A stretch of DNA of 50,468 nucleotides, taken from assembly GCA_030916965.1 (NCBI GenBank), contig JAUPVQ010000019.1, positions 1 through 50,468 on the forward strand, given 5' to 3'. Position numbers and translations under genes: made by a program. A model generated the notes under the pieces. The model saw only the letters and a list, made by a program, of their open reading frames with translations, was not told the origin of the DNA and did not search any database. Position 1 is the first letter of the stretch, and every line of letters begins with the position of its first letter. This stretch comes from Patescibacteria group bacterium (GTDB lineage Bacteria > Patescibacteriota > Minisyncoccia > Phycocordibacterales > UBA9973). Positions 1 to 50,468 of the stretch are shown piece after piece.

Positions 1-1
1 A

Positions 2-1018
2 GCATCTGCTTATAATTTTGGAACTACCACTCTAAAAAATGGAAGTAAAGGAGAAGCTGTTATGGAACTTCAAAGGTTTTTGAATGCAACTCTAAACCTA
101 GGGTTGGTAGTTGATGGTAAACTGGGGCCAAAAACAATTCTTATTTTAAAGAAATGGCAAAATGACCATAAGTTAAAAGCTGATGGCCTTATTGGCCCAA
201 CAACGAAACTACTTATGAATTCCTCCGTTGGTTTAGTGAATGATGCACAGAAGCAGCCTGTCCGCGTTAAAAATGAATCTTATTTTGGTGTTCGTATGAT
301 TATCAACGAAGGACATAATGATCTTGGTGATGGAGTCTTGGAAATTAAAGGTGCTTCTTACGACAATCCTGCCAATGTCGTCGTAGGGGACAGAGAGACT
401 GTTTGGTTAGAATATGGTAAAAATAATCAGCTTAATAACACAACCGAAAAGCTCGAATACTTCTATTTCCCTAACACTCATAAAGTGCTTCCTCCCAATG
501 ATGGCAGGCTATACCTTTCTTATGACCCTGGTTATGATGTTTTGAACGGTCAATATGAGACGACGCTCGTTGGTCTTGATAAAGATACAGTATATACGAT
601 ACGACCTGTGGTGCAAAAAAATAATGGCAAACCTGTTTATGGCAATATCTTGTATATGCGTACAGCTAAAGAAGGTGAAGCGCAAGTGAAAGATATTGAA
701 ACGTTGGGAGTAAATAGTATTTCTGAAAATAATCTAACTGGTAAACTTCAGGCCGAATTGTCAGGGGAGTCTAGCACAGACAATGCAAATTTATGGTTTG
801 TTTATGGTAAAAATCCAAATAGTTTCCGCTATCAAACATCATCAGTAAACTTTCACAATGATCTTGTTAAACTTGCAGATGGGTTGTATACAAGAATAGC
901 TAAAGATTTAGAAAGTAATACTACTTATTACTATGCAGCCTGTGCTGCAAGTGAAAACTATCAACCAATGAAGCGTATTACCTCATGCGGTAAAGTTTTA
1001 AGTTTTAAGACTCAATAA
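2..1018 (+). CDS. Peptidoglycan-binding domain protein, 5' truncated by window edge
   Basis: Frame is open to the window start (ASAYNFGTTTLKNGSKGEAVMELQRFLNA...); PG_binding_1-like repeat 'LQRFLNATLNLGLVVDGKLGPKTILILKKWQ'. Confidence 0.75.
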   Translation, partial: ASAYNFGTTTLKNGSKGEAVMELQRFLNATLNLGLVVDGKLGPKTILILKKWQNDHKLKADGLIGPTTKLLMNSSVGLVNDAQKQPVRVKNESYFGVRMIINEGHNDLGDGVLEIKGASYDNPANVVVGDRETVWLEYGKNNQLNNTTEKLEYFYFPNTHKVLPPNDGRLYLSYDPGYDVLNGQYETTLVGLDKDTVYTIRPVVQKNNGKPVYGNILYMRTAKEGEAQVKDIETLGVNSISENNLTGKLQAELSGESSTDNANLWFVYGKNPNSFRYQTSSVNFHNDLVKLADGLYTRIAKDLESNTTYYYAACAASENYQPMKRITSCGKVLSFKTQ

Positions 1019-1060
1019 TGAGTGTGACTCCAGAATCTAAACAATAATTTTATGGTATGC

Positions 1061-1066
1061 TATAAT
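1061..1066 (+). promoter_or_regulatory. Extended -10 promoter (TGCTATAAT) upstream of the DoxX gene
   Basis: ggtatgcTATAATacat about 30 nt upstream of the ATG at 1096. Confidence 0.5.
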
Positions 1067-1095
1067 ACATATTATTATTTAGCTTTATTTTCATT

Positions 1096-1461
1096 ATGAC
1101 AACAATCGAAATTTTGACATTTTTGGGGCGGATACTGTTTGGTGCTTACTTTATTTATTCTGGATACAATCATTTTAAAAACAACAAGAATTATATTGCC
1201 TATGCAAAGCACAAGGCAGTACCAAATGCCAATCTCGCTGTGCCACTTACAGGTATACTACTAGTTTTAGGAGGACTAGGATTCTTCTTGAACTTGTTGG
1301 TAGTTCAGTCTGCATTCATCTTGCTTATCTTTATGATACCAACAACACTTATGATGCATGCTTATTGGAAGGAGAAGGATGCCGGAGCTCGAGCAACAGA
1401 GCATGTAGCATTTATGAAAAATTTGGCTCTAATCGGCGCACTCCTTACATTCCTAAAATAG
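1096..1461 (+). CDS. DoxX family membrane protein
   Basis: 121 aa, 'GRILFGAYFIYSGYNHFKN', four hydrophobic segments. Confidence 0.75.
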   Translation: MTTIEILTFLGRILFGAYFIYSGYNHFKNNKNYIAYAKHKAVPNANLAVPLTGILLVLGGLGFFLNLLVVQSAFILLIFMIPTTLMMHAYWKEKDAGARATEHVAFMKNLALIGALLTFLK

Positions 1462-1467
1462 TTCTAA

Positions 1468-2160
1468 ATGGCAAATGAAATAGGTACATTGTATATAGTA
1501 GCTACTCCAATAGGGAATATGGAGGATATTACAATGCGTGCACTTAGAATCCTAAAGGAAGTAGATCTAATCCTTTGTGAGGACACACGCACAACAGGCA
1601 AGCTGTTGGCTCGCTATGAGATAAAAAACAAAACTTCAAGTTACCATGCCCACAGTACAAAAGGTAAAGAGAGTGCAATAATCAAATTGTTGAATGATGG
1701 CAAGAATATTGCACTAGTATCAGATGCAGGTACACCTTGCATATCTGACCCTGGTATATTGCTTGTACAAGAGGTTTATAACGAGTTTGGGTCCAATGCT
1801 CGTGTTGTGCCTATTCCAGGTGCCTCAGCCCTTATTACAGCTCTTTCTGCGTGCGGAGTATCCATGGCTGTATTTAAATTTCTCGGTTTTTTACCTCACA
1901 AAAAAGGTAGAGAAACATTATTTAAAGAAATGTCAATAGCAACTACACCAATAGTATTTTATGAATCATCACACAGGATAATAAAGACTCTGGAAAGCTT
2001 GAGTAAATACTGTGGAGACAAAAATGTTGTGATAGGTAGGGAACTAACAAAGATTTACGAGGAATTCCTACGCGCTAAACCGAGCGAATTGTTGGAAATA
2101 TTAACTAAAGACAAAAACAAGCAAAAGGGCGAGTTTGTTGTGATTGTATATACTAAATAA
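1468..2160 (+). CDS. rsmI: 16S rRNA (cytidine(1402)-2'-O)-methyltransferase
   Basis: 'LYIVATPIGNMEDITMRALRILKEVDLILCEDTRTTGKLL', 'VSDAGTPCISDPG', 'PIPGASALITALSACG'. Confidence 0.95.
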   Translation: MANEIGTLYIVATPIGNMEDITMRALRILKEVDLILCEDTRTTGKLLARYEIKNKTSSYHAHSTKGKESAIIKLLNDGKNIALVSDAGTPCISDPGILLVQEVYNEFGSNARVVPIPGASALITALSACGVSMAVFKFLGFLPHKKGRETLFKEMSIATTPIVFYESSHRIIKTLESLSKYCGDKNVVIGRELTKIYEEFLRAKPSELLEILTKDKNKQKGEFVVIVYTK

Positions 2161-2178
2161 ATACGATATAATACGTAT

Positions 2179-2406
2179 ATGAGAAAAGAAAGAACATTAT
2201 TTTTTATTGGTATTTGGGTTGGATTACTACCTTTTTTAGGTTTTCCTAATTCATGGCGCAAGATTTTATTTATCATTACAGGACTCGCAATTGTGTATTT
2301 GGCATATCTTTTTCGCCAAGAAAATAAAGCTCGCTTAGCTATACTCATGTCAGCAACAGAAGAGCAAAATATGGATTCATTTGTAGATAATATTAATGAC
2401 TTATAA
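2179..2406 (+). CDS. Small membrane protein, unknown function
   Basis: 75 aa with two hydrophobic segments; TATAAT at 2167-2172. Confidence 0.6.
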   Translation: MRKERTLFFIGIWVGLLPFLGFPNSWRKILFIITGLAIVYLAYLFRQENKARLAILMSATEEQNMDSFVDNINDL

Positions 2407-3606
2407 ATGAGTCAACCAAGAAACAAAAAACTATTAATAATTTCTACTGTAATAGTATTTGCTATTGTTGTTAGTATATTTGCTTCATCATATTTTTTTA
2501 GTATTTCTTTTGACAGTTCAAAGCCATTGGATACAAGTATTGTCAAAAATTCAGAATCTGATTTGACTAAAGATTCTGAAATCGTTGATGATATTATTCC
2601 TATTAAAGCAACACATATACCCACACCAGAAAGTGTAAAGGCTATTTATATTTCTGCTTGGGTTGCCGGATCAGCAAAACATATGCAGAGAATCAATAAC
2701 CTGCTTGATACAACTGAGCTAAATGCAATTGTTATAGATGTAAAGGATTCTACTGGGCGTGTATCTTTCAATACAGACAATAAATTAATAAATGATCTTG
2801 GTGCATCAGAAAAGAGGATTGCAGATATTCATAAATTAACAGAAGATTTACACGCTAGGAATATTTATGTTATTGCTCGAGTTTCAGTTTTCCAAGATCC
2901 TTATATGACAAAAAAGAAACCTGAATGGGCCGTAAAGAAAAAAAGTGATGGCACAGTATGGAAAGACAGAAAGGGCTTATCATTCTTGGACCCAGCCAAT
3001 AAAGCAGTGTGGGATTATACAGTAGCCGTAGGTCAGACAGCATACAATGCTGGATTTGATGAAATAAATTTTGACTATATTCGTTATCCATCAGATGGCA
3101 ATATTAAGGATATAAATTATTCATTAAGTGAGGGCAAGACTCGTGCAAGCAATATAGAGGATTTCTTCTCTTATTTATCTTTAAATATGAAAAAAGATGT
3201 TAATATTCCTATTTCAGCTGATCTTTTTGGTTTAGTAACCACTTCTGATATCACTGATGATCTGGGATTAGGACAAGTTCTAGAAAAGGCTCTTCCTCAT
3301 TTTGATTTCATTGCGCCTATGGTTTACCCGTCACATTTTGCAGTCGGTTGGAATGGTTACAAGAACCCAGCTAGTAAGCCATATGAGGTGGTGAATTTCA
3401 CAATGAAGAAAGCAGTAGAACGAACACTCGTGATGGGATATACACCTAGCAAGATCAGACCATGGCTCCAAGACTTTGATATGGGAGCTACATACACAAA
3501 AGAAATGGTCCGTGCACAAATCAAGGCAACAAATGACGCAGGAATCAATTCATGGATGTTGTGGGATCCTAAAAATATTTATACAAAGGATGCATTAGAA
3601 ATTTAG
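2407..3606 (+). CDS. Putative glycoside hydrolase (DUF4015-like)
   Basis: N-terminal TM; 'NAIVIDVKDSTGRVSF', 'GFDEINFDYIRYPSDG', 'FDFIAPMVYPSHF' typical of this TIM-barrel family. Confidence 0.8.
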   Translation: MSQPRNKKLLIISTVIVFAIVVSIFASSYFFSISFDSSKPLDTSIVKNSESDLTKDSEIVDDIIPIKATHIPTPESVKAIYISAWVAGSAKHMQRINNLLDTTELNAIVIDVKDSTGRVSFNTDNKLINDLGASEKRIADIHKLTEDLHARNIYVIARVSVFQDPYMTKKKPEWAVKKKSDGTVWKDRKGLSFLDPANKAVWDYTVAVGQTAYNAGFDEINFDYIRYPSDGNIKDINYSLSEGKTRASNIEDFFSYLSLNMKKDVNIPISADLFGLVTTSDITDDLGLGQVLEKALPHFDFIAPMVYPSHFAVGWNGYKNPASKPYEVVNFTMKKAVERTLVMGYTPSKIRPWLQDFDMGATYTKEMVRAQIKATNDAGINSWMLWDPKNIYTKDALEI

Positions 3607-3615
3607 AATTATAAT

Positions 3616-4830
3616 ATGAACAAATATAAAAATAAAATATTATATACAGTATATTTTTTAGCTATAAGTATAGGGATTTTTACATTTGGCGTATACGTTG
3701 GTTTCTCTGAGAGGCCTGCAATTGATAAAATCACAAATATCAAGAATACTGTAAATACTCAAGCAACAGTTACTGACTTCGACCCATATTGGAAGGTATG
3801 GAATGTATTGAGCAACAAATCTATTAAAGCAAAGGAAGTAACTGATCAGGAGCGATTGTGGGGCTCTATACAAGGACTAGCGTCCTCGTTCAATGATCCA
3901 TATACAGTATTCTTTCCTCCAGAAGAAAACAAACTTTTCAACGATACAATCAAGGGATCATTTAGTGGTATAGGTGCAGAAGTTGGTTTGAAAAATAAAT
4001 TAATTACGATAATATCACCGTTAAAAGATTCACCATCATTCAAAGCTGGACTATTGAGTGGAGATGTTATTGTAAAGATTGACGGTAAAGAGACTAAAAA
4101 TATGAGTATTGATGCCGCTATAAATTTGATCCGCGGACAAAAGGGTACTATCGTAGAGCTTACAATCTTCCGTAGCGGAGAGAAAAAAACTCGCAATTTA
4201 AGTATAGTTCGCGATACAGTTGAAATCCCTACAATAGAGACAGAAATGCGCAAGGATGGGATTTTTGTTATCAGGTTCTTTAGCTTCTCAGAGAATTCAG
4301 GCAACCTTTTTAATGATGCCTTAAAAGAATTTACTAAATCAAAGTCAGACAAACTAATCCTAGATCTCCGGGGCAATCCTGGTGGATATCTATCTGTGGC
4401 TGTAGAAATTGCAAGTAATTTTATTGCCGAGGGCAAAACAATTGCCATCGAAGATTTTGGTAATTCAAGAGACCAAGAAATCTATCGTAGCTACGGTTCA
4501 AATACCCTAAAGGATATTCCTAAATTTGTGATACTTGTTGACGGTGGATCTGCTTCCGCATCTGAAATCCTGGCTGGTGCACTCAAGGAGCACAAAGTAG
4601 CTACAATAGTCGGAAGCACTACTTTTGGCAAGGGCTCTGTACAAGAATTGGTAAGAATAACAGATGACACATCTCTTAAGGTTACAATTGCAAAATGGTT
4701 AACACCCAACGGTCTATCAATATCAGACCATGGACTTGAGCCAGATGTAAAAGTGAATTTTACAGAGAAAGATATTGAGAACAAAAATGACCCTCAATTA
4801 GAAAAAGCTGTTGAAATATTAAATAAGTAA
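3616..4830 (+). CDS. S41 family C-terminal processing peptidase with PDZ domain
   Basis: PDZ 'GSFSGIGAEVGLKNKLITIISPLKDSPSFKAGL', catalytic 'GGSASASEILAGALKEH', 'TFGKGSVQ'. Confidence 0.93.
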   Translation: MNKYKNKILYTVYFLAISIGIFTFGVYVGFSERPAIDKITNIKNTVNTQATVTDFDPYWKVWNVLSNKSIKAKEVTDQERLWGSIQGLASSFNDPYTVFFPPEENKLFNDTIKGSFSGIGAEVGLKNKLITIISPLKDSPSFKAGLLSGDVIVKIDGKETKNMSIDAAINLIRGQKGTIVELTIFRSGEKKTRNLSIVRDTVEIPTIETEMRKDGIFVIRFFSFSENSGNLFNDALKEFTKSKSDKLILDLRGNPGGYLSVAVEIASNFIAEGKTIAIEDFGNSRDQEIYRSYGSNTLKDIPKFVILVDGGSASASEILAGALKEHKVATIVGSTTFGKGSVQELVRITDDTSLKVTIAKWLTPNGLSISDHGLEPDVKVNFTEKDIENKNDPQLEKAVEILNK

Positions 4831-4838
4831 TAATTCCC

Positions 4839-5276
4839 ATGAAAGTTATTTTGTTAAAAGATGTAATAAAAGTTGGCAACAAGGACAGTGTGCTTGATTT
4901 TGCTGATGGTTATGCTCAAAATGTATTAATTGCAAAAGGGCTAGCAATCAAGGCAACCCCACATGAACTACTCAAACTCGAAGATAAAAAAAGGAAATTA
5001 CAAAACATCAAAGATGAAGAGAATAAAATATTTAATGAATTAATTTTACAGCTTAACAAAAAAGTTTTTGACCTTCATGCAAAATCAAATGAAAAAGGAC
5101 ACCTATTTTCAGCTGTAAAAAAAATTGAAATAGCAAAAATGATAATAGAAAATATTGGTATAAATATTCAAGAGGAAAATATTATATTTCCTCAACCAAT
5201 CAAGGAGCTTGGTCTACATAGTGTCGTTGTCAAAAAAGGGGACAGGGAAGGGGAATTTAAGATAAATGTAATATAA
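4839..5276 (+). CDS. rplI: Ribosomal protein L9
   Basis: 'MKVILLKDVIKVGNKDSVLDFADGYAQNVLIAKGLAIKAT'. Confidence 0.95.
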   Translation: MKVILLKDVIKVGNKDSVLDFADGYAQNVLIAKGLAIKATPHELLKLEDKKRKLQNIKDEENKIFNELILQLNKKVFDLHAKSNEKGHLFSAVKKIEIAKMIIENIGINIQEENIIFPQPIKELGLHSVVVKKGDREGEFKINVI

Positions 5277-5311
5277 AAGAAAACCCTGGATATCCAGGGT
5301 TTTCTTTTATA
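5277..5311. terminator. Bidirectional intrinsic terminator between rplI and rpmA
   Basis: aaaagaaaaccctggatatccagggttttctttt, perfect stem with A/T flanks between convergent genes. Confidence 0.9.
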
Positions 5312-5312
5312 T

Positions 5313-5588
5313 TTAGGCTATAACGTTTACTGTCTTTTTAATAGTTGTTTTATTGTTGAAACCAATTTTTCTTTTACTTCCAAATTTGACAACACCTTCT
5401 TTGAGAGCAAATAGTGTATGATCACGTCCCATACCTACATTTGTACCAGCCATTATTTTTGTACCACGTTGTCTTATAATGACACTTCCAGGCTGAGCTA
5501 CTTGACCAGCATAAAGTTTAGTACCTAGATACTTTGGATTTGAGTCTTTTAAGTTTTTGGCCGAACCTCCGGCTTTCCTATGTGCCAT
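5313..5588 (-). CDS. rpmA: Ribosomal protein L27
   Basis: '[48 protein letters not shown]'. Confidence 0.96.
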
Positions 5589-5624
5589 ATGATATTTCTA
5601 CAATTTATAATATAATAATACGTA

Positions 5625-5828
5625 ATGAAGAGTATACAGCATTTCGAGGATAAAATCAAGCCTTTTGGCTATATTAAAAATAGCCTTATTTTACAAGCTT
5701 TTATTATTATTTTGGTGGCATTTGGTTCATATTTATTGGGTAGATTATCTGTATCTAAATCAAATAAAGATATGGTAGAGATTATTCCTCCTGAAAATGG
5801 TAAACTATATTACAGTAATCAAGAGTAA
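5625..5828 (+). CDS. Small single-pass membrane protein
   Basis: 67 aa with one TM segment; TATAAT 8 nt upstream of the ATG. Confidence 0.55.
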   Translation: MKSIQHFEDKIKPFGYIKNSLILQAFIIILVAFGSYLLGRLSVSKSNKDMVEIIPPENGKLYYSNQE

Positions 5829-5832
5829 ATTT

Positions 5833-6738
5833 ATGATTAAATCATTTTTCAAAATTATTATATTTGTAATATTTGTTTCAACATTATACATAATGCGTGA
5901 TGATATTTTATCATTTATTCAGAGTAAACAAGTTGAAATAATCAAATCTGAATACAATCAAAAAACAAAAGAGCAGGTCTCGTCTGACGGTACATTACTA
6001 GATCTCAAAAAGGTGGTAGATACACCAGGTGCGCTTCGAAGTACTAGCTTTTTTAATTTAAGCAAGAATGCATACCTTACAGATTCTGGAATTATTGCAG
6101 AGACTAACAATGAGCGAGTAAAAGGGAATTTGTCTATCCTAAAAGAAAATCCGAAGTTAAGTTTATCAGCACAAAAAAAGGTAGAAGATATGTTTGCAAA
6201 ACAATATTTCGAGCACGTATCTCCATCTGGGGTTGGAGTAAGCGACCTAGGGCAGTCTGTTGGCTATGAATATATAATAATTGGAGAGAATCTAGCCCTT
6301 GGCAATTTCAAGGATGATAAATCAGTGTTGCAAGCATGGATGAATAGTCCGGGTCACAGAGCAAATATAATGAACGGTAATTATACAGAGATCGGTGTAT
6401 ATGCCGCCAAAGGCATGTTTGAAGGTAAAGATACATGGCTTGCAGTCCAACATTTCGGCACTCCACAGAACCTATGTCCGAGAATTGATACATTACTAAA
6501 GAGCACAATCCAAGCTGACCAACTTAAGCTTAAATCAATACAAGCAGATCTAGCTAGAAAGCTTATAAACGTAAATGCAAATACAATAGTAGATGGCAAA
6601 ACTCACGATGAATTGGTTACAGAATATAATTTATTGGTAAATAAATACAACATGCTAGTAGCAAAAAGCAAAACAAATATTAACACATACAATAAGCAAG
6701 TGCGTGCATTTAATACATGCGTAGAAAGCAAGCAATAA
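5833..6738 (+). CDS. CAP-domain (SCP/PR1-like) extracellular protein
   Basis: 'ISLSAQKKVEDMFAKQYFEHVSPSGVG', 'IIGENLALGNF', 'AWMNSPGHRANIMNGNYTEIGV'. Start set at MIKSFF rather than 5797. Confidence 0.9.
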   Translation: MIKSFFKIIIFVIFVSTLYIMRDDILSFIQSKQVEIIKSEYNQKTKEQVSSDGTLLDLKKVVDTPGALRSTSFFNLSKNAYLTDSGIIAETNNERVKGNLSILKENPKLSLSAQKKVEDMFAKQYFEHVSPSGVGVSDLGQSVGYEYIIIGENLALGNFKDDKSVLQAWMNSPGHRANIMNGNYTEIGVYAAKGMFEGKDTWLAVQHFGTPQNLCPRIDTLLKSTIQADQLKLKSIQADLARKLINVNANTIVDGKTHDELVTEYNLLVNKYNMLVAKSKTNINTYNKQVRAFNTCVESKQ

Positions 6739-6849
6739 AATGAGCCTAATCAAGTAGGGAGAAGTGGTATTTATAGTAAATCCTAAATAGAGATAGAATA
6801 TATAAGAGTGTCGCACAATATATCTTTACGACAGTATATATATAATATA

Positions 6850-7254
6850 CTAAGGCAGAGTCCGGAACCCCTCAACATCATTACTAGTTGATGTTGTTTC
6901 TTCTTGAATAAAATTATTTGTTTCCAAAGTATTGTTGTTCGGGTTAATTATTTTATTATTTATCTGTGGGAAAAAACTACTGAAATCAAAAGTCGCAGTT
7001 TTGTTAGTGTTTTGTTTAGGTTGAGTTTGGAGGAACTTGTCCCCTATTTCAGTGCTATATTTACCTAAATTTGCATCAAAGTAGCTTTTAACATAATTTA
7101 CATTCTTTTTTAATTGTTCAGATTCAAATACAGATTTCAAATCAACTTTAACAACTACATAAATAATTACTGCAATTAGGATAATTGGTAATAGATTAAT
7201 ACCACCATGATCGAGTCGTAATTTACCACTTCTTGATGTAGTTATTTTTCTCAT
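6850..7254 (-). CDS. Hypothetical membrane-anchored protein
   Basis: Downstream of the M23 gene; one TM 'INLLPIILIAVIIYVVVKV'. Start probably at MRKITT. Confidence 0.6.
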   Translation of the reverse strand: MRKITTSRSGKLRLDHGGINLLPIILIAVIIYVVVKVDLKSVFESEQLKKNVNYVKSYFDANLGKYSTEIGDKFLQTQPKQNTNKTATFDFSSFFPQINNKIINPNNNTLETNNFIQEETTSTSNDVEGFRTLP

Positions 7255-7281
7255 GTTGTAATTATAACAAATATGACCCAA

Positions 7282-8604
7282 TTAGTCTCTAGGTTTTTCT
7301 TTCTTAAGATCTACCTTTGTACTTGGTAGGTATAGCATTGGATCAAGATATGCTGCCTTAGGTGCCACAGGCATCACAAAATGGGCTCCAGGGCATGATT
7401 TACTAGCAAATTCAGTTATCTCTGCACCTTGGCTTGCATATACTGTCACATGTAGGTGTGGGCCTGTTGAATGACCTGTATTACCAGATAGTGCTACTAC
7501 ATCACCAGCCACAACTTGATCACCGACTTTTGCAGTTATATTTGATAGATGGCCAAATGTAGTTGAGAGTCCGTTGTTGTACTGTATAAAGACCCACTTA
7601 CCGAAGGATGCTCCTTTACAAAATGCATCAGTATTTCCGACTCCTAGCACCTTGCCAGTACCCATAGCCATTACAGGTGTACCAATAGGTGCTCGGAAAT
7701 CAACTCCACTGTGGCTTCCAGAGGCATACAGCCGACCTGAAGCAGAAGTTTTGCCAAACAATTGAGTAACAAATATTTTAGACAATGGCCATGACAATGC
7801 ACCACTCCCAACACTTGGTAAAAGCTTGGGATTAAGGAGGAATTTGAGCTGGACTTCATAGTCACTAATTTCTTTTTCAAAAGCATCGCGTTTCTGTTGC
7901 TGGATTGCGAGCATCTTTTTGTATTCAGACTCTTTGTTTTTGGTTTCTTTTAGTATTCGGTCCTTTTCTTGTTTAGAGATTTCAATTGCTTTCTTTTCTA
8001 AATTAAGTTTTTGCTGAAAGCTTTTTAGATTGGAATTTTCAACAACCTTTTTAGTTTTTGTTGATTCAAGAGATTGTTTGATAGTCTGCGTTTGGCTGAT
8101 AAATGTATCAATCTTTCTGTTTAAAGAAGTCTTGTACTGGTACTCTTGGCCAATATTTCGTAGACCATCTTTAATCAATACTAATTCTACAAAAGATTTT
8201 TGATCATCTTGATACATTTCATAAAATGATTTTTTGAGCACTGACTGAGTGACATTTATTTCTTTATTTTTTTCATCAATATCCTTTTCTAGAATATTTA
8301 TAGTATTATTTGTTAGTTTAATCTTTTTTTCTGTCAGGGATACTTCTTTTAAAAGTTTACTCCTTGTCAGAGATAGCTCTTTTATCAGATTAGAAAGTGT
8401 GTTTGATTCCTGTGTAGTTTGGCTGATTTGATCCTGGTACTGCCTTATCTCTCTATCGAGCAATTCGATTTGAGCTTTAGTATCATTTATTTTTGTATTT
8501 AAGGTTTCTTTTGTTTCAGTATTTGCACTATGTATATTATAAAATGGAATAAACATTAAAAATAAAAAGAAAAATATATTCCTTTTTATTTTATAATTAC
8601 TCAT
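7282..8604 (-). CDS. M23 family murein hydrolase with coiled-coil N-terminus (EnvC-like)
   Basis: Long coiled coil then 'SGSHSGVDFRAPIGTPVMAMGTGKVLGVG', 'GHSTGPHLHVTVY'. Confidence 0.93.
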   Translation of the reverse strand: MSNYKIKRNIFFFLFLMFIPFYNIHSANTETKETLNTKINDTKAQIELLDREIRQYQDQISQTTQESNTLSNLIKELSLTRSKLLKEVSLTEKKIKLTNNTINILEKDIDEKNKEINVTQSVLKKSFYEMYQDDQKSFVELVLIKDGLRNIGQEYQYKTSLNRKIDTFISQTQTIKQSLESTKTKKVVENSNLKSFQQKLNLEKKAIEISKQEKDRILKETKNKESEYKKMLAIQQQKRDAFEKEISDYEVQLKFLLNPKLLPSVGSGALSWPLSKIFVTQLFGKTSASGRLYASGSHSGVDFRAPIGTPVMAMGTGKVLGVGNTDAFCKGASFGKWVFIQYNNGLSTTFGHLSNITAKVGDQVVAGDVVALSGNTGHSTGPHLHVTVYASQGAEITEFASKSCPGAHFVMPVAPKAAYLDPMLYLPSTKVDLKKEKPRD

Positions 8605-10075
8605 TATTCTTATCTTCTAATATTTCTAAAGCAGAATTTAATCGTAGTATTGTACCTTCTTTGCCAAACAGTTCTGCGAGTATAAATGGGTCTGGGGACT
8701 TCTGGCACCCACTTAGTGCATAGCGCATAGGCCAAAGTACCGATCCACGACCTACACTTGTAGCATATTCCCATAGTGCTTCCTTAATTTTTTCTTTAGT
8801 CCAGTTATCAACAGTGATTTTAGATAAATTCTCAATGACTATTTTTATATTTTCATTGGTAGTTATATTATCTTTCTGTTCCTTTTTTAGTATGTCTTTT
8901 GAAAGTTTTGGATATTTGAAATAGTAGTCCAAGTCTCCATTGACTGCCATCATTTCAATATCGAGTCCAGATGATATGCGTTCAATAATAACTGGCGTAA
9001 TTTTATGCAACATGTCATTTGTAAAATGCGGCAATGACTTAATATCATTTGGAATAAATTTCAACAAATATGCTTCCTGATCCTCATATGACATCTTTTT
9101 GATGTACTCACCATTTATCCATGCAAGTTTCTCTTCATTGAATTGGGCACCAGAGTGTTGAATTTTCGTTACATCAAATGCCTCCAATAATTGACTTTCA
9201 GTCATAACTTCCCTATCGTCTCCAGGATTCCAACCCAACAATGCAAGGAAATTAATCATAGCCTCAGGCAATATACCTTCATTCCTATAGTCCAAAACAT
9301 CTTTTGCGCCATCACGCTTACCGAGCTTCTTCTTGCCACCTGGGGCCATAATTGGTGGCAGGGTCGCCATTTCGGGCCTCTCCACACCTAGGGCTTCATA
9401 GAGGGCTAGGAATTTCGGTGTAGATGATATGAATTCATCTGCACGCATAATATGAGTGACACCCATTTCTAGATCGTCGATAATGTGTGCAAAGTTGTAT
9501 GTTGGATAACCATCACTTTTTATTAGAATAAAATCATCAAGTGCTTCAGGGCCAGCAGTAAGCTTCCCACGCACAAGATCATTCCACTCGGATGTTTTTA
9601 CTTCTTGGATTTTTAGACGCAATGGCATCGATCCATCCCACACAGGTGGATTTTCGGGACGGTGTTCGCGATATAGAAATGGTCTTTTTTCAAGATCAGC
9701 TTTCGCGCGAAATTCCTCAATCTCCTTCTCGGTATATGGATCAGCATAAGCTAAATTTTTATCAATTAGTGTTTGCGCATATTTTTTGTATGAGTCTAAT
9801 CTTTGTGATTGTATGTATGGTGCGTGTTTACCACCAATATCTGGTCCCTCGTCCCAGTCGAGCCCGAGCCATTTGAGTGATTCAATAATATGTTCTATAG
9901 ACCCCTCAACTTCGCGCTCTTTGTCAGTGTCTTCTATTCGGAGGATAAAAGTACCATTATATTTTCGTGCCCACAACCATGCAAAAAGTGCAGTACGAAT
10001 ACCACCAACATGCACGAATCCTGTTGGTGAGGGTGCAAAACGAGTTACAACTTTTTTGTGATTATTTGTTTCCAT
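8597..10075 (-). CDS. gltX: Glutamate--tRNA ligase
   Basis: 'TRFAPSPTGFVHVGGIRTALFAWLWARK', 'KKLGKRDGA' (KMSKS-like). Confidence 0.96.
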   Translation of the reverse strand: METNNHKKVVTRFAPSPTGFVHVGGIRTALFAWLWARKYNGTFILRIEDTDKEREVEGSIEHIIESLKWLGLDWDEGPDIGGKHAPYIQSQRLDSYKKYAQTLIDKNLAYADPYTEKEIEEFRAKADLEKRPFLYREHRPENPPVWDGSMPLRLKIQEVKTSEWNDLVRGKLTAGPEALDDFILIKSDGYPTYNFAHIIDDLEMGVTHIMRADEFISSTPKFLALYEALGVERPEMATLPPIMAPGGKKKLGKRDGAKDVLDYRNEGILPEAMINFLALLGWNPGDDREVMTESQLLEAFDVTKIQHSGAQFNEEKLAWINGEYIKKMSYEDQEAYLLKFIPNDIKSLPHFTNDMLHKITPVIIERISSGLDIEMMAVNGDLDYYFKYPKLSKDILKKEQKDNITTNENIKIVIENLSKITVDNWTKEKIKEALWEYATSVGRGSVLWPMRYALSGCQKSPDPFILAELFGKEGTILRLNSALEILEDKNNE

Positions 10076-10078
10076 ATA

Positions 10079-11203
10079 TTATTCGTGCTCTAAAGCTATT
10101 TTAATTGCTGCATTTGCTATTGTCGATGCTGCGTCAGGCTTTGCGAAGCGAGATGCACTTTCCTTCATCTTTGTTATCTGATCCTGATTATCAAATAGTT
10201 TATCAATCAAGGCTGTAATCACATGAGGTTTGAAGTTGATTTCTTCCACCACTTCACTTGCACCAGATCTTGCATAATTATATGCATTTTTCTTTTGGTG
10301 ATCACCATTACTATTTGAAATTGGAATAATTATTGATGGTATTTTCCATGATGCAATTTCAAAAATTGTAGACCCAGCTCGGGACAATACTACATCAGCA
10401 ATACCTGCTGCCATTTTTGTTGCAATATCATTTAGGTACGCAATTGGTTTATAACTATTTTTAAGTGGGTTCTTGTCTAGTATAAAATTTGAACGCAAGA
10501 CGACATCTTCGAAATTCTTAATACCAGTTTGGTGTATTATTTGATATTTCTCTATCAATAATGGTAATGCATCAAGGATTATTTTGTTTATAATCTCTGC
10601 ACCTTGTGATCCACCCAATATGAGAATTGTTTTTTTGTTTTCACTAAAATTAAAAAAGTCATACGCTCCATCACTTGCTCCGTGCATTATGCTTTTACGA
10701 ATTGGTTGGCCTGTTAGGACAGTCTTCTCTGCCGGTAAATATTCCACAGCTTCTGGCCATGATACTGCTATGTGACGTGCAAATTTGGCAGTCCAGAGAT
10801 TTAATCTACCAGGGTAGGAATCTGACTCGTGGACAATAACAGGTATACGCAAAATTTTTGCACCAAATACTGCAGGAAACGCAGCATAGCCACCCTTGGA
10901 TACAACAACATCGGGATAAATAGTAAAGAGTTTAAGTAGTCCAACAACAGCTCCCATCGAAGCTGCAATCATATCAAAGAAATTTTTGATTGATGAATAA
11001 GTACGCAACTTACCTGCAGGAACAGCAATATATGTAATCCTATTATTGAATAGCATTTGTTTGTCATAAGGACTGTCGGACATGTAGTAGAGTTTCAGAT
11101 CAAGTATCTTCTCTTTTTGAGCGATAATATTGAGTTCTTCGGCAATAGCAATCAAAGGATAGAAATGCCCCCCAGTCCCCCCTCCTGTAAGTAATATCTT
11201 CAT
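10079..11203 (-). CDS. murG: UDP-N-acetylglucosamine--N-acetylmuramyl-(pentapeptide) pyrophosphoryl-undecaprenol GlcNAc transferase
   Basis: 'MKILLTGGGTGGHFYPLIAIAEEL', 'GGYAAFPAVFGAKILRIPVIVHESD', 'LILGGSQGA'. Confidence 0.95.
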   Translation of the reverse strand: MKILLTGGGTGGHFYPLIAIAEELNIIAQKEKILDLKLYYMSDSPYDKQMLFNNRITYIAVPAGKLRTYSSIKNFFDMIAASMGAVVGLLKLFTIYPDVVVSKGGYAAFPAVFGAKILRIPVIVHESDSYPGRLNLWTAKFARHIAVSWPEAVEYLPAEKTVLTGQPIRKSIMHGASDGAYDFFNFSENKKTILILGGSQGAEIINKIILDALPLLIEKYQIIHQTGIKNFEDVVLRSNFILDKNPLKNSYKPIAYLNDIATKMAAGIADVVLSRAGSTIFEIASWKIPSIIIPISNSNGDHQKKNAYNYARSGASEVVEEINFKPHVITALIDKLFDNQDQITKMKESASRFAKPDAASTIANAAIKIALEHE

Positions 11204-11244
11204 AGTCCTTATTTTACAGCATTTTATGATATTTTTCCAGTGGA

Positions 11245-12345
11245 TTAATTCTTTTTTTGGAAACGAGAGATGTTGAGGATTATGCCCATTGCTCCAAGTG
11301 TGATCAATAGTGATGTACCACCATGGCTTATGAATGGTAGTGGAACTCCTGTGAGTGGAAAGACACCAATGATAGAGGCAATATTCATAAATGCTTGAGC
11401 AAGTGTAATCGTGATGAGTCCTATTACAAGTATTTTGGAAAATGAATCCGGAGCATAATACCCAATTTTGAACCCACGAAATGCAAAAATAATAAATAAA
11501 ATAATTATAGATACTGTGCCTACAAACCCAGTCTCTTCACCGATAACAGCAAAGATAGAATCGCCTTGAGGTTCGGGTAGATAACTGTATTTCTGTATGC
11601 TCTGTCCGAGTCCCCTACCAAACAAACCACCAGAACCAATTGCAATAAGTGATTGCTGTAATTGATATGAGGATGTACTTTGGTTGCGACTTGGATGCAG
11701 AAATGTATCTACTCTATTTTTTAAATACGGTGTGAAGGAAACAAGTAAACCGAGACCCAAAAGAGATATTCCCAAAATTCCTAGAATATATTTCCAGGAC
11801 ATACCTGATATAAATAGCATTACCAATGCTGTAACTACTATCAATATTACACTTTTTGTATCAGGTTGCTTTAATAGTACACCTGCAATAATAGCAAGCA
11901 GAATGACAAGAGGTATAATACTGAATTTGATATCTTGGACCTTTACTTTCACCCATGATAACCATGCAGCAAAATATATAACAAAAGCAATTTTCAAAAA
12001 TTCAACAGGTTGAAGTGAAATTCCAAAAATATTGATCCACCTTTTTGCTCCACCGTGGGAGAAACCGATTTTGGGTATAAAGACGGCAGCTGTGATAAGT
12101 ATAGAAACTATAAAGATTGTTAAAGAATATGTTTTCCAAAATTTGTATGGTATGCGATAAGCACAGTACATAGCGATACCACCTCCTAGCAATCCAAAAA
12201 TGAATTGATTAAAAATAACATCATAAAATTTCGCAGGATTCTTTGCTAGTATTCCCATTGAAGCGGAGGTAAACATAGCAATACCCACGATTGTTAACGT
12301 GATAATTAATCCAAAAAAAATTTTATCAATATTTTTTTCTTTCAT
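11245..12345 (-). CDS. ftsW: SEDS-family glycosyltransferase, FtsW-type by context
   Basis: 'GVPLPFISHGGTSLLITLGAMGIILNISR'; sits between mraY and murG. Confidence 0.88.
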   Translation of the reverse strand: MKEKNIDKIFFGLIITLTIVGIAMFTSASMGILAKNPAKFYDVIFNQFIFGLLGGGIAMYCAYRIPYKFWKTYSLTIFIVSILITAAVFIPKIGFSHGGAKRWINIFGISLQPVEFLKIAFVIYFAAWLSWVKVKVQDIKFSIIPLVILLAIIAGVLLKQPDTKSVILIVVTALVMLFISGMSWKYILGILGISLLGLGLLVSFTPYLKNRVDTFLHPSRNQSTSSYQLQQSLIAIGSGGLFGRGLGQSIQKYSYLPEPQGDSIFAVIGEETGFVGTVSIIILFIIFAFRGFKIGYYAPDSFSKILVIGLITITLAQAFMNIASIIGVFPLTGVPLPFISHGGTSLLITLGAMGIILNISRFQKKN

Positions 12346-12346
12346 A

Positions 12347-13411
12347 TTATTGCAAAAAGACTAATACAACTCCAATCGTTGATGTCATAATACTGACAAT
12401 CCAGTACCGCATGGTCACTTTGTATTTCGGCCACCCTATACTCTCGAAGTGGTGGTGCAGTGGTGCAACAATAAAAATCTTTTTACCATTAAAGAATTTG
12501 CGAGCAGTCATCTGTATAACTACAGATACTGAAGTGATAAATAATGGGAATGCAATAATAGGCAATAGTAGGACTGTATCTGTAAGAAAAGCGATGACAG
12601 ACAAGGTAACAGTTAATCCGATCATTCCAGTCTCTCCCATATAGAATCGTGCAGGAGGAATATTGAACCACAAGAATGCAAGTATTCCACTTGCTATTAC
12701 CGCACAAAACGCGCTTAGGTTAAATTGACCATGACCATATGCAATAATTGTGTATCCAACAAATACAGGAACCAATACTCCACCCGAGAGACCATCAATA
12801 CCATCAATAACACTAGAAGAAAATACAGCAAGCATAACTAAAATAAAAAATGGTATAAATAAAAAGCCCAGATACAAGGTTCCATCAAATGGAATATGAA
12901 TACTATTCATACCCAATTTCGAATAAAACCACCATCCGATAATAAGCCCAAGTGTAAAAATAATCCCAATTTTTAAATACCTTAGAAGTATAGGGTCACC
13001 AGAGAGTTTGCCATATGCAAATATTTGAATAAAATCGTCTCCAAGTCCAATCAAAGAAGCCAAAATTAATGCACCAAATGGCAGTAGTGTTTCAGATCTA
13101 TTAATGAAATTAATTTTGAGCGCTATATCAGTATCGATAAACACAGAAATTAGAAATATAACAAAAATTGTCGCAACAACAGACATCCAGACAATCACCC
13201 CACCTATTCTCGGAGTACGAAGCTCCTGATCTTCGTATATCTTTTTGAAATTGTCAGATGGTGCAACGTTTATCCTAGATGTTCGACGCCATAATTTATA
13301 TTTGTAGAAATAGTGAGTAAAAACTGGTGTCAGCAATATACCAGAAACGAAGCTAATAATAGCCGGTATTAATATTTTAATTGCGTTATTCATTATTATT
13401 TTCCTTATCAC
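12347..13411 (-). CDS. mraY: Phospho-N-acetylmuramoyl-pentapeptide transferase
   Basis: 'TPRIGGVIVW', 'SSSVIDGIDGLSGG', 'APLHHHFESIGWPKYKVTMRYW'. Start may be at 13393 (MNNAIK). Confidence 0.95.
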   Translation of the reverse strand: MIRKIIMNNAIKILIPAIISFVSGILLTPVFTHYFYKYKLWRRTSRINVAPSDNFKKIYEDQELRTPRIGGVIVWMSVVATIFVIFLISVFIDTDIALKINFINRSETLLPFGALILASLIGLGDDFIQIFAYGKLSGDPILLRYLKIGIIFTLGLIIGWWFYSKLGMNSIHIPFDGTLYLGFLFIPFFILVMLAVFSSSVIDGIDGLSGGVLVPVFVGYTIIAYGHGQFNLSAFCAVIASGILAFLWFNIPPARFYMGETGMIGLTVTLSVIAFLTDTVLLLPIIAFPLFITSVSVVIQMTARKFFNGKKIFIVAPLHHHFESIGWPKYKVTMRYWIVSIMTSTIGVVLVFLQ

Positions 13412-13931
13412 CCTTTAGTGCTATTTTTAAATTTTCTACAACACTCTGATAATTAGGCAATTCGGCAATAGACGTGACACCCATGAATTGTAGGGTTTCA
13501 GTTGTTGGACTGTATGTGTAGCGTCTAGAATCATTTACATCAATATTTTTCTCTATCAGTCCGCGTATCAATAGATTGCGTAATATGAAGCTTGAGTTTA
13601 CACCACGAATATAGTCGATTTCTGCACGTGTAGCTTTGCTGCTATAAAGTATAATCGACAGAGTTTCCAAGGATGACTTCGACAATTCACGAGATAGCTC
13701 ATCTTTACGCATTGTTTCGAGGAAGATACTTGCATCCTTGTTTGTCCCAAGCGTAATTTCATTACCATTTTCTATTATAGTGAGCCCTGAATTATTTTGA
13801 CGTTCTTTTAGTACAATCAGAGCATCACGAACTCTACCCTCGTCGACAGATAGGATCTCAGAGATCTTTTTAATAGAGACTGGCTCTCCTTTGAAAAAAA
13901 GTAATGCTTCAATTTTTGCGTGTAGTTCCAT
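13386..13931 (-). CDS. scpB: Segregation and condensation protein B
   Basis: 'HAKIEALLFFKGEPVSIKKISEIL', 'RAEIDYIRGVNSSFILRNLLIRGLIE'; adjacent to scpA. Confidence 0.92.
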   Translation of the reverse strand: MELHAKIEALLFFKGEPVSIKKISEILSVDEGRVRDALIVLKERQNNSGLTIIENGNEITLGTNKDASIFLETMRKDELSRELSKSSLETLSIILYSSKATRAEIDYIRGVNSSFILRNLLIRGLIEKNIDVNDSRRYTYSPTTETLQFMGVTSIAELPNYQSVVENLKIALKGDKENNNE

Positions 13932-13932
13932 A

Positions 13933-14721
13933 TTAAATATTTGAATTATTTTCTGTTAACTGTTCTTGGTTAATTTTATCTTGTTTGGTAATAGTCATAT
14001 CTTCAAAAGTCGTATTTTGTATTACATCTATAATCCCCTCTCTGACCAATTCTAACATAGCTAGAAAAGAAACAATAACATTTACTTTTTTTTCACGGAC
14101 ATCTGCACTTGGAAATTTATTTGAAAATTCCTTAAAAGAAAAAGTAATCGATTCCTGAATTCTAACAGTTAGGTTATCTAGCATTTCTTCCATACTAATC
14201 ACCTTCTTTACTTCAACTTCGGGTAAAGGAATGGCTTTTTTGGGTATATTATCAAGGACTGTTTGGATTCCAATTAGCATATTATCTTTTGTAATCTGTA
14301 CATCTGGACTCCATACAGGATCACTCCAATTACGCTCGGGAGCTGAAAATATAATCTTTGCACCAAATTGTGTTTTTATATCTACACTTGCGTTCTTGAT
14401 AATCTGATACAGGCGCAATCTGTCTTCGAGATTTTGAATCTTCTCAGTCTCATCTGTTGTTAATGTCAGGTTGGGTAAAAGGGATTTAGACTTAATCAGG
14501 ATCAGAGTTGCTGCTACAACTACGAAGCTAGATACATTGCTTATATGGATCAGAGTGTTGTCTTTCGAGATACTGTTTACGTATGCAATATATTCATTTG
14601 TTACTTCTGCCAACGATACATCATTTACAAAGAACTTCCTCTCTTCTACTAAACTCAAAAGGAGCTCCAATGGCCCTTCAAAATTCCCCGCTTTTACTTT
14701 GTAAATAGTATCAGTGTCCAT
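13933..14721 (-). CDS. scpA: Segregation and condensation protein A
   Basis: 'YKVKAGNFEGPLELLLSLVEERKFFVNDVSLAEVTNEYIAYV'. Confidence 0.93.
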   Translation of the reverse strand: MDTDTIYKVKAGNFEGPLELLLSLVEERKFFVNDVSLAEVTNEYIAYVNSISKDNTLIHISNVSSFVVVAATLILIKSKSLLPNLTLTTDETEKIQNLEDRLRLYQIIKNASVDIKTQFGAKIIFSAPERNWSDPVWSPDVQITKDNMLIGIQTVLDNIPKKAIPLPEVEVKKVISMEEMLDNLTVRIQESITFSFKEFSNKFPSADVREKKVNVIVSFLAMLELVREGIIDVIQNTTFEDMTITKQDKINQEQLTENNSNI

Positions 14722-14725
14722 TTAA

Positions 14726-15124
14726 TTATTCTATATGTCCTTGTATCTTTTTAGCATACTCAATTATTTCATCTGGTGTGTCATATGAAATAATCGGCCA
14801 TCTTGGTAATAAATGGTTATTTTTTTGAGGTATTATATGTATGTGGAAATGTGGTACTTGTTCACCGACAACACCGATCTGGACAAAATCACAAGACAAA
14901 TTATTTTTGAATTGAGACATTAATTTTTTTGTCAGGACGAAGCTCTTGCTGATTGTGTCGTCATCGCAATCTTGCATCCATTCAACATGCTTCTTGGGTA
15001 TCAATAGTGCGTGACCTTTTGCAACAGGATATATATCCATAAATGCCAAAAAGTTGTCATCTTCATAGATTTTTATACAAGGCACATCTCCTTTTATAAT
15101 TTTGCAAAAAATGCAATTATCCAT
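14726..15124 (-). CDS. HIT family protein
   Basis: 'CIFCKIIKGDVPCIKIYEDDNFLAFMDIYPVAKGHALLIPKKH', 'VPHFHIHIIPQ'. Confidence 0.95.
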   Translation of the reverse strand: MDNCIFCKIIKGDVPCIKIYEDDNFLAFMDIYPVAKGHALLIPKKHVEWMQDCDDDTISKSFVLTKKLMSQFKNNLSCDFVQIGVVGEQVPHFHIHIIPQKNNHLLPRWPIISYDTPDEIIEYAKKIQGHIE

Positions 15125-15129
15125 AATTA

Positions 15130-16521
15130 TTATGTGATTATTTTAATTCCTAATTCTGTAATTTGCTTGGTTGGCATTACACTTGGTGCTCCCATCATCA
15201 AGTCCTTACCCTCACCTGTTTTTGGGAATGCGATTACTTCGCGGATGTTTGGCTCGTTTTGTAGGATCATAACAATACGGTCTATTCCAGGTGCGAAGCC
15301 TCCGTGTGGAGGTGCTCCGTATTTAAATGCTTCTAGTATGTGAGCAAATTTTAATTGCTGAGTTTCTTCTGGAATATTTAGTAGGTTAAATACCTGCTTT
15401 TGTTCATCACTGTTGTGTATACGAATACTTCCTGATGATAATTCATATCCATTAAGCACTAGGTCATATGCATTGGCACGAATAGATAGTAAGTCAGAGC
15501 CAGTCATGAATTTCTCTTTATCTTCTGGCTTAACTGAGCAAAATGGGTGATGCTGTGCTTGTAGAGTACCGTCTTCAAGCTTCTCAAACATTGGAAAGTC
15601 TAGTATCCAACAGAATGCGAGCTCATCTGGGTCCTCTTTGTTCTCTCGCAAGTCTGGCTTGTCGCTACCGTACTTCTCCATAGATTCTGCGTAAGTAAGT
15701 CGAGGGAAAGGAATGGTTGAGATCTTCTTGTTTGGGTACAAAGTTTTTACAAGCTCGATAAACATCGGCTCTGTGTATGACAAGACTTCTTCTTGGTCAA
15801 CAAAAGACATCTCGTAATCAAGCTGAGTAAATTCAGGCTGACGATCACCGCGAGTATCCTCATCACGCATACAACGCGCAATCTGGAAATATTTTTCGAA
15901 TCCTGCAACCATACAAAGTTGTTTGAATTGCTGTGGAGACTGTGGCAATGCGTAGAATTTGCCATTCTCAAGTCGAGATGGGACCAGGTATTCTCGGGAA
16001 CCTTCAGGAGTACCCTTCATTAGCATTGGAGTCTCGATTTCAACGAAATCATTTTTATGCATATAGTCACGGAAAAAGGAAATGATTTTGTCACGCATGC
16101 GAATATTACTCTGCATTCTTTGTGATCTCAAATCGATATACTTGTATTTCATTCGCACTTCCTCACCTATTTCTCGAGTATCGCCACTAATTTCAAAAGG
16201 AATTGTTTCAGCAGTATTTAGAACTTCAATATTTAGGACTTCGAGCTCTATGTCGCCATTCTGGACTCCAACTTTTATGTTTCTTTCAGGTCGGGCATTT
16301 ACTTTACCAATAATTTTCAGTACCCATTCCGGGCGAATTTCCTTAGCAAGTTCTATTCCAGCAGAATTTGGTAACACTACACCTTGTACAAGGCCTGTCA
16401 TGTCTCGCATATCTACAAAGACCATTTTACCTTGGTCGCGTCTCACATCTACCCAGCCTGCTATAGACACTTCCTCACCAATGTGGTCTTTTAAATCTTT
16501 AATATATATTCTATTTGTCAT
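15130..16521 (-). CDS. aspS: Aspartate--tRNA ligase, compact form apparently lacking the GAD insertion
   Basis: 'GWVDVRRDQGKMVFVDMRDMTGLVQGV', 'SPQQFKQLCMVAGFEKYFQIARCMRDEDTRGDRQPEFTQLDYEMSF', 'GGFAPGIDRIVMIL'. 463 aa. Confidence 0.95.
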   Translation of the reverse strand: MTNRIYIKDLKDHIGEEVSIAGWVDVRRDQGKMVFVDMRDMTGLVQGVVLPNSAGIELAKEIRPEWVLKIIGKVNARPERNIKVGVQNGDIELEVLNIEVLNTAETIPFEISGDTREIGEEVRMKYKYIDLRSQRMQSNIRMRDKIISFFRDYMHKNDFVEIETPMLMKGTPEGSREYLVPSRLENGKFYALPQSPQQFKQLCMVAGFEKYFQIARCMRDEDTRGDRQPEFTQLDYEMSFVDQEEVLSYTEPMFIELVKTLYPNKKISTIPFPRLTYAESMEKYGSDKPDLRENKEDPDELAFCWILDFPMFEKLEDGTLQAQHHPFCSVKPEDKEKFMTGSDLLSIRANAYDLVLNGYELSSGSIRIHNSDEQKQVFNLLNIPEETQQLKFAHILEAFKYGAPPHGGFAPGIDRIVMILQNEPNIREVIAFPKTGEGKDLMMGAPSVMPTKQITELGIKIIT

Positions 16522-16573
16522 ATTAATTTATAATATCACAAAAAGTCTATGTTGTGTATAGAGAAAAACAAAA

Positions 16574-16786
16574 TTAATGCAAGTTTTGGGATACAATCTC
16601 GTAAGGGACGCCGATGATAGAATTGATCAGTACAAACGTCCAATAAAATGGCGCAACTAGGAAAAAAAGCACTCTATCCTTTTCATACAATGGGAGGTAC
16701 CACTTTTGCAATTTCATAAAAAACCAGTTGAGTGGTATATACAACACTCCAAATATTACAGTTAAAAATATTTTAATTATTGTCAT
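16574..16786 (-). CDS. Small membrane protein
   Basis: 70 aa, two hydrophobic segments; overlaps the end of trpS. Confidence 0.5.
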   Translation of the reverse strand: MTIIKIFLTVIFGVLYIPLNWFFMKLQKWYLPLYEKDRVLFFLVAPFYWTFVLINSIIGVPYEIVSQNLH

Positions 16787-17727
16787 AATTGTAATCCTAT
16801 ATTAGATCTAATCTTTAGCATTTTTTTCTCTATTATTGGTTTGATTTTATTTTTACCATTTTCAAGAATTTCAATTACCATGTCCTTCGAAAGTTTATTT
16901 CGAATTTCACGCATAGGTGTTATGTAATTAATTATATCTTGGATCAAAAGTTCTTTCAATTCTTTGTACTTACCTTCTTTCTCTTTGTATATAGCGTCCA
17001 ATTCATTCTTGGGTCTGAAAAGCATATGGATATTGTACACATTTGTAGGTACTGAACTTCCAGAATCTGTTACGATACCCATAACAGCCTTCTTTATTTC
17101 CTCATCTGTACCAAAAAGTGGAATAGTGTTGCCATAACTCTTGCTCATCTTGCGTCCATCTGTGCCTGGAACTATTGCCACATCTTTCAATATCATTGCT
17201 TCAGGCATTTTAAATGTCTCGCCGTATGTATTGTTGAATTTGCCCGCTGTATCGCGAGCATATTCTACATGTTGCTTCTGATCTGCGCCTACAGGTACAA
17301 CATCGGCATCCTGTACTAGAATATCGGCTGCCATAAGCATTGGGTAATCAAAGAGCCCCACAGTCACCTCTTTTGCTTTTTGATTTGCGTCCTTATAGCT
17401 TGTAGCACGTTCAAGGTATGGCATTGTGGTAATACAATTGAAATACCATGCAAGTTCAGTAACTTCTGGAGTATCTGATTGCTTGAAAAGGATTACTTTC
17501 TCCGGATCAAGTCCGCAAGCAATGTAATCCATAGTAATGTCTAGGATATTTTTAGATAATTTCTCATTATCTTGGACTGTGGTAATAGCATGCAAGTCAG
17601 CAATAAATATACGAGCGTCGTATTTGTCCTGCATTTCTACAAACTGGCGTATAGCACCAAAATAGTTACCAATGTGCATTGTGCCTGATGGTTGAATTCC
17701 TGAAAGTAATATTTTCTTGTTTGACAT
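16783..17727 (-). CDS. trpS: Tryptophan--tRNA ligase
   Basis: 'ILLSGIQPSGTMHIGNYFGAIRQF', 'DGRKMSKSYGN'. Start set at MSNKK. Confidence 0.95.
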   Translation of the reverse strand: MSNKKILLSGIQPSGTMHIGNYFGAIRQFVEMQDKYDARIFIADLHAITTVQDNEKLSKNILDITMDYIACGLDPEKVILFKQSDTPEVTELAWYFNCITTMPYLERATSYKDANQKAKEVTVGLFDYPMLMAADILVQDADVVPVGADQKQHVEYARDTAGKFNNTYGETFKMPEAMILKDVAIVPGTDGRKMSKSYGNTIPLFGTDEEIKKAVMGIVTDSGSSVPTNVYNIHMLFRPKNELDAIYKEKEGKYKELKELLIQDIINYITPMREIRNKLSKDMVIEILENGKNKIKPIIEKKMLKIRSNIGLQL

Positions 17728-17816
17728 ACAAATATTATACCAAATACGCAATTTTTATGCACATTTTACCCACAGAGTTATCCTAATTTACCAGTTTGTC
17801 ATATTTCGAGATGTGC

Positions 17817-17822
17817 TAGAAT
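17817..17822 (+). promoter_or_regulatory. -10 box (TAGAAT, TGC-extended) 6 nt before the dnaB start
   Basis: gatgtgcTAGAATagacggATG. Confidence 0.5.
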
Positions 17823-17828
17823 AGACGG

Positions 17829-19211
17829 ATGGCTGATAAAAAATCATTACGAATACCACCACAGAGCCTCGATTCCGAAAAGGCAATCTTGGGCTCTATT
17901 ATGCTTCGCCCAGGTGCATTGCACGAGATCAGCGATATGATATCTGAGCGATCTTTTTATGCAGATAAGCATTCCAAGATTTATAAAATAATGGGAGAGC
18001 TTTCCAACAAGGGCGAGCCTATTGATCTCATTTCTGTATCACAAAAATTATCCGAGAAAGGCATGCTTGATTCTATCGGTGGTACGAGTTATCTGACAGA
18101 TTTAGTGAATTCTGTTCCCTCTTCTACCAATGTTAAGCACTATTCAGATATTGTAGACAAGAAGCATATCTTGAGAAATATTATTGACGCAGGTAACGAT
18201 GTATCTGAGCTCGGATTCAAAGAAGATATCGAGGATATATACGAAGTGCTAAATAGTGCCGAGAAAAGAATGATGGAGATCCGCGATCCGCTAAAGGGTC
18301 ATGAATATTTTGCATTGAAGGACACTCTCCCCGAAGCATGGGAGCGTTTGGAGCGCTTACATGAGAGTAAGGGTGAACTACGCGGAGTTCCAACAGGATT
18401 CAAAGACTTGGATCAATACCTTTCAGGACTTCAAAATTCTGACCTTATTATTCTCGCCGCTCGTCCAAGTATGGGAAAGACAACTCTAGCTCTAGACTTC
18501 GCCCGCCAAGCTGCTACAAAGAACAATATATCAACTGTTATTTTCTCTCTCGAAATGAGTTCACAGCAACTCGTAGACAGAATGCTCTCTGCCGAATCAA
18601 AGGTGAATGCTTGGAGTCTACGTACAGGAAACTTGTCTGCAGAGAAAGAATTTACAAAGATTCGCGACTCACTCGACCGTCTCGCAAAAGCTCCAATATT
18701 TATCGACGATCAGGCCGGCAACTCTATCGCTCGTATGCGTTCAGTTTGTCGCCGCGTAAAGGCAAGCAATGGTATCGGTCTTGTTATTGTTGACTACTTG
18801 CAGTTGATGTCTACATCAAAGAACTACGACAGTATGGTCAACCAAGTTACTGACATTTCCCGTTCGCTCAAAGCATTGGCAAAGGAGTTCAACGTGCCTG
18901 TAGTTGCCCTCTCACAGCTTTCTCGTGCCGTGGAAGCTCGTGGTGGACGCCCTCGCCTATCTGACTTGCGTGACTCTGGATCTATCGAACAGGACGCCGA
19001 TGTTGTGATGTTTATTCACCGCGAAGATAAAGGCAAGGATGAAAGTGAGCGTACAAATATTGCCGAAATTCTAATCGAGAAACACCGTAATGGTCCTGTA
19101 GGTAAAGTTGATCTTTATTTCGATGAAAAGACCACAAGCTTCCTAAATATCGAGAAGAGTAGTCTAGACAGCTTCGCCCCTACCGAAGATACAAACATAG
19201 ATGCATTTTAA
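17829..19211 (+). CDS. dnaB: Replicative DNA helicase
   Basis: 'PPQSLDSEKAILGSIMLRPGALHEI', 'DLIILAARPSMGKTTLALDFARQAA', 'GIGLVIVDYLQLM'. Confidence 0.96.
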   Translation: MADKKSLRIPPQSLDSEKAILGSIMLRPGALHEISDMISERSFYADKHSKIYKIMGELSNKGEPIDLISVSQKLSEKGMLDSIGGTSYLTDLVNSVPSSTNVKHYSDIVDKKHILRNIIDAGNDVSELGFKEDIEDIYEVLNSAEKRMMEIRDPLKGHEYFALKDTLPEAWERLERLHESKGELRGVPTGFKDLDQYLSGLQNSDLIILAARPSMGKTTLALDFARQAATKNNISTVIFSLEMSSQQLVDRMLSAESKVNAWSLRTGNLSAEKEFTKIRDSLDRLAKAPIFIDDQAGNSIARMRSVCRRVKASNGIGLVIVDYLQLMSTSKNYDSMVNQVTDISRSLKALAKEFNVPVVALSQLSRAVEARGGRPRLSDLRDSGSIEQDADVVMFIHREDKGKDESERTNIAEILIEKHRNGPVGKVDLYFDEKTTSFLNIEKSSLDSFAPTEDTNIDAF

Positions 19212-19350
19212 ATATGGATCCGGTAGTGAAAAATAGCATAGCCTTTGTGTGAAGTTATAATTAAAATTTATTGTATAAAAATGAAATTAGGATTTATTAA
19301 TAAAATATTATTGAAATGGCATGTAAACAATGCTATTTTCTACTAACCGG

Positions 19351-19965
19351 ATGGATCCGATAAATTTATTATCTACAATGTTCAAAGAATTCCCAGGGAT
19401 TGGCGAGCGACAGGCCAAGCGTTTTGTTTATTTCTTGCTACACAAGAACCCTCAATACGTCAAAAGCTTGGGAGATTCAATCTTGAGTATTAAAAATCAG
19501 ATCAAACAATGTACCTCATGCTTTCTGTTTTTCCAATCAACCAACAATTCCATTTGTGAGACTTGTAGGCATTCTGAGACTGATCACGCAACTTTATTGA
19601 TTGTAGAAAAAGATGCTGACTTTGAGAGTATTAAAAGGAGTCGGACTTACAAAGGAATGTATTTTATTCTTGGAGGATTAGTACCTATAGTTACAAAAGA
19701 GACGTCCAATTTTGTTCGTACAAAAGAATTGTTATCAACAATTGAAAAACGTGTAAAAGAAGATGGACTAAAAGAAGTTATACTAGCACTCTCGATCAAT
19801 CCCCAAGGCGAACATACAGATATGTATCTCCGTGAACTTATAAGTCCCCTGGTAGATAAGTACAAGTTCAAACTATCGACTCTAGGCCGTGGACTCTCGA
19901 CGGGTACAGAGCTTGAATATTCTGATTCCGAAACTATAAAGAATGCATTGATAAATAGAAATTAA
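19351..19965 (+). CDS. recR: Recombination protein RecR
   Basis: 'FKEFPGIGERQAKRFVYFLL', Cys-rich 'CTSCFLFFQSTNNSICETC', Toprim region. MDPINLL at 19351 is the likelier start. Confidence 0.9.
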   Translation: MDPINLLSTMFKEFPGIGERQAKRFVYFLLHKNPQYVKSLGDSILSIKNQIKQCTSCFLFFQSTNNSICETCRHSETDHATLLIVEKDADFESIKRSRTYKGMYFILGGLVPIVTKETSNFVRTKELLSTIEKRVKEDGLKEVILALSINPQGEHTDMYLRELISPLVDKYKFKLSTLGRGLSTGTELEYSDSETIKNALINRN

Positions 19966-19966
19966 A

Positions 19967-19999
19967 GACAGGGCATCATGAAAATGATACCCTGTTTTT
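19967..19999 (+). terminator. Intrinsic terminator after recR
   Basis: acagggcatcatgaaaatgataccctgttttta. Confidence 0.85.
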
Positions 20000-20022
20000 A
20001 TATAATTTTTTAAGCGAAAGGG

Positions 20023-20502
20023 TTACTTTTTCCACAATATAAATTGTGGTGATATAGTAAATCCAACTTTTAGAATTGGATGCTCAAAATCAGTACCAAT
20101 TTCGGTAAAGAGAGTGAAGAAGTCCTCACAGTCACCGAGTTGGCAAAGTCTTTGAATTCCAAAGCTTGCATAGTCCTCTTTATGTTTAAAATCTTTTTCA
20201 TAGAACAAGAATAAATCTAAAGTAGGTGATTCCTTAATTTTGAATCCATGCAATGTTTGAAGTTTTTTTTGAAAAGGGCTATACAGTACATGCCCATTCC
20301 AATTCTTAGTAAAGGCATTTGCAGCTGCAGACAGAAGGTACTCTTCTGAAAAATCAAACGAAGTGCTTGTGGCTACCATCATTGGAGCCCATGTTGCACC
20401 AATCGTAATTTTTTCTAGTCCTTTTTCTTTTTGTGCTTGCGCTTTTGTTGTTAATGTACTTACAAGAAATACTGTCGTGTAGATAATTGTTCTGTGTATC
20501 AT
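20023..20502 (-). CDS. Secreted hypothetical protein with signal peptide
   Basis: 'MIHRTIIYTTVFLVSTLTTKAQAQ' signal-like N-terminus; strong promoter at 20605-20633. Confidence 0.65.
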   Translation of the reverse strand: MIHRTIIYTTVFLVSTLTTKAQAQKEKGLEKITIGATWAPMMVATSTSFDFSEEYLLSAAANAFTKNWNGHVLYSPFQKKLQTLHGFKIKESPTLDLFLFYEKDFKHKEDYASFGIQRLCQLGDCEDFFTLFTEIGTDFEHPILKVGFTISPQFILWKK

Positions 20503-20604
20503 ATTTTTATTTTTAGTTTTGTTGAGTTTTAGGAAACCTTATGATTGACTCATCAGATTAAGTAAAACCCAACAAAACTTGACAGTATCCATGTATTCGT
20601 GGTT

Positions 20605-20633
20605 ATTATAGCACATATAAAATAAAAAATCAA
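20605..20633 (-). promoter_or_regulatory. Sigma70-like promoter of the 20502 gene
   Basis: Minus strand TTGATT-17 bp-TATAAT with TGC extension. Confidence 0.75.
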
Positions 20634-20650
20634 GCCCTTTTAGCTTGATT
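20625..20650 (-). terminator. Intrinsic terminator of rplU overlapping the next promoter
   Basis: Minus strand AATCAAGC-taaaagg-GCTTGATTTTTTATTTT. Confidence 0.75.
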
Positions 20651-20666
20651 AATTATGTGAGTGTTT

Positions 20667-21029
20667 TTATTTAATTGCAGATATCTTTACCTCTACGAAT
20701 GGCTGTCTGTGGCCGTTTTGCTTAAGGTATCGGCTTTTTTGTTTGAATTTGACTACTTTTACAGTCTTGCCTTTGCCAGCCTTTTGGAATAGAGCCTCTA
20801 CTTTTGCATTTAGGATATATGGGGCACCGATTGTAGTATCTTTGTCATTGTCTACCAATAGGACCTTGTCAAATATGATCTTGTCTCCTGCTGTAAAGTC
20901 CCCTTTTAGCTTTTCCACCTTTAATATATCGCCTACAGCTACTTTGTATTGCTTGCCACCTGTTTCGATGACTGCGAATTCGCCTGTAGTTACTTGAGCC
21001 TTTTTAGTTTTTGTTGTTGCTGTTGTCAT
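20667..21029 (-). CDS. rplU: Ribosomal protein L21
   Basis: 'FAVIETGGKQYKVAVGDILKVEKL', 'VVKFKQKSRYLKQNGHRQPFVEVKI'. Start set at MTTATTK. Confidence 0.94.
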   Translation of the reverse strand: MTTATTKTKKAQVTTGEFAVIETGGKQYKVAVGDILKVEKLKGDFTAGDKIIFDKVLLVDNDKDTTIGAPYILNAKVEALFQKAGKGKTVKVVKFKQKSRYLKQNGHRQPFVEVKISAIK

Positions 21030-21124
21030 ATGTTTATACCTATTAGAAATAGCTTCTAATGGGAATAGGGTTATAATACACAAAAATTTGAAAAAAAGCA
21101 AGACCCACTGTATACTAGATGAAT

Positions 21125-21646
21125 ATGATTTCTAAGTATAAATATAAAGGGCTTTTATGGGTAGATTTGGAGTCCCCTCGACGGGAGGAGATTGAGAGTA
21201 TTCTAGAAGAATTCAATTTGCCTGAAGACTTGGCCCCTATAATGCAAAATGAAAGCAAAAATCCCAGAACTGACATATATCCCAACCTGACATATTTAGT
21301 ATTGCACTTCCCTCTGATCAAAGACGAAAAAGGTAGAGTTATGTATCAAGAAATTAATTTTATAATAGGCAAGAATTTCTTGATTACTCTCCATTATGAA
21401 TACAATAGTGTATTAGATAGCTTTGCAAAGAAATTCGAAGCAGAAGAATTATTGGAAGCAAGTATACGACTAGATAATTCTGCATCACTTTTCTATTACC
21501 TAATTCAAATACTCAACGATGACACAAAGAAGCAATTGTCACACTTGCAATATAAACTCGCCAACAAAAAAGGTAATTTAATCACATTTTTGTGTATAAT
21601 TATAATCATCCTCTCAATTACAAGTTTAATCCTATATCTCAAATAA
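21125..21646 (+). CDS. CorA-like N-terminal cytosolic domain with a single C-terminal TM
   Basis: 'LLWVDLESPRREEIESILEEFNLPEDLAPIMQNESKNPRTDIYPNLTYLVLHFP' resembles the CorA alpha/beta domain; no GMN motif. Confidence 0.65.
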   Translation: MISKYKYKGLLWVDLESPRREEIESILEEFNLPEDLAPIMQNESKNPRTDIYPNLTYLVLHFPLIKDEKGRVMYQEINFIIGKNFLITLHYEYNSVLDSFAKKFEAEELLEASIRLDNSASLFYYLIQILNDDTKKQLSHLQYKLANKKGNLITFLCIIIIILSITSLILYLK

Positions 21647-21647
21647 T

Positions 21648-23006
21648 ATGTCACTCAAATTACACAACACGTATACAAAAAATTTAGAAGAATTTATCCC
21701 TATAAAAAAGGATAGTGTGAGCTTGTATACTTGCGGACCAACTGTTTATGATTACCCGCATATTGGCAATTATCGTGCGTATATATTCGGTGATACATTG
21801 AAAAGGTTTTTGTCCTATCAGGGCTACCAAGTCAATCACATAATGAATATCACAGACATCGACGACAAGACTATTCGTGATTCACAAAAGAAGGGTCAAT
21901 CACTTAGAGAATTTACCGAATTTTATACAAATGAATTCTACAAAGATCGCGACATGCTCAATATCATCCCTGCTGACTGCTATCCAAAAGCCACAGATTA
22001 TATAGATGAGATGGTCAAAATTATCGAGAAGTTGATCGAGAAAGGTCATGCATATGTATCAACTGATGGCTCAGTATATTTCAACATTACTACCTTCCCA
22101 GACTATGGCAAATTGTCGCACATTGATCTATCTGAACTTAAGGATAATGCAAAAGGCCGTATGAAAAGTGATGAATACGAGAAGGATTCCGTCCAGGATT
22201 TCGCACTATGGAAAGCATACGATGAATCTGATGGTGATGTATTTTGGGAGACAAGTTTGGGTAAGGGTCGCCCTGGCTGGCATATAGAATGTACTGCTAT
22301 GAGTATCAAGAATCTGGGCGAGCAAATTGATATTCATACTGGAGGTGTCGACAATATTTTCCCCCATCATGAGAATGAGATTGCTCAATCAGAGGGCTAC
22401 ACTGGCAAGCAATTTGTAAAGTACTGGATGCACAATGAATGGTTGCTTGTGAACGGCAAGAAAATGTCCAAGTCTCTTGGCAATTTCTACACCCTTCGCG
22501 ACCTAATTGATAAAGGTATTTCCCCTCTTGGCTACAGACTATGGCTTATGACCTCGCATTATCGTACCCTAACCAATCTCAATATCGAGACCCTCCAAGG
22601 TGCAGATACAGCTCTTTCGAGGCTATACGAGGCTTTTAAGGCGCTTCCAGAGGCTACAGATGGGACTGTAGATATGGATTACAAGGTTCGCTTTGTAGAG
22701 TATATGAACGATGATCTCAATACTCCACAGGCCCTCGCATTAGTGTGGGAATTGATAAAAGATACTACAATTTCCCCTGCCAACAAGCGCGCTACAATGA
22801 TTGATTTTGACCAAGTTTTCGGCTTTGGTCTTGCAGATTTAAAAGAAGAAGTTATTCCAGAAGAAGTCACGAAATTGGTTGTGGAGCGCGAAAATGCACG
22901 CCAAAATAAGGATTGGGCAATGAGTGATATTCTAAGGGCCAAAATCAACACACTAGGCTACGAAGTAAAAGATACAGGAGAAGGCTCAAAAGTATCGAAA
23001 ATCTAA
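21648..23006 (+). CDS. cysS: Cysteine--tRNA ligase
   Basis: 'SLYTCGPTVYDYPHIGNYRAYIFGD', 'GGVDNIFPHHENEIAQSEG', 'KKMSKSLGNFYTLRD'. Confidence 0.97.
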   Translation: MSLKLHNTYTKNLEEFIPIKKDSVSLYTCGPTVYDYPHIGNYRAYIFGDTLKRFLSYQGYQVNHIMNITDIDDKTIRDSQKKGQSLREFTEFYTNEFYKDRDMLNIIPADCYPKATDYIDEMVKIIEKLIEKGHAYVSTDGSVYFNITTFPDYGKLSHIDLSELKDNAKGRMKSDEYEKDSVQDFALWKAYDESDGDVFWETSLGKGRPGWHIECTAMSIKNLGEQIDIHTGGVDNIFPHHENEIAQSEGYTGKQFVKYWMHNEWLLVNGKKMSKSLGNFYTLRDLIDKGISPLGYRLWLMTSHYRTLTNLNIETLQGADTALSRLYEAFKALPEATDGTVDMDYKVRFVEYMNDDLNTPQALALVWELIKDTTISPANKRATMIDFDQVFGFGLADLKEEVIPEEVTKLVVERENARQNKDWAMSDILRAKINTLGYEVKDTGEGSKVSKI

Positions 23007-23008
23007 TT

Positions 23009-23037
23009 TGACAATTAGTTACTAGGGAGATACGATA
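23009..23037 (+). promoter_or_regulatory. Sigma70-like promoter upstream of the 23066 ORF
   Basis: TTGACA-17 bp-TACGAT. Confidence 0.55.
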
Positions 23038-23047
23038 AAAAGAAAAG

Positions 23048-23067
23048 ATATATATATATATATATAT
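23048..23067. repeat. (AT)10 dinucleotide tract ending in a start codon
   Basis: agaaaagATATATATATATATATATATgag. Confidence 0.95.
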
Positions 23068-23308
23068 GAGAAAATTATCGTATTATTCAACCAAAGCATA
23101 CCCAGTTTTGCTATGCTTAATCTCAATGTTCATATTTTATTTAATATGGACTTCAACTCGTCTAACCTTGCTTCAGGAAATGAAACACGAAAGTTGGTGG
23201 ATGTATTTATTCACTGGATTACTAGGAGAAATTTTGATACTAATAATTTTTATTGCAATTTTTCAAGATAGACGTTCAAATGAATGGCGAGGAAAAATGT
23301 TTGACTAA
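23066..23308 (+). CDS. Small two-TM membrane protein
   Basis: 80 aa, hydrophobic segments, promoter upstream and terminator downstream. Confidence 0.6.
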   Translation: MRKLSYYSTKAYPVLLCLISMFIFYLIWTSTRLTLLQEMKHESWWMYLFTGLLGEILILIIFIAIFQDRRSNEWRGKMFD

Positions 23309-23332
23309 CAAACTCAAGATCTATTTAAAGTA

Positions 23333-23364
23333 AAAATCACGGACTCAATATCCGTGATTTTTTG
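23333..23364. terminator. Bidirectional intrinsic terminator
   Basis: aaaatcacggactcaatatccgtgattttttg between convergent genes. Confidence 0.85.
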
Positions 23365-23368
23365 TTAT

Positions 23369-25021
23369 CTATTTTATTGCATCAAGATCCATATAAAATG
23401 TTGAGCCTAGACCCATACCCTCTGATTCTACACCAACATCGCCACCATGCGCTTTTGCAATTTCTTTTGCTAAATACAATCCAAGCCCAGAGCCTGTTGT
23501 GTTCATTCTTTGACCATCTCCACGGGCAAATTTATGGAACAATGTTTTCTTGATTTCTGGTGTCATACCCATACCTGTATCTTTGACAGCAAAATGAATT
23601 TTGTTGCCAACTCTTGTCACAGATACGTTTACTTCACCAGCTTTTGTATACTTGATTGAATTGTCTATGAAGTTGAGTACTACTTGGCGAAGCTTCTCCT
23701 GATCTCCATTTACAATATAAGGACCAGTTTTATCATCACTATAATCAATCTTGAGCCCTTTTTTCTCTGCATTTACTGCAATACCTCTCATCATACTACT
23801 TGCCATTTCCCCCATATCAAAATTTACTTTCTCATATTTCATACCACCAGATTCAATTTTAGAAACATTTAGGAAATCTTCAATTGTTACAGCCAGATTA
23901 GTACTTGACTGCATAATTATATCTACTGCCTCCTTTACCTTTGGAGTCATTTCACCATAGCTACCATCTATAATCATCGAAGCATAACCTTTAATGGCAG
24001 TAAGTGGGCTACGAATTTGGTGTGTAGCAAGTGAAATAAACTCTGTTTTCAATTTATCGAGTTCCTTCAGCTTATCATTTGCAACCATTAGTTGCTCTGA
24101 GAGTATCTCCAATTGTTCCCTCTGCTTGACCTCCTTCTTAACAGATTTAATCAATTGATATCCAAGTATAATTACAAACCCAAGAGTAAAGAATATTATA
24201 AGTTTAATATTCTGAATTTTTCTTACAAATGACATTGAAAGTACCAGGAACCCAAGAGCAAATATTAGAACCTGGGCTCCAAGAATTTTCATATTAAATG
24301 TCTTAAATTTAACACTTATATATGCGAGAAATCCAAAAAATATTGGCATACCTATCAGCCCTGCCTGTGCAAGTGTCCAATTCTCTGTAAAGCTACCAAT
24401 AGTATTACCCCAGGAGAATGCCAACAAGAATAATATAATTCCAACTCCGAAATATTCAATCTCTTTCTTTCTGTTTTGGTCGATTGTCTTTCGATGGTTA
24501 TGAATTACAATTCCTAATATTGTCACAATACTTACAAATTCGAAAATATATGTGTAATAAAGCGAAATTGGACCTTCTATTGCAGTACAGTCTGCAAGAT
24601 CAACACCGATTAAGGTTAATTTAGTTGAGAGAAAAATAATAAATGGTAATAACAATACAGTAAGTAACATCTTACCCTTGAAAGCAAAATCCTTCCCAGT
24701 AATAAATAAATACGCAAAATATACTGATGCAGCATAAATAAGTGGTTCTAGTAGGATTTGTAATGACCAATAAAACATGACCATGTCTGGTCTATTTGTT
24801 GCCCAGAGAATAAGGTCAATAGTAGTCCAAGCCGAGAAAAGTAATGTAATTATAAATAGAAATATATTTGCTGGAGATTTGTTACCCTTATAAAGTATTA
24901 TTATTCCAAGCAAAAGTGCAATTAATACTGCAGGCAAATGCGAATAAAAGAATAGTGCGGGTATATTACTTGAAAAAATCAAATATTGTGCTTGTTCCCA
25001 TGGGCAAAGTAATGTGTTCAT
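23369..25021 (-). CDS. Membrane histidine kinase with multi-TM N-terminus
   Basis: H-box 'EFISLATHQIRSPLTAIKGYASMI', N-box 'LRQVVLNFIDNSIKYTKAG', 'TGSGLGLYLAKEIAKAHGG'. Confidence 0.93.
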   Translation of the reverse strand: MNTLLCPWEQAQYLIFSSNIPALFFYSHLPAVLIALLLGIIILYKGNKSPANIFLFIITLLFSAWTTIDLILWATNRPDMVMFYWSLQILLEPLIYAASVYFAYLFITGKDFAFKGKMLLTVLLLPFIIFLSTKLTLIGVDLADCTAIEGPISLYYTYIFEFVSIVTILGIVIHNHRKTIDQNRKKEIEYFGVGIILFLLAFSWGNTIGSFTENWTLAQAGLIGMPIFFGFLAYISVKFKTFNMKILGAQVLIFALGFLVLSMSFVRKIQNIKLIIFFTLGFVIILGYQLIKSVKKEVKQREQLEILSEQLMVANDKLKELDKLKTEFISLATHQIRSPLTAIKGYASMIIDGSYGEMTPKVKEAVDIIMQSSTNLAVTIEDFLNVSKIESGGMKYEKVNFDMGEMASSMMRGIAVNAEKKGLKIDYSDDKTGPYIVNGDQEKLRQVVLNFIDNSIKYTKAGEVNVSVTRVGNKIHFAVKDTGMGMTPEIKKTLFHKFARGDGQRMNTTGSGLGLYLAKEIAKAHGGDVGVESEGMGLGSTFYMDLDAIK

Positions 25022-25026
25022 TATAT

Positions 25027-25965
25027 TTAAAAGGCAGATGATGAATAAAGTAAATAACTTCCAATAATAATTATTATAATCGATAACAGTTTTTGAACCA
25101 AATGCTTTGGGGTAATTTTTTCATTACTAATCATTGGAAGAAACATTGTCAACAATGTCCCTCCTATAAAAACAAACATTGGCTGATAACTACTAACAAC
25201 TAATACTAATGCTACGGGAGCAAGTAATGTTGCAAAATTGGTAGCTAGATTACCAAATACATATAGTACCTCACTAATAATATTTAATGAAAATATTTTT
25301 GTATTATTCATTTTGATCATTAAATAAAATTCCTCTCTGTATTTTTTATGTACTTTAAGTATAAATAGACCAGTAAGCATTAAACCTATGTATTGCCAAA
25401 AAGTAGAAACATAGAAGCTGTCTTGATTGGTAAAAGCTTTAAATAGGACATCGTGTAGTGCGTAGAGAAAAGAAGATAATGCTACAAGTAAAAGAACTTT
25501 CTTTTTAATAGAAATTTTATGATTATCTATATCAAAATCAATTGATAGAAGTATAATCCCAAGTATTACAATAAGTGCCGCCAAAATTTGCTGAGCATTT
25601 AGATACTCACCGAGTATAGGATAAGCCAAAATATACCCAAACAAAGGTATCATCTGTAACAGAGGTATCACAATCGATGATTCCTCATGATTTAAAGCAT
25701 GTAAATAAAAATAAAATGCAAAACCATTTAAAATTCCGATAAAACACAATGAAAGTGCTTCAAAAAATGTAATATTTAGTATTTCAGCATGACCAAAAAA
25801 TAATACAAATATAGAAACAAATATTGAAAATAGTGATGAAAATATGAAAATAGCTCCTACCCCACTCCCCTTAAAATGTTTAGAGAGTAAATATTTATCG
25901 ATATGATTAACTATACTCCAAAGTATAGGTGCTGTGATTGCAATCAAAAACCAATTATAGTGCAT
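25027..25965 (-). CDS. EamA/DMT-family transporter
   Basis: About ten TM segments with internal repeat; 'LNHEESSIVIPLLQMIPLFGYILAYPILGEYL'. Confidence 0.85.
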   Translation of the reverse strand: MHYNWFLIAITAPILWSIVNHIDKYLLSKHFKGSGVGAIFIFSSLFSIFVSIFVLFFGHAEILNITFFEALSLCFIGILNGFAFYFYLHALNHEESSIVIPLLQMIPLFGYILAYPILGEYLNAQQILAALIVILGIILLSIDFDIDNHKISIKKKVLLLVALSSFLYALHDVLFKAFTNQDSFYVSTFWQYIGLMLTGLFILKVHKKYREEFYLMIKMNNTKIFSLNIISEVLYVFGNLATNFATLLAPVALVLVVSSYQPMFVFIGGTLLTMFLPMISNEKITPKHLVQKLLSIIIIIIGSYLLYSSSAF

Positions 25966-25968
25966 AAA

Positions 25969-26118
25969 CTATTCTAAATTATCTAAGTTTTCTAATTCTG
26001 TGCTTGAATCTATGATTTCAAAATTAGTATCAATAAAGGACCTTTTATATAACAAATACATTGATGCAACAATCATACATAAAAAAACGAATAAAGTTAT
26101 TTTAGATTTTTTATCCAT
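25969..26118 (-). CDS. Small single-TM protein (49 aa)
   Basis: Own translation: MDKKSKITLFVFLCMIVASMYLLYKRSFIDTNFEIIDSSTELENLDNLE*. Confidence 0.5.
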   Translation of the reverse strand: MDKKSKITLFVFLCMIVASMYLLYKRSFIDTNFEIIDSSTELENLDNLE

Positions 26119-26145
26119 AGAAATATTATACCACAAAAATTAATC

Positions 26146-26874
26146 CTACAATTCTTTTGCACGATTATATGCCGAGCCCATTGCTTGTTCCCAGATTTTT
26201 GCAGCATTTTTTTTGTTAAATACTTTTAATGCCGCTTCGGTAGTGCCACCTTTTGAGGCTACACTTTTAATTAGTGTATCAAGGTCAGTTTGCTCATTTA
26301 CCATCGCAAGACTTCCTTTTATTGTCTGAAATACCATTTTTTTAGCATCACTTTCTTTTAAACCGAGGGCTTTTGCTCCATTTATGTATGATTGAATTGT
26401 GTGGAATACATATGCTGGGCCACTGCCGGCAATTGCTGTTACTTTATTGATACTATCTTCATTGGATAATTCCATACTATCCCCCATCTTATTAAACAAT
26501 TGTTCTGCAAAATTTTTATCATCGTTTGCAACATGTTTGGTAGCATACCAGCCGACGAAACCTTGGTTGATTCGAGCTGGCATGTTGGGCATCGCACGAA
26601 TTATTTTTGTTACTTTTAACTGACTTTTAATTTTTACAATAGTTATACCTGCCATAATAGAAATGACCAGTGTATCTTTTGCTAACTTTAAATTCAAATT
26701 TTTGAAATCTTGTGGTTTGACGGCAAGAATTACAATATCACAACCCTCTGCTTGCTTAATATCATCGTCCTTATCCAATCCTAAAACTGGGAATTTTAGT
26801 TCCTTGAGGTTGTTTATAAGTATAGTACCCATTACCCCGCACCCTATTACTGCAATTTTTTTATTATTTTTCAT
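26146..26874 (-). CDS. proC: Pyrroline-5-carboxylate reductase
   Basis: 'IAVIGCGVMGTILINNL', 'IIRAMPNMPARINQGFVGW', 'AIAGSGPAYVFHTIQSY', 'VASKGGTTEAAL'. Confidence 0.94.
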   Translation of the reverse strand: MKNNKKIAVIGCGVMGTILINNLKELKFPVLGLDKDDDIKQAEGCDIVILAVKPQDFKNLNLKLAKDTLVISIMAGITIVKIKSQLKVTKIIRAMPNMPARINQGFVGWYATKHVANDDKNFAEQLFNKMGDSMELSNEDSINKVTAIAGSGPAYVFHTIQSYINGAKALGLKESDAKKMVFQTIKGSLAMVNEQTDLDTLIKSVASKGGTTEAALKVFNKKNAAKIWEQAMGSAYNRAKEL

Positions 26875-26880
26875 AAATTA

Positions 26881-27951
26881 TTATAATATAAACATATTAT
26901 CTGTATGTATAAGTTGTTTGTCTTTAATATCACTTGAACCGATTAATTCTAGGATCTCATCATGTGAGTAATCAACAATTCCAAAAGCAATACCTTGCGA
27001 ATTTTTATCAATAACCTCAATCACTTGCCCTTTTTGGAATTTTCCAAAGATTCTCTTCACCCCAACAGCAAGAAGACTCATACCACTCTTCAATGCCTTT
27101 ACAGCACCATCATCAACCTCAATACTACCAGCCGAGTTCTTTGCTACAAGTATCCACCGATCACGATTCGAAACTTTGTCATCAATCTTTCGGGCATGAA
27201 ATAATGTTCCGATTTCATCCCCAGCTAATGCTTTGTCGATATTGCCCGCGACTAATCCATTTACAATCCGTGTTTCTATACCAATTACGCTTGCAATACG
27301 CGCCACCTTAAGCTTGGAGAGCATTCCACCCGTACTATTCTCTGCAATATCTCGAGAGCAATATTGGAAAATTTCTTCTGTAATATTTTCTACCTCTGGA
27401 ATAAATTTTGCGAGAGGATTACTAGATGGATCACCTGTATACAAACCATCTGTATTTGTAATCAGAAATAATTTCTTTGCCCCTAATGAAATAGCCAAGT
27501 CGCATGCAAGAGGATCATTACCATCGAAGCTCCAGCTAGAGCCAAATACAAGCACATCATTTTCGTTGACTATTGGCAGTATTCCACGTTCAAACATCTC
27601 GTTGAATGTCTCTTGTAGGTTTAGGAACTGCTCTCTTTTGGCAATATATGGCTTAGTTAGTAGGATTTCAGCGATAGTAACTCCAAGTTTATTAGCACTC
27701 TGCATATAATGATTAAATAGAAGTGGCTGGCCGACACTTGATGCAATTTTTGTACTAACTTTTTCATCCTTCAGATATATACGACCAAGTCTTGCTGCGC
27801 CTGAGCTCACAATCAGTACGTAGTGTCCACCTTCCATTATTTTCTTTGCTGATTTTAAAATTTCGGACATCAATTCATCTCGAACAGCACCTTTGTCATC
27901 GACAAGTGTGTTTGTACCAATTTTCAAAATATATAAATCTTTTTCTTGCAT
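26881..27951 (-). CDS. proB: Glutamate 5-kinase with PUA domain
   Basis: 'YILKIGTNTLVDDKG', 'IVSSGAARLGR', 'DNDPLACDLAISLGAKKLFLITNTDGLY', 'STGGMLSKL'. Start set at MQEKDL. Confidence 0.9.
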   Translation of the reverse strand: MQEKDLYILKIGTNTLVDDKGAVRDELMSEILKSAKKIMEGGHYVLIVSSGAARLGRIYLKDEKVSTKIASSVGQPLLFNHYMQSANKLGVTIAEILLTKPYIAKREQFLNLQETFNEMFERGILPIVNENDVLVFGSSWSFDGNDPLACDLAISLGAKKLFLITNTDGLYTGDPSSNPLAKFIPEVENITEEIFQYCSRDIAENSTGGMLSKLKVARIASVIGIETRIVNGLVAGNIDKALAGDEIGTLFHARKIDDKVSNRDRWILVAKNSAGSIEVDDGAVKALKSGMSLLAVGVKRIFGKFQKGQVIEVIDKNSQGIAFGIVDYSHDEILELIGSSDIKDKQLIHTDNMFIL

Positions 27952-27956
27952 ATAAA

Positions 27957-29198
27957 TTATTTGCGAATATGACCATCTCCTGTCACTACATACTTGGTCA
28001 CAGTCATGTCTTCGAGTCCCATGGGGCCACGCATGTGTATACGGCATGTACTGATACCTATTTCCCCTCCAAGTCCAAATTGTTCGCCATCTGTAAGGCG
28101 GTTGGATGCATTTACAAGTACTACTGCACTATCTACATCATCTTGGAAGTTTTTGGTAGTCTCGTTATTTTCACTTACTATTGAGTCTGTTAGACTTGAG
28201 CTGTATTTACTTATGTGCGCAATAGCCTCTTCGTACGAATCAACAATTTTAATACTAACTTTTAAATCCAAGTATTCTTCATCCCAATCATCCTCGGCTG
28301 CAAGTTTGCATTTGTCGGAATACTTACAGACCTTTTCATCACCCATTACTTCTACATTTTTCTCAAACAATTTTTCAAGCATTTTTGGCATTACACTATC
28401 GGCAATATCTTTGTGCACCAACACTGTCTCCACAGAGTTACATGTAGCCGGATTTGATGTCTTGGCATTTATTACTATAGCAATTGCTTTCTCTACATCT
28501 GCGTCGCGGTCAATATATGCGTGGCATAGTCCGCGTGCATGTTTGATTACTGGGACTTTTGAATGCTCTGTTACGGAATCAATCAATTCCTTCCTACCGC
28601 GAGGAATAACAAGATCAATATATTGATCTAGGACTATAAGCTCATTGATTGCTTCATGGCGTCTGTCTTCAAGTTGTTGTACACCATCCTTTGGAAGGCC
28701 TGCTTCAACAAGAGCTTGCTCAATATATGAGAGCAAAATATTATTTGAGTGAAGTGCCTCTTTGCCTCCACGAACTATTGCTACGTTTCCACTTTTGATA
28801 CAAAGTGCCGCTACGTCTACTATCACATTTGGTCGTGACTCAAAGATACACACAATTACCCCGATAGGCGCTCGTACACGCGAAATTCTCAGGCCATCTT
28901 CTCGAGTATGCTCGTTGACTACTACTCCCACTGGATCAGGTATTGGCACAAGAGCTCCTATCGCCGATACAATACCGGCAAGTCCTGCCTCGGACAGTGT
29001 GAGGCGCTTCTTCATAGCTGGGGTTATATTTTCATTTTCTTTCAAGTCTTTCGCATTTTCAGAGATAATCAAGTCACGATTTTTTTCAATCAATGTTGCT
29101 AGGATCTTCAGAAAAGTATTCTTCTGTTCTGTTGTAGCCTTTCTCATTAAATGTGAGGCATTCTTGGCATATTTAGCTTGTTCAACAACAGTTTTCAT
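27957..29198 (-). CDS. proA: Glutamate-5-semialdehyde dehydrogenase
   Basis: 'PIGVIVCIFESRPNVIVDVAALCIKSGNVAIVRGGKEALHSN', 'GLGGEIGISTCRIHMRGPMGLEDMTVTKYVV'. Confidence 0.95.
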   Translation of the reverse strand: MKTVVEQAKYAKNASHLMRKATTEQKNTFLKILATLIEKNRDLIISENAKDLKENENITPAMKKRLTLSEAGLAGIVSAIGALVPIPDPVGVVVNEHTREDGLRISRVRAPIGVIVCIFESRPNVIVDVAALCIKSGNVAIVRGGKEALHSNNILLSYIEQALVEAGLPKDGVQQLEDRRHEAINELIVLDQYIDLVIPRGRKELIDSVTEHSKVPVIKHARGLCHAYIDRDADVEKAIAIVINAKTSNPATCNSVETVLVHKDIADSVMPKMLEKLFEKNVEVMGDEKVCKYSDKCKLAAEDDWDEEYLDLKVSIKIVDSYEEAIAHISKYSSSLTDSIVSENNETTKNFQDDVDSAVVLVNASNRLTDGEQFGLGGEIGISTCRIHMRGPMGLEDMTVTKYVVTGDGHIRK

Positions 29199-29242
29199 AT
29201 AGACAAACATACCATAAAATATAGGTAAAATCAAAAAATTAA

Positions 29243-29270
29243 TTGCTAAAATAGTTTAATTTGCTATGAT
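29243..29270 (+). promoter_or_regulatory. Sigma70-like promoter of the agmatinase gene
   Basis: TTGCTA-16 bp-TATGAT with TGC extension; the first ATG of the ORF track lies inside the -10. Confidence 0.6.
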
Positions 29271-29277
29271 ACTCTCT

Positions 29278-30171
29278 ATGATAGATACAATAATAAATCA
29301 AAAGAAAAATACAAAGAATGCAGATGTGGTCATCCTTTCTGCCTGCTACGAAAAAACTGCTTCTAGTCGCAAAGGTACTGCAAGTGGCCCAAAGGCAATA
29401 TTAAAAATGCTAGATAGTAAATTGGAGCTTTTTGATCGCAAGTATCAAAATAAGCCCTCAGATTTTATTAAAATTGCTGAAAAGGATTTAGGTAATATCA
29501 GTTCACTTACACCCAAAAAAGCACTAGAGAAAATTTCAAATGAAAGTGCTAAACTCCTTGATCAAAATAAATTTGTTTTCCTTCTTGGTGGCGAGCACTC
29601 TGTATCTCTTGGGTTGCTTACAGCATTGTCTAAAAAGTATGATCCAAAGGATGTCACAGTGCTCCAAATAGATGCGCATTGTGACTTACGCAATGACGAT
29701 TCCGATTATAGTGATGATCCCACAAATCTAGCGCATTCATGCGTACTGCGCCGTACTCATGAGCTTGGCTACAACCTAGTACAAGTAGGTATACGCACAT
29801 ATGCCAAAATGGAGTACGATTATTTCACTAAAAATAAAAAAACCATTACCACATTTGAATTTGGTAATGGCAACAAAATTCCAACTATTTCAGAAATCCT
29901 TAAATCTATCAAGACTAAATATGTATATATTACTATTGATGTAGACGGATTTGACCCGAGCTTCATGCCTGGTACTGGTACACCAGTCCAAGGAGGCCTT
30001 GAATGGTGGTATGGTGTAGAACTACTTGATAAAGTTAGTAGCACAAAAGAATTAATTGGTGCCGATATAGTAGAAGTATCTCCACAAAAAGAAACAGTTC
30101 TAACAGAATACGGATCTGCACAACTACTCTACAGTATAATAGCCAACAAATTTAAAAATAAATTGAAATAG
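29278..30171 (+). CDS. speB: Ureohydrolase, probable agmatinase
   Basis: 'FLLGGEHSVSLGLLTAL', 'VLQIDAHCDLR', 'YITIDVDGFDPSFMPGTGTPVQGGLEWW'. Confidence 0.85.
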   Translation: MIDTIINQKKNTKNADVVILSACYEKTASSRKGTASGPKAILKMLDSKLELFDRKYQNKPSDFIKIAEKDLGNISSLTPKKALEKISNESAKLLDQNKFVFLLGGEHSVSLGLLTALSKKYDPKDVTVLQIDAHCDLRNDDSDYSDDPTNLAHSCVLRRTHELGYNLVQVGIRTYAKMEYDYFTKNKKTITTFEFGNGNKIPTISEILKSIKTKYVYITIDVDGFDPSFMPGTGTPVQGGLEWWYGVELLDKVSSTKELIGADIVEVSPQKETVLTEYGSAQLLYSIIANKFKNKLK

Positions 30172-30179
30172 TAACTAGT

Positions 30180-30213
30180 AAAAAAAGCCCTGATTGATTT
30201 CAGGGCTTTTTAA
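30180..30213. terminator. Bidirectional intrinsic terminator
   Basis: aaaaaagccctgattgatttcagggctttttaaa. Confidence 0.9.
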
Positions 30214-30217
30214 AACT

Positions 30218-30978
30218 TTACCGATAATTATAATAATTATCTGACGACCTACCAAAGAAGTAACCATAATCAAAATCTTCCATCTTCTCTTCCCAGTCAG
30301 GATATGAATTATGATCTACAATTATTCCTAAATGCATGTTCTTTAATTCCCATGCTCTCTTTTTTGAATAACTATTAATATCTATAAAATTGGCGTGAGG
30401 AAAGGTGCCAGCATTAGGATTTTCTCCATGATATTTTCTTCCCGCAAGAGTATAATACCCAAGATCAAACAAAATTTTTGAAGTAATACGAGAATTTTCC
30501 ATTATTTCACTAAAAATAGATTTAGATTCTAAATGATCTTTGGTAAAAGTATGATAAGAATACATCAATAATATTGCTGCTTGTAATTCGGCAGAAAATA
30601 ACTTTATATGCATTTTCACCTCTATTAAACCATTTTTGAACAAACGACTAAATAGTTCCATTAAATCGCTTGGTGCAGTAAGTCCAGCTTCAGGTATCTT
30701 CATAGAATTACTAATCATGTTTTTTCCAAATACAACTTTCAAAAAATAGAATTTTGTTCTACTTGATTGTTTGTTCCAATCGATAGATTTAATTACTTCA
30801 TCATTAAAACCTATTTCAGATAATTTTAAATTTCAATTTTGGTAATATCTTTTGTTTCTTCCAGAATTTTTGCCAATTTTTTTTTAGGACGACGAGCTAG
30901 GTTCCATTTTTCAAATTTACTTATAAAAACCATTTGTTCGAAAGTAAAATTTTTTCCTCGAAAGATTTTTATATTCAT
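30218..30978 (-). pseudogene. Hypothetical gene apparently split by a one-base frameshift
   Basis: 50-aa ORF (30826-30978, MNIKIFRGKNFTFEQ...TKIEI*) abuts an ORF with no ATG (30218-30742, TTG start) that is open upstream in the -1 frame. Confidence 0.65.
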
Positions 30979-30992
30979 TTTACTTGATATTT

Positions 30993-31006
30993 AATTGTTA
31001 AAGAAC
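30993..31006 (-). promoter_or_regulatory. boxA-like sequence, copy 1
   Basis: GTTCTTTAACAATT, near-match to the rrn boxA core (GCTCTTTAACAATT), 14 nt upstream of the ATG at 30978. Confidence 0.5.
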
Positions 31007-31116
31007 TTAAAAAGAGAAGTTCAGATACTCTTTGCAAATGTTGTTGAAGTGAGATTTGCCATCTCCTTGTTGATTCAGACACCTTGTGCCCGAAGCAACG
31101 ATTTTTTATTTTACAC

Positions 31117-31269
31117 ATAAAAAATGGCGACATTTGAGGTCGCTTTTTGAAAATTCGTATTAGAATTTAGGAGATTTTATATGTATACACAAATACTCTC
31201 AAGCGCCCTCAAATTGTGAGTTCGCTCTCGTCGGTTGCTTATTTGTATTTGTGCATGAATGTGATTCAT
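31117..31269 (-). ncRNA. Candidate structured leader or small RNA, copy 1
   Basis: 5' hairpin ATGAAT-CAC-ATTCAT; 9-bp stem CACAAATAC/GTATTTGTG enclosing further hairpins; terminator-like GCGAC-ctcaaat-GTCGC followed by a T run. Confidence 0.6.
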
Positions 31270-31275
31270 AATTTA

Positions 31276-31304
31276 TATATAACACTTGCCAAATTGCAAG
31301 TCAA
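31276..31304 (-). promoter_or_regulatory. Sigma70-like promoter with palindromic spacer, copy 1
   Basis: TTGACT-17 bp-TATATA; ACTTGC-N6-GCAAGT palindrome at 31284-31301. Confidence 0.75.
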
Positions 31305-31314
31305 TGTTTTAATA

Positions 31315-31323
31315 TGTGGATAA
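31315..31323 (-). promoter_or_regulatory. DnaA-box-like 9-mer TTATCCACA
   Basis: Perfect match to the consensus DnaA box. Confidence 0.5.
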
Positions 31324-31325
31324 CC

Positions 31326-31586
31326 TTATTTAGCTAATTTTATCTTGAGTTGCTTTTCAAATGCTGTATAAATAATTTGTATTTTATCCTCTACCTTATC
31401 AAGCCGACGTTCGTGGTTTACCTCTATTTTACTGAGCCTAAAATCAATTTTATCTAATCTTTCCTCCAGTATCTTAACATCATCTTTTGTTGCCATCCTA
31501 GATTCAATACCGTTAAACCCCTTAGCTACCATAATAGCTAAGTCATCAATAGTCATTTTCTTTGATTTTTTTACCTCTTTCTTCAT
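31326..31586 (-). CDS. Small coiled-coil hypothetical protein
   Basis: 86 aa, heptad-like 'LEERLDKIDFRLSKIEVNHERRLDKVEDKIQ'; TATAAT 8 nt before the ATG. Confidence 0.6.
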   Translation of the reverse strand: MKKEVKKSKKMTIDDLAIMVAKGFNGIESRMATKDDVKILEERLDKIDFRLSKIEVNHERRLDKVEDKIQIIYTAFEKQLKIKLAK

Positions 31587-31628
31587 ATTTTTACATTATA
31601 CTACAACCAAATTTCTACGCAAATTAAA

Positions 31629-32645
31629 TTATATGTATTTTGCGATCAAATTGTTGGCTTCTTCGGGATTTGCCTTCATTTCTAGTAGTGCCTGTAGCAT
31701 CAATGGCGCTACTATTGTCGCGTCTGATTCCACTACGAACATTGGAGTGTCTTGAGTGAGTTTGTCCCAAGTTATTTTCTCGTTTGGAGTGGCACCACTG
31801 TATGATCCGTATGATGTTGTAGAGTCCGAGATTTGGCAGAAGTATGCCCATGGCTTGGCAGGCAATTCCATATCGTATTTAAGTGATGGCACTACACAGA
31901 TTGGGAAATCTCCGGCAATACCTCCTCCAATTTGGAAGAATCCAATCCCCTTACCTTCCGACAATCTCTGATATTGGTCGTACAATTCTCCCATATATTC
32001 AACACCACTTTTTGCAATCGATGCACTAGCATCACCATGCTTTACGTGTGAAGCAAATATATTTCCGAAAGTAGAATCCTCGTATCCTGGTACAACGATT
32101 GGTATATTGTTTTGTGCTGCTGCAAGTAGCCAACATTCATCGGCATTACCCTGATGCTTTTCTTTATCAATCATTTGGATTAAGTCATAAAAATATTCAT
32201 GCCAGAATCGGCGTGTGCCATTCCTAGTAGCTTCTTCCCACATTGGGACAATATGCTTCTCTACAGCACGAAATGCTTCATCTTCGGGAATACTTGTATC
32301 GGTAACACGGCGCATTCTGTCTTCCAAGATTTTTGTATCATCTTCTTTTGTAAAATAACGGTAATCAGGGAAATCTTTGTAATGATTGTGAGCAACAAGG
32401 CGGAATAGTGATTCCTCTAAGTTGGCACCTGTTACAGACATACCATGAATAAGTCCTGCTCTTATTGCTGGAGCAAGAGTAATACCAAGCTGTGCGCTAG
32501 ACATTGCACCTGCAACTGCCCAGAACATCTTGCCACCTCCCTCTATATGGCGCCAGTACGCAATGAGTGCGTCGCGAGTAGCGCGAGCATTGAAGTTCTT
32601 GTAATTCTTTAGCACAAATTCTAATGTAGATAAATTGTTATTCAT
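31629..32645 (-). CDS. Deoxyhypusine synthase-family protein
   Basis: 'NFNARATRDALIAYWRHIEGGGKMFWAVAGAMSSAQLGITLAPAIRAGLIHGMSVTGANLEESLFRLVAH', 'DATIVAPLMLQALL'. Confidence 0.88.
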   Translation of the reverse strand: MNNNLSTLEFVLKNYKNFNARATRDALIAYWRHIEGGGKMFWAVAGAMSSAQLGITLAPAIRAGLIHGMSVTGANLEESLFRLVAHNHYKDFPDYRYFTKEDDTKILEDRMRRVTDTSIPEDEAFRAVEKHIVPMWEEATRNGTRRFWHEYFYDLIQMIDKEKHQGNADECWLLAAAQNNIPIVVPGYEDSTFGNIFASHVKHGDASASIAKSGVEYMGELYDQYQRLSEGKGIGFFQIGGGIAGDFPICVVPSLKYDMELPAKPWAYFCQISDSTTSYGSYSGATPNEKITWDKLTQDTPMFVVESDATIVAPLMLQALLEMKANPEEANNLIAKYI

Positions 32646-32668
32646 AATTTTATTTTAGCATTTAATAA

Positions 32669-34051
32669 TTACCAACCAAAGTTTTTACCAACTTCATCTG
32701 GTGTTTCCCGTTTACGAGCTACCACAATATGCCCATTCTCCGCAATAATCTTTAGAGGTGATGAGAGCATACAGTGATGCGCCGCTAGAGGATCTTGATA
32801 TGCACCTGTATCCATCACCGCAATATACATTGGATCTTGGCTTTTGTTCATATCATAATCTGGCAATGTAACATACCCATTTACTCCAGTATATATATCA
32901 TCTGAATCACAAGAAGATCCCGCTAGCCACACATCTTCGAGCTTGTCGTCGTGCTTGCTATTGAGCGGTATTACTGACCACTTCTGCCCTATTGCCCAAG
33001 TATCGAGCAAGTCGTTCATGAAGCTACCATCTATGACATACCATTTCTTTGCATCAGCTTTTTTATTTGCAATTTTCTTTGTATCAATAATTTTAAAGAC
33101 TGTAACTTGTGCTGGTGCGACAATGTAGCGACCCCATTCACAAATCAAGTTTGGGTGTGGCATGCCACGCTTCTCACTTTCTTTCTTTACAAGGGTAAAT
33201 ATTCTTTCCATCAATTTCTCGATTGGGTAGCTACGATTGCGAGTATAAGGAATCGGCATACCTCCACCAATATCGATTGTATCAAGAGATGGATTCTTTT
33301 CCTTTACTTTGAAATATACATCGAGCGCGTATTTAATTGGACCCAAAACATCCGACAGTTTCTCAATTTGTGACCCTATGTGATAGTGCAAAATTTTAAG
33401 ATTTTTGAAACTTCCCATTTCGATAATTTCTTTTGCAGAGAATCCGAAGCGATCGATTGGCTTGTTCCAATACGAGGCAGCCTTGATAGGCATGTCGAGT
33501 CGGATACCTACATCATATTTAGAGTGCTGGAGGAATTTGAGCTCGTTTGGTCCTTCAATAAGAGGGAAAATTTTAACTCCTTTGTGTTGCAAGTCGTCAA
33601 TTAAGTTGATATATTTGTCAGTTTTTGGCCCTGAGCAAAGTATACGAATATTTGGATTAAATGATTCTTGCTCGAGCATACGCTTCACAAGCCAAAGGTC
33701 GTTGAAAGATGAAGTTTCCAAATGCGCACCTTCACCGACAAGTGCCATAACTACCTCCTTGTTCTGATTCACTTTCATTGGGTAGTGATATAGAAATTTG
33801 CCTTTGTAGCCAACTTTCTTTGATAAGTGAGTAGTAAGGTCTAGGAAGTCCTCTAGGCGCTCTTCAATAATAAAAGGAAAGAGGATCTCAAGTGATGTCC
33901 CCATTTTGTCCGCCAAGTAGCGGATATTATAAATATTGTTCCCCTCTTTTACTACCAAGTCGCCGTCCTTGTTGAAATCGAAATACTGAGTATTGTACTC
34001 TGTGGCTCCAAGCTTCCAAAGCTTGCGTGAACTCACTGATTTTTTAGTCAT
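32669..34051 (-). CDS. speA: PLP-dependent fold-III arginine decarboxylase, compact form
   Basis: 'FLYHYPMKVNQNKEVV' PLP-lysine motif, 'HYHIGSQI', 'IDIGGGMPIPY', 'ICEWGRYIVAPAQV', 'SSCDSDD'. Confidence 0.82.
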   Translation of the reverse strand: MTKKSVSSRKLWKLGATEYNTQYFDFNKDGDLVVKEGNNIYNIRYLADKMGTSLEILFPFIIEERLEDFLDLTTHLSKKVGYKGKFLYHYPMKVNQNKEVVMALVGEGAHLETSSFNDLWLVKRMLEQESFNPNIRILCSGPKTDKYINLIDDLQHKGVKIFPLIEGPNELKFLQHSKYDVGIRLDMPIKAASYWNKPIDRFGFSAKEIIEMGSFKNLKILHYHIGSQIEKLSDVLGPIKYALDVYFKVKEKNPSLDTIDIGGGMPIPYTRNRSYPIEKLMERIFTLVKKESEKRGMPHPNLICEWGRYIVAPAQVTVFKIIDTKKIANKKADAKKWYVIDGSFMNDLLDTWAIGQKWSVIPLNSKHDDKLEDVWLAGSSCDSDDIYTGVNGYVTLPDYDMNKSQDPMYIAVMDTGAYQDPLAAHHCMLSSPLKIIAENGHIVVARKRETPDEVGKNFGW

Positions 34052-34099
34052 TTCTTAAAAAATAGAGAGAATGCGTATTGCACGGCTCTATAAAAAATA

Positions 34100-34128
34100 T
34101 TAATAAGTATATAATAGCATAATGTCAA
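34100..34128 (-). promoter_or_regulatory. Sigma70-like promoter of speA
   Basis: TTGACA-17 bp-TATTAA on the minus strand. Confidence 0.6.
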
Positions 34129-34210
34129 TATATGTAAAGGGTTAAATAAAGTAAAACGCGCCCAAAAATTAATTAAAATCTTTAAGCGCGTTATAAATTT
34201 GGGACAAAAA

Positions 34211-34681
34211 TTAAATTTTTGAATGATGCAGAATCAGTGTATCATGTGGCTCCAGAGAGCTGATTGTGATCTGAACACCATAATTCTGAAAAAAAGCTGC
34301 CAGTTCCTTGTTGATGTCAAAAATAGTTTTATTTCCATCGCTTGCATATTTACCTAAGGGTGTTACTTTGGTGAAATTAATACAATTAATTTTTAGATCC
34401 TTATTTTTGAAAAGTGAATACATAAAATTTTTTAAATTTGATGATTCACCAGGAAACTTGTTCGGTATCGAACTACTTGGAATGTTCTTGATTGTATCCA
34501 AAATCCAATCCGGAGCATTTTTTTTCATATGGTTAACAAGATCATTGAAAATTATACTTTTCTGCGATCTAAGCTCTGCAAATGCAAGCGCATTTTCATT
34601 AACCCTTGAAAGAATGTTTTGAAGTTCAAACGGGCGATCATCATGATCTGACATAGCGGGAGATATTGTTGGTGTTGTCAT
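34211..34681 (-). CDS. Hypothetical protein
   Basis: 156-aa ORF preceded by promoter-like TTGCAT-16-TATATT and a DnaA-box-like 9-mer. Confidence 0.6.
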   Translation of the reverse strand: MTTPTISPAMSDHDDRPFELQNILSRVNENALAFAELRSQKSIIFNDLVNHMKKNAPDWILDTIKNIPSSSIPNKFPGESSNLKNFMYSLFKNKDLKINCINFTKVTPLGKYASDGNKTIFDINKELAAFFQNYGVQITISSLEPHDTLILHHSKI

Positions 34682-34730
34682 AGTCTATTTTTTAGGATAA
34701 ATATATACTTTTCTACAAAAAATGCAATAT

Positions 34731-34739
34731 TGTGGATAA
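34731..34739 (-). promoter_or_regulatory. DnaA-box-like 9-mer TTATCCACA
   Basis: Perfect match to the consensus DnaA box. Confidence 0.45.
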
Positions 34740-34749
34740 CCTAAGTAAG

Positions 34750-34781
34750 TAAAAAACCCTGAAATTAATCAGGGTTTTTCA
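34750..34781. terminator. Intrinsic terminator downstream of the AstE-like gene
   Basis: aaaaaaccctgaaattaatcagggtttttcaa. Confidence 0.85.
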
Positions 34782-34785
34782 AAAT

Positions 34786-35613
34786 TTAGATGATTTCACC
34801 AAGTAAGAATGCTTCAGAATCAATTTTGTTACAATCATGAGCAAACACAATTAAGCAATCCTTTGGAGCATATATTATATTGCACCCATCGGCTCCAATT
34901 TTGGTGCCTTCTGCTATTGGCTCAAAATCATAAAATTTCCTTGAGAGAACAAATGAATCAGTTTTCGATTTGTAAATAGAAAACATTTTTACATATTCAC
35001 GAACAATAGGACGATCAAATGAAATCGAACGGTAATTAATGTGACCTCTCGCTTTGAGAAATGCATAAATTGATTTCTTCGCAATTTCAATCGACATTGG
35101 ATCATTATGTTGTCCACACTCGATACAAATACCAATTTTACCCTTAGAAAGCATGTATCCATCAGATGCACCAGGCTCGAGTGGGTCGAAACCATAGACT
35201 ATTCTTTCAAATCTAGCTGGAAATTTTGATACAATTTCCTTAGCATTGTCTTCGCAGATAATAAATGGCGTACTAGGATTCAAAGTAGAGTGGATGTCTA
35301 AGAGTGCATCTCCTAGATCAAAAACTTTTTTAAGTATTTGAGCTCGCTTGTATTCATAAGATTTTTTAATTTCTTTTGAATATAAAAGGATGTCTGAGAA
35401 CAATCGATTAAGATTAAAATCTATGAATCTTTTGTTCTCTTTGATAGCTTGTATGTTACCTAAAATAAAGATAACAGTACCTGCTTCAATTGTAAGATAT
35501 GGTAATAACTGCTGAAGTGCAACTATCCCACAAATTTCATTACCATGATTACCTGCCATTACAATACTTGTAGGCCCAGGATTTTTTCCAGTTAAAATGA
35601 TTTTGTTTTTCAT
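34786..35613 (-). CDS. Succinylglutamate desuccinylase/aspartoacylase-like zinc carboxypeptidase (M14 superfamily)
   Basis: 'SIVMAGNHGNEICGIVALQQLLPYL' (H..E), 'DLGDALLDIHSTLNPSTPFII', 'CIECGQHND'. Confidence 0.8.
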   Translation of the reverse strand: MKNKIILTGKNPGPTSIVMAGNHGNEICGIVALQQLLPYLTIEAGTVIFILGNIQAIKENKRFIDFNLNRLFSDILLYSKEIKKSYEYKRAQILKKVFDLGDALLDIHSTLNPSTPFIICEDNAKEIVSKFPARFERIVYGFDPLEPGASDGYMLSKGKIGICIECGQHNDPMSIEIAKKSIYAFLKARGHINYRSISFDRPIVREYVKMFSIYKSKTDSFVLSRKFYDFEPIAEGTKIGADGCNIIYAPKDCLIVFAHDCNKIDSEAFLLGEII

Positions 35614-35636
35614 ACTTGTAATACTTGATATTATTC

Positions 35637-35650
35637 AATTTTTAAAGAAC
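35637..35650 (-). promoter_or_regulatory. boxA-like sequence, copy 2
   Basis: GTTCTTTAAAAATT, 23 nt upstream of the ATG at 35613. Confidence 0.45.
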
Positions 35651-35676
35651 CACTTATAGGGGGTTCTATTACCTAT

Positions 35677-35820
35677 AAAAAACGGCCTCTTTTTTGAGGT
35701 CGCTTTTTGAAAATTCGTATTAGAATTTAGGAGATTTTATACACAAACACTCTCAAGCACCCTCAAATTGTGAGTCGCCCATCGGTGGTTATTTTGTATT
35801 TGTGAATAAAATGTATTCAT
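35677..35820 (-). ncRNA. Candidate structured leader or small RNA, copy 2
   Basis: GAATA-N5-TATTC 5' hairpin; CACAAATAC/GTGTTTGTG stem; CGaCCTC-A6-GAGGcCG terminator-like hairpin then a T run. Confidence 0.6.
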
Positions 35821-35826
35821 ATTTAA

Positions 35827-35855
35827 TATATAACACTTGCCAAAATGCAAGTCAA
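35827..35855 (-). promoter_or_regulatory. Sigma70-like promoter with palindromic spacer, copy 2
   Basis: TTGACT-17 bp-TATATA; ACTTGC-N6-GCAAGT at 35835-35852. Confidence 0.75.
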
Positions 35856-35865
35856 TGTTTTAATG

Positions 35866-35874
35866 TGTGGATAA
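35866..35874 (-). promoter_or_regulatory. DnaA-box-like 9-mer TTATCCACA
   Basis: Perfect match to the consensus DnaA box. Confidence 0.5.
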
Positions 35875-35943
35875 CCCAAAACCTCCATTTAAGGGACGGC
35901 CGTCTTTAAAATATAAACTATCTTACAGGCAAGACCTGTAAGA

Positions 35944-37032
35944 TTAAATCCCTTCTTCCTTTAGCTTTTCTATTGCTTCCTTCGCTTTCTTTGAAAGCTT
36001 GTTTGGCATTTTTATTTGGATGCGGATTATTATGTCGCCACGTCTTGAGCTTCCTTGTGGGACACCTTTGCCACGGACACGGAGCAATTCATTATGATTC
36101 ACACCTTCGGGAATTGTAACTTCTAAATCGCCATCGAGAGTCTTCAAATTGTATTTCATTCCAAGCAATGCGTCTGATAATTTAACTTGCAAATCCATAT
36201 TCAAATTCGCACCATCACGCTTGAACAATGGATGTGATTTTACATTTATTTTGATATACAAATCTCCTGTAGAGCCATTGGATACTGCCTCGCCTTTACT
36301 CATCATGCGGATCATTTCACCATTATTAATTCCAGCTGGGACTGCAATATTTATATCTTCTTGTTTCCTGTATACTCCGTGGCCTTTACATTCATGGCAC
36401 TTCTCCTCAGGAATTTTGCCTTTGCCATGACAGTGATCACATTCTTTTACACTCTGGAAAGTTCCAAGAATTGATCTTTTCATCTCGCGAATCTTGCCTT
36501 GACCATTACAAGTCTTGCAAGTATTAATCTTTGTACCAGGTTTCGCACCGTCACCTTTACAGATGTCGCATTTGGATTGCTTGGTGATCAGGACATTCCT
36601 CTTCACCCCGAAAATTGATTCCTCAAATGTGATATCAATCTCGGTCGAAATGTCTCGGCCACGAGCTTGCTGTTGTCGGCCACCCATGCCACCGCCAAAG
36701 AATTCGCCAAATATATCCCCCAAGTCTCCCATATCAAATCCTTGCTGGCCTTGGAATCCAGAGAAATCAAATCCTCCGAATCCACCCTGCTGTCCGTAAC
36801 CCGCACCACCACCAAATCCAGCTGGCCCCTCAGAGCCAAATTGGTCGTATTGCGCACGCTTGGTATCATCGGAAAGTGTCTGATAAGCCTGATTGACCTC
36901 CTTGAACTTACTATCGTCACCTTTATTTTTATCCGGGTGATATTTATGAGCAAGCTTATGAAAAGCCTTTTTGATTTCGTCTTTCGTAGCGCCCTTATTA
37001 ACGCCTAATGTTTCGTAATAGTCTTTTGCCAT
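35944..37032 (-). CDS. dnaJ: Chaperone DnaJ
   Basis: J domain '[33 protein letters not shown]', four CxxCxGxG repeats. Confidence 0.97.
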
Positions 37033-37077
37033 ATGTGCTTTTATTATACTGATAAATTTTTTTGATGCAATAATAAA

Positions 37078-37122
37078 GAAAAATCCGCGCTACTGGATTT
37101 TTCCAATAGAGCGGATTAGTTT
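37078..37122 (-). terminator. Probable terminator of the 37116 gene
   Basis: Minus strand AATCCGCTCTATTGGAAAAATCCAGTAGCGCGGATTTTTC. Confidence 0.65.
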
Positions 37123-37832
37123 TTAATAACTTGATCGTAGAAACATAAAATGAAATTACCTTCCTCCCAGTCATCATTATATGCACCCAAATTAAATTCA
37201 AAGTTCCCGTCAAGCTTCGCATGAATGTTGCACAATCTGTAGTAGTCGGACTCATTTTCTAATGAGTCTTCTTCAGTAAAGGAACAAGTCCATTCATTTT
37301 TCGGAAATTGCTCAGGTTTTAAACTCCATACAAGGAATGCTCCGTGTTCACCTAACAATACGGCATTTTGTTTACGCAGAAAGATCATGCAATCCTCATT
37401 AGTTACTGTGTCGAGTATCGGTAAAATACATGCTTTGTAAGTTTTACCCAACTGTAAACAGTTGTTTTGATCAATATGATTAACATCGTGTTTGAAATAA
37501 GGCATATGGTTATTTTTTTTACAAAATTCTTCCATTTGCTCATAGTGATTGTAATTAAAAGGGACAGTAATTTCAAATTCCCTGATTGCTTTACCAAATC
37601 GTTTGTCGATAATTGCATTTTCTTTTAACAACTTAACCGTTAGTTTTTGAAGCTGGCTTTTAAGAACGCTTCCATTTTCGATAATTTCCTGTGCTTCAGC
37701 CTTACTCAAAGAGCAAAGATTCAGCGTGGAATCAATGTCGAGAGATCCAAAAGCGTCTTCAAGGAAACGCTTAATTTGCTTGTGTTGCCTTTCGGACATT
37801 TCATTTTTAAATGTAATCTTTTCAGTTATCAT
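37116..37832 (-). CDS. Hypothetical protein located between dnaJ and dnaK
   Basis: 238-aa ORF with promoter TTGACA-17-TATTTT and terminator-like hairpin. Confidence 0.7.
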   Translation of the reverse strand: MITEKITFKNEMSERQHKQIKRFLEDAFGSLDIDSTLNLCSLSKAEAQEIIENGSVLKSQLQKLTVKLLKENAIIDKRFGKAIREFEITVPFNYNHYEQMEEFCKKNNHMPYFKHDVNHIDQNNCLQLGKTYKACILPILDTVTNEDCMIFLRKQNAVLLGEHGAFLVWSLKPEQFPKNEWTCSFTEEDSLENESDYYRLCNIHAKLDGNFEFNLGAYNDDWEEGNFILCFYDQVIKN

Positions 37833-37837
37833 TTTTT

Positions 37838-37852
37838 AATTTTTTAAAGAAC
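37838..37852 (-). promoter_or_regulatory. boxA-like sequence, copy 3
   Basis: GTTCTTTAAAAAATT upstream of the 37832 start. Confidence 0.35.
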
Positions 37853-37915
37853 TAGATCATTTGTTCACTAGTCACACAAAAAATAGCACAAAGATACAGT
37901 GATGTCAAATAATAA

Positions 37916-37944
37916 AAACCACTCAAATTGAGTGGTTTTTATTA
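37916..37944. terminator. Intrinsic terminator downstream of dnaK
   Basis: aaaaaccactcaaattgagtggtttttat. Confidence 0.88.
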
Positions 37945-37959
37945 TAAATTCAAGACAGA

Positions 37960-39858
37960 TTATTTACCTTCTTCTGGCTTCTCGTTTACCTCCGCATCTT
38001 TAATTTCTTCAGGTTGTTCTTCTGGAGTTTGGTTACCTTCAGTTGCGGATTCTGGTGTATTTTTGGCCATCGCTTCACCAATCTTAGACATTTCTGCAGA
38101 GAGTTCTTCTACGGATTTCTTGATTACTGCTATATCAGTACTTTCTTTTGCAGTACGCAATGCTGTTATTTTCTCTTCTACGCCCGCTTTCAAGCTCGCA
38201 TCTACTTTGTCGCCATATTCTTTGAGTGACTTCTCGGCAGAGAAGATTATCATTTCAGCAGTATTTTTCTCATCTACCAATTCCTTCTTCTTTGCATCTT
38301 CTTCAGCATGCAATTCTGCATCTTGTTGCATCTTCTTGATATCGGCATCTGTTAATCCGGACGCTGCTTCGATACGGATTGTCTGCTTCTTGCCACTTGT
38401 TTTCTCCATGGCAGTTACATTCAATATACCATTGGCATCAACATCAAATGTCACTTCCACTTGTGGCATACCACGTGGTGCTGGTGGAATACCATCGAGG
38501 ATAAATTTGCCAAGAGATTTGTTGTCGCTTGCCATTGGGCGCTCGCCTTGAGTGATATGGATCTCCACACTTGTCTGATTGTCGGCTGCTGTCGAGAAGA
38601 CTTGTGATTTAGAACTCGGGATAGTTGTATTGCGCTCTACAAGCTTGGTAGAGACTCCACCAAGAGTTTCTATTCCCAATGAGAGTGGAATTACATCTAG
38701 GAGCAATACATCCTTTACATCGCCTTGTAGGACTCCAGCTTGCACCGCAGCACCGAGGGCTACAACTTCATCTGGGTTAATTGTTAGGTTTGGCTCTTTG
38801 CCAAATAATTCTTTCACAGCTTTTACAATTGCTGGCATGCGAGTCTGACCTCCAACAAGAATGATTTCATTTATTTCATTCATCTTGAATGGGCTTGCTT
38901 CCATTGCACGCTTTGTAATTGCGATTGATTGGTCAATGTATTCTTGAGCCAATGATTCGAGAGTTGCACGAGTCATCTTCTCTACTAAGTGCTCTGGGCC
39001 GTTGGCACCGCTTGTGATAAATGGAATATTGATTTCAGTTTCAGGAGTTGTAGAGAGCTCAATCTTGGCTTTTTCTGCTGCTTCATCCAAACGCTGAATT
39101 GCAAGAGGATCTTTGCCTATATCGATACCAGTTTTCTTTTTGAATTCTTCGGCAAGCCATGTGATAATCTTCTGATCGATATCACGGCCTCCCATGTGAC
39201 TGTCTCCATCTGTAGATTTAACTTCGATCACATCATTGGAAACTTCAAGGACTGACACATCGAATGTACCACCTCCGAAGTCGAATACCACTACCTTCTC
39301 ATCTTTCTTTGTGTTGAATCCATAGGCAAGAGCGGCCGCAGTTGGCTCGTTGATAATTCTCTTTACATCTAATCCTGCAATAGCACCTGCATCTTTTGTC
39401 GCTTTGCGTTGTGAGTCGTTGAAGTAGGCTGGCACTGTGATAATTGCCTCGGTAATTTTCTCACCAAGTTTTGCCTCAACATCAGCTTTGATCTTACTTA
39501 GGATCATTGCAGATACTTCCTCTGGGCGCATCCATTTGTCGCCAATCATTACCTCTACTCCGCCATCTTTTCCAGCTTGGATTTTGAATGGAGAAGTCTT
39601 CATCGCTTTCTGAATTTCTGGATCCTCAAATCGGTGACCCATAAATCGCTTGATGCCGTAGATTGTATTTGCTGGATTCGTAACTGCTTGGCGCTTTGCC
39701 AAAAGTCCTACCAATCGATCGCCATTTTTACCAATGGCAACAATTGATGGAGTAGTTCTTCCACCTTCAATATTCTCTATAATCTTTGGTTGACCACCTT
39801 CGATTATACAGACCGCACTGTTTGTTGTACCCAAATCTATTCCTATTATTTTACTCAT
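37960..39858 (-). CDS. dnaK: Chaperone DnaK (Hsp70)
   Basis: '[19 protein letters not shown]', '[18 protein letters not shown]', '[23 protein letters not shown]'. Confidence 0.98.
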
Positions 39859-39918
39859 ATATTTTAAAGGCTCAGGGCCTAATTTAACTAATAATTTGTT
39901 AATAATTTTGATTTTTAC

Positions 39919-39943
39919 AGTATTTTCGTGCTCACGAAATACT
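39919..39943. promoter_or_regulatory. Palindromic candidate operator between dnaK and the PaaX-like gene
   Basis: AGTATTTTCGTGCTCACGAAATACT, 11-bp arms with one bulged T. Confidence 0.55.
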
Positions 39944-39976
39944 TGCTAAATAGAGTATATATGATAGCATATAACT

Positions 39977-40504
39977 ATGTCAAGCAAAAATGACTTTTCC
40001 AAAAAAATATTGAAAATACTGGCTGAAAAAACAGCTATTTCCCTGCCAGAATTGAAGACTAGGCAAGACCTAGTCGAGAATAAATACGCTGTTACTCGAT
40101 CATTGAAAGGATTAGAGGAAGCTGGAATGATTGAGCACCTACCAACATCTCAAGGGGGCTTCACAAGGCTAACAAAAGAAGGCAAGAAGAAGGCTCATAG
40201 TATTAAACTTGATAATGACACAACATTACTCAATACAACTTGGGATGGAAGTTGGCGCATTATAATGCTCGACCTACCCGAAGAGCGCAAAGCCGAGCGT
40301 GAATCTCTACGCTACTTATTAAAAAAGGCCGGATTTGTATGTTTGAAAAATTCCGCTTGGATCTCCCCTTACACATTCGAACTTATGTTCTACAATATCA
40401 AAAAAGATCTCAATCTATCGACTGAGCTCGTAATCTTAGTCACAAATTCCGTAGACGAAATCACCGAAAAAGAATTATATAAAACTTTTGGGTTTGAAAA
40501 ATAA
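39977..40504 (+). CDS. PaaX-like transcriptional regulator (N-terminal HTH, Cas2-like central domain)
   Basis: 'TWDGSWRIIMLDLPEERKAERESLRYLLKKAGFVCLKNSAWISPYTFE' matches the PaaX middle-domain pattern. Confidence 0.75.
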   Translation: MSSKNDFSKKILKILAEKTAISLPELKTRQDLVENKYAVTRSLKGLEEAGMIEHLPTSQGGFTRLTKEGKKKAHSIKLDNDTTLLNTTWDGSWRIIMLDLPEERKAERESLRYLLKKAGFVCLKNSAWISPYTFELMFYNIKKDLNLSTELVILVTNSVDEITEKELYKTFGFEK

Positions 40505-40507
40505 AAT

Positions 40508-41095
40508 TTATTTTTGATAAACTTTCACCCTAGCTGGGCGGATAACTTTCTCGCCAATTTTGTAGCCTGTTTGTACAACTTGCGCGATTTTGTGATCTTT
40601 ACTTTCATCATCTGTTGGGATTGTCTCGATGCTTTCATGCAACATTGGATCAAACATTACATCTACTTGGTCGAGTGCCGTAACATTGTTGTCGGCCAAT
40701 ACACGTAGGAATTGCTGATGGATATATTCCACTCCATTGCGCCAATTTGCATCCACTTTCTCCCAAGCTTCCTTGTTGCCCATTGCCATATTGAAGCTAT
40801 CTAGTACTGGGAGCAAATCTTCTACCATGTTCCCTGTTACCATTGTACGAATTTCTTTATATTTTGCGTTGGAATCTTTTTGTAGATTCACATAATCCGC
40901 CTTTGCTCTTTGCCAGCCGGTTAAATATTCTTCTTTTTCTTTCCTACAAATTTTCAAGTCTTCACGCAATTTTTTCACAATATCTTTCGTAGGCAATTCA
41001 TCGCCATCTTCTGTCGAATCGACAAAAGACACATCCTCAAATGCATCTTCATCTCCCATTCCAATTGGTTCTTTTATTTCATCATGTTCATCCAT
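40508..41095 (-). CDS. grpE: Nucleotide exchange factor GrpE
   Basis: 'GWQRAKADYVNLQKD', 'VEDLLPVLDSFNMAM', 'MLHESIETIPTDDE...VVQTGYKIGEKVIRPARVKV'. Confidence 0.94.
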   Translation of the reverse strand: MDEHDEIKEPIGMGDEDAFEDVSFVDSTEDGDELPTKDIVKKLREDLKICRKEKEEYLTGWQRAKADYVNLQKDSNAKYKEIRTMVTGNMVEDLLPVLDSFNMAMGNKEAWEKVDANWRNGVEYIHQQFLRVLADNNVTALDQVDVMFDPMLHESIETIPTDDESKDHKIAQVVQTGYKIGEKVIRPARVKVYQK

Positions 41096-41104
41096 AGCGA
41101 GTGT

Positions 41105-41132
41105 ATTATACCAAAAATTTATTTATATTCAA
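41105..41132 (-). promoter_or_regulatory. Sigma70-like promoter of grpE
   Basis: TTGAAT-16 bp-TATAAT. Confidence 0.65.
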
Positions 41133-41247
41133 CATTCAAAATAATGAACGTTTACATCACAAATATTTTTCTGCAGAAAAATTTCGCGACCCCGCCTCGC
41201 CTATTTTTCTGGTGAAAAATTATGGCTCCGGCCGTCAAAACGAAAAA

Positions 41248-41273
41248 GAGTCGCGTAAGCGACTCTTTTTGTT
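41248..41273 (-). terminator. Intrinsic terminator of the rpoA/ribosomal operon
   Basis: aaaaagagtcgcgtaagcgactcttttt. Confidence 0.9.
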
Positions 41274-41682
41274 AACGTTTTGACCATTGTGGGGCTTTGC
41301 GGGCTTTCTTGAGACCGAATTTTCGGCGCTCTTTTTGACGAGGGTCACGCTTAAGCATTTTACCTTTCTTCAATACTGGGCGGAGCTCAGAATCGATCGC
41401 AACCAAACATCGTGCGATACCATGACGAACTGCTTCAGCTTGTGAGTGTATTCCACTACCTTTTGTAGTTACTACGATATCGTATTTTGCAGTGCCTTCT
41501 ATTGCAGTTAGTGCATCAAAAACAATCTTTTGCAAATCAGCAGTTGGGAAATAAACTTTGATATCTTTACCGTTGATAGTATATGAGTTCTTTGTACTTG
41601 GGTACAACTTGACCACAGCAGTTGCTGTCTTTCTGCGACCTAGTGCTCGTGTGTATTCTTTTGTAGATGCTTTTTTATCCAT
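41272..41682 (-). CDS. rpsI: Ribosomal protein S9
   Basis: 'ALGRRKTATAVVKLYP', 'RQKERRKFGLKKARKAPQWSKR' terminal motif. Confidence 0.96.
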   Translation of the reverse strand: MDKKASTKEYTRALGRRKTATAVVKLYPSTKNSYTINGKDIKVYFPTADLQKIVFDALTAIEGTAKYDIVVTTKGSGIHSQAEAVRHGIARCLVAIDSELRPVLKKGKMLKRDPRQKERRKFGLKKARKAPQWSKR

Positions 41683-41685
41683 ATA

Positions 41686-42036
41686 TTATGCCTTAATTAC
41701 TAAATTTTTCATCATACCTGTACGTAATTTGTTAGCTGGTAGCATATTGTAAACAGCCAATCTGTATAGCTCTTTTACACCTTTACCTTCGATAATACGA
41801 GCGTTTGTAGTCATCTTGAGTCCACCTGGGTATCCAGAATATCGCTCATGAAGAGTCTCTTTCATACGCTTTTCTGTCATCTTTGTTTGTTGCGCGTTAA
41901 GGATTTCTACAGTTACTTTTGGAGCTACGTTTGGAGCATAATCTGCACTTGTTTTACCCATAAGAGCCTTGGCAGCTGCACTCGCAACTCGTCCTAGTGT
42001 ATTACCTTTTGCATCAATTGTGATTGTTGTTTTCAT
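41686..42036 (-). CDS. rplM: Ribosomal protein L13
   Basis: 'TLGRVASAAAKALMGK', 'RYSGYPGGLKMTT', 'AVYNMLPANKLRTGMMKNL'. Confidence 0.93.
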   Translation of the reverse strand: MKTTITIDAKGNTLGRVASAAAKALMGKTSADYAPNVAPKVTVEILNAQQTKMTEKRMKETLHERYSGYPGGLKMTTNARIIEGKGVKELYRLAVYNMLPANKLRTGMMKNLVIKA

Positions 42037-42037
42037 A

Positions 42038-42391
42038 TTATATAAATTCAATTACTGCCATTTTACTAGCGTCACCTAGGCGTGGCTTTAATTTTGATAT
42101 TCTTGTATATCCTCCATTCTGACCTTTGTATTTTGGAGCAATTTCTTTGATTATCTTTGTTGCAGGAGCTTTTTGGTTATAGATACGAGACACAAGCAAT
42201 CTGTGTGAAGAAAGTGTGCCCTTGTTTGCAAGAGTGATCATCTTCTCGATAGCAGGACGCAATTCTTTTGCTTTTGCTTCTGTTGTTTCAATTCTACCGT
42301 GGGCGATCATAGAAAGAATCAAGCCTTTCATTAGGGCTGTTCGTCCGTTCTTTGTTCTTCCAAATCTTCGAATGTTGTCGTGATGTCTCAT
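42038..42391 (-). CDS. rplQ: Ribosomal protein L17
   Basis: 'RRFGRTKNGRTALMKGLILSMIAHGRIETTEAKAKELRPAIEKMITLA'. Confidence 0.96.
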   Translation of the reverse strand: MRHHDNIRRFGRTKNGRTALMKGLILSMIAHGRIETTEAKAKELRPAIEKMITLANKGTLSSHRLLVSRIYNQKAPATKIIKEIAPKYKGQNGGYTRISKLKPRLGDASKMAVIEFI

Positions 42392-42403
42392 ATAAAATTC
42401 GTA

Positions 42404-43387
42404 TTATTCCTTTAATGTTATATTGTAATTGCCAAGCATTTTCTTGATTTCTTGGATACCTTTCTCACCGATACCCTCGATTTCTAGTAAATCCTCTCTC
42501 TTCTTACGAGCAACTCCACCGATAGTACGGATATTTGCACCAATCAATGAATTAAGTGTGCGTGTAGAAAGATCAAGTGTATCAATACGAGTCTTTAGTG
42601 TGTCTGTAAATTCACCTTCTGGAGCTTGCGCATCTTTCTTTTCTTTACTCTTAGCTGTAACTTCTGTAACTTCTTCTACAACTTCAACAACCTTCTTTTT
42701 AGTAAAGCCAGCAATAGCGTGTAGTTGGTCAATCATAATTGAGATTGCATTCTCTAGAGCCTCTCGAGCAGTAAGAGTACCATCTGTCTCGATAGTCATA
42801 CGTAGACGGTTGTAATTTGTATTGTCGCCAACACGCATATTTTCTACTTCGTATGCAACACGACGTATTGGTGTAAAGATTGCATCAACAGCGATAAAAC
42901 CGATTTCAGTTTTGTTCTTTTGGTGAGCATCTTTTGGTACGAAACCAAGGCCCTTCTCGATTGTCATTTCAATATTTAGTGGAGCCTTACCTGTTAGTTC
43001 AGCAATATATAGATCTTTGTTCAAGATTTCTACTTGTCCACTTACTGTAATATCTCCAGCTGTAACAGTCTTTGGTCCTTTTACAGACAAAGTTACAGTT
43101 TGTGATTCTTCTGTAAGGATCTTGAAACGAACTTGTTTAAGGTGCAATAACATTGTTATAACATCTTCTTTTACACCATCAACAACAGAAAATTCATGGT
43201 CGATACCATCAATCTTTAGTGAAGTGATTGCTGCGCCTGGGAGGGAGGATAATATAATACGGCGTAGAGAATTACCCAGAGTATGGCCGTAGCCTGGGTA
43301 TAATCCATCAATTTCGTAGACACCTTTTGCATTGTCTTCTGAAACAACAGATAATTTAGATGGTAAAATGATTTTTAAATCAGACAT
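42404..43387 (-). CDS. rpoA: DNA-directed RNA polymerase subunit alpha
   Basis: 'GYGHTLGNSLRRIILSSLPGAAITSLKIDG', C-terminal HhH 'IRTIGGVARKKREDLLEIEGIGEKGIQEIKKML'. Confidence 0.97.
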   Translation of the reverse strand: MSDLKIILPSKLSVVSEDNAKGVYEIDGLYPGYGHTLGNSLRRIILSSLPGAAITSLKIDGIDHEFSVVDGVKEDVITMLLHLKQVRFKILTEESQTVTLSVKGPKTVTAGDITVSGQVEILNKDLYIAELTGKAPLNIEMTIEKGLGFVPKDAHQKNKTEIGFIAVDAIFTPIRRVAYEVENMRVGDNTNYNRLRMTIETDGTLTAREALENAISIMIDQLHAIAGFTKKKVVEVVEEVTEVTAKSKEKKDAQAPEGEFTDTLKTRIDTLDLSTRTLNSLIGANIRTIGGVARKKREDLLEIEGIGEKGIQEIKKMLGNYNITLKE

Positions 43388-43454
43388 ATGATTTTGGGCG
43401 AAATAAATTCGCAATATAACTTATTATTTATTAAAAATAACCATACGCAATATT

Positions 43455-44063
43455 CTATCGACTATAGAATTCAAGAACAGTGTTTAAATCAAGGAAGCCT
43501 TCAGTATTCTTGGGCTTACCTTGCACAGTTCCTACTAATGAACTACTATCAAACGCTAACCAATTTGGGATTGTATATTCTTCCATTTTTTTCTTTACAT
43601 CTGCAAAGAGGACACTCTTTTTACTACCTTCACGAACAGCGATTTTGTCATTTAGGCGAACTTGGTATGAAGCGATAGTTGTCTTCTTGCCATTAATAGT
43701 AAAGTGACCGTGAGAAACCATTTGACGAGACAGTCTACGTGTGTGAGCAAGGCCCAAACGATAAACTACATTGTCCAAACGATTTTCTAAAAGTTCAAAT
43801 AATGAATCTGTAGCAAGTGTTCCTTTGTGGTTGATTGCTTGCTCGATGTAATTTGCAAATTGCTTTTCTGAGATACCGTAAGTAAAACGAACACGTTGCT
43901 TTTGTAGGAATTGTAAAGCATACGCAGAAAGTGGCTTTGGACGCTTATCCTTCTTGCCTTTATCGTGACGATTAAGTGACGCAACATATTTAGGAGTTTG
44001 ACATTTTTCGTAAACTCCAGGACCTAATCTTCGACATATTTTGTATTTTTGTGCTGTTTTCAT
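43455..44063 (-). CDS. rpsD: Ribosomal protein S4
   Basis: 'LLENRLDNVVYRLGLAHTRRLSRQMVSHGHFTINGKKTTIASYQVRLND'. Confidence 0.96.
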   Translation of the reverse strand: MKTAQKYKICRRLGPGVYEKCQTPKYVASLNRHDKGKKDKRPKPLSAYALQFLQKQRVRFTYGISEKQFANYIEQAINHKGTLATDSLFELLENRLDNVVYRLGLAHTRRLSRQMVSHGHFTINGKKTTIASYQVRLNDKIAVREGSKKSVLFADVKKKMEEYTIPNWLAFDSSSLVGTVQGKPKNTEGFLDLNTVLEFYSR

Positions 44064-44072
44064 ATATTTATT

Positions 44073-44501
44073 TTATACTCTTCGTGGCTTTTTTGGTTTC
44101 GGACCATTGTGTGGGACAGGAGTAACGTCTTTGATTCCAGAAATCTCGATATCGTGTGCCATAAATGATCTTATTGCTGGCTCTCGTCCACTACCTACTC
44201 CTTTTACAATTACATCAACTTCTTTTATACCAAGAGCTTTTGCTTTTTCACCGAGTACTGTACCTGCTTTACTTGCTGCAAATGGTGTACCCTTTTTAGC
44301 ACCTTTGAATCCCAAAGCACCAGATGAAGTCCAAAAGAGTGTATTACCAGATTTATCAGAAACAACTATCTTTGTGTTATTGAATGTTGCTTCGATATGC
44401 AAAGTACCAGCCACTATCTTCTTTTTGGGTACTTTTACAACCGGAGCTTTCACTTCGGTAGTAATTTTTGTTTCTTCAGTTGTTGTTTTTGTTTTAGCCA
44501 T
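44073..44501 (-). CDS. rpsK: Ribosomal protein S11
   Basis: 'GTLHIEATFNNTKIVVSDKSGNTLFWTSSGALGFKGAKKGTPFAA', 'HNGPKPKKPRRV'. Confidence 0.96.
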   Translation of the reverse strand: MAKTKTTTEETKITTEVKAPVVKVPKKKIVAGTLHIEATFNNTKIVVSDKSGNTLFWTSSGALGFKGAKKGTPFAASKAGTVLGEKAKALGIKEVDVIVKGVGSGREPAIRSFMAHDIEISGIKDVTPVPHNGPKPKKPRRV

Positions 44502-44547
44502 TTTAATTTGTCATAACTCAATCATTAATATATAAAGTGTTCAGGTT

Positions 44548-44928
44548 TTAAGTCTTCTCAGCCTTTCTTCGTCCGCTTGTCATTGTTTTACGAACATTAC
44601 CTCGAACTGTACGAGAATTTGTTTTTGTTCTTTGGCCATGTACTGGCATCTTTCTCATGTGACGAACGCCTCTGTATGCTTTGATATCCTTTAGTCTTTT
44701 TATGTTTGTAGCAATCTCACGCTTCAAAGTACCTTCGATTGTCATTCCTTCGATAACCTTACGGATTGCATTTTCTTGATCAACAGTTAATACATCTCCT
44801 TTTGAATTAATTTCAACTTGAGCTTGTTTCAATATTTTTCGAGCACTTGAAAGACCAATACCATATAGTGATGTTAGTGCAATATCAAGACGCTTATCAT
44901 TGGGGATGTTTATACCTAGGATTCTCAT
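44548..44928 (-). CDS. rpsM: Ribosomal protein S13
   Basis: 'MRILGINIPNDKRLDIALTSLYGIGLSSARKIL', 'YRGVRHMRKMPVHGQRTKTNSRTVRG'. Confidence 0.97.
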   Translation of the reverse strand: MRILGINIPNDKRLDIALTSLYGIGLSSARKILKQAQVEINSKGDVLTVDQENAIRKVIEGMTIEGTLKREIATNIKRLKDIKAYRGVRHMRKMPVHGQRTKTNSRTVRGNVRKTMTSGRRKAEKT

Positions 44929-44931
44929 AAA

Positions 44932-45042
44932 TTATTGTTTTTGTTTGTGTTTAGGATTATCGCAAATAACACGAAGGTGACCTGCTCGTTTTACCATTTT
45001 ACATTTTGTACAGATTTTTTTTACAGCTGATTTGATTTTCAT
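44932..45042 (-). CDS. rpmJ: Ribosomal protein L36
   Basis: Own translation, absent from the ORF track: [36 protein letters not shown]. Confidence 0.95.
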
Positions 45043-45159
45043 ATTTGATATTATAATTAAAGAAAATAAGGGTTTCAACCCTATTTCATCAACTATACAT
45101 ATATCAGACTATCCTACACTATTATTAATAAAATTGCAAGTGGATATCTGATTTAAACC

Positions 45160-45375
45160 CTACAATCTCTTAAGTATCCGGCCTTTGCCTCCGTAAGGGT
45201 CTATTAGGACCTCTACTTTGTCGCCAATTAGGACCTTGATTCGGTGCATTCTCATCTTGCCAGACAGGTACGCCACAATAAGCTTGTCATCTGGAAATCG
45301 TACTCTAAATAGCGTGTTTGGCATTGCCTCCTCGACTATCCCTATCATTGTTATGTCGTTTGTTTTATCACTCAT
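45160..45375 (-). CDS. infA: Translation initiation factor IF-1
   Basis: 'GIVEEAMPNTLFRVRFPDDKLIVAYLSGKMRMHRIKVLIGDKVEVLIDPY'. Confidence 0.95.
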   Translation of the reverse strand: MSDKTNDITMIGIVEEAMPNTLFRVRFPDDKLIVAYLSGKMRMHRIKVLIGDKVEVLIDPYGGKGRILKRL

Positions 45376-45418
45376 GTAATGTATTGGAATTGTAATGTAA
45401 TATTGATATTAAGTCAAT

Positions 45419-46747
45419 TTATTCAGCCTTGATTTTAATATACTCTTGATGAATGGGTAAGGAATTTTTCCATGGTGGTATCATTGTTAGCCTAGCTTTG
45501 TCTATACCAGGATACATAGCAAATACACTATTCGCTTCATCCTTTTTAATACCTATAAGTTGCGTTGCAAGTTGTTCATAATTTGGCTTCCATGACAAGA
45601 CTCCACTACCAGTCAATGAGAAATTGATAGTAACAGTATCCTTGTTTATTATAGAATTGTCACCCGAGATTTTGAAAACAAAATTCCTTAATTCGGGTAC
45701 TGATATTTCACCAATTTCATTATCAGGTATTGTTGAATTAGCCGATCTGATTACATTTTTTTCTAAATTATCTTCGTTTAAAATAATCGCAGTTGTTGAT
45801 CCACTAACTTTTACCAATGTGCTTGAATTTTGTGACAAGATTTCGTCTGGGTTAAAGGTAGTGTCGTATTTAACACTATCCTCAAATAGGATATATCCAG
45901 CTGGGACTTGAGCTAGCAAACTCTTGGATAATTTTTGCCTCAATTCGTCTGATATTACGTTATTGAGCTCACCTTTTTGCTCAGAACTTGGAATATACAC
46001 TTTGCCAGATGATCCACCAGTAAGCGGGCCTTTTGATCGTGCGTATATTTTTGTAGCTTTTGGTGTACCTTTGAATCCAAGTAAGGTAAAGTCTCTTGGC
46101 TCACCGTTGTACAATTGACCAGCCTTGGATGCTGTAACACTGACACCTACGCTTCCAGGAACTACCTTACCCTTTAGCATGCTAAATCCTGGGACAGTAA
46201 TTGCTTTATCAGTAAAATATATATAACCATTATCATCTACTAGTCTTGTGTTGATGGATAATTTTTGTGGAGTTGTGCTGTATGAGTTATATATTACAAC
46301 CTGTCCTGTTGCTTTAGAAGATGCCTCTTTTGATTCAGTAAGGGTGATTTCTTTGTCTATGCTATCTGATACAATCATCACTTCAAACCCAAGTTCACTA
46401 TCATTTGCTCTACTTGCCTTGAAAGCCTTATCTGTAAATGTGAATGGTTCCCTCTTTTCTAATACTGTAACTCGAGCACGACCATATTTGATAGATAAAA
46501 AGTAAATACCCAAAATAAATAAAATAATACCGACAACAACAAGGATTGTTTTAAGTTCCAATTTATTATTAATATTTCTTTTTGGTATGAATCTAGTTGG
46601 AGTAGACTTTTTCTTTATAACAACTGGTTCATCTTGCACAACTACATCCTCGGCAGGTTCCTCCACCTTGTGACTGTGGAAAGAGCTTGCACTATGATGC
46701 ATAGATGGAGTACTTCTTTTTATATCTTGTATTGGATTTCTTTTCAT
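45419..46747 (-). CDS. Large single-TM envelope protein, weakly baseplate-J-like
   Basis: Cytosolic N-terminus, TM 'TILVVVGIILFILGIYFLSI', beta-rich exterior; 'ATGQVVIYNSYSTTPQKLSINTRL'. Confidence 0.55.
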   Translation of the reverse strand: MKRNPIQDIKRSTPSMHHSASSFHSHKVEEPAEDVVVQDEPVVIKKKSTPTRFIPKRNINNKLELKTILVVVGIILFILGIYFLSIKYGRARVTVLEKREPFTFTDKAFKASRANDSELGFEVMIVSDSIDKEITLTESKEASSKATGQVVIYNSYSTTPQKLSINTRLVDDNGYIYFTDKAITVPGFSMLKGKVVPGSVGVSVTASKAGQLYNGEPRDFTLLGFKGTPKATKIYARSKGPLTGGSSGKVYIPSSEQKGELNNVISDELRQKLSKSLLAQVPAGYILFEDSVKYDTTFNPDEILSQNSSTLVKVSGSTTAIILNEDNLEKNVIRSANSTIPDNEIGEISVPELRNFVFKISGDNSIINKDTVTINFSLTGSGVLSWKPNYEQLATQLIGIKKDEANSVFAMYPGIDKARLTMIPPWKNSLPIHQEYIKIKAE

Positions 46748-46753
46748 ATAAAT

Positions 46754-47941
46754 TTATTTTGGTAGCATGCGAGCCAAGGCTATAGCCTCTATCATGAGGA
46801 ATTGATCGCAATTACCATCGCTAACTTTACAAATATCTAATAATTTTTGGCCTTCGACGACCGTTACATCAAAATATTTCTGATTCAACAATTTCTGTGT
46901 GTAGTCCTTATCTTTTAGGAAGCTTGCAAACCAAATACTTGCATCATTGTCCGATACTAGGAAAATATTTGATGACAATGAAATGGTTTGTGGTAATAAT
47001 GCCAATGAATCTTTGAAAAGTTTGGTCCATTCGTCTCTAACACGAGTAAGTACTGGCTCAATTTTAATTTTCTCTTCACTTGATATGGTGTTACTTGCAG
47101 TAAGTGAGAAAAGTGATCTCGCTTCTTGCTCATCCTTGTTTAATTCCTTTGCAAGTTGGCGTATTATATAATTCTTGCCCATTGGAAATGAAATCGTAGC
47201 AACCAATACTCCATTTGTTACAATACCTACGTCTGTAAGCTCTGCATTAATATCAATCAGGAAGTAAGATGCCTGATTAGCTAGTCGTTCACGTGCAATA
47301 ATAAGCATTAATAATATAAAAGATCCAAATGTAATGTTATTGTTATGGAAAACTTCGTTCAAAGTATCCTTGATATTTATAACAGAAGAATCTGGGCAAA
47401 TACTTAAAAATAAATTTATATTGATACTTTTTGCCTTCATTCCGAGTGGATTTAGAACATCGTATCCATTGAGTGTAGTGTGCAAAACTTTGCTCTCTAG
47501 CAAATACGGCATAGCATTCATGTCCTTGTATTTTTCCTCATATGATTTAAGGATTGTAGATAGCTCAACATTTATAATATCATTCATAACCTTTGGGGTA
47601 ATGGTAAAAGAAGTGTCTTTTTTGAAATTAATTTTGCGAGTTTCAGATACATACCAAGGTGACGTCATTGTACAAAATATACTATCGGGTGCGCCTAGTT
47701 TTTTGTCATAAATTTTTTTAGCTGTACTCTTAAGAGCAGTCTGCATGTTTGCAAAAAAATTATCAAAGTTTAATTCCTGTTGAAATGGTATATAAGTACG
47801 CTCCTGTGCCACAATATGAGGATCCCAGTCCCCTAATGCATTCTTATTAAATCGAATTAGTGCACCACCAACAGAACCTGAACCAATTCCAAAAAGTGCG
47901 ATAGTCTGTTCATTTTTTTCATTTGTACCAAAAAGTCCCAT
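46754..47941 (-). CDS. Actin-fold ATPase-like protein (PilM/FtsA superfamily), tentative
   Basis: 'IALFGIGSGSVGGALIRF', 'ASYFLIDINAELTDVGIVTNGVLVATISFPMGKNYIIRQLAKEL'; operon with a TM envelope protein. Confidence 0.6.
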   Translation of the reverse strand: MGLFGTNEKNEQTIALFGIGSGSVGGALIRFNKNALGDWDPHIVAQERTYIPFQQELNFDNFFANMQTALKSTAKKIYDKKLGAPDSIFCTMTSPWYVSETRKINFKKDTSFTITPKVMNDIINVELSTILKSYEEKYKDMNAMPYLLESKVLHTTLNGYDVLNPLGMKAKSININLFLSICPDSSVINIKDTLNEVFHNNNITFGSFILLMLIIARERLANQASYFLIDINAELTDVGIVTNGVLVATISFPMGKNYIIRQLAKELNKDEQEARSLFSLTASNTISSEEKIKIEPVLTRVRDEWTKLFKDSLALLPQTISLSSNIFLVSDNDASIWFASFLKDKDYTQKLLNQKYFDVTVVEGQKLLDICKVSDGNCDQFLMIEAIALARMLPK

Positions 47942-47971
47942 ATGAGATTATTATACTACAAAATAAAGCGA

Positions 47972-48087
47972 AGCGGAAGAAATTAGTTCTTGCGCGGGAA
48001 CTTGCGCAGGTGTGTCGACACCGAGCAGAGCAGAAAATTCAGCAGAATTTTACGTGTGTCCCGCAAGAGAAGCTAATTTCTTCCGCT
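47972..48087. repeat. Long intergenic inverted repeat with internal hairpins
   Basis: Perfect 15-bp arms agcggaagaaattag / ctaatttcttccgct, extended by tcttgc(gc)ggga / tcccgcaaga. Confidence 0.85.
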
Positions 48088-48098
48088 GAGTTAGAAAA

Positions 48099-49745
48099 CT
48101 ATACTAAAATTGCTTTTATTCGGCGCACTCCTTGTGCAACTGCTTCCTCTTTTTGTATTTTAAATTGTCCCAAAATTTTTGTATTCTCTACATGTGGTCC
48201 ACCACAAAATTCTTTTGAAAATTGGTTACCATTTTTATCTTCAATTGTGTAGACAGATACAATCTCGGGATATTTGGCACCGAATTCCATCTCGGCACCC
48301 AATTTCTCTGCTTCCGCGAGTGGCATTTCGCGATGAATAACATCAAGTCCAGCCTCAATTTTAGAATTTACAATATCTTCAACTTTTTTCTTCTCTTCAT
48401 CTGTCATTTTGCGCTCAAACATGAAGTCTATACGCAAACGCTCCTCTGTAATATTACTACCACGCTGTTTAACACTCTTGCCTAGTACTTCTTGTAACGC
48501 TGCTAGTAGTAAATGATGCGCTGTGTGCAATTTAATTGTATTTTCATTGTGATTGGCAAGGCCTCCCTTGAACATTCCAGCACTTGCTGTCTGAGACAAT
48601 TTCTGATGTTCAGCCATCTTCTTGTTAAAGTCTTCTAGATCGATAGTTTTACCCTTTTCATTTGCAAGTTCAAGCGTGAGTTCGATTGGAAATCCATATG
48701 TAGTAGCCAAAATAAACGGGTCAATCCCTTTTTCAAATTCCTTTAGACCTTTTTCCAATGTTTCTTGGAATTTTTTCTCTTCTTTTGCAATTTCTCCTTT
48801 ATCATCAAGATTATAAATTCCTTTATACTTATTTTGAATATCATTAATTATCTTATCAAGAGGTTGATTAGAAAATCGAACTGCACGGCGAATCAAACGA
48901 CGCAACACATATCCTGCTCCAGTATTGGCTGGACGTGCACCATCTGTAATCATAAATATTGCAGATCGGACATGGTCAGCTATTATTCTTTCCTCTCTTG
49001 TTTTTTCATTATCAAACAAATCAGTATCATAAACTGTTTTCTTTCCTTGTACTATTGTCACAAGACGTTCCATCCCCATACCTGTATCAATACCCAAGAC
49101 ATCCAATTTTTTCAATGTGGCCTCACCTTTGTCGAGCTTCTCACGAGATCCATCGCAAAAATATTCGTTGAAGACTATATTCCAAATTTCTACATCAGCA
49201 CCGTCAGCATTTTTACAATAAATTTCACTTGTCGGACCACATGGGCCATTTAATCCTGTTGGCCCCCAAAATACATCTGCTCCGTCTTCGCGTATATCAA
49301 GACTCGGATCAATTTCGGCCCAAATATTCTTGGATTCAATATCTGCAGGCACAACGCCTTCGCCTTTGTAATAGGTAACATAAGAAATCTTTAAATTCAT
49401 TTCTTTTGTAATGAAATCATAGGCATATGTGATAGCCTCTCGTCGGCCATAACCACCAAATGAGAAGTTGCCAAGCATTTCAAAAAAAGATAAGTGTGTT
49501 GCATCTCCAACTTCATCAATATCTCCAGTGCGGACACACTTCTGTACTGTAGTAACATTTTTGGTACCAAAGTCCTTGATTGCATTATCTGGGGCTAGGT
49601 AATAAGGCTTGAATTGTTGCATCCCAGCAGTAGTAAATAGCACAGAAATATCTCCCTGTGGTACAAGCGAAGATGAAGGCAGTATTTTATGCCCCCGAGC
49701 TTCAAAAAATTTTAAAAACCTCTCCCTGATTTCATCAGATTTCAT
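48099..49745 (-). CDS. alaS: Alanine--tRNA ligase, compact form with editing domain but no C-Ala
   Basis: 'RERFLKFFEARGHKILPSSSLVPQGD', 'GGYGRREAI', 'HTAHHLLLAALQEVLG', 'EFCGGPHVENTKILGQFKI'. Ends after the editing domain at 548 aa. Confidence 0.95.
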   Translation of the reverse strand: MKSDEIRERFLKFFEARGHKILPSSSLVPQGDISVLFTTAGMQQFKPYYLAPDNAIKDFGTKNVTTVQKCVRTGDIDEVGDATHLSFFEMLGNFSFGGYGRREAITYAYDFITKEMNLKISYVTYYKGEGVVPADIESKNIWAEIDPSLDIREDGADVFWGPTGLNGPCGPTSEIYCKNADGADVEIWNIVFNEYFCDGSREKLDKGEATLKKLDVLGIDTGMGMERLVTIVQGKKTVYDTDLFDNEKTREERIIADHVRSAIFMITDGARPANTGAGYVLRRLIRRAVRFSNQPLDKIINDIQNKYKGIYNLDDKGEIAKEEKKFQETLEKGLKEFEKGIDPFILATTYGFPIELTLELANEKGKTIDLEDFNKKMAEHQKLSQTASAGMFKGGLANHNENTIKLHTAHHLLLAALQEVLGKSVKQRGSNITEERLRIDFMFERKMTDEEKKKVEDIVNSKIEAGLDVIHREMPLAEAEKLGAEMEFGAKYPEIVSVYTIEDKNGNQFSKEFCGGPHVENTKILGQFKIQKEEAVAQGVRRIKAILV

Positions 49746-49783
49746 ATGTATTTAATATAGCAGAAAATATGTATGTAGGCTAT

Positions 49784-50263
49784 TTAGTCCTTTTGATTAT
49801 CGATTTGTCTAAAAAACCTAGACTTTTTGAAGCTTGCTTCTACAAACCACAAAACGATAAATATAAATAGAGTAAAGATAGTTCCGATTAATGCTAATTT
49901 AAATAACCCAAAACCACATGCCATTCCAATACCCACAGATACCCATAATCCGGCCGATGATGTAAGTCCTGTAATTCCATCTTTGCGTACAAACACTAAC
50001 CCTGCACATATAAATCCAGCTGCAGATACAATCTGCGCCGCCATTCGCATTGGATCAAATACAGTTGTGTCAGAAAAACTACTTGTGACAATAATAGAGA
50101 CAATAATAAACAATGCAGAGCCCATTGCTACAAGTGCATATGTCCGCATACCTGCAGTTTTGTGAGCGAGAATTCGCTCTGTACCAATAAACATACCGAA
50201 AACCAATGCCATACCTAAACGAATAATAATATCTACTGTCTGCGCATCAAAAAAATTTATCAT
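49784..50263 (-). CDS. MgtC/SapB family membrane protein
   Basis: 'IIIRLGMALVFGMFIGTERILAHKTAGMRTYALVAMGSALF'. Confidence 0.9.
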   Translation of the reverse strand: MINFFDAQTVDIIIRLGMALVFGMFIGTERILAHKTAGMRTYALVAMGSALFIIVSIIVTSSFSDTTVFDPMRMAAQIVSAAGFICAGLVFVRKDGITGLTSSAGLWVSVGIGMACGFGLFKLALIGTIFTLFIFIVLWFVEASFKKSRFFRQIDNQKD

Positions 50264-50304
50264 ATAATCTAGTATATCAAATATTAATAAAATTTACATT
50301 ACTA

Positions 50305-50468
50305 TTACAAAATCACTCCTCCTGCAAGGCATATTTCCCCATCATATATTACTACTGATTGGCCACTTGAGGCTGTGGGGTCAGATTTCTCAAATTTAAT
50401 AGTCATTTTAGTATCATTGAGAGATAGTATGGCAACAGGCAGAAGCTCGCCATGGTAGCGGATTTGAG
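50305..50468 (-). CDS. mnmA: tRNA-specific 2-thiouridylase, C-terminus only (cut by window edge)
   Basis: Own translation: QIRYHGELLPVAILSLNDTKMTIKFEKSDPTASSGQSVVIYDGEICLAGGVIL*. Confidence 0.8.
   Translation of the reverse strand, partial: QIRYHGELLPVAILSLNDTKMTIKFEKSDPTASSGQSVVIYDGEICLAGGVIL

Follow-up and report, generated by a model that had tools for sequence, protein, structure and literature searches.

Amino-acid attenuators of Enterobacteria, such as the trp, his, leu and thr leaders, combine a short ORF, in which codons for the regulated amino acid stand in a run, with a protector/antiterminator/terminator logic and an intrinsic terminator before a biosynthesis or aminoacyl-tRNA synthetase gene. 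The leaders described here are like these attenuators, among them the E. coli thr leader, in the codon-run ORF, in the same three-helix logic, in the intrinsic terminator before such a gene, and in a Thr leader placed before a homoserine dehydrogenase-like gene. They are unlike them in that the ORFs lack a Shine-Dalgarno motif and begin where transcription is predicted to start, and in that one sequence family from Patescibacteria, without any Rfam leader match, carries different codon runs, including an Arg version before argG.

In Salmonella, the uORF of orf34/speF contains consecutive Arg codons, and its translation rate senses arginine and alters the mRNA structure, ornithine decarboxylase being controlled through Rho, RNase G and exposure of the RBS with no intrinsic-terminator attenuator (PMC6386406). 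The Arg-codon ORF is common to orf34/speF and the present leaders, which differ in their intrinsic terminator and in peptides that match no scanned Pfam family. Leaderless Cys-rich uORFs of mycobacteria, a genus in which leaderless transcripts are common, place codon runs upstream of genes related to the same amino acid (PMC4633059; PMC1262725), and differ from the present leaders in the amino acid (cysteine), in having no obvious intrinsic terminator reported, and in phylum. In S. aureus, the availability of arginine is sensed through Arg codons in the leader peptide of rbfL (PMC13009471), but there control is exerted on translation initiation by RBS occlusion, and it represses under limitation.

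The window, i.e. the whole 50,468-nt stretch of a Patescibacteria contig that was analysed, contains two copies of an element of ca. 150 nt, both transcribed leftward: W1 at 31119-31269(-) and W2 at 35677-35820(-). The 48-bp block of the original prediction (31133-31180 = 35693-35740) was exact, and the identity extends to 49 bp; on the plus strand within the window, this block was the sole repeated 25-mer family. With copy 1 as the query, the host genome (730 kb, 42 contigs) returned the W1 and W2 sites only, and the RNA model of the element gave no further confident site there. The sister genome G014 of the same genus (Ca. Nomurabacteria SJ250, contig JADLCZ010000094.1) holds two copies, GA (MNSFHAQIQISNRRRATHNLRALESVCVKIS) and GB (MNHIHTQIQISNRRRATHNLRALESVCVHK), both with CGA-CGA-CGA runs; judged by similarity and by the order of genes, GB is the counterpart of W1 and GA that of W2.

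Both window copies have their own predicted promoter and terminator, as had been proposed: a promoter-like TTGACT-17-TATATA, whose strict pattern occurs within the window at these two sites only, is located 6 nt before the leader ATG, and an intrinsic terminator follows. The promoter was absent from the list of a generic promoter scanner because its -10 ends in A. The layout of promoter and leader ATG is the same in all four close copies (W1, W2, GA, GB).

Table 1. Features of the two leader copies and their downstream genes in the window.
Feature	Position	Strand	Sequence or remark
Copy 1 promoter	31276..31304	(-)	TTGACT-17-TATATA; contains palindrome ACTTGC-N6-GCAAGT (31284-31301)
Copy 1 leader ORF	31177..31269	(-)	MNHIHAQIQISNRRERTHNLRALESICVYI, then stop; leaderless, 30 codons
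Copy 1 regulatory codons	31222..31233	(-)	CGA CGA GAG CGA (Arg Arg Glu Arg), codons 13-16
Copy 1 segment 1	31217..31229	(-)	protector 5' arm GAGAGCGAACTCA; outer arm CACAAATAC at 31245-31253
Copy 1 segment 2	31187..31212	(-)	TTGAGGGCGCTT + GAGAGTATTTGTGT; within ORF
Copy 1 segment 3	31134..31161	(-)	AATACGAATTTTC + AAAAAGCGACCTCAA; antiterminator 3' side and terminator 5' arm
Copy 1 intrinsic terminator (3:4)	31119..31148	(-)	GCGAC/GTCGC then T6
Gene downstream of copy 1	30218..30978	(-)	frame appears broken: ORF 30826-30978 vs ORF 30218-30742; no family match
Copy 2 promoter	35827..35855	(-)	TTGACT-17-TATATA; contains palindrome 35835-35852
Copy 2 leader ORF	35737..35820	(-)	MNTFYSQIQNNHRWATHNLRVLESVCV, then stop; leaderless, 27 codons
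Copy 2 codons	35779..35787	(-)	CAC CGA TGG (His Arg Trp); single Arg codon = conserved codon 13
Copy 2 segment 1	35771..35779	(-)	GGCGACTCA
Copy 2 segment 2	35741..35766	(-)	TTGAGGGTGCTT + GAGAGTGTTTGTGT
Copy 2 segment 3	35694..35721	(-)	AATACGAATTTTC + AAAAAGCGACCTCAA
Copy 2 intrinsic terminator (3:4)	35677..35708	(-)	
Gene downstream of copy 2	34786..35613	(-)	AstE/AspA catalytic-domain protein (PF24827), probable deacylase

A perfect palindrome, ACTTGC-N6-GCAAGT, sits between the -35 and -10 of both window promoters and was found among 24 genus genomes only at the leader promoters of W1, W2 and GA; it is possibly an operator for some repressor, and a wider regulon was rejected, as the genus occurrences are these three leader promoters only. 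DnaA-box-like TTATCCACA (-) was observed just upstream of both leader promoters (31315-31323 and 35866-35874), and at 34731-34739 upstream of another gene.

The element had been correctly recognised as a real structured repeat and its named hairpins are present in W1 and W2, but an in-frame ORF in each copy and an alternative antiterminator pairing had both been overlooked. The leaderless ORF begins 6 nt past the -10 box and terminates past the big stem in both window copies, and in all four close copies its start coincides with the predicted transcription start and codon 13 is the first CGA. Indels within the ORF preserve the frame: W2 has lost 3 nt, and in W1, by inspection, the deletion of one base is compensated by the insertion of another. 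Of the ATGs within the window, 3.8% open an ORF of 27-31 codons. Codon differences among the close copies were mostly nonsynonymous, and synonymous/nonsynonymous counts on the leader ORFs gave no support for peptide selection; thus the frame, codon 13 and the RNA pairing appear to be kept, and not the peptide itself. Within the window, leaderless starts seem to be frequent, since 16 of the 48 predicted genes carry a -10-like hexamer 5-8 nt before the ATG and an SD-like motif was present in three.

From leader ORF to terminator, the sequence accommodates a classical switch of protector (1:2), antiterminator (2:3) and terminator (3:4). In the fold of the full leader, the ORF RNA pairs with itself as the protector and the terminator follows, and when the ribosome-covered Arg-codon RNA was removed and the RNA was cut before segment 4, segment 2 (TTGAGGGCGCTT...GAGAGTGTTTGTGT) paired with segment 3 (AATACGAATTTTC...AAGCGACCTCAA) at about -14 to -22 kcal/mol. 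The long stem emphasised in the original prediction exists and equals the protector; the antiterminator, which was not described there, is better conserved and functionally central. The 49-bp block consists mostly of segment 3, the conservation of which is explained by its need to pair with both segments 2 and 4. An extra hairpin was observed just past the terminator, at 35642-35676 in W2 (AGAACC/GGTTCT) and at L032 228-262 in GA (AGAGCT/AGTTCT), with compatible changes on both sides.

A covariance-model search, as proposed alongside the original prediction, was run across the family and resulted in diverged homologous leaders in the genomes G118, G129 and G170. In G118, leader C10 (MKNIFINVLISGTITTTTPKLEVVSERL, Thr run) precedes thrS (TIGR00418, 652 bits), and G118:C12 (MINSGRDIYNSYAATTTTSQKLEVVSERS) and G129:C20 (MKDMILNIQNNQTTATTTLQFEVVLERL), both with Thr runs, each lie before a gene with a homoserine dehydrogenase domain (PF00742). 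Leader G170:C29 (MFGKVVINSISRRRDSKILEVTSECLSK) precedes an uncharacterised gene and a YerC-like regulator, and in all four diverged homologs a -10-like hexamer is located 6-8 nt before the ATG. Model R2, built from these four and the four close copies, returned over 1251 genome searches an Arg leader in G097 (MKILKVSILRGRRTQHQLRAVFAI) outside the training set with 59.7 bits and an E-value of about 1e-7, and weaker R2 matches in G041, G473 and G011 were read as further leaders. The G041 leader (MKYYAKTKLNNSPVPPLKIWVAGFCV) has Pro codons, and the gene that follows it is proC-like, with a TIGR00112 score of 57 bits that does not reach the cutoff. The G473 leader (MALISLKTAYFFFFSPSVLRVGFSD; L075 reverse complement, L122) contains four Phe codons and a strong antiterminator, and is followed by an uncharacterised gene of 103 aa and then, by sequence reading, alaS. 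In both G097 and G011, the leader is followed by a gene for a GNAT acetyltransferase (L033 1734-2410; L085 reverse complement).

Clustered regulatory codons were present as RRER in W1, as RRR in GA, GB and G170, as Thr codons in G129, G118a and G118b, and as Pro codons in G041, W2 being weak with one Arg. The GB copy is located 28 nt before argG (TIGR00032, above cutoff although the gene is cut by the contig end). Amino acid and gene are read as matching in four leaders with good gene evidence (argG, thrS and two homoserine dehydrogenase-like genes) and in one with weaker evidence (proC-like), and from this pairing of Arg, Thr and Pro runs with their genes it follows that leaders placed before different genes also differ in their regulatory codons to match. 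Downstream of the window copies, GA and G170, the gene is AstE/AspA-like or uncharacterised, and none was recognised as belonging to the metabolism of the coded amino acid.

True argG is rare in the family, with strong matches in 5 of 147 genomes, and in G051, argH adjoins argG. The argG genes of G123, G132 and G051 were searched for an Arg leader in front of them, and none was found. In G135, another genome of the family, argG is preceded by a probable T-box, detected only there (RF00230; L065 4236-4412 (-), E=1.7e-7 at a relaxed threshold, below the gathering score), which would be another way to sense charging before argG; it would do so by direct tRNA-RNA reading, with no leader peptide. 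In blastn searches of 100 relatives, one strong match was obtained besides G014, namely the terminator of the G097 leader (E=5.4e-9), the others being weak and mostly AT-rich, and many weak model matches were bare terminators. The strict DNA pattern returned only the window copies among 380 phylum genomes, a GTDB contig scan returned JADLCZ010000094.1 and two Clostridia matches, and no element was found in the viral contigs searched.

On the basis of the four-copy alignment, standard pairs fill 100% of the antiterminator cells against 30-52% when slid, with 91% for the protector and 90% for the terminator; in the eight-leader alignment, 94.0% of the antiterminator cells pair against 33-50% slid. 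The covariation initially claimed did not hold among the four close copies, in which no pair was changed on both sides. In the eight leaders, two antiterminator pairs were changed on both sides (C-G to U-A, columns 74/141; U-A to A-U, columns 90/124), and the count of cells changed on both sides was matched in only 1 of 500 column shuffles, which is supportive but not proof, because the data are small and related. For each of the four close copies, the 2:3 pairing exceeded that of 1000 synonymous recodings, with one exception at most, and that of dinucleotide shuffles nearly always; for G129, G118a, G118b, G011, G097 and the Pro leader, the support from synonymous recoding was weaker or absent. 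The protector formed without a ribosome was weak in W2, GA, GB and G129.

Ribosome stalling was simulated in nine leaders with a 31-nt footprint. With the ribosome at the codon run, the equilibrium fold switched from terminator to antiterminator in W1, W2, GA, G129 and G118a. In GB, G170, G118b and G097, the run stall gave the antiterminator only before segment 4 was transcribed, and the equilibrium fold of the full leader kept the terminator; antitermination in these four would therefore need co-transcriptional kinetics. A ribosome placed on segment 2 forbade the antiterminator in 9/9 leaders.

Judged from the ORFs, the codons, the three alternative helices and their positions in the sequence, W1 and W2 are very probably ribosome-mediated transcription attenuators keyed to arginine codons, and the earlier suggestion of a cis-acting attenuator-type leader was correct, with the regulatory-codon ORF and the antiterminator/terminator switch now added. 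The translation, stalling, kinetics and arginine signal that we infer for W1 and W2 would proceed as follows. RNA polymerase would start at the A of the leader ATG, producing a leaderless mRNA, and a ribosome would start on the leader peptide of 27-31 codons. When Arg-tRNA is scarce, the ribosome would stall at the CGA codons (codons 13-16) and cover segment 1, allowing segment 2 to pair with segment 3 as the antiterminator, and transcription would proceed into the downstream gene. When Arg-tRNA is plentiful, the ribosome would move over segment 2 and the 3:4 intrinsic terminator would form.

The attenuation mechanism is well supported for the leader family; the present responsiveness of the window copies is less sure. 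As copy 2 has one Arg codon and no recognised Arg-biosynthesis gene follows either window copy, these may be repurposed or decaying. That they are relics or repurposed attenuators, perhaps no longer arginine-responsive, in which a duplicated leader persists, we consider unlikely but worth weighing. In its favour, true argG was searched for and found absent from the host genome, the Arg run of copy 2 is eroded to one codon, at either site the gene after the leader is not the one found in the sister genome, and a frameshift, whether from pseudogene decay, a sequencing error or recoding, appears to split the gene after copy 1. However, both copies retain an intact promoter, ORF and antiterminator, all substitutions inside the window-copy antiterminators preserve pairing, and the W1 terminator stem is still present although its segment 4 differs.

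In the surroundings of the two leaders, a polyamine-type cluster (agmatinase, deoxyhypusine/homospermidine synthase-like protein and arginine decarboxylase-like enzyme) was observed at 29266-34051, between and beside them. Also boxA-like GTTCTTTAA was observed 20-37 nt before gene starts (30998-31006 and 35642-35650, (-)), likewise in the sister genome, counts including duplicate loci.

Rather than uncharged tRNA, a nascent peptide together with a small molecule could stall the ribosome, i.e. ornithine or arginine as in SpeFL, or a ribosome-targeting drug that acts at R-X-R motifs. Such an R-X-R motif occurs in W1, GA, GB, G170 and G097, GNAT acetyltransferase genes follow the G097 and G011 leaders, and Salmonella orf34 likewise has consecutive Arg codons at positions 12-13 (PMC6386406). 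An arrest peptide is nevertheless improbable, as homologous leaders exchange Arg for Thr or Pro with matching genes, a pattern consistent with tRNA charging rather than with a single arrest motif, and W2 is without R-X-R. The leader peptides gave no Pfam or NCBIfam match, including SpeFL/DUF2618, at E-values up to 10, a search whose power is limited by the short peptides.

A structured leader with a terminator and no named Rfam class could also be a metabolite riboswitch or a protein-bound attenuator of an unnamed class, the former having been raised in the original prediction, but this is very improbable: the structure lies within a leaderless peptide ORF and is explained by mutually exclusive helices with no extra conserved aptamer-like core, and the codon runs change with the gene controlled across the family. 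The absence of a named class was confirmed by Rfam at gathering and relaxed thresholds, with no family for the element among models including the Thr, His, Leu and Trp leaders. A T-box identity was ruled out by the lack of an RF00230 match in the window or L032, and a tRNA-like element was ruled out with ARAGORN, which found none. A duplicated small RNA, also suggested earlier, that acts in trans would fit the separate promoter and terminator, the length of about 150 nt and the two copies, but is equally hard to credit, since 12 of the 12 leaders examined are upstream of a same-strand gene and the ORF and antiterminator are conserved.

The mechanism preferred here, classical ribosome-mediated attenuation, is of an already known kind. 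No report of such leader-peptide attenuators in Patescibacteria or the candidate phyla radiation was found in the searchable literature, outside which subscription papers mostly lie, and priority is therefore not proven. In Patescibacteria, or at least in the order of this Nomurabacteria-like genome, we see an even chance that the leaders constitute an undescribed family of leaderless attenuator cassettes, diversified by swaps of the codon run (Arg, Thr, Pro, possibly Phe). The family would be a case of leaderless leader peptides acting with intrinsic terminators; it would also be a natural experiment, since the amino acid sensed by related cassettes changed as they were joined to new genes. 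Little is known of gene regulation in these ultra-small, mostly uncultured, reduced bacteria, and a self-contained attenuator family predicts which gene responds to which amino-acid shortage, for which E. coli reporters suffice with no culturing. If true, the cassettes would serve as gene-by-gene sensors of amino-acid starvation in reduced, partner-dependent bacteria.
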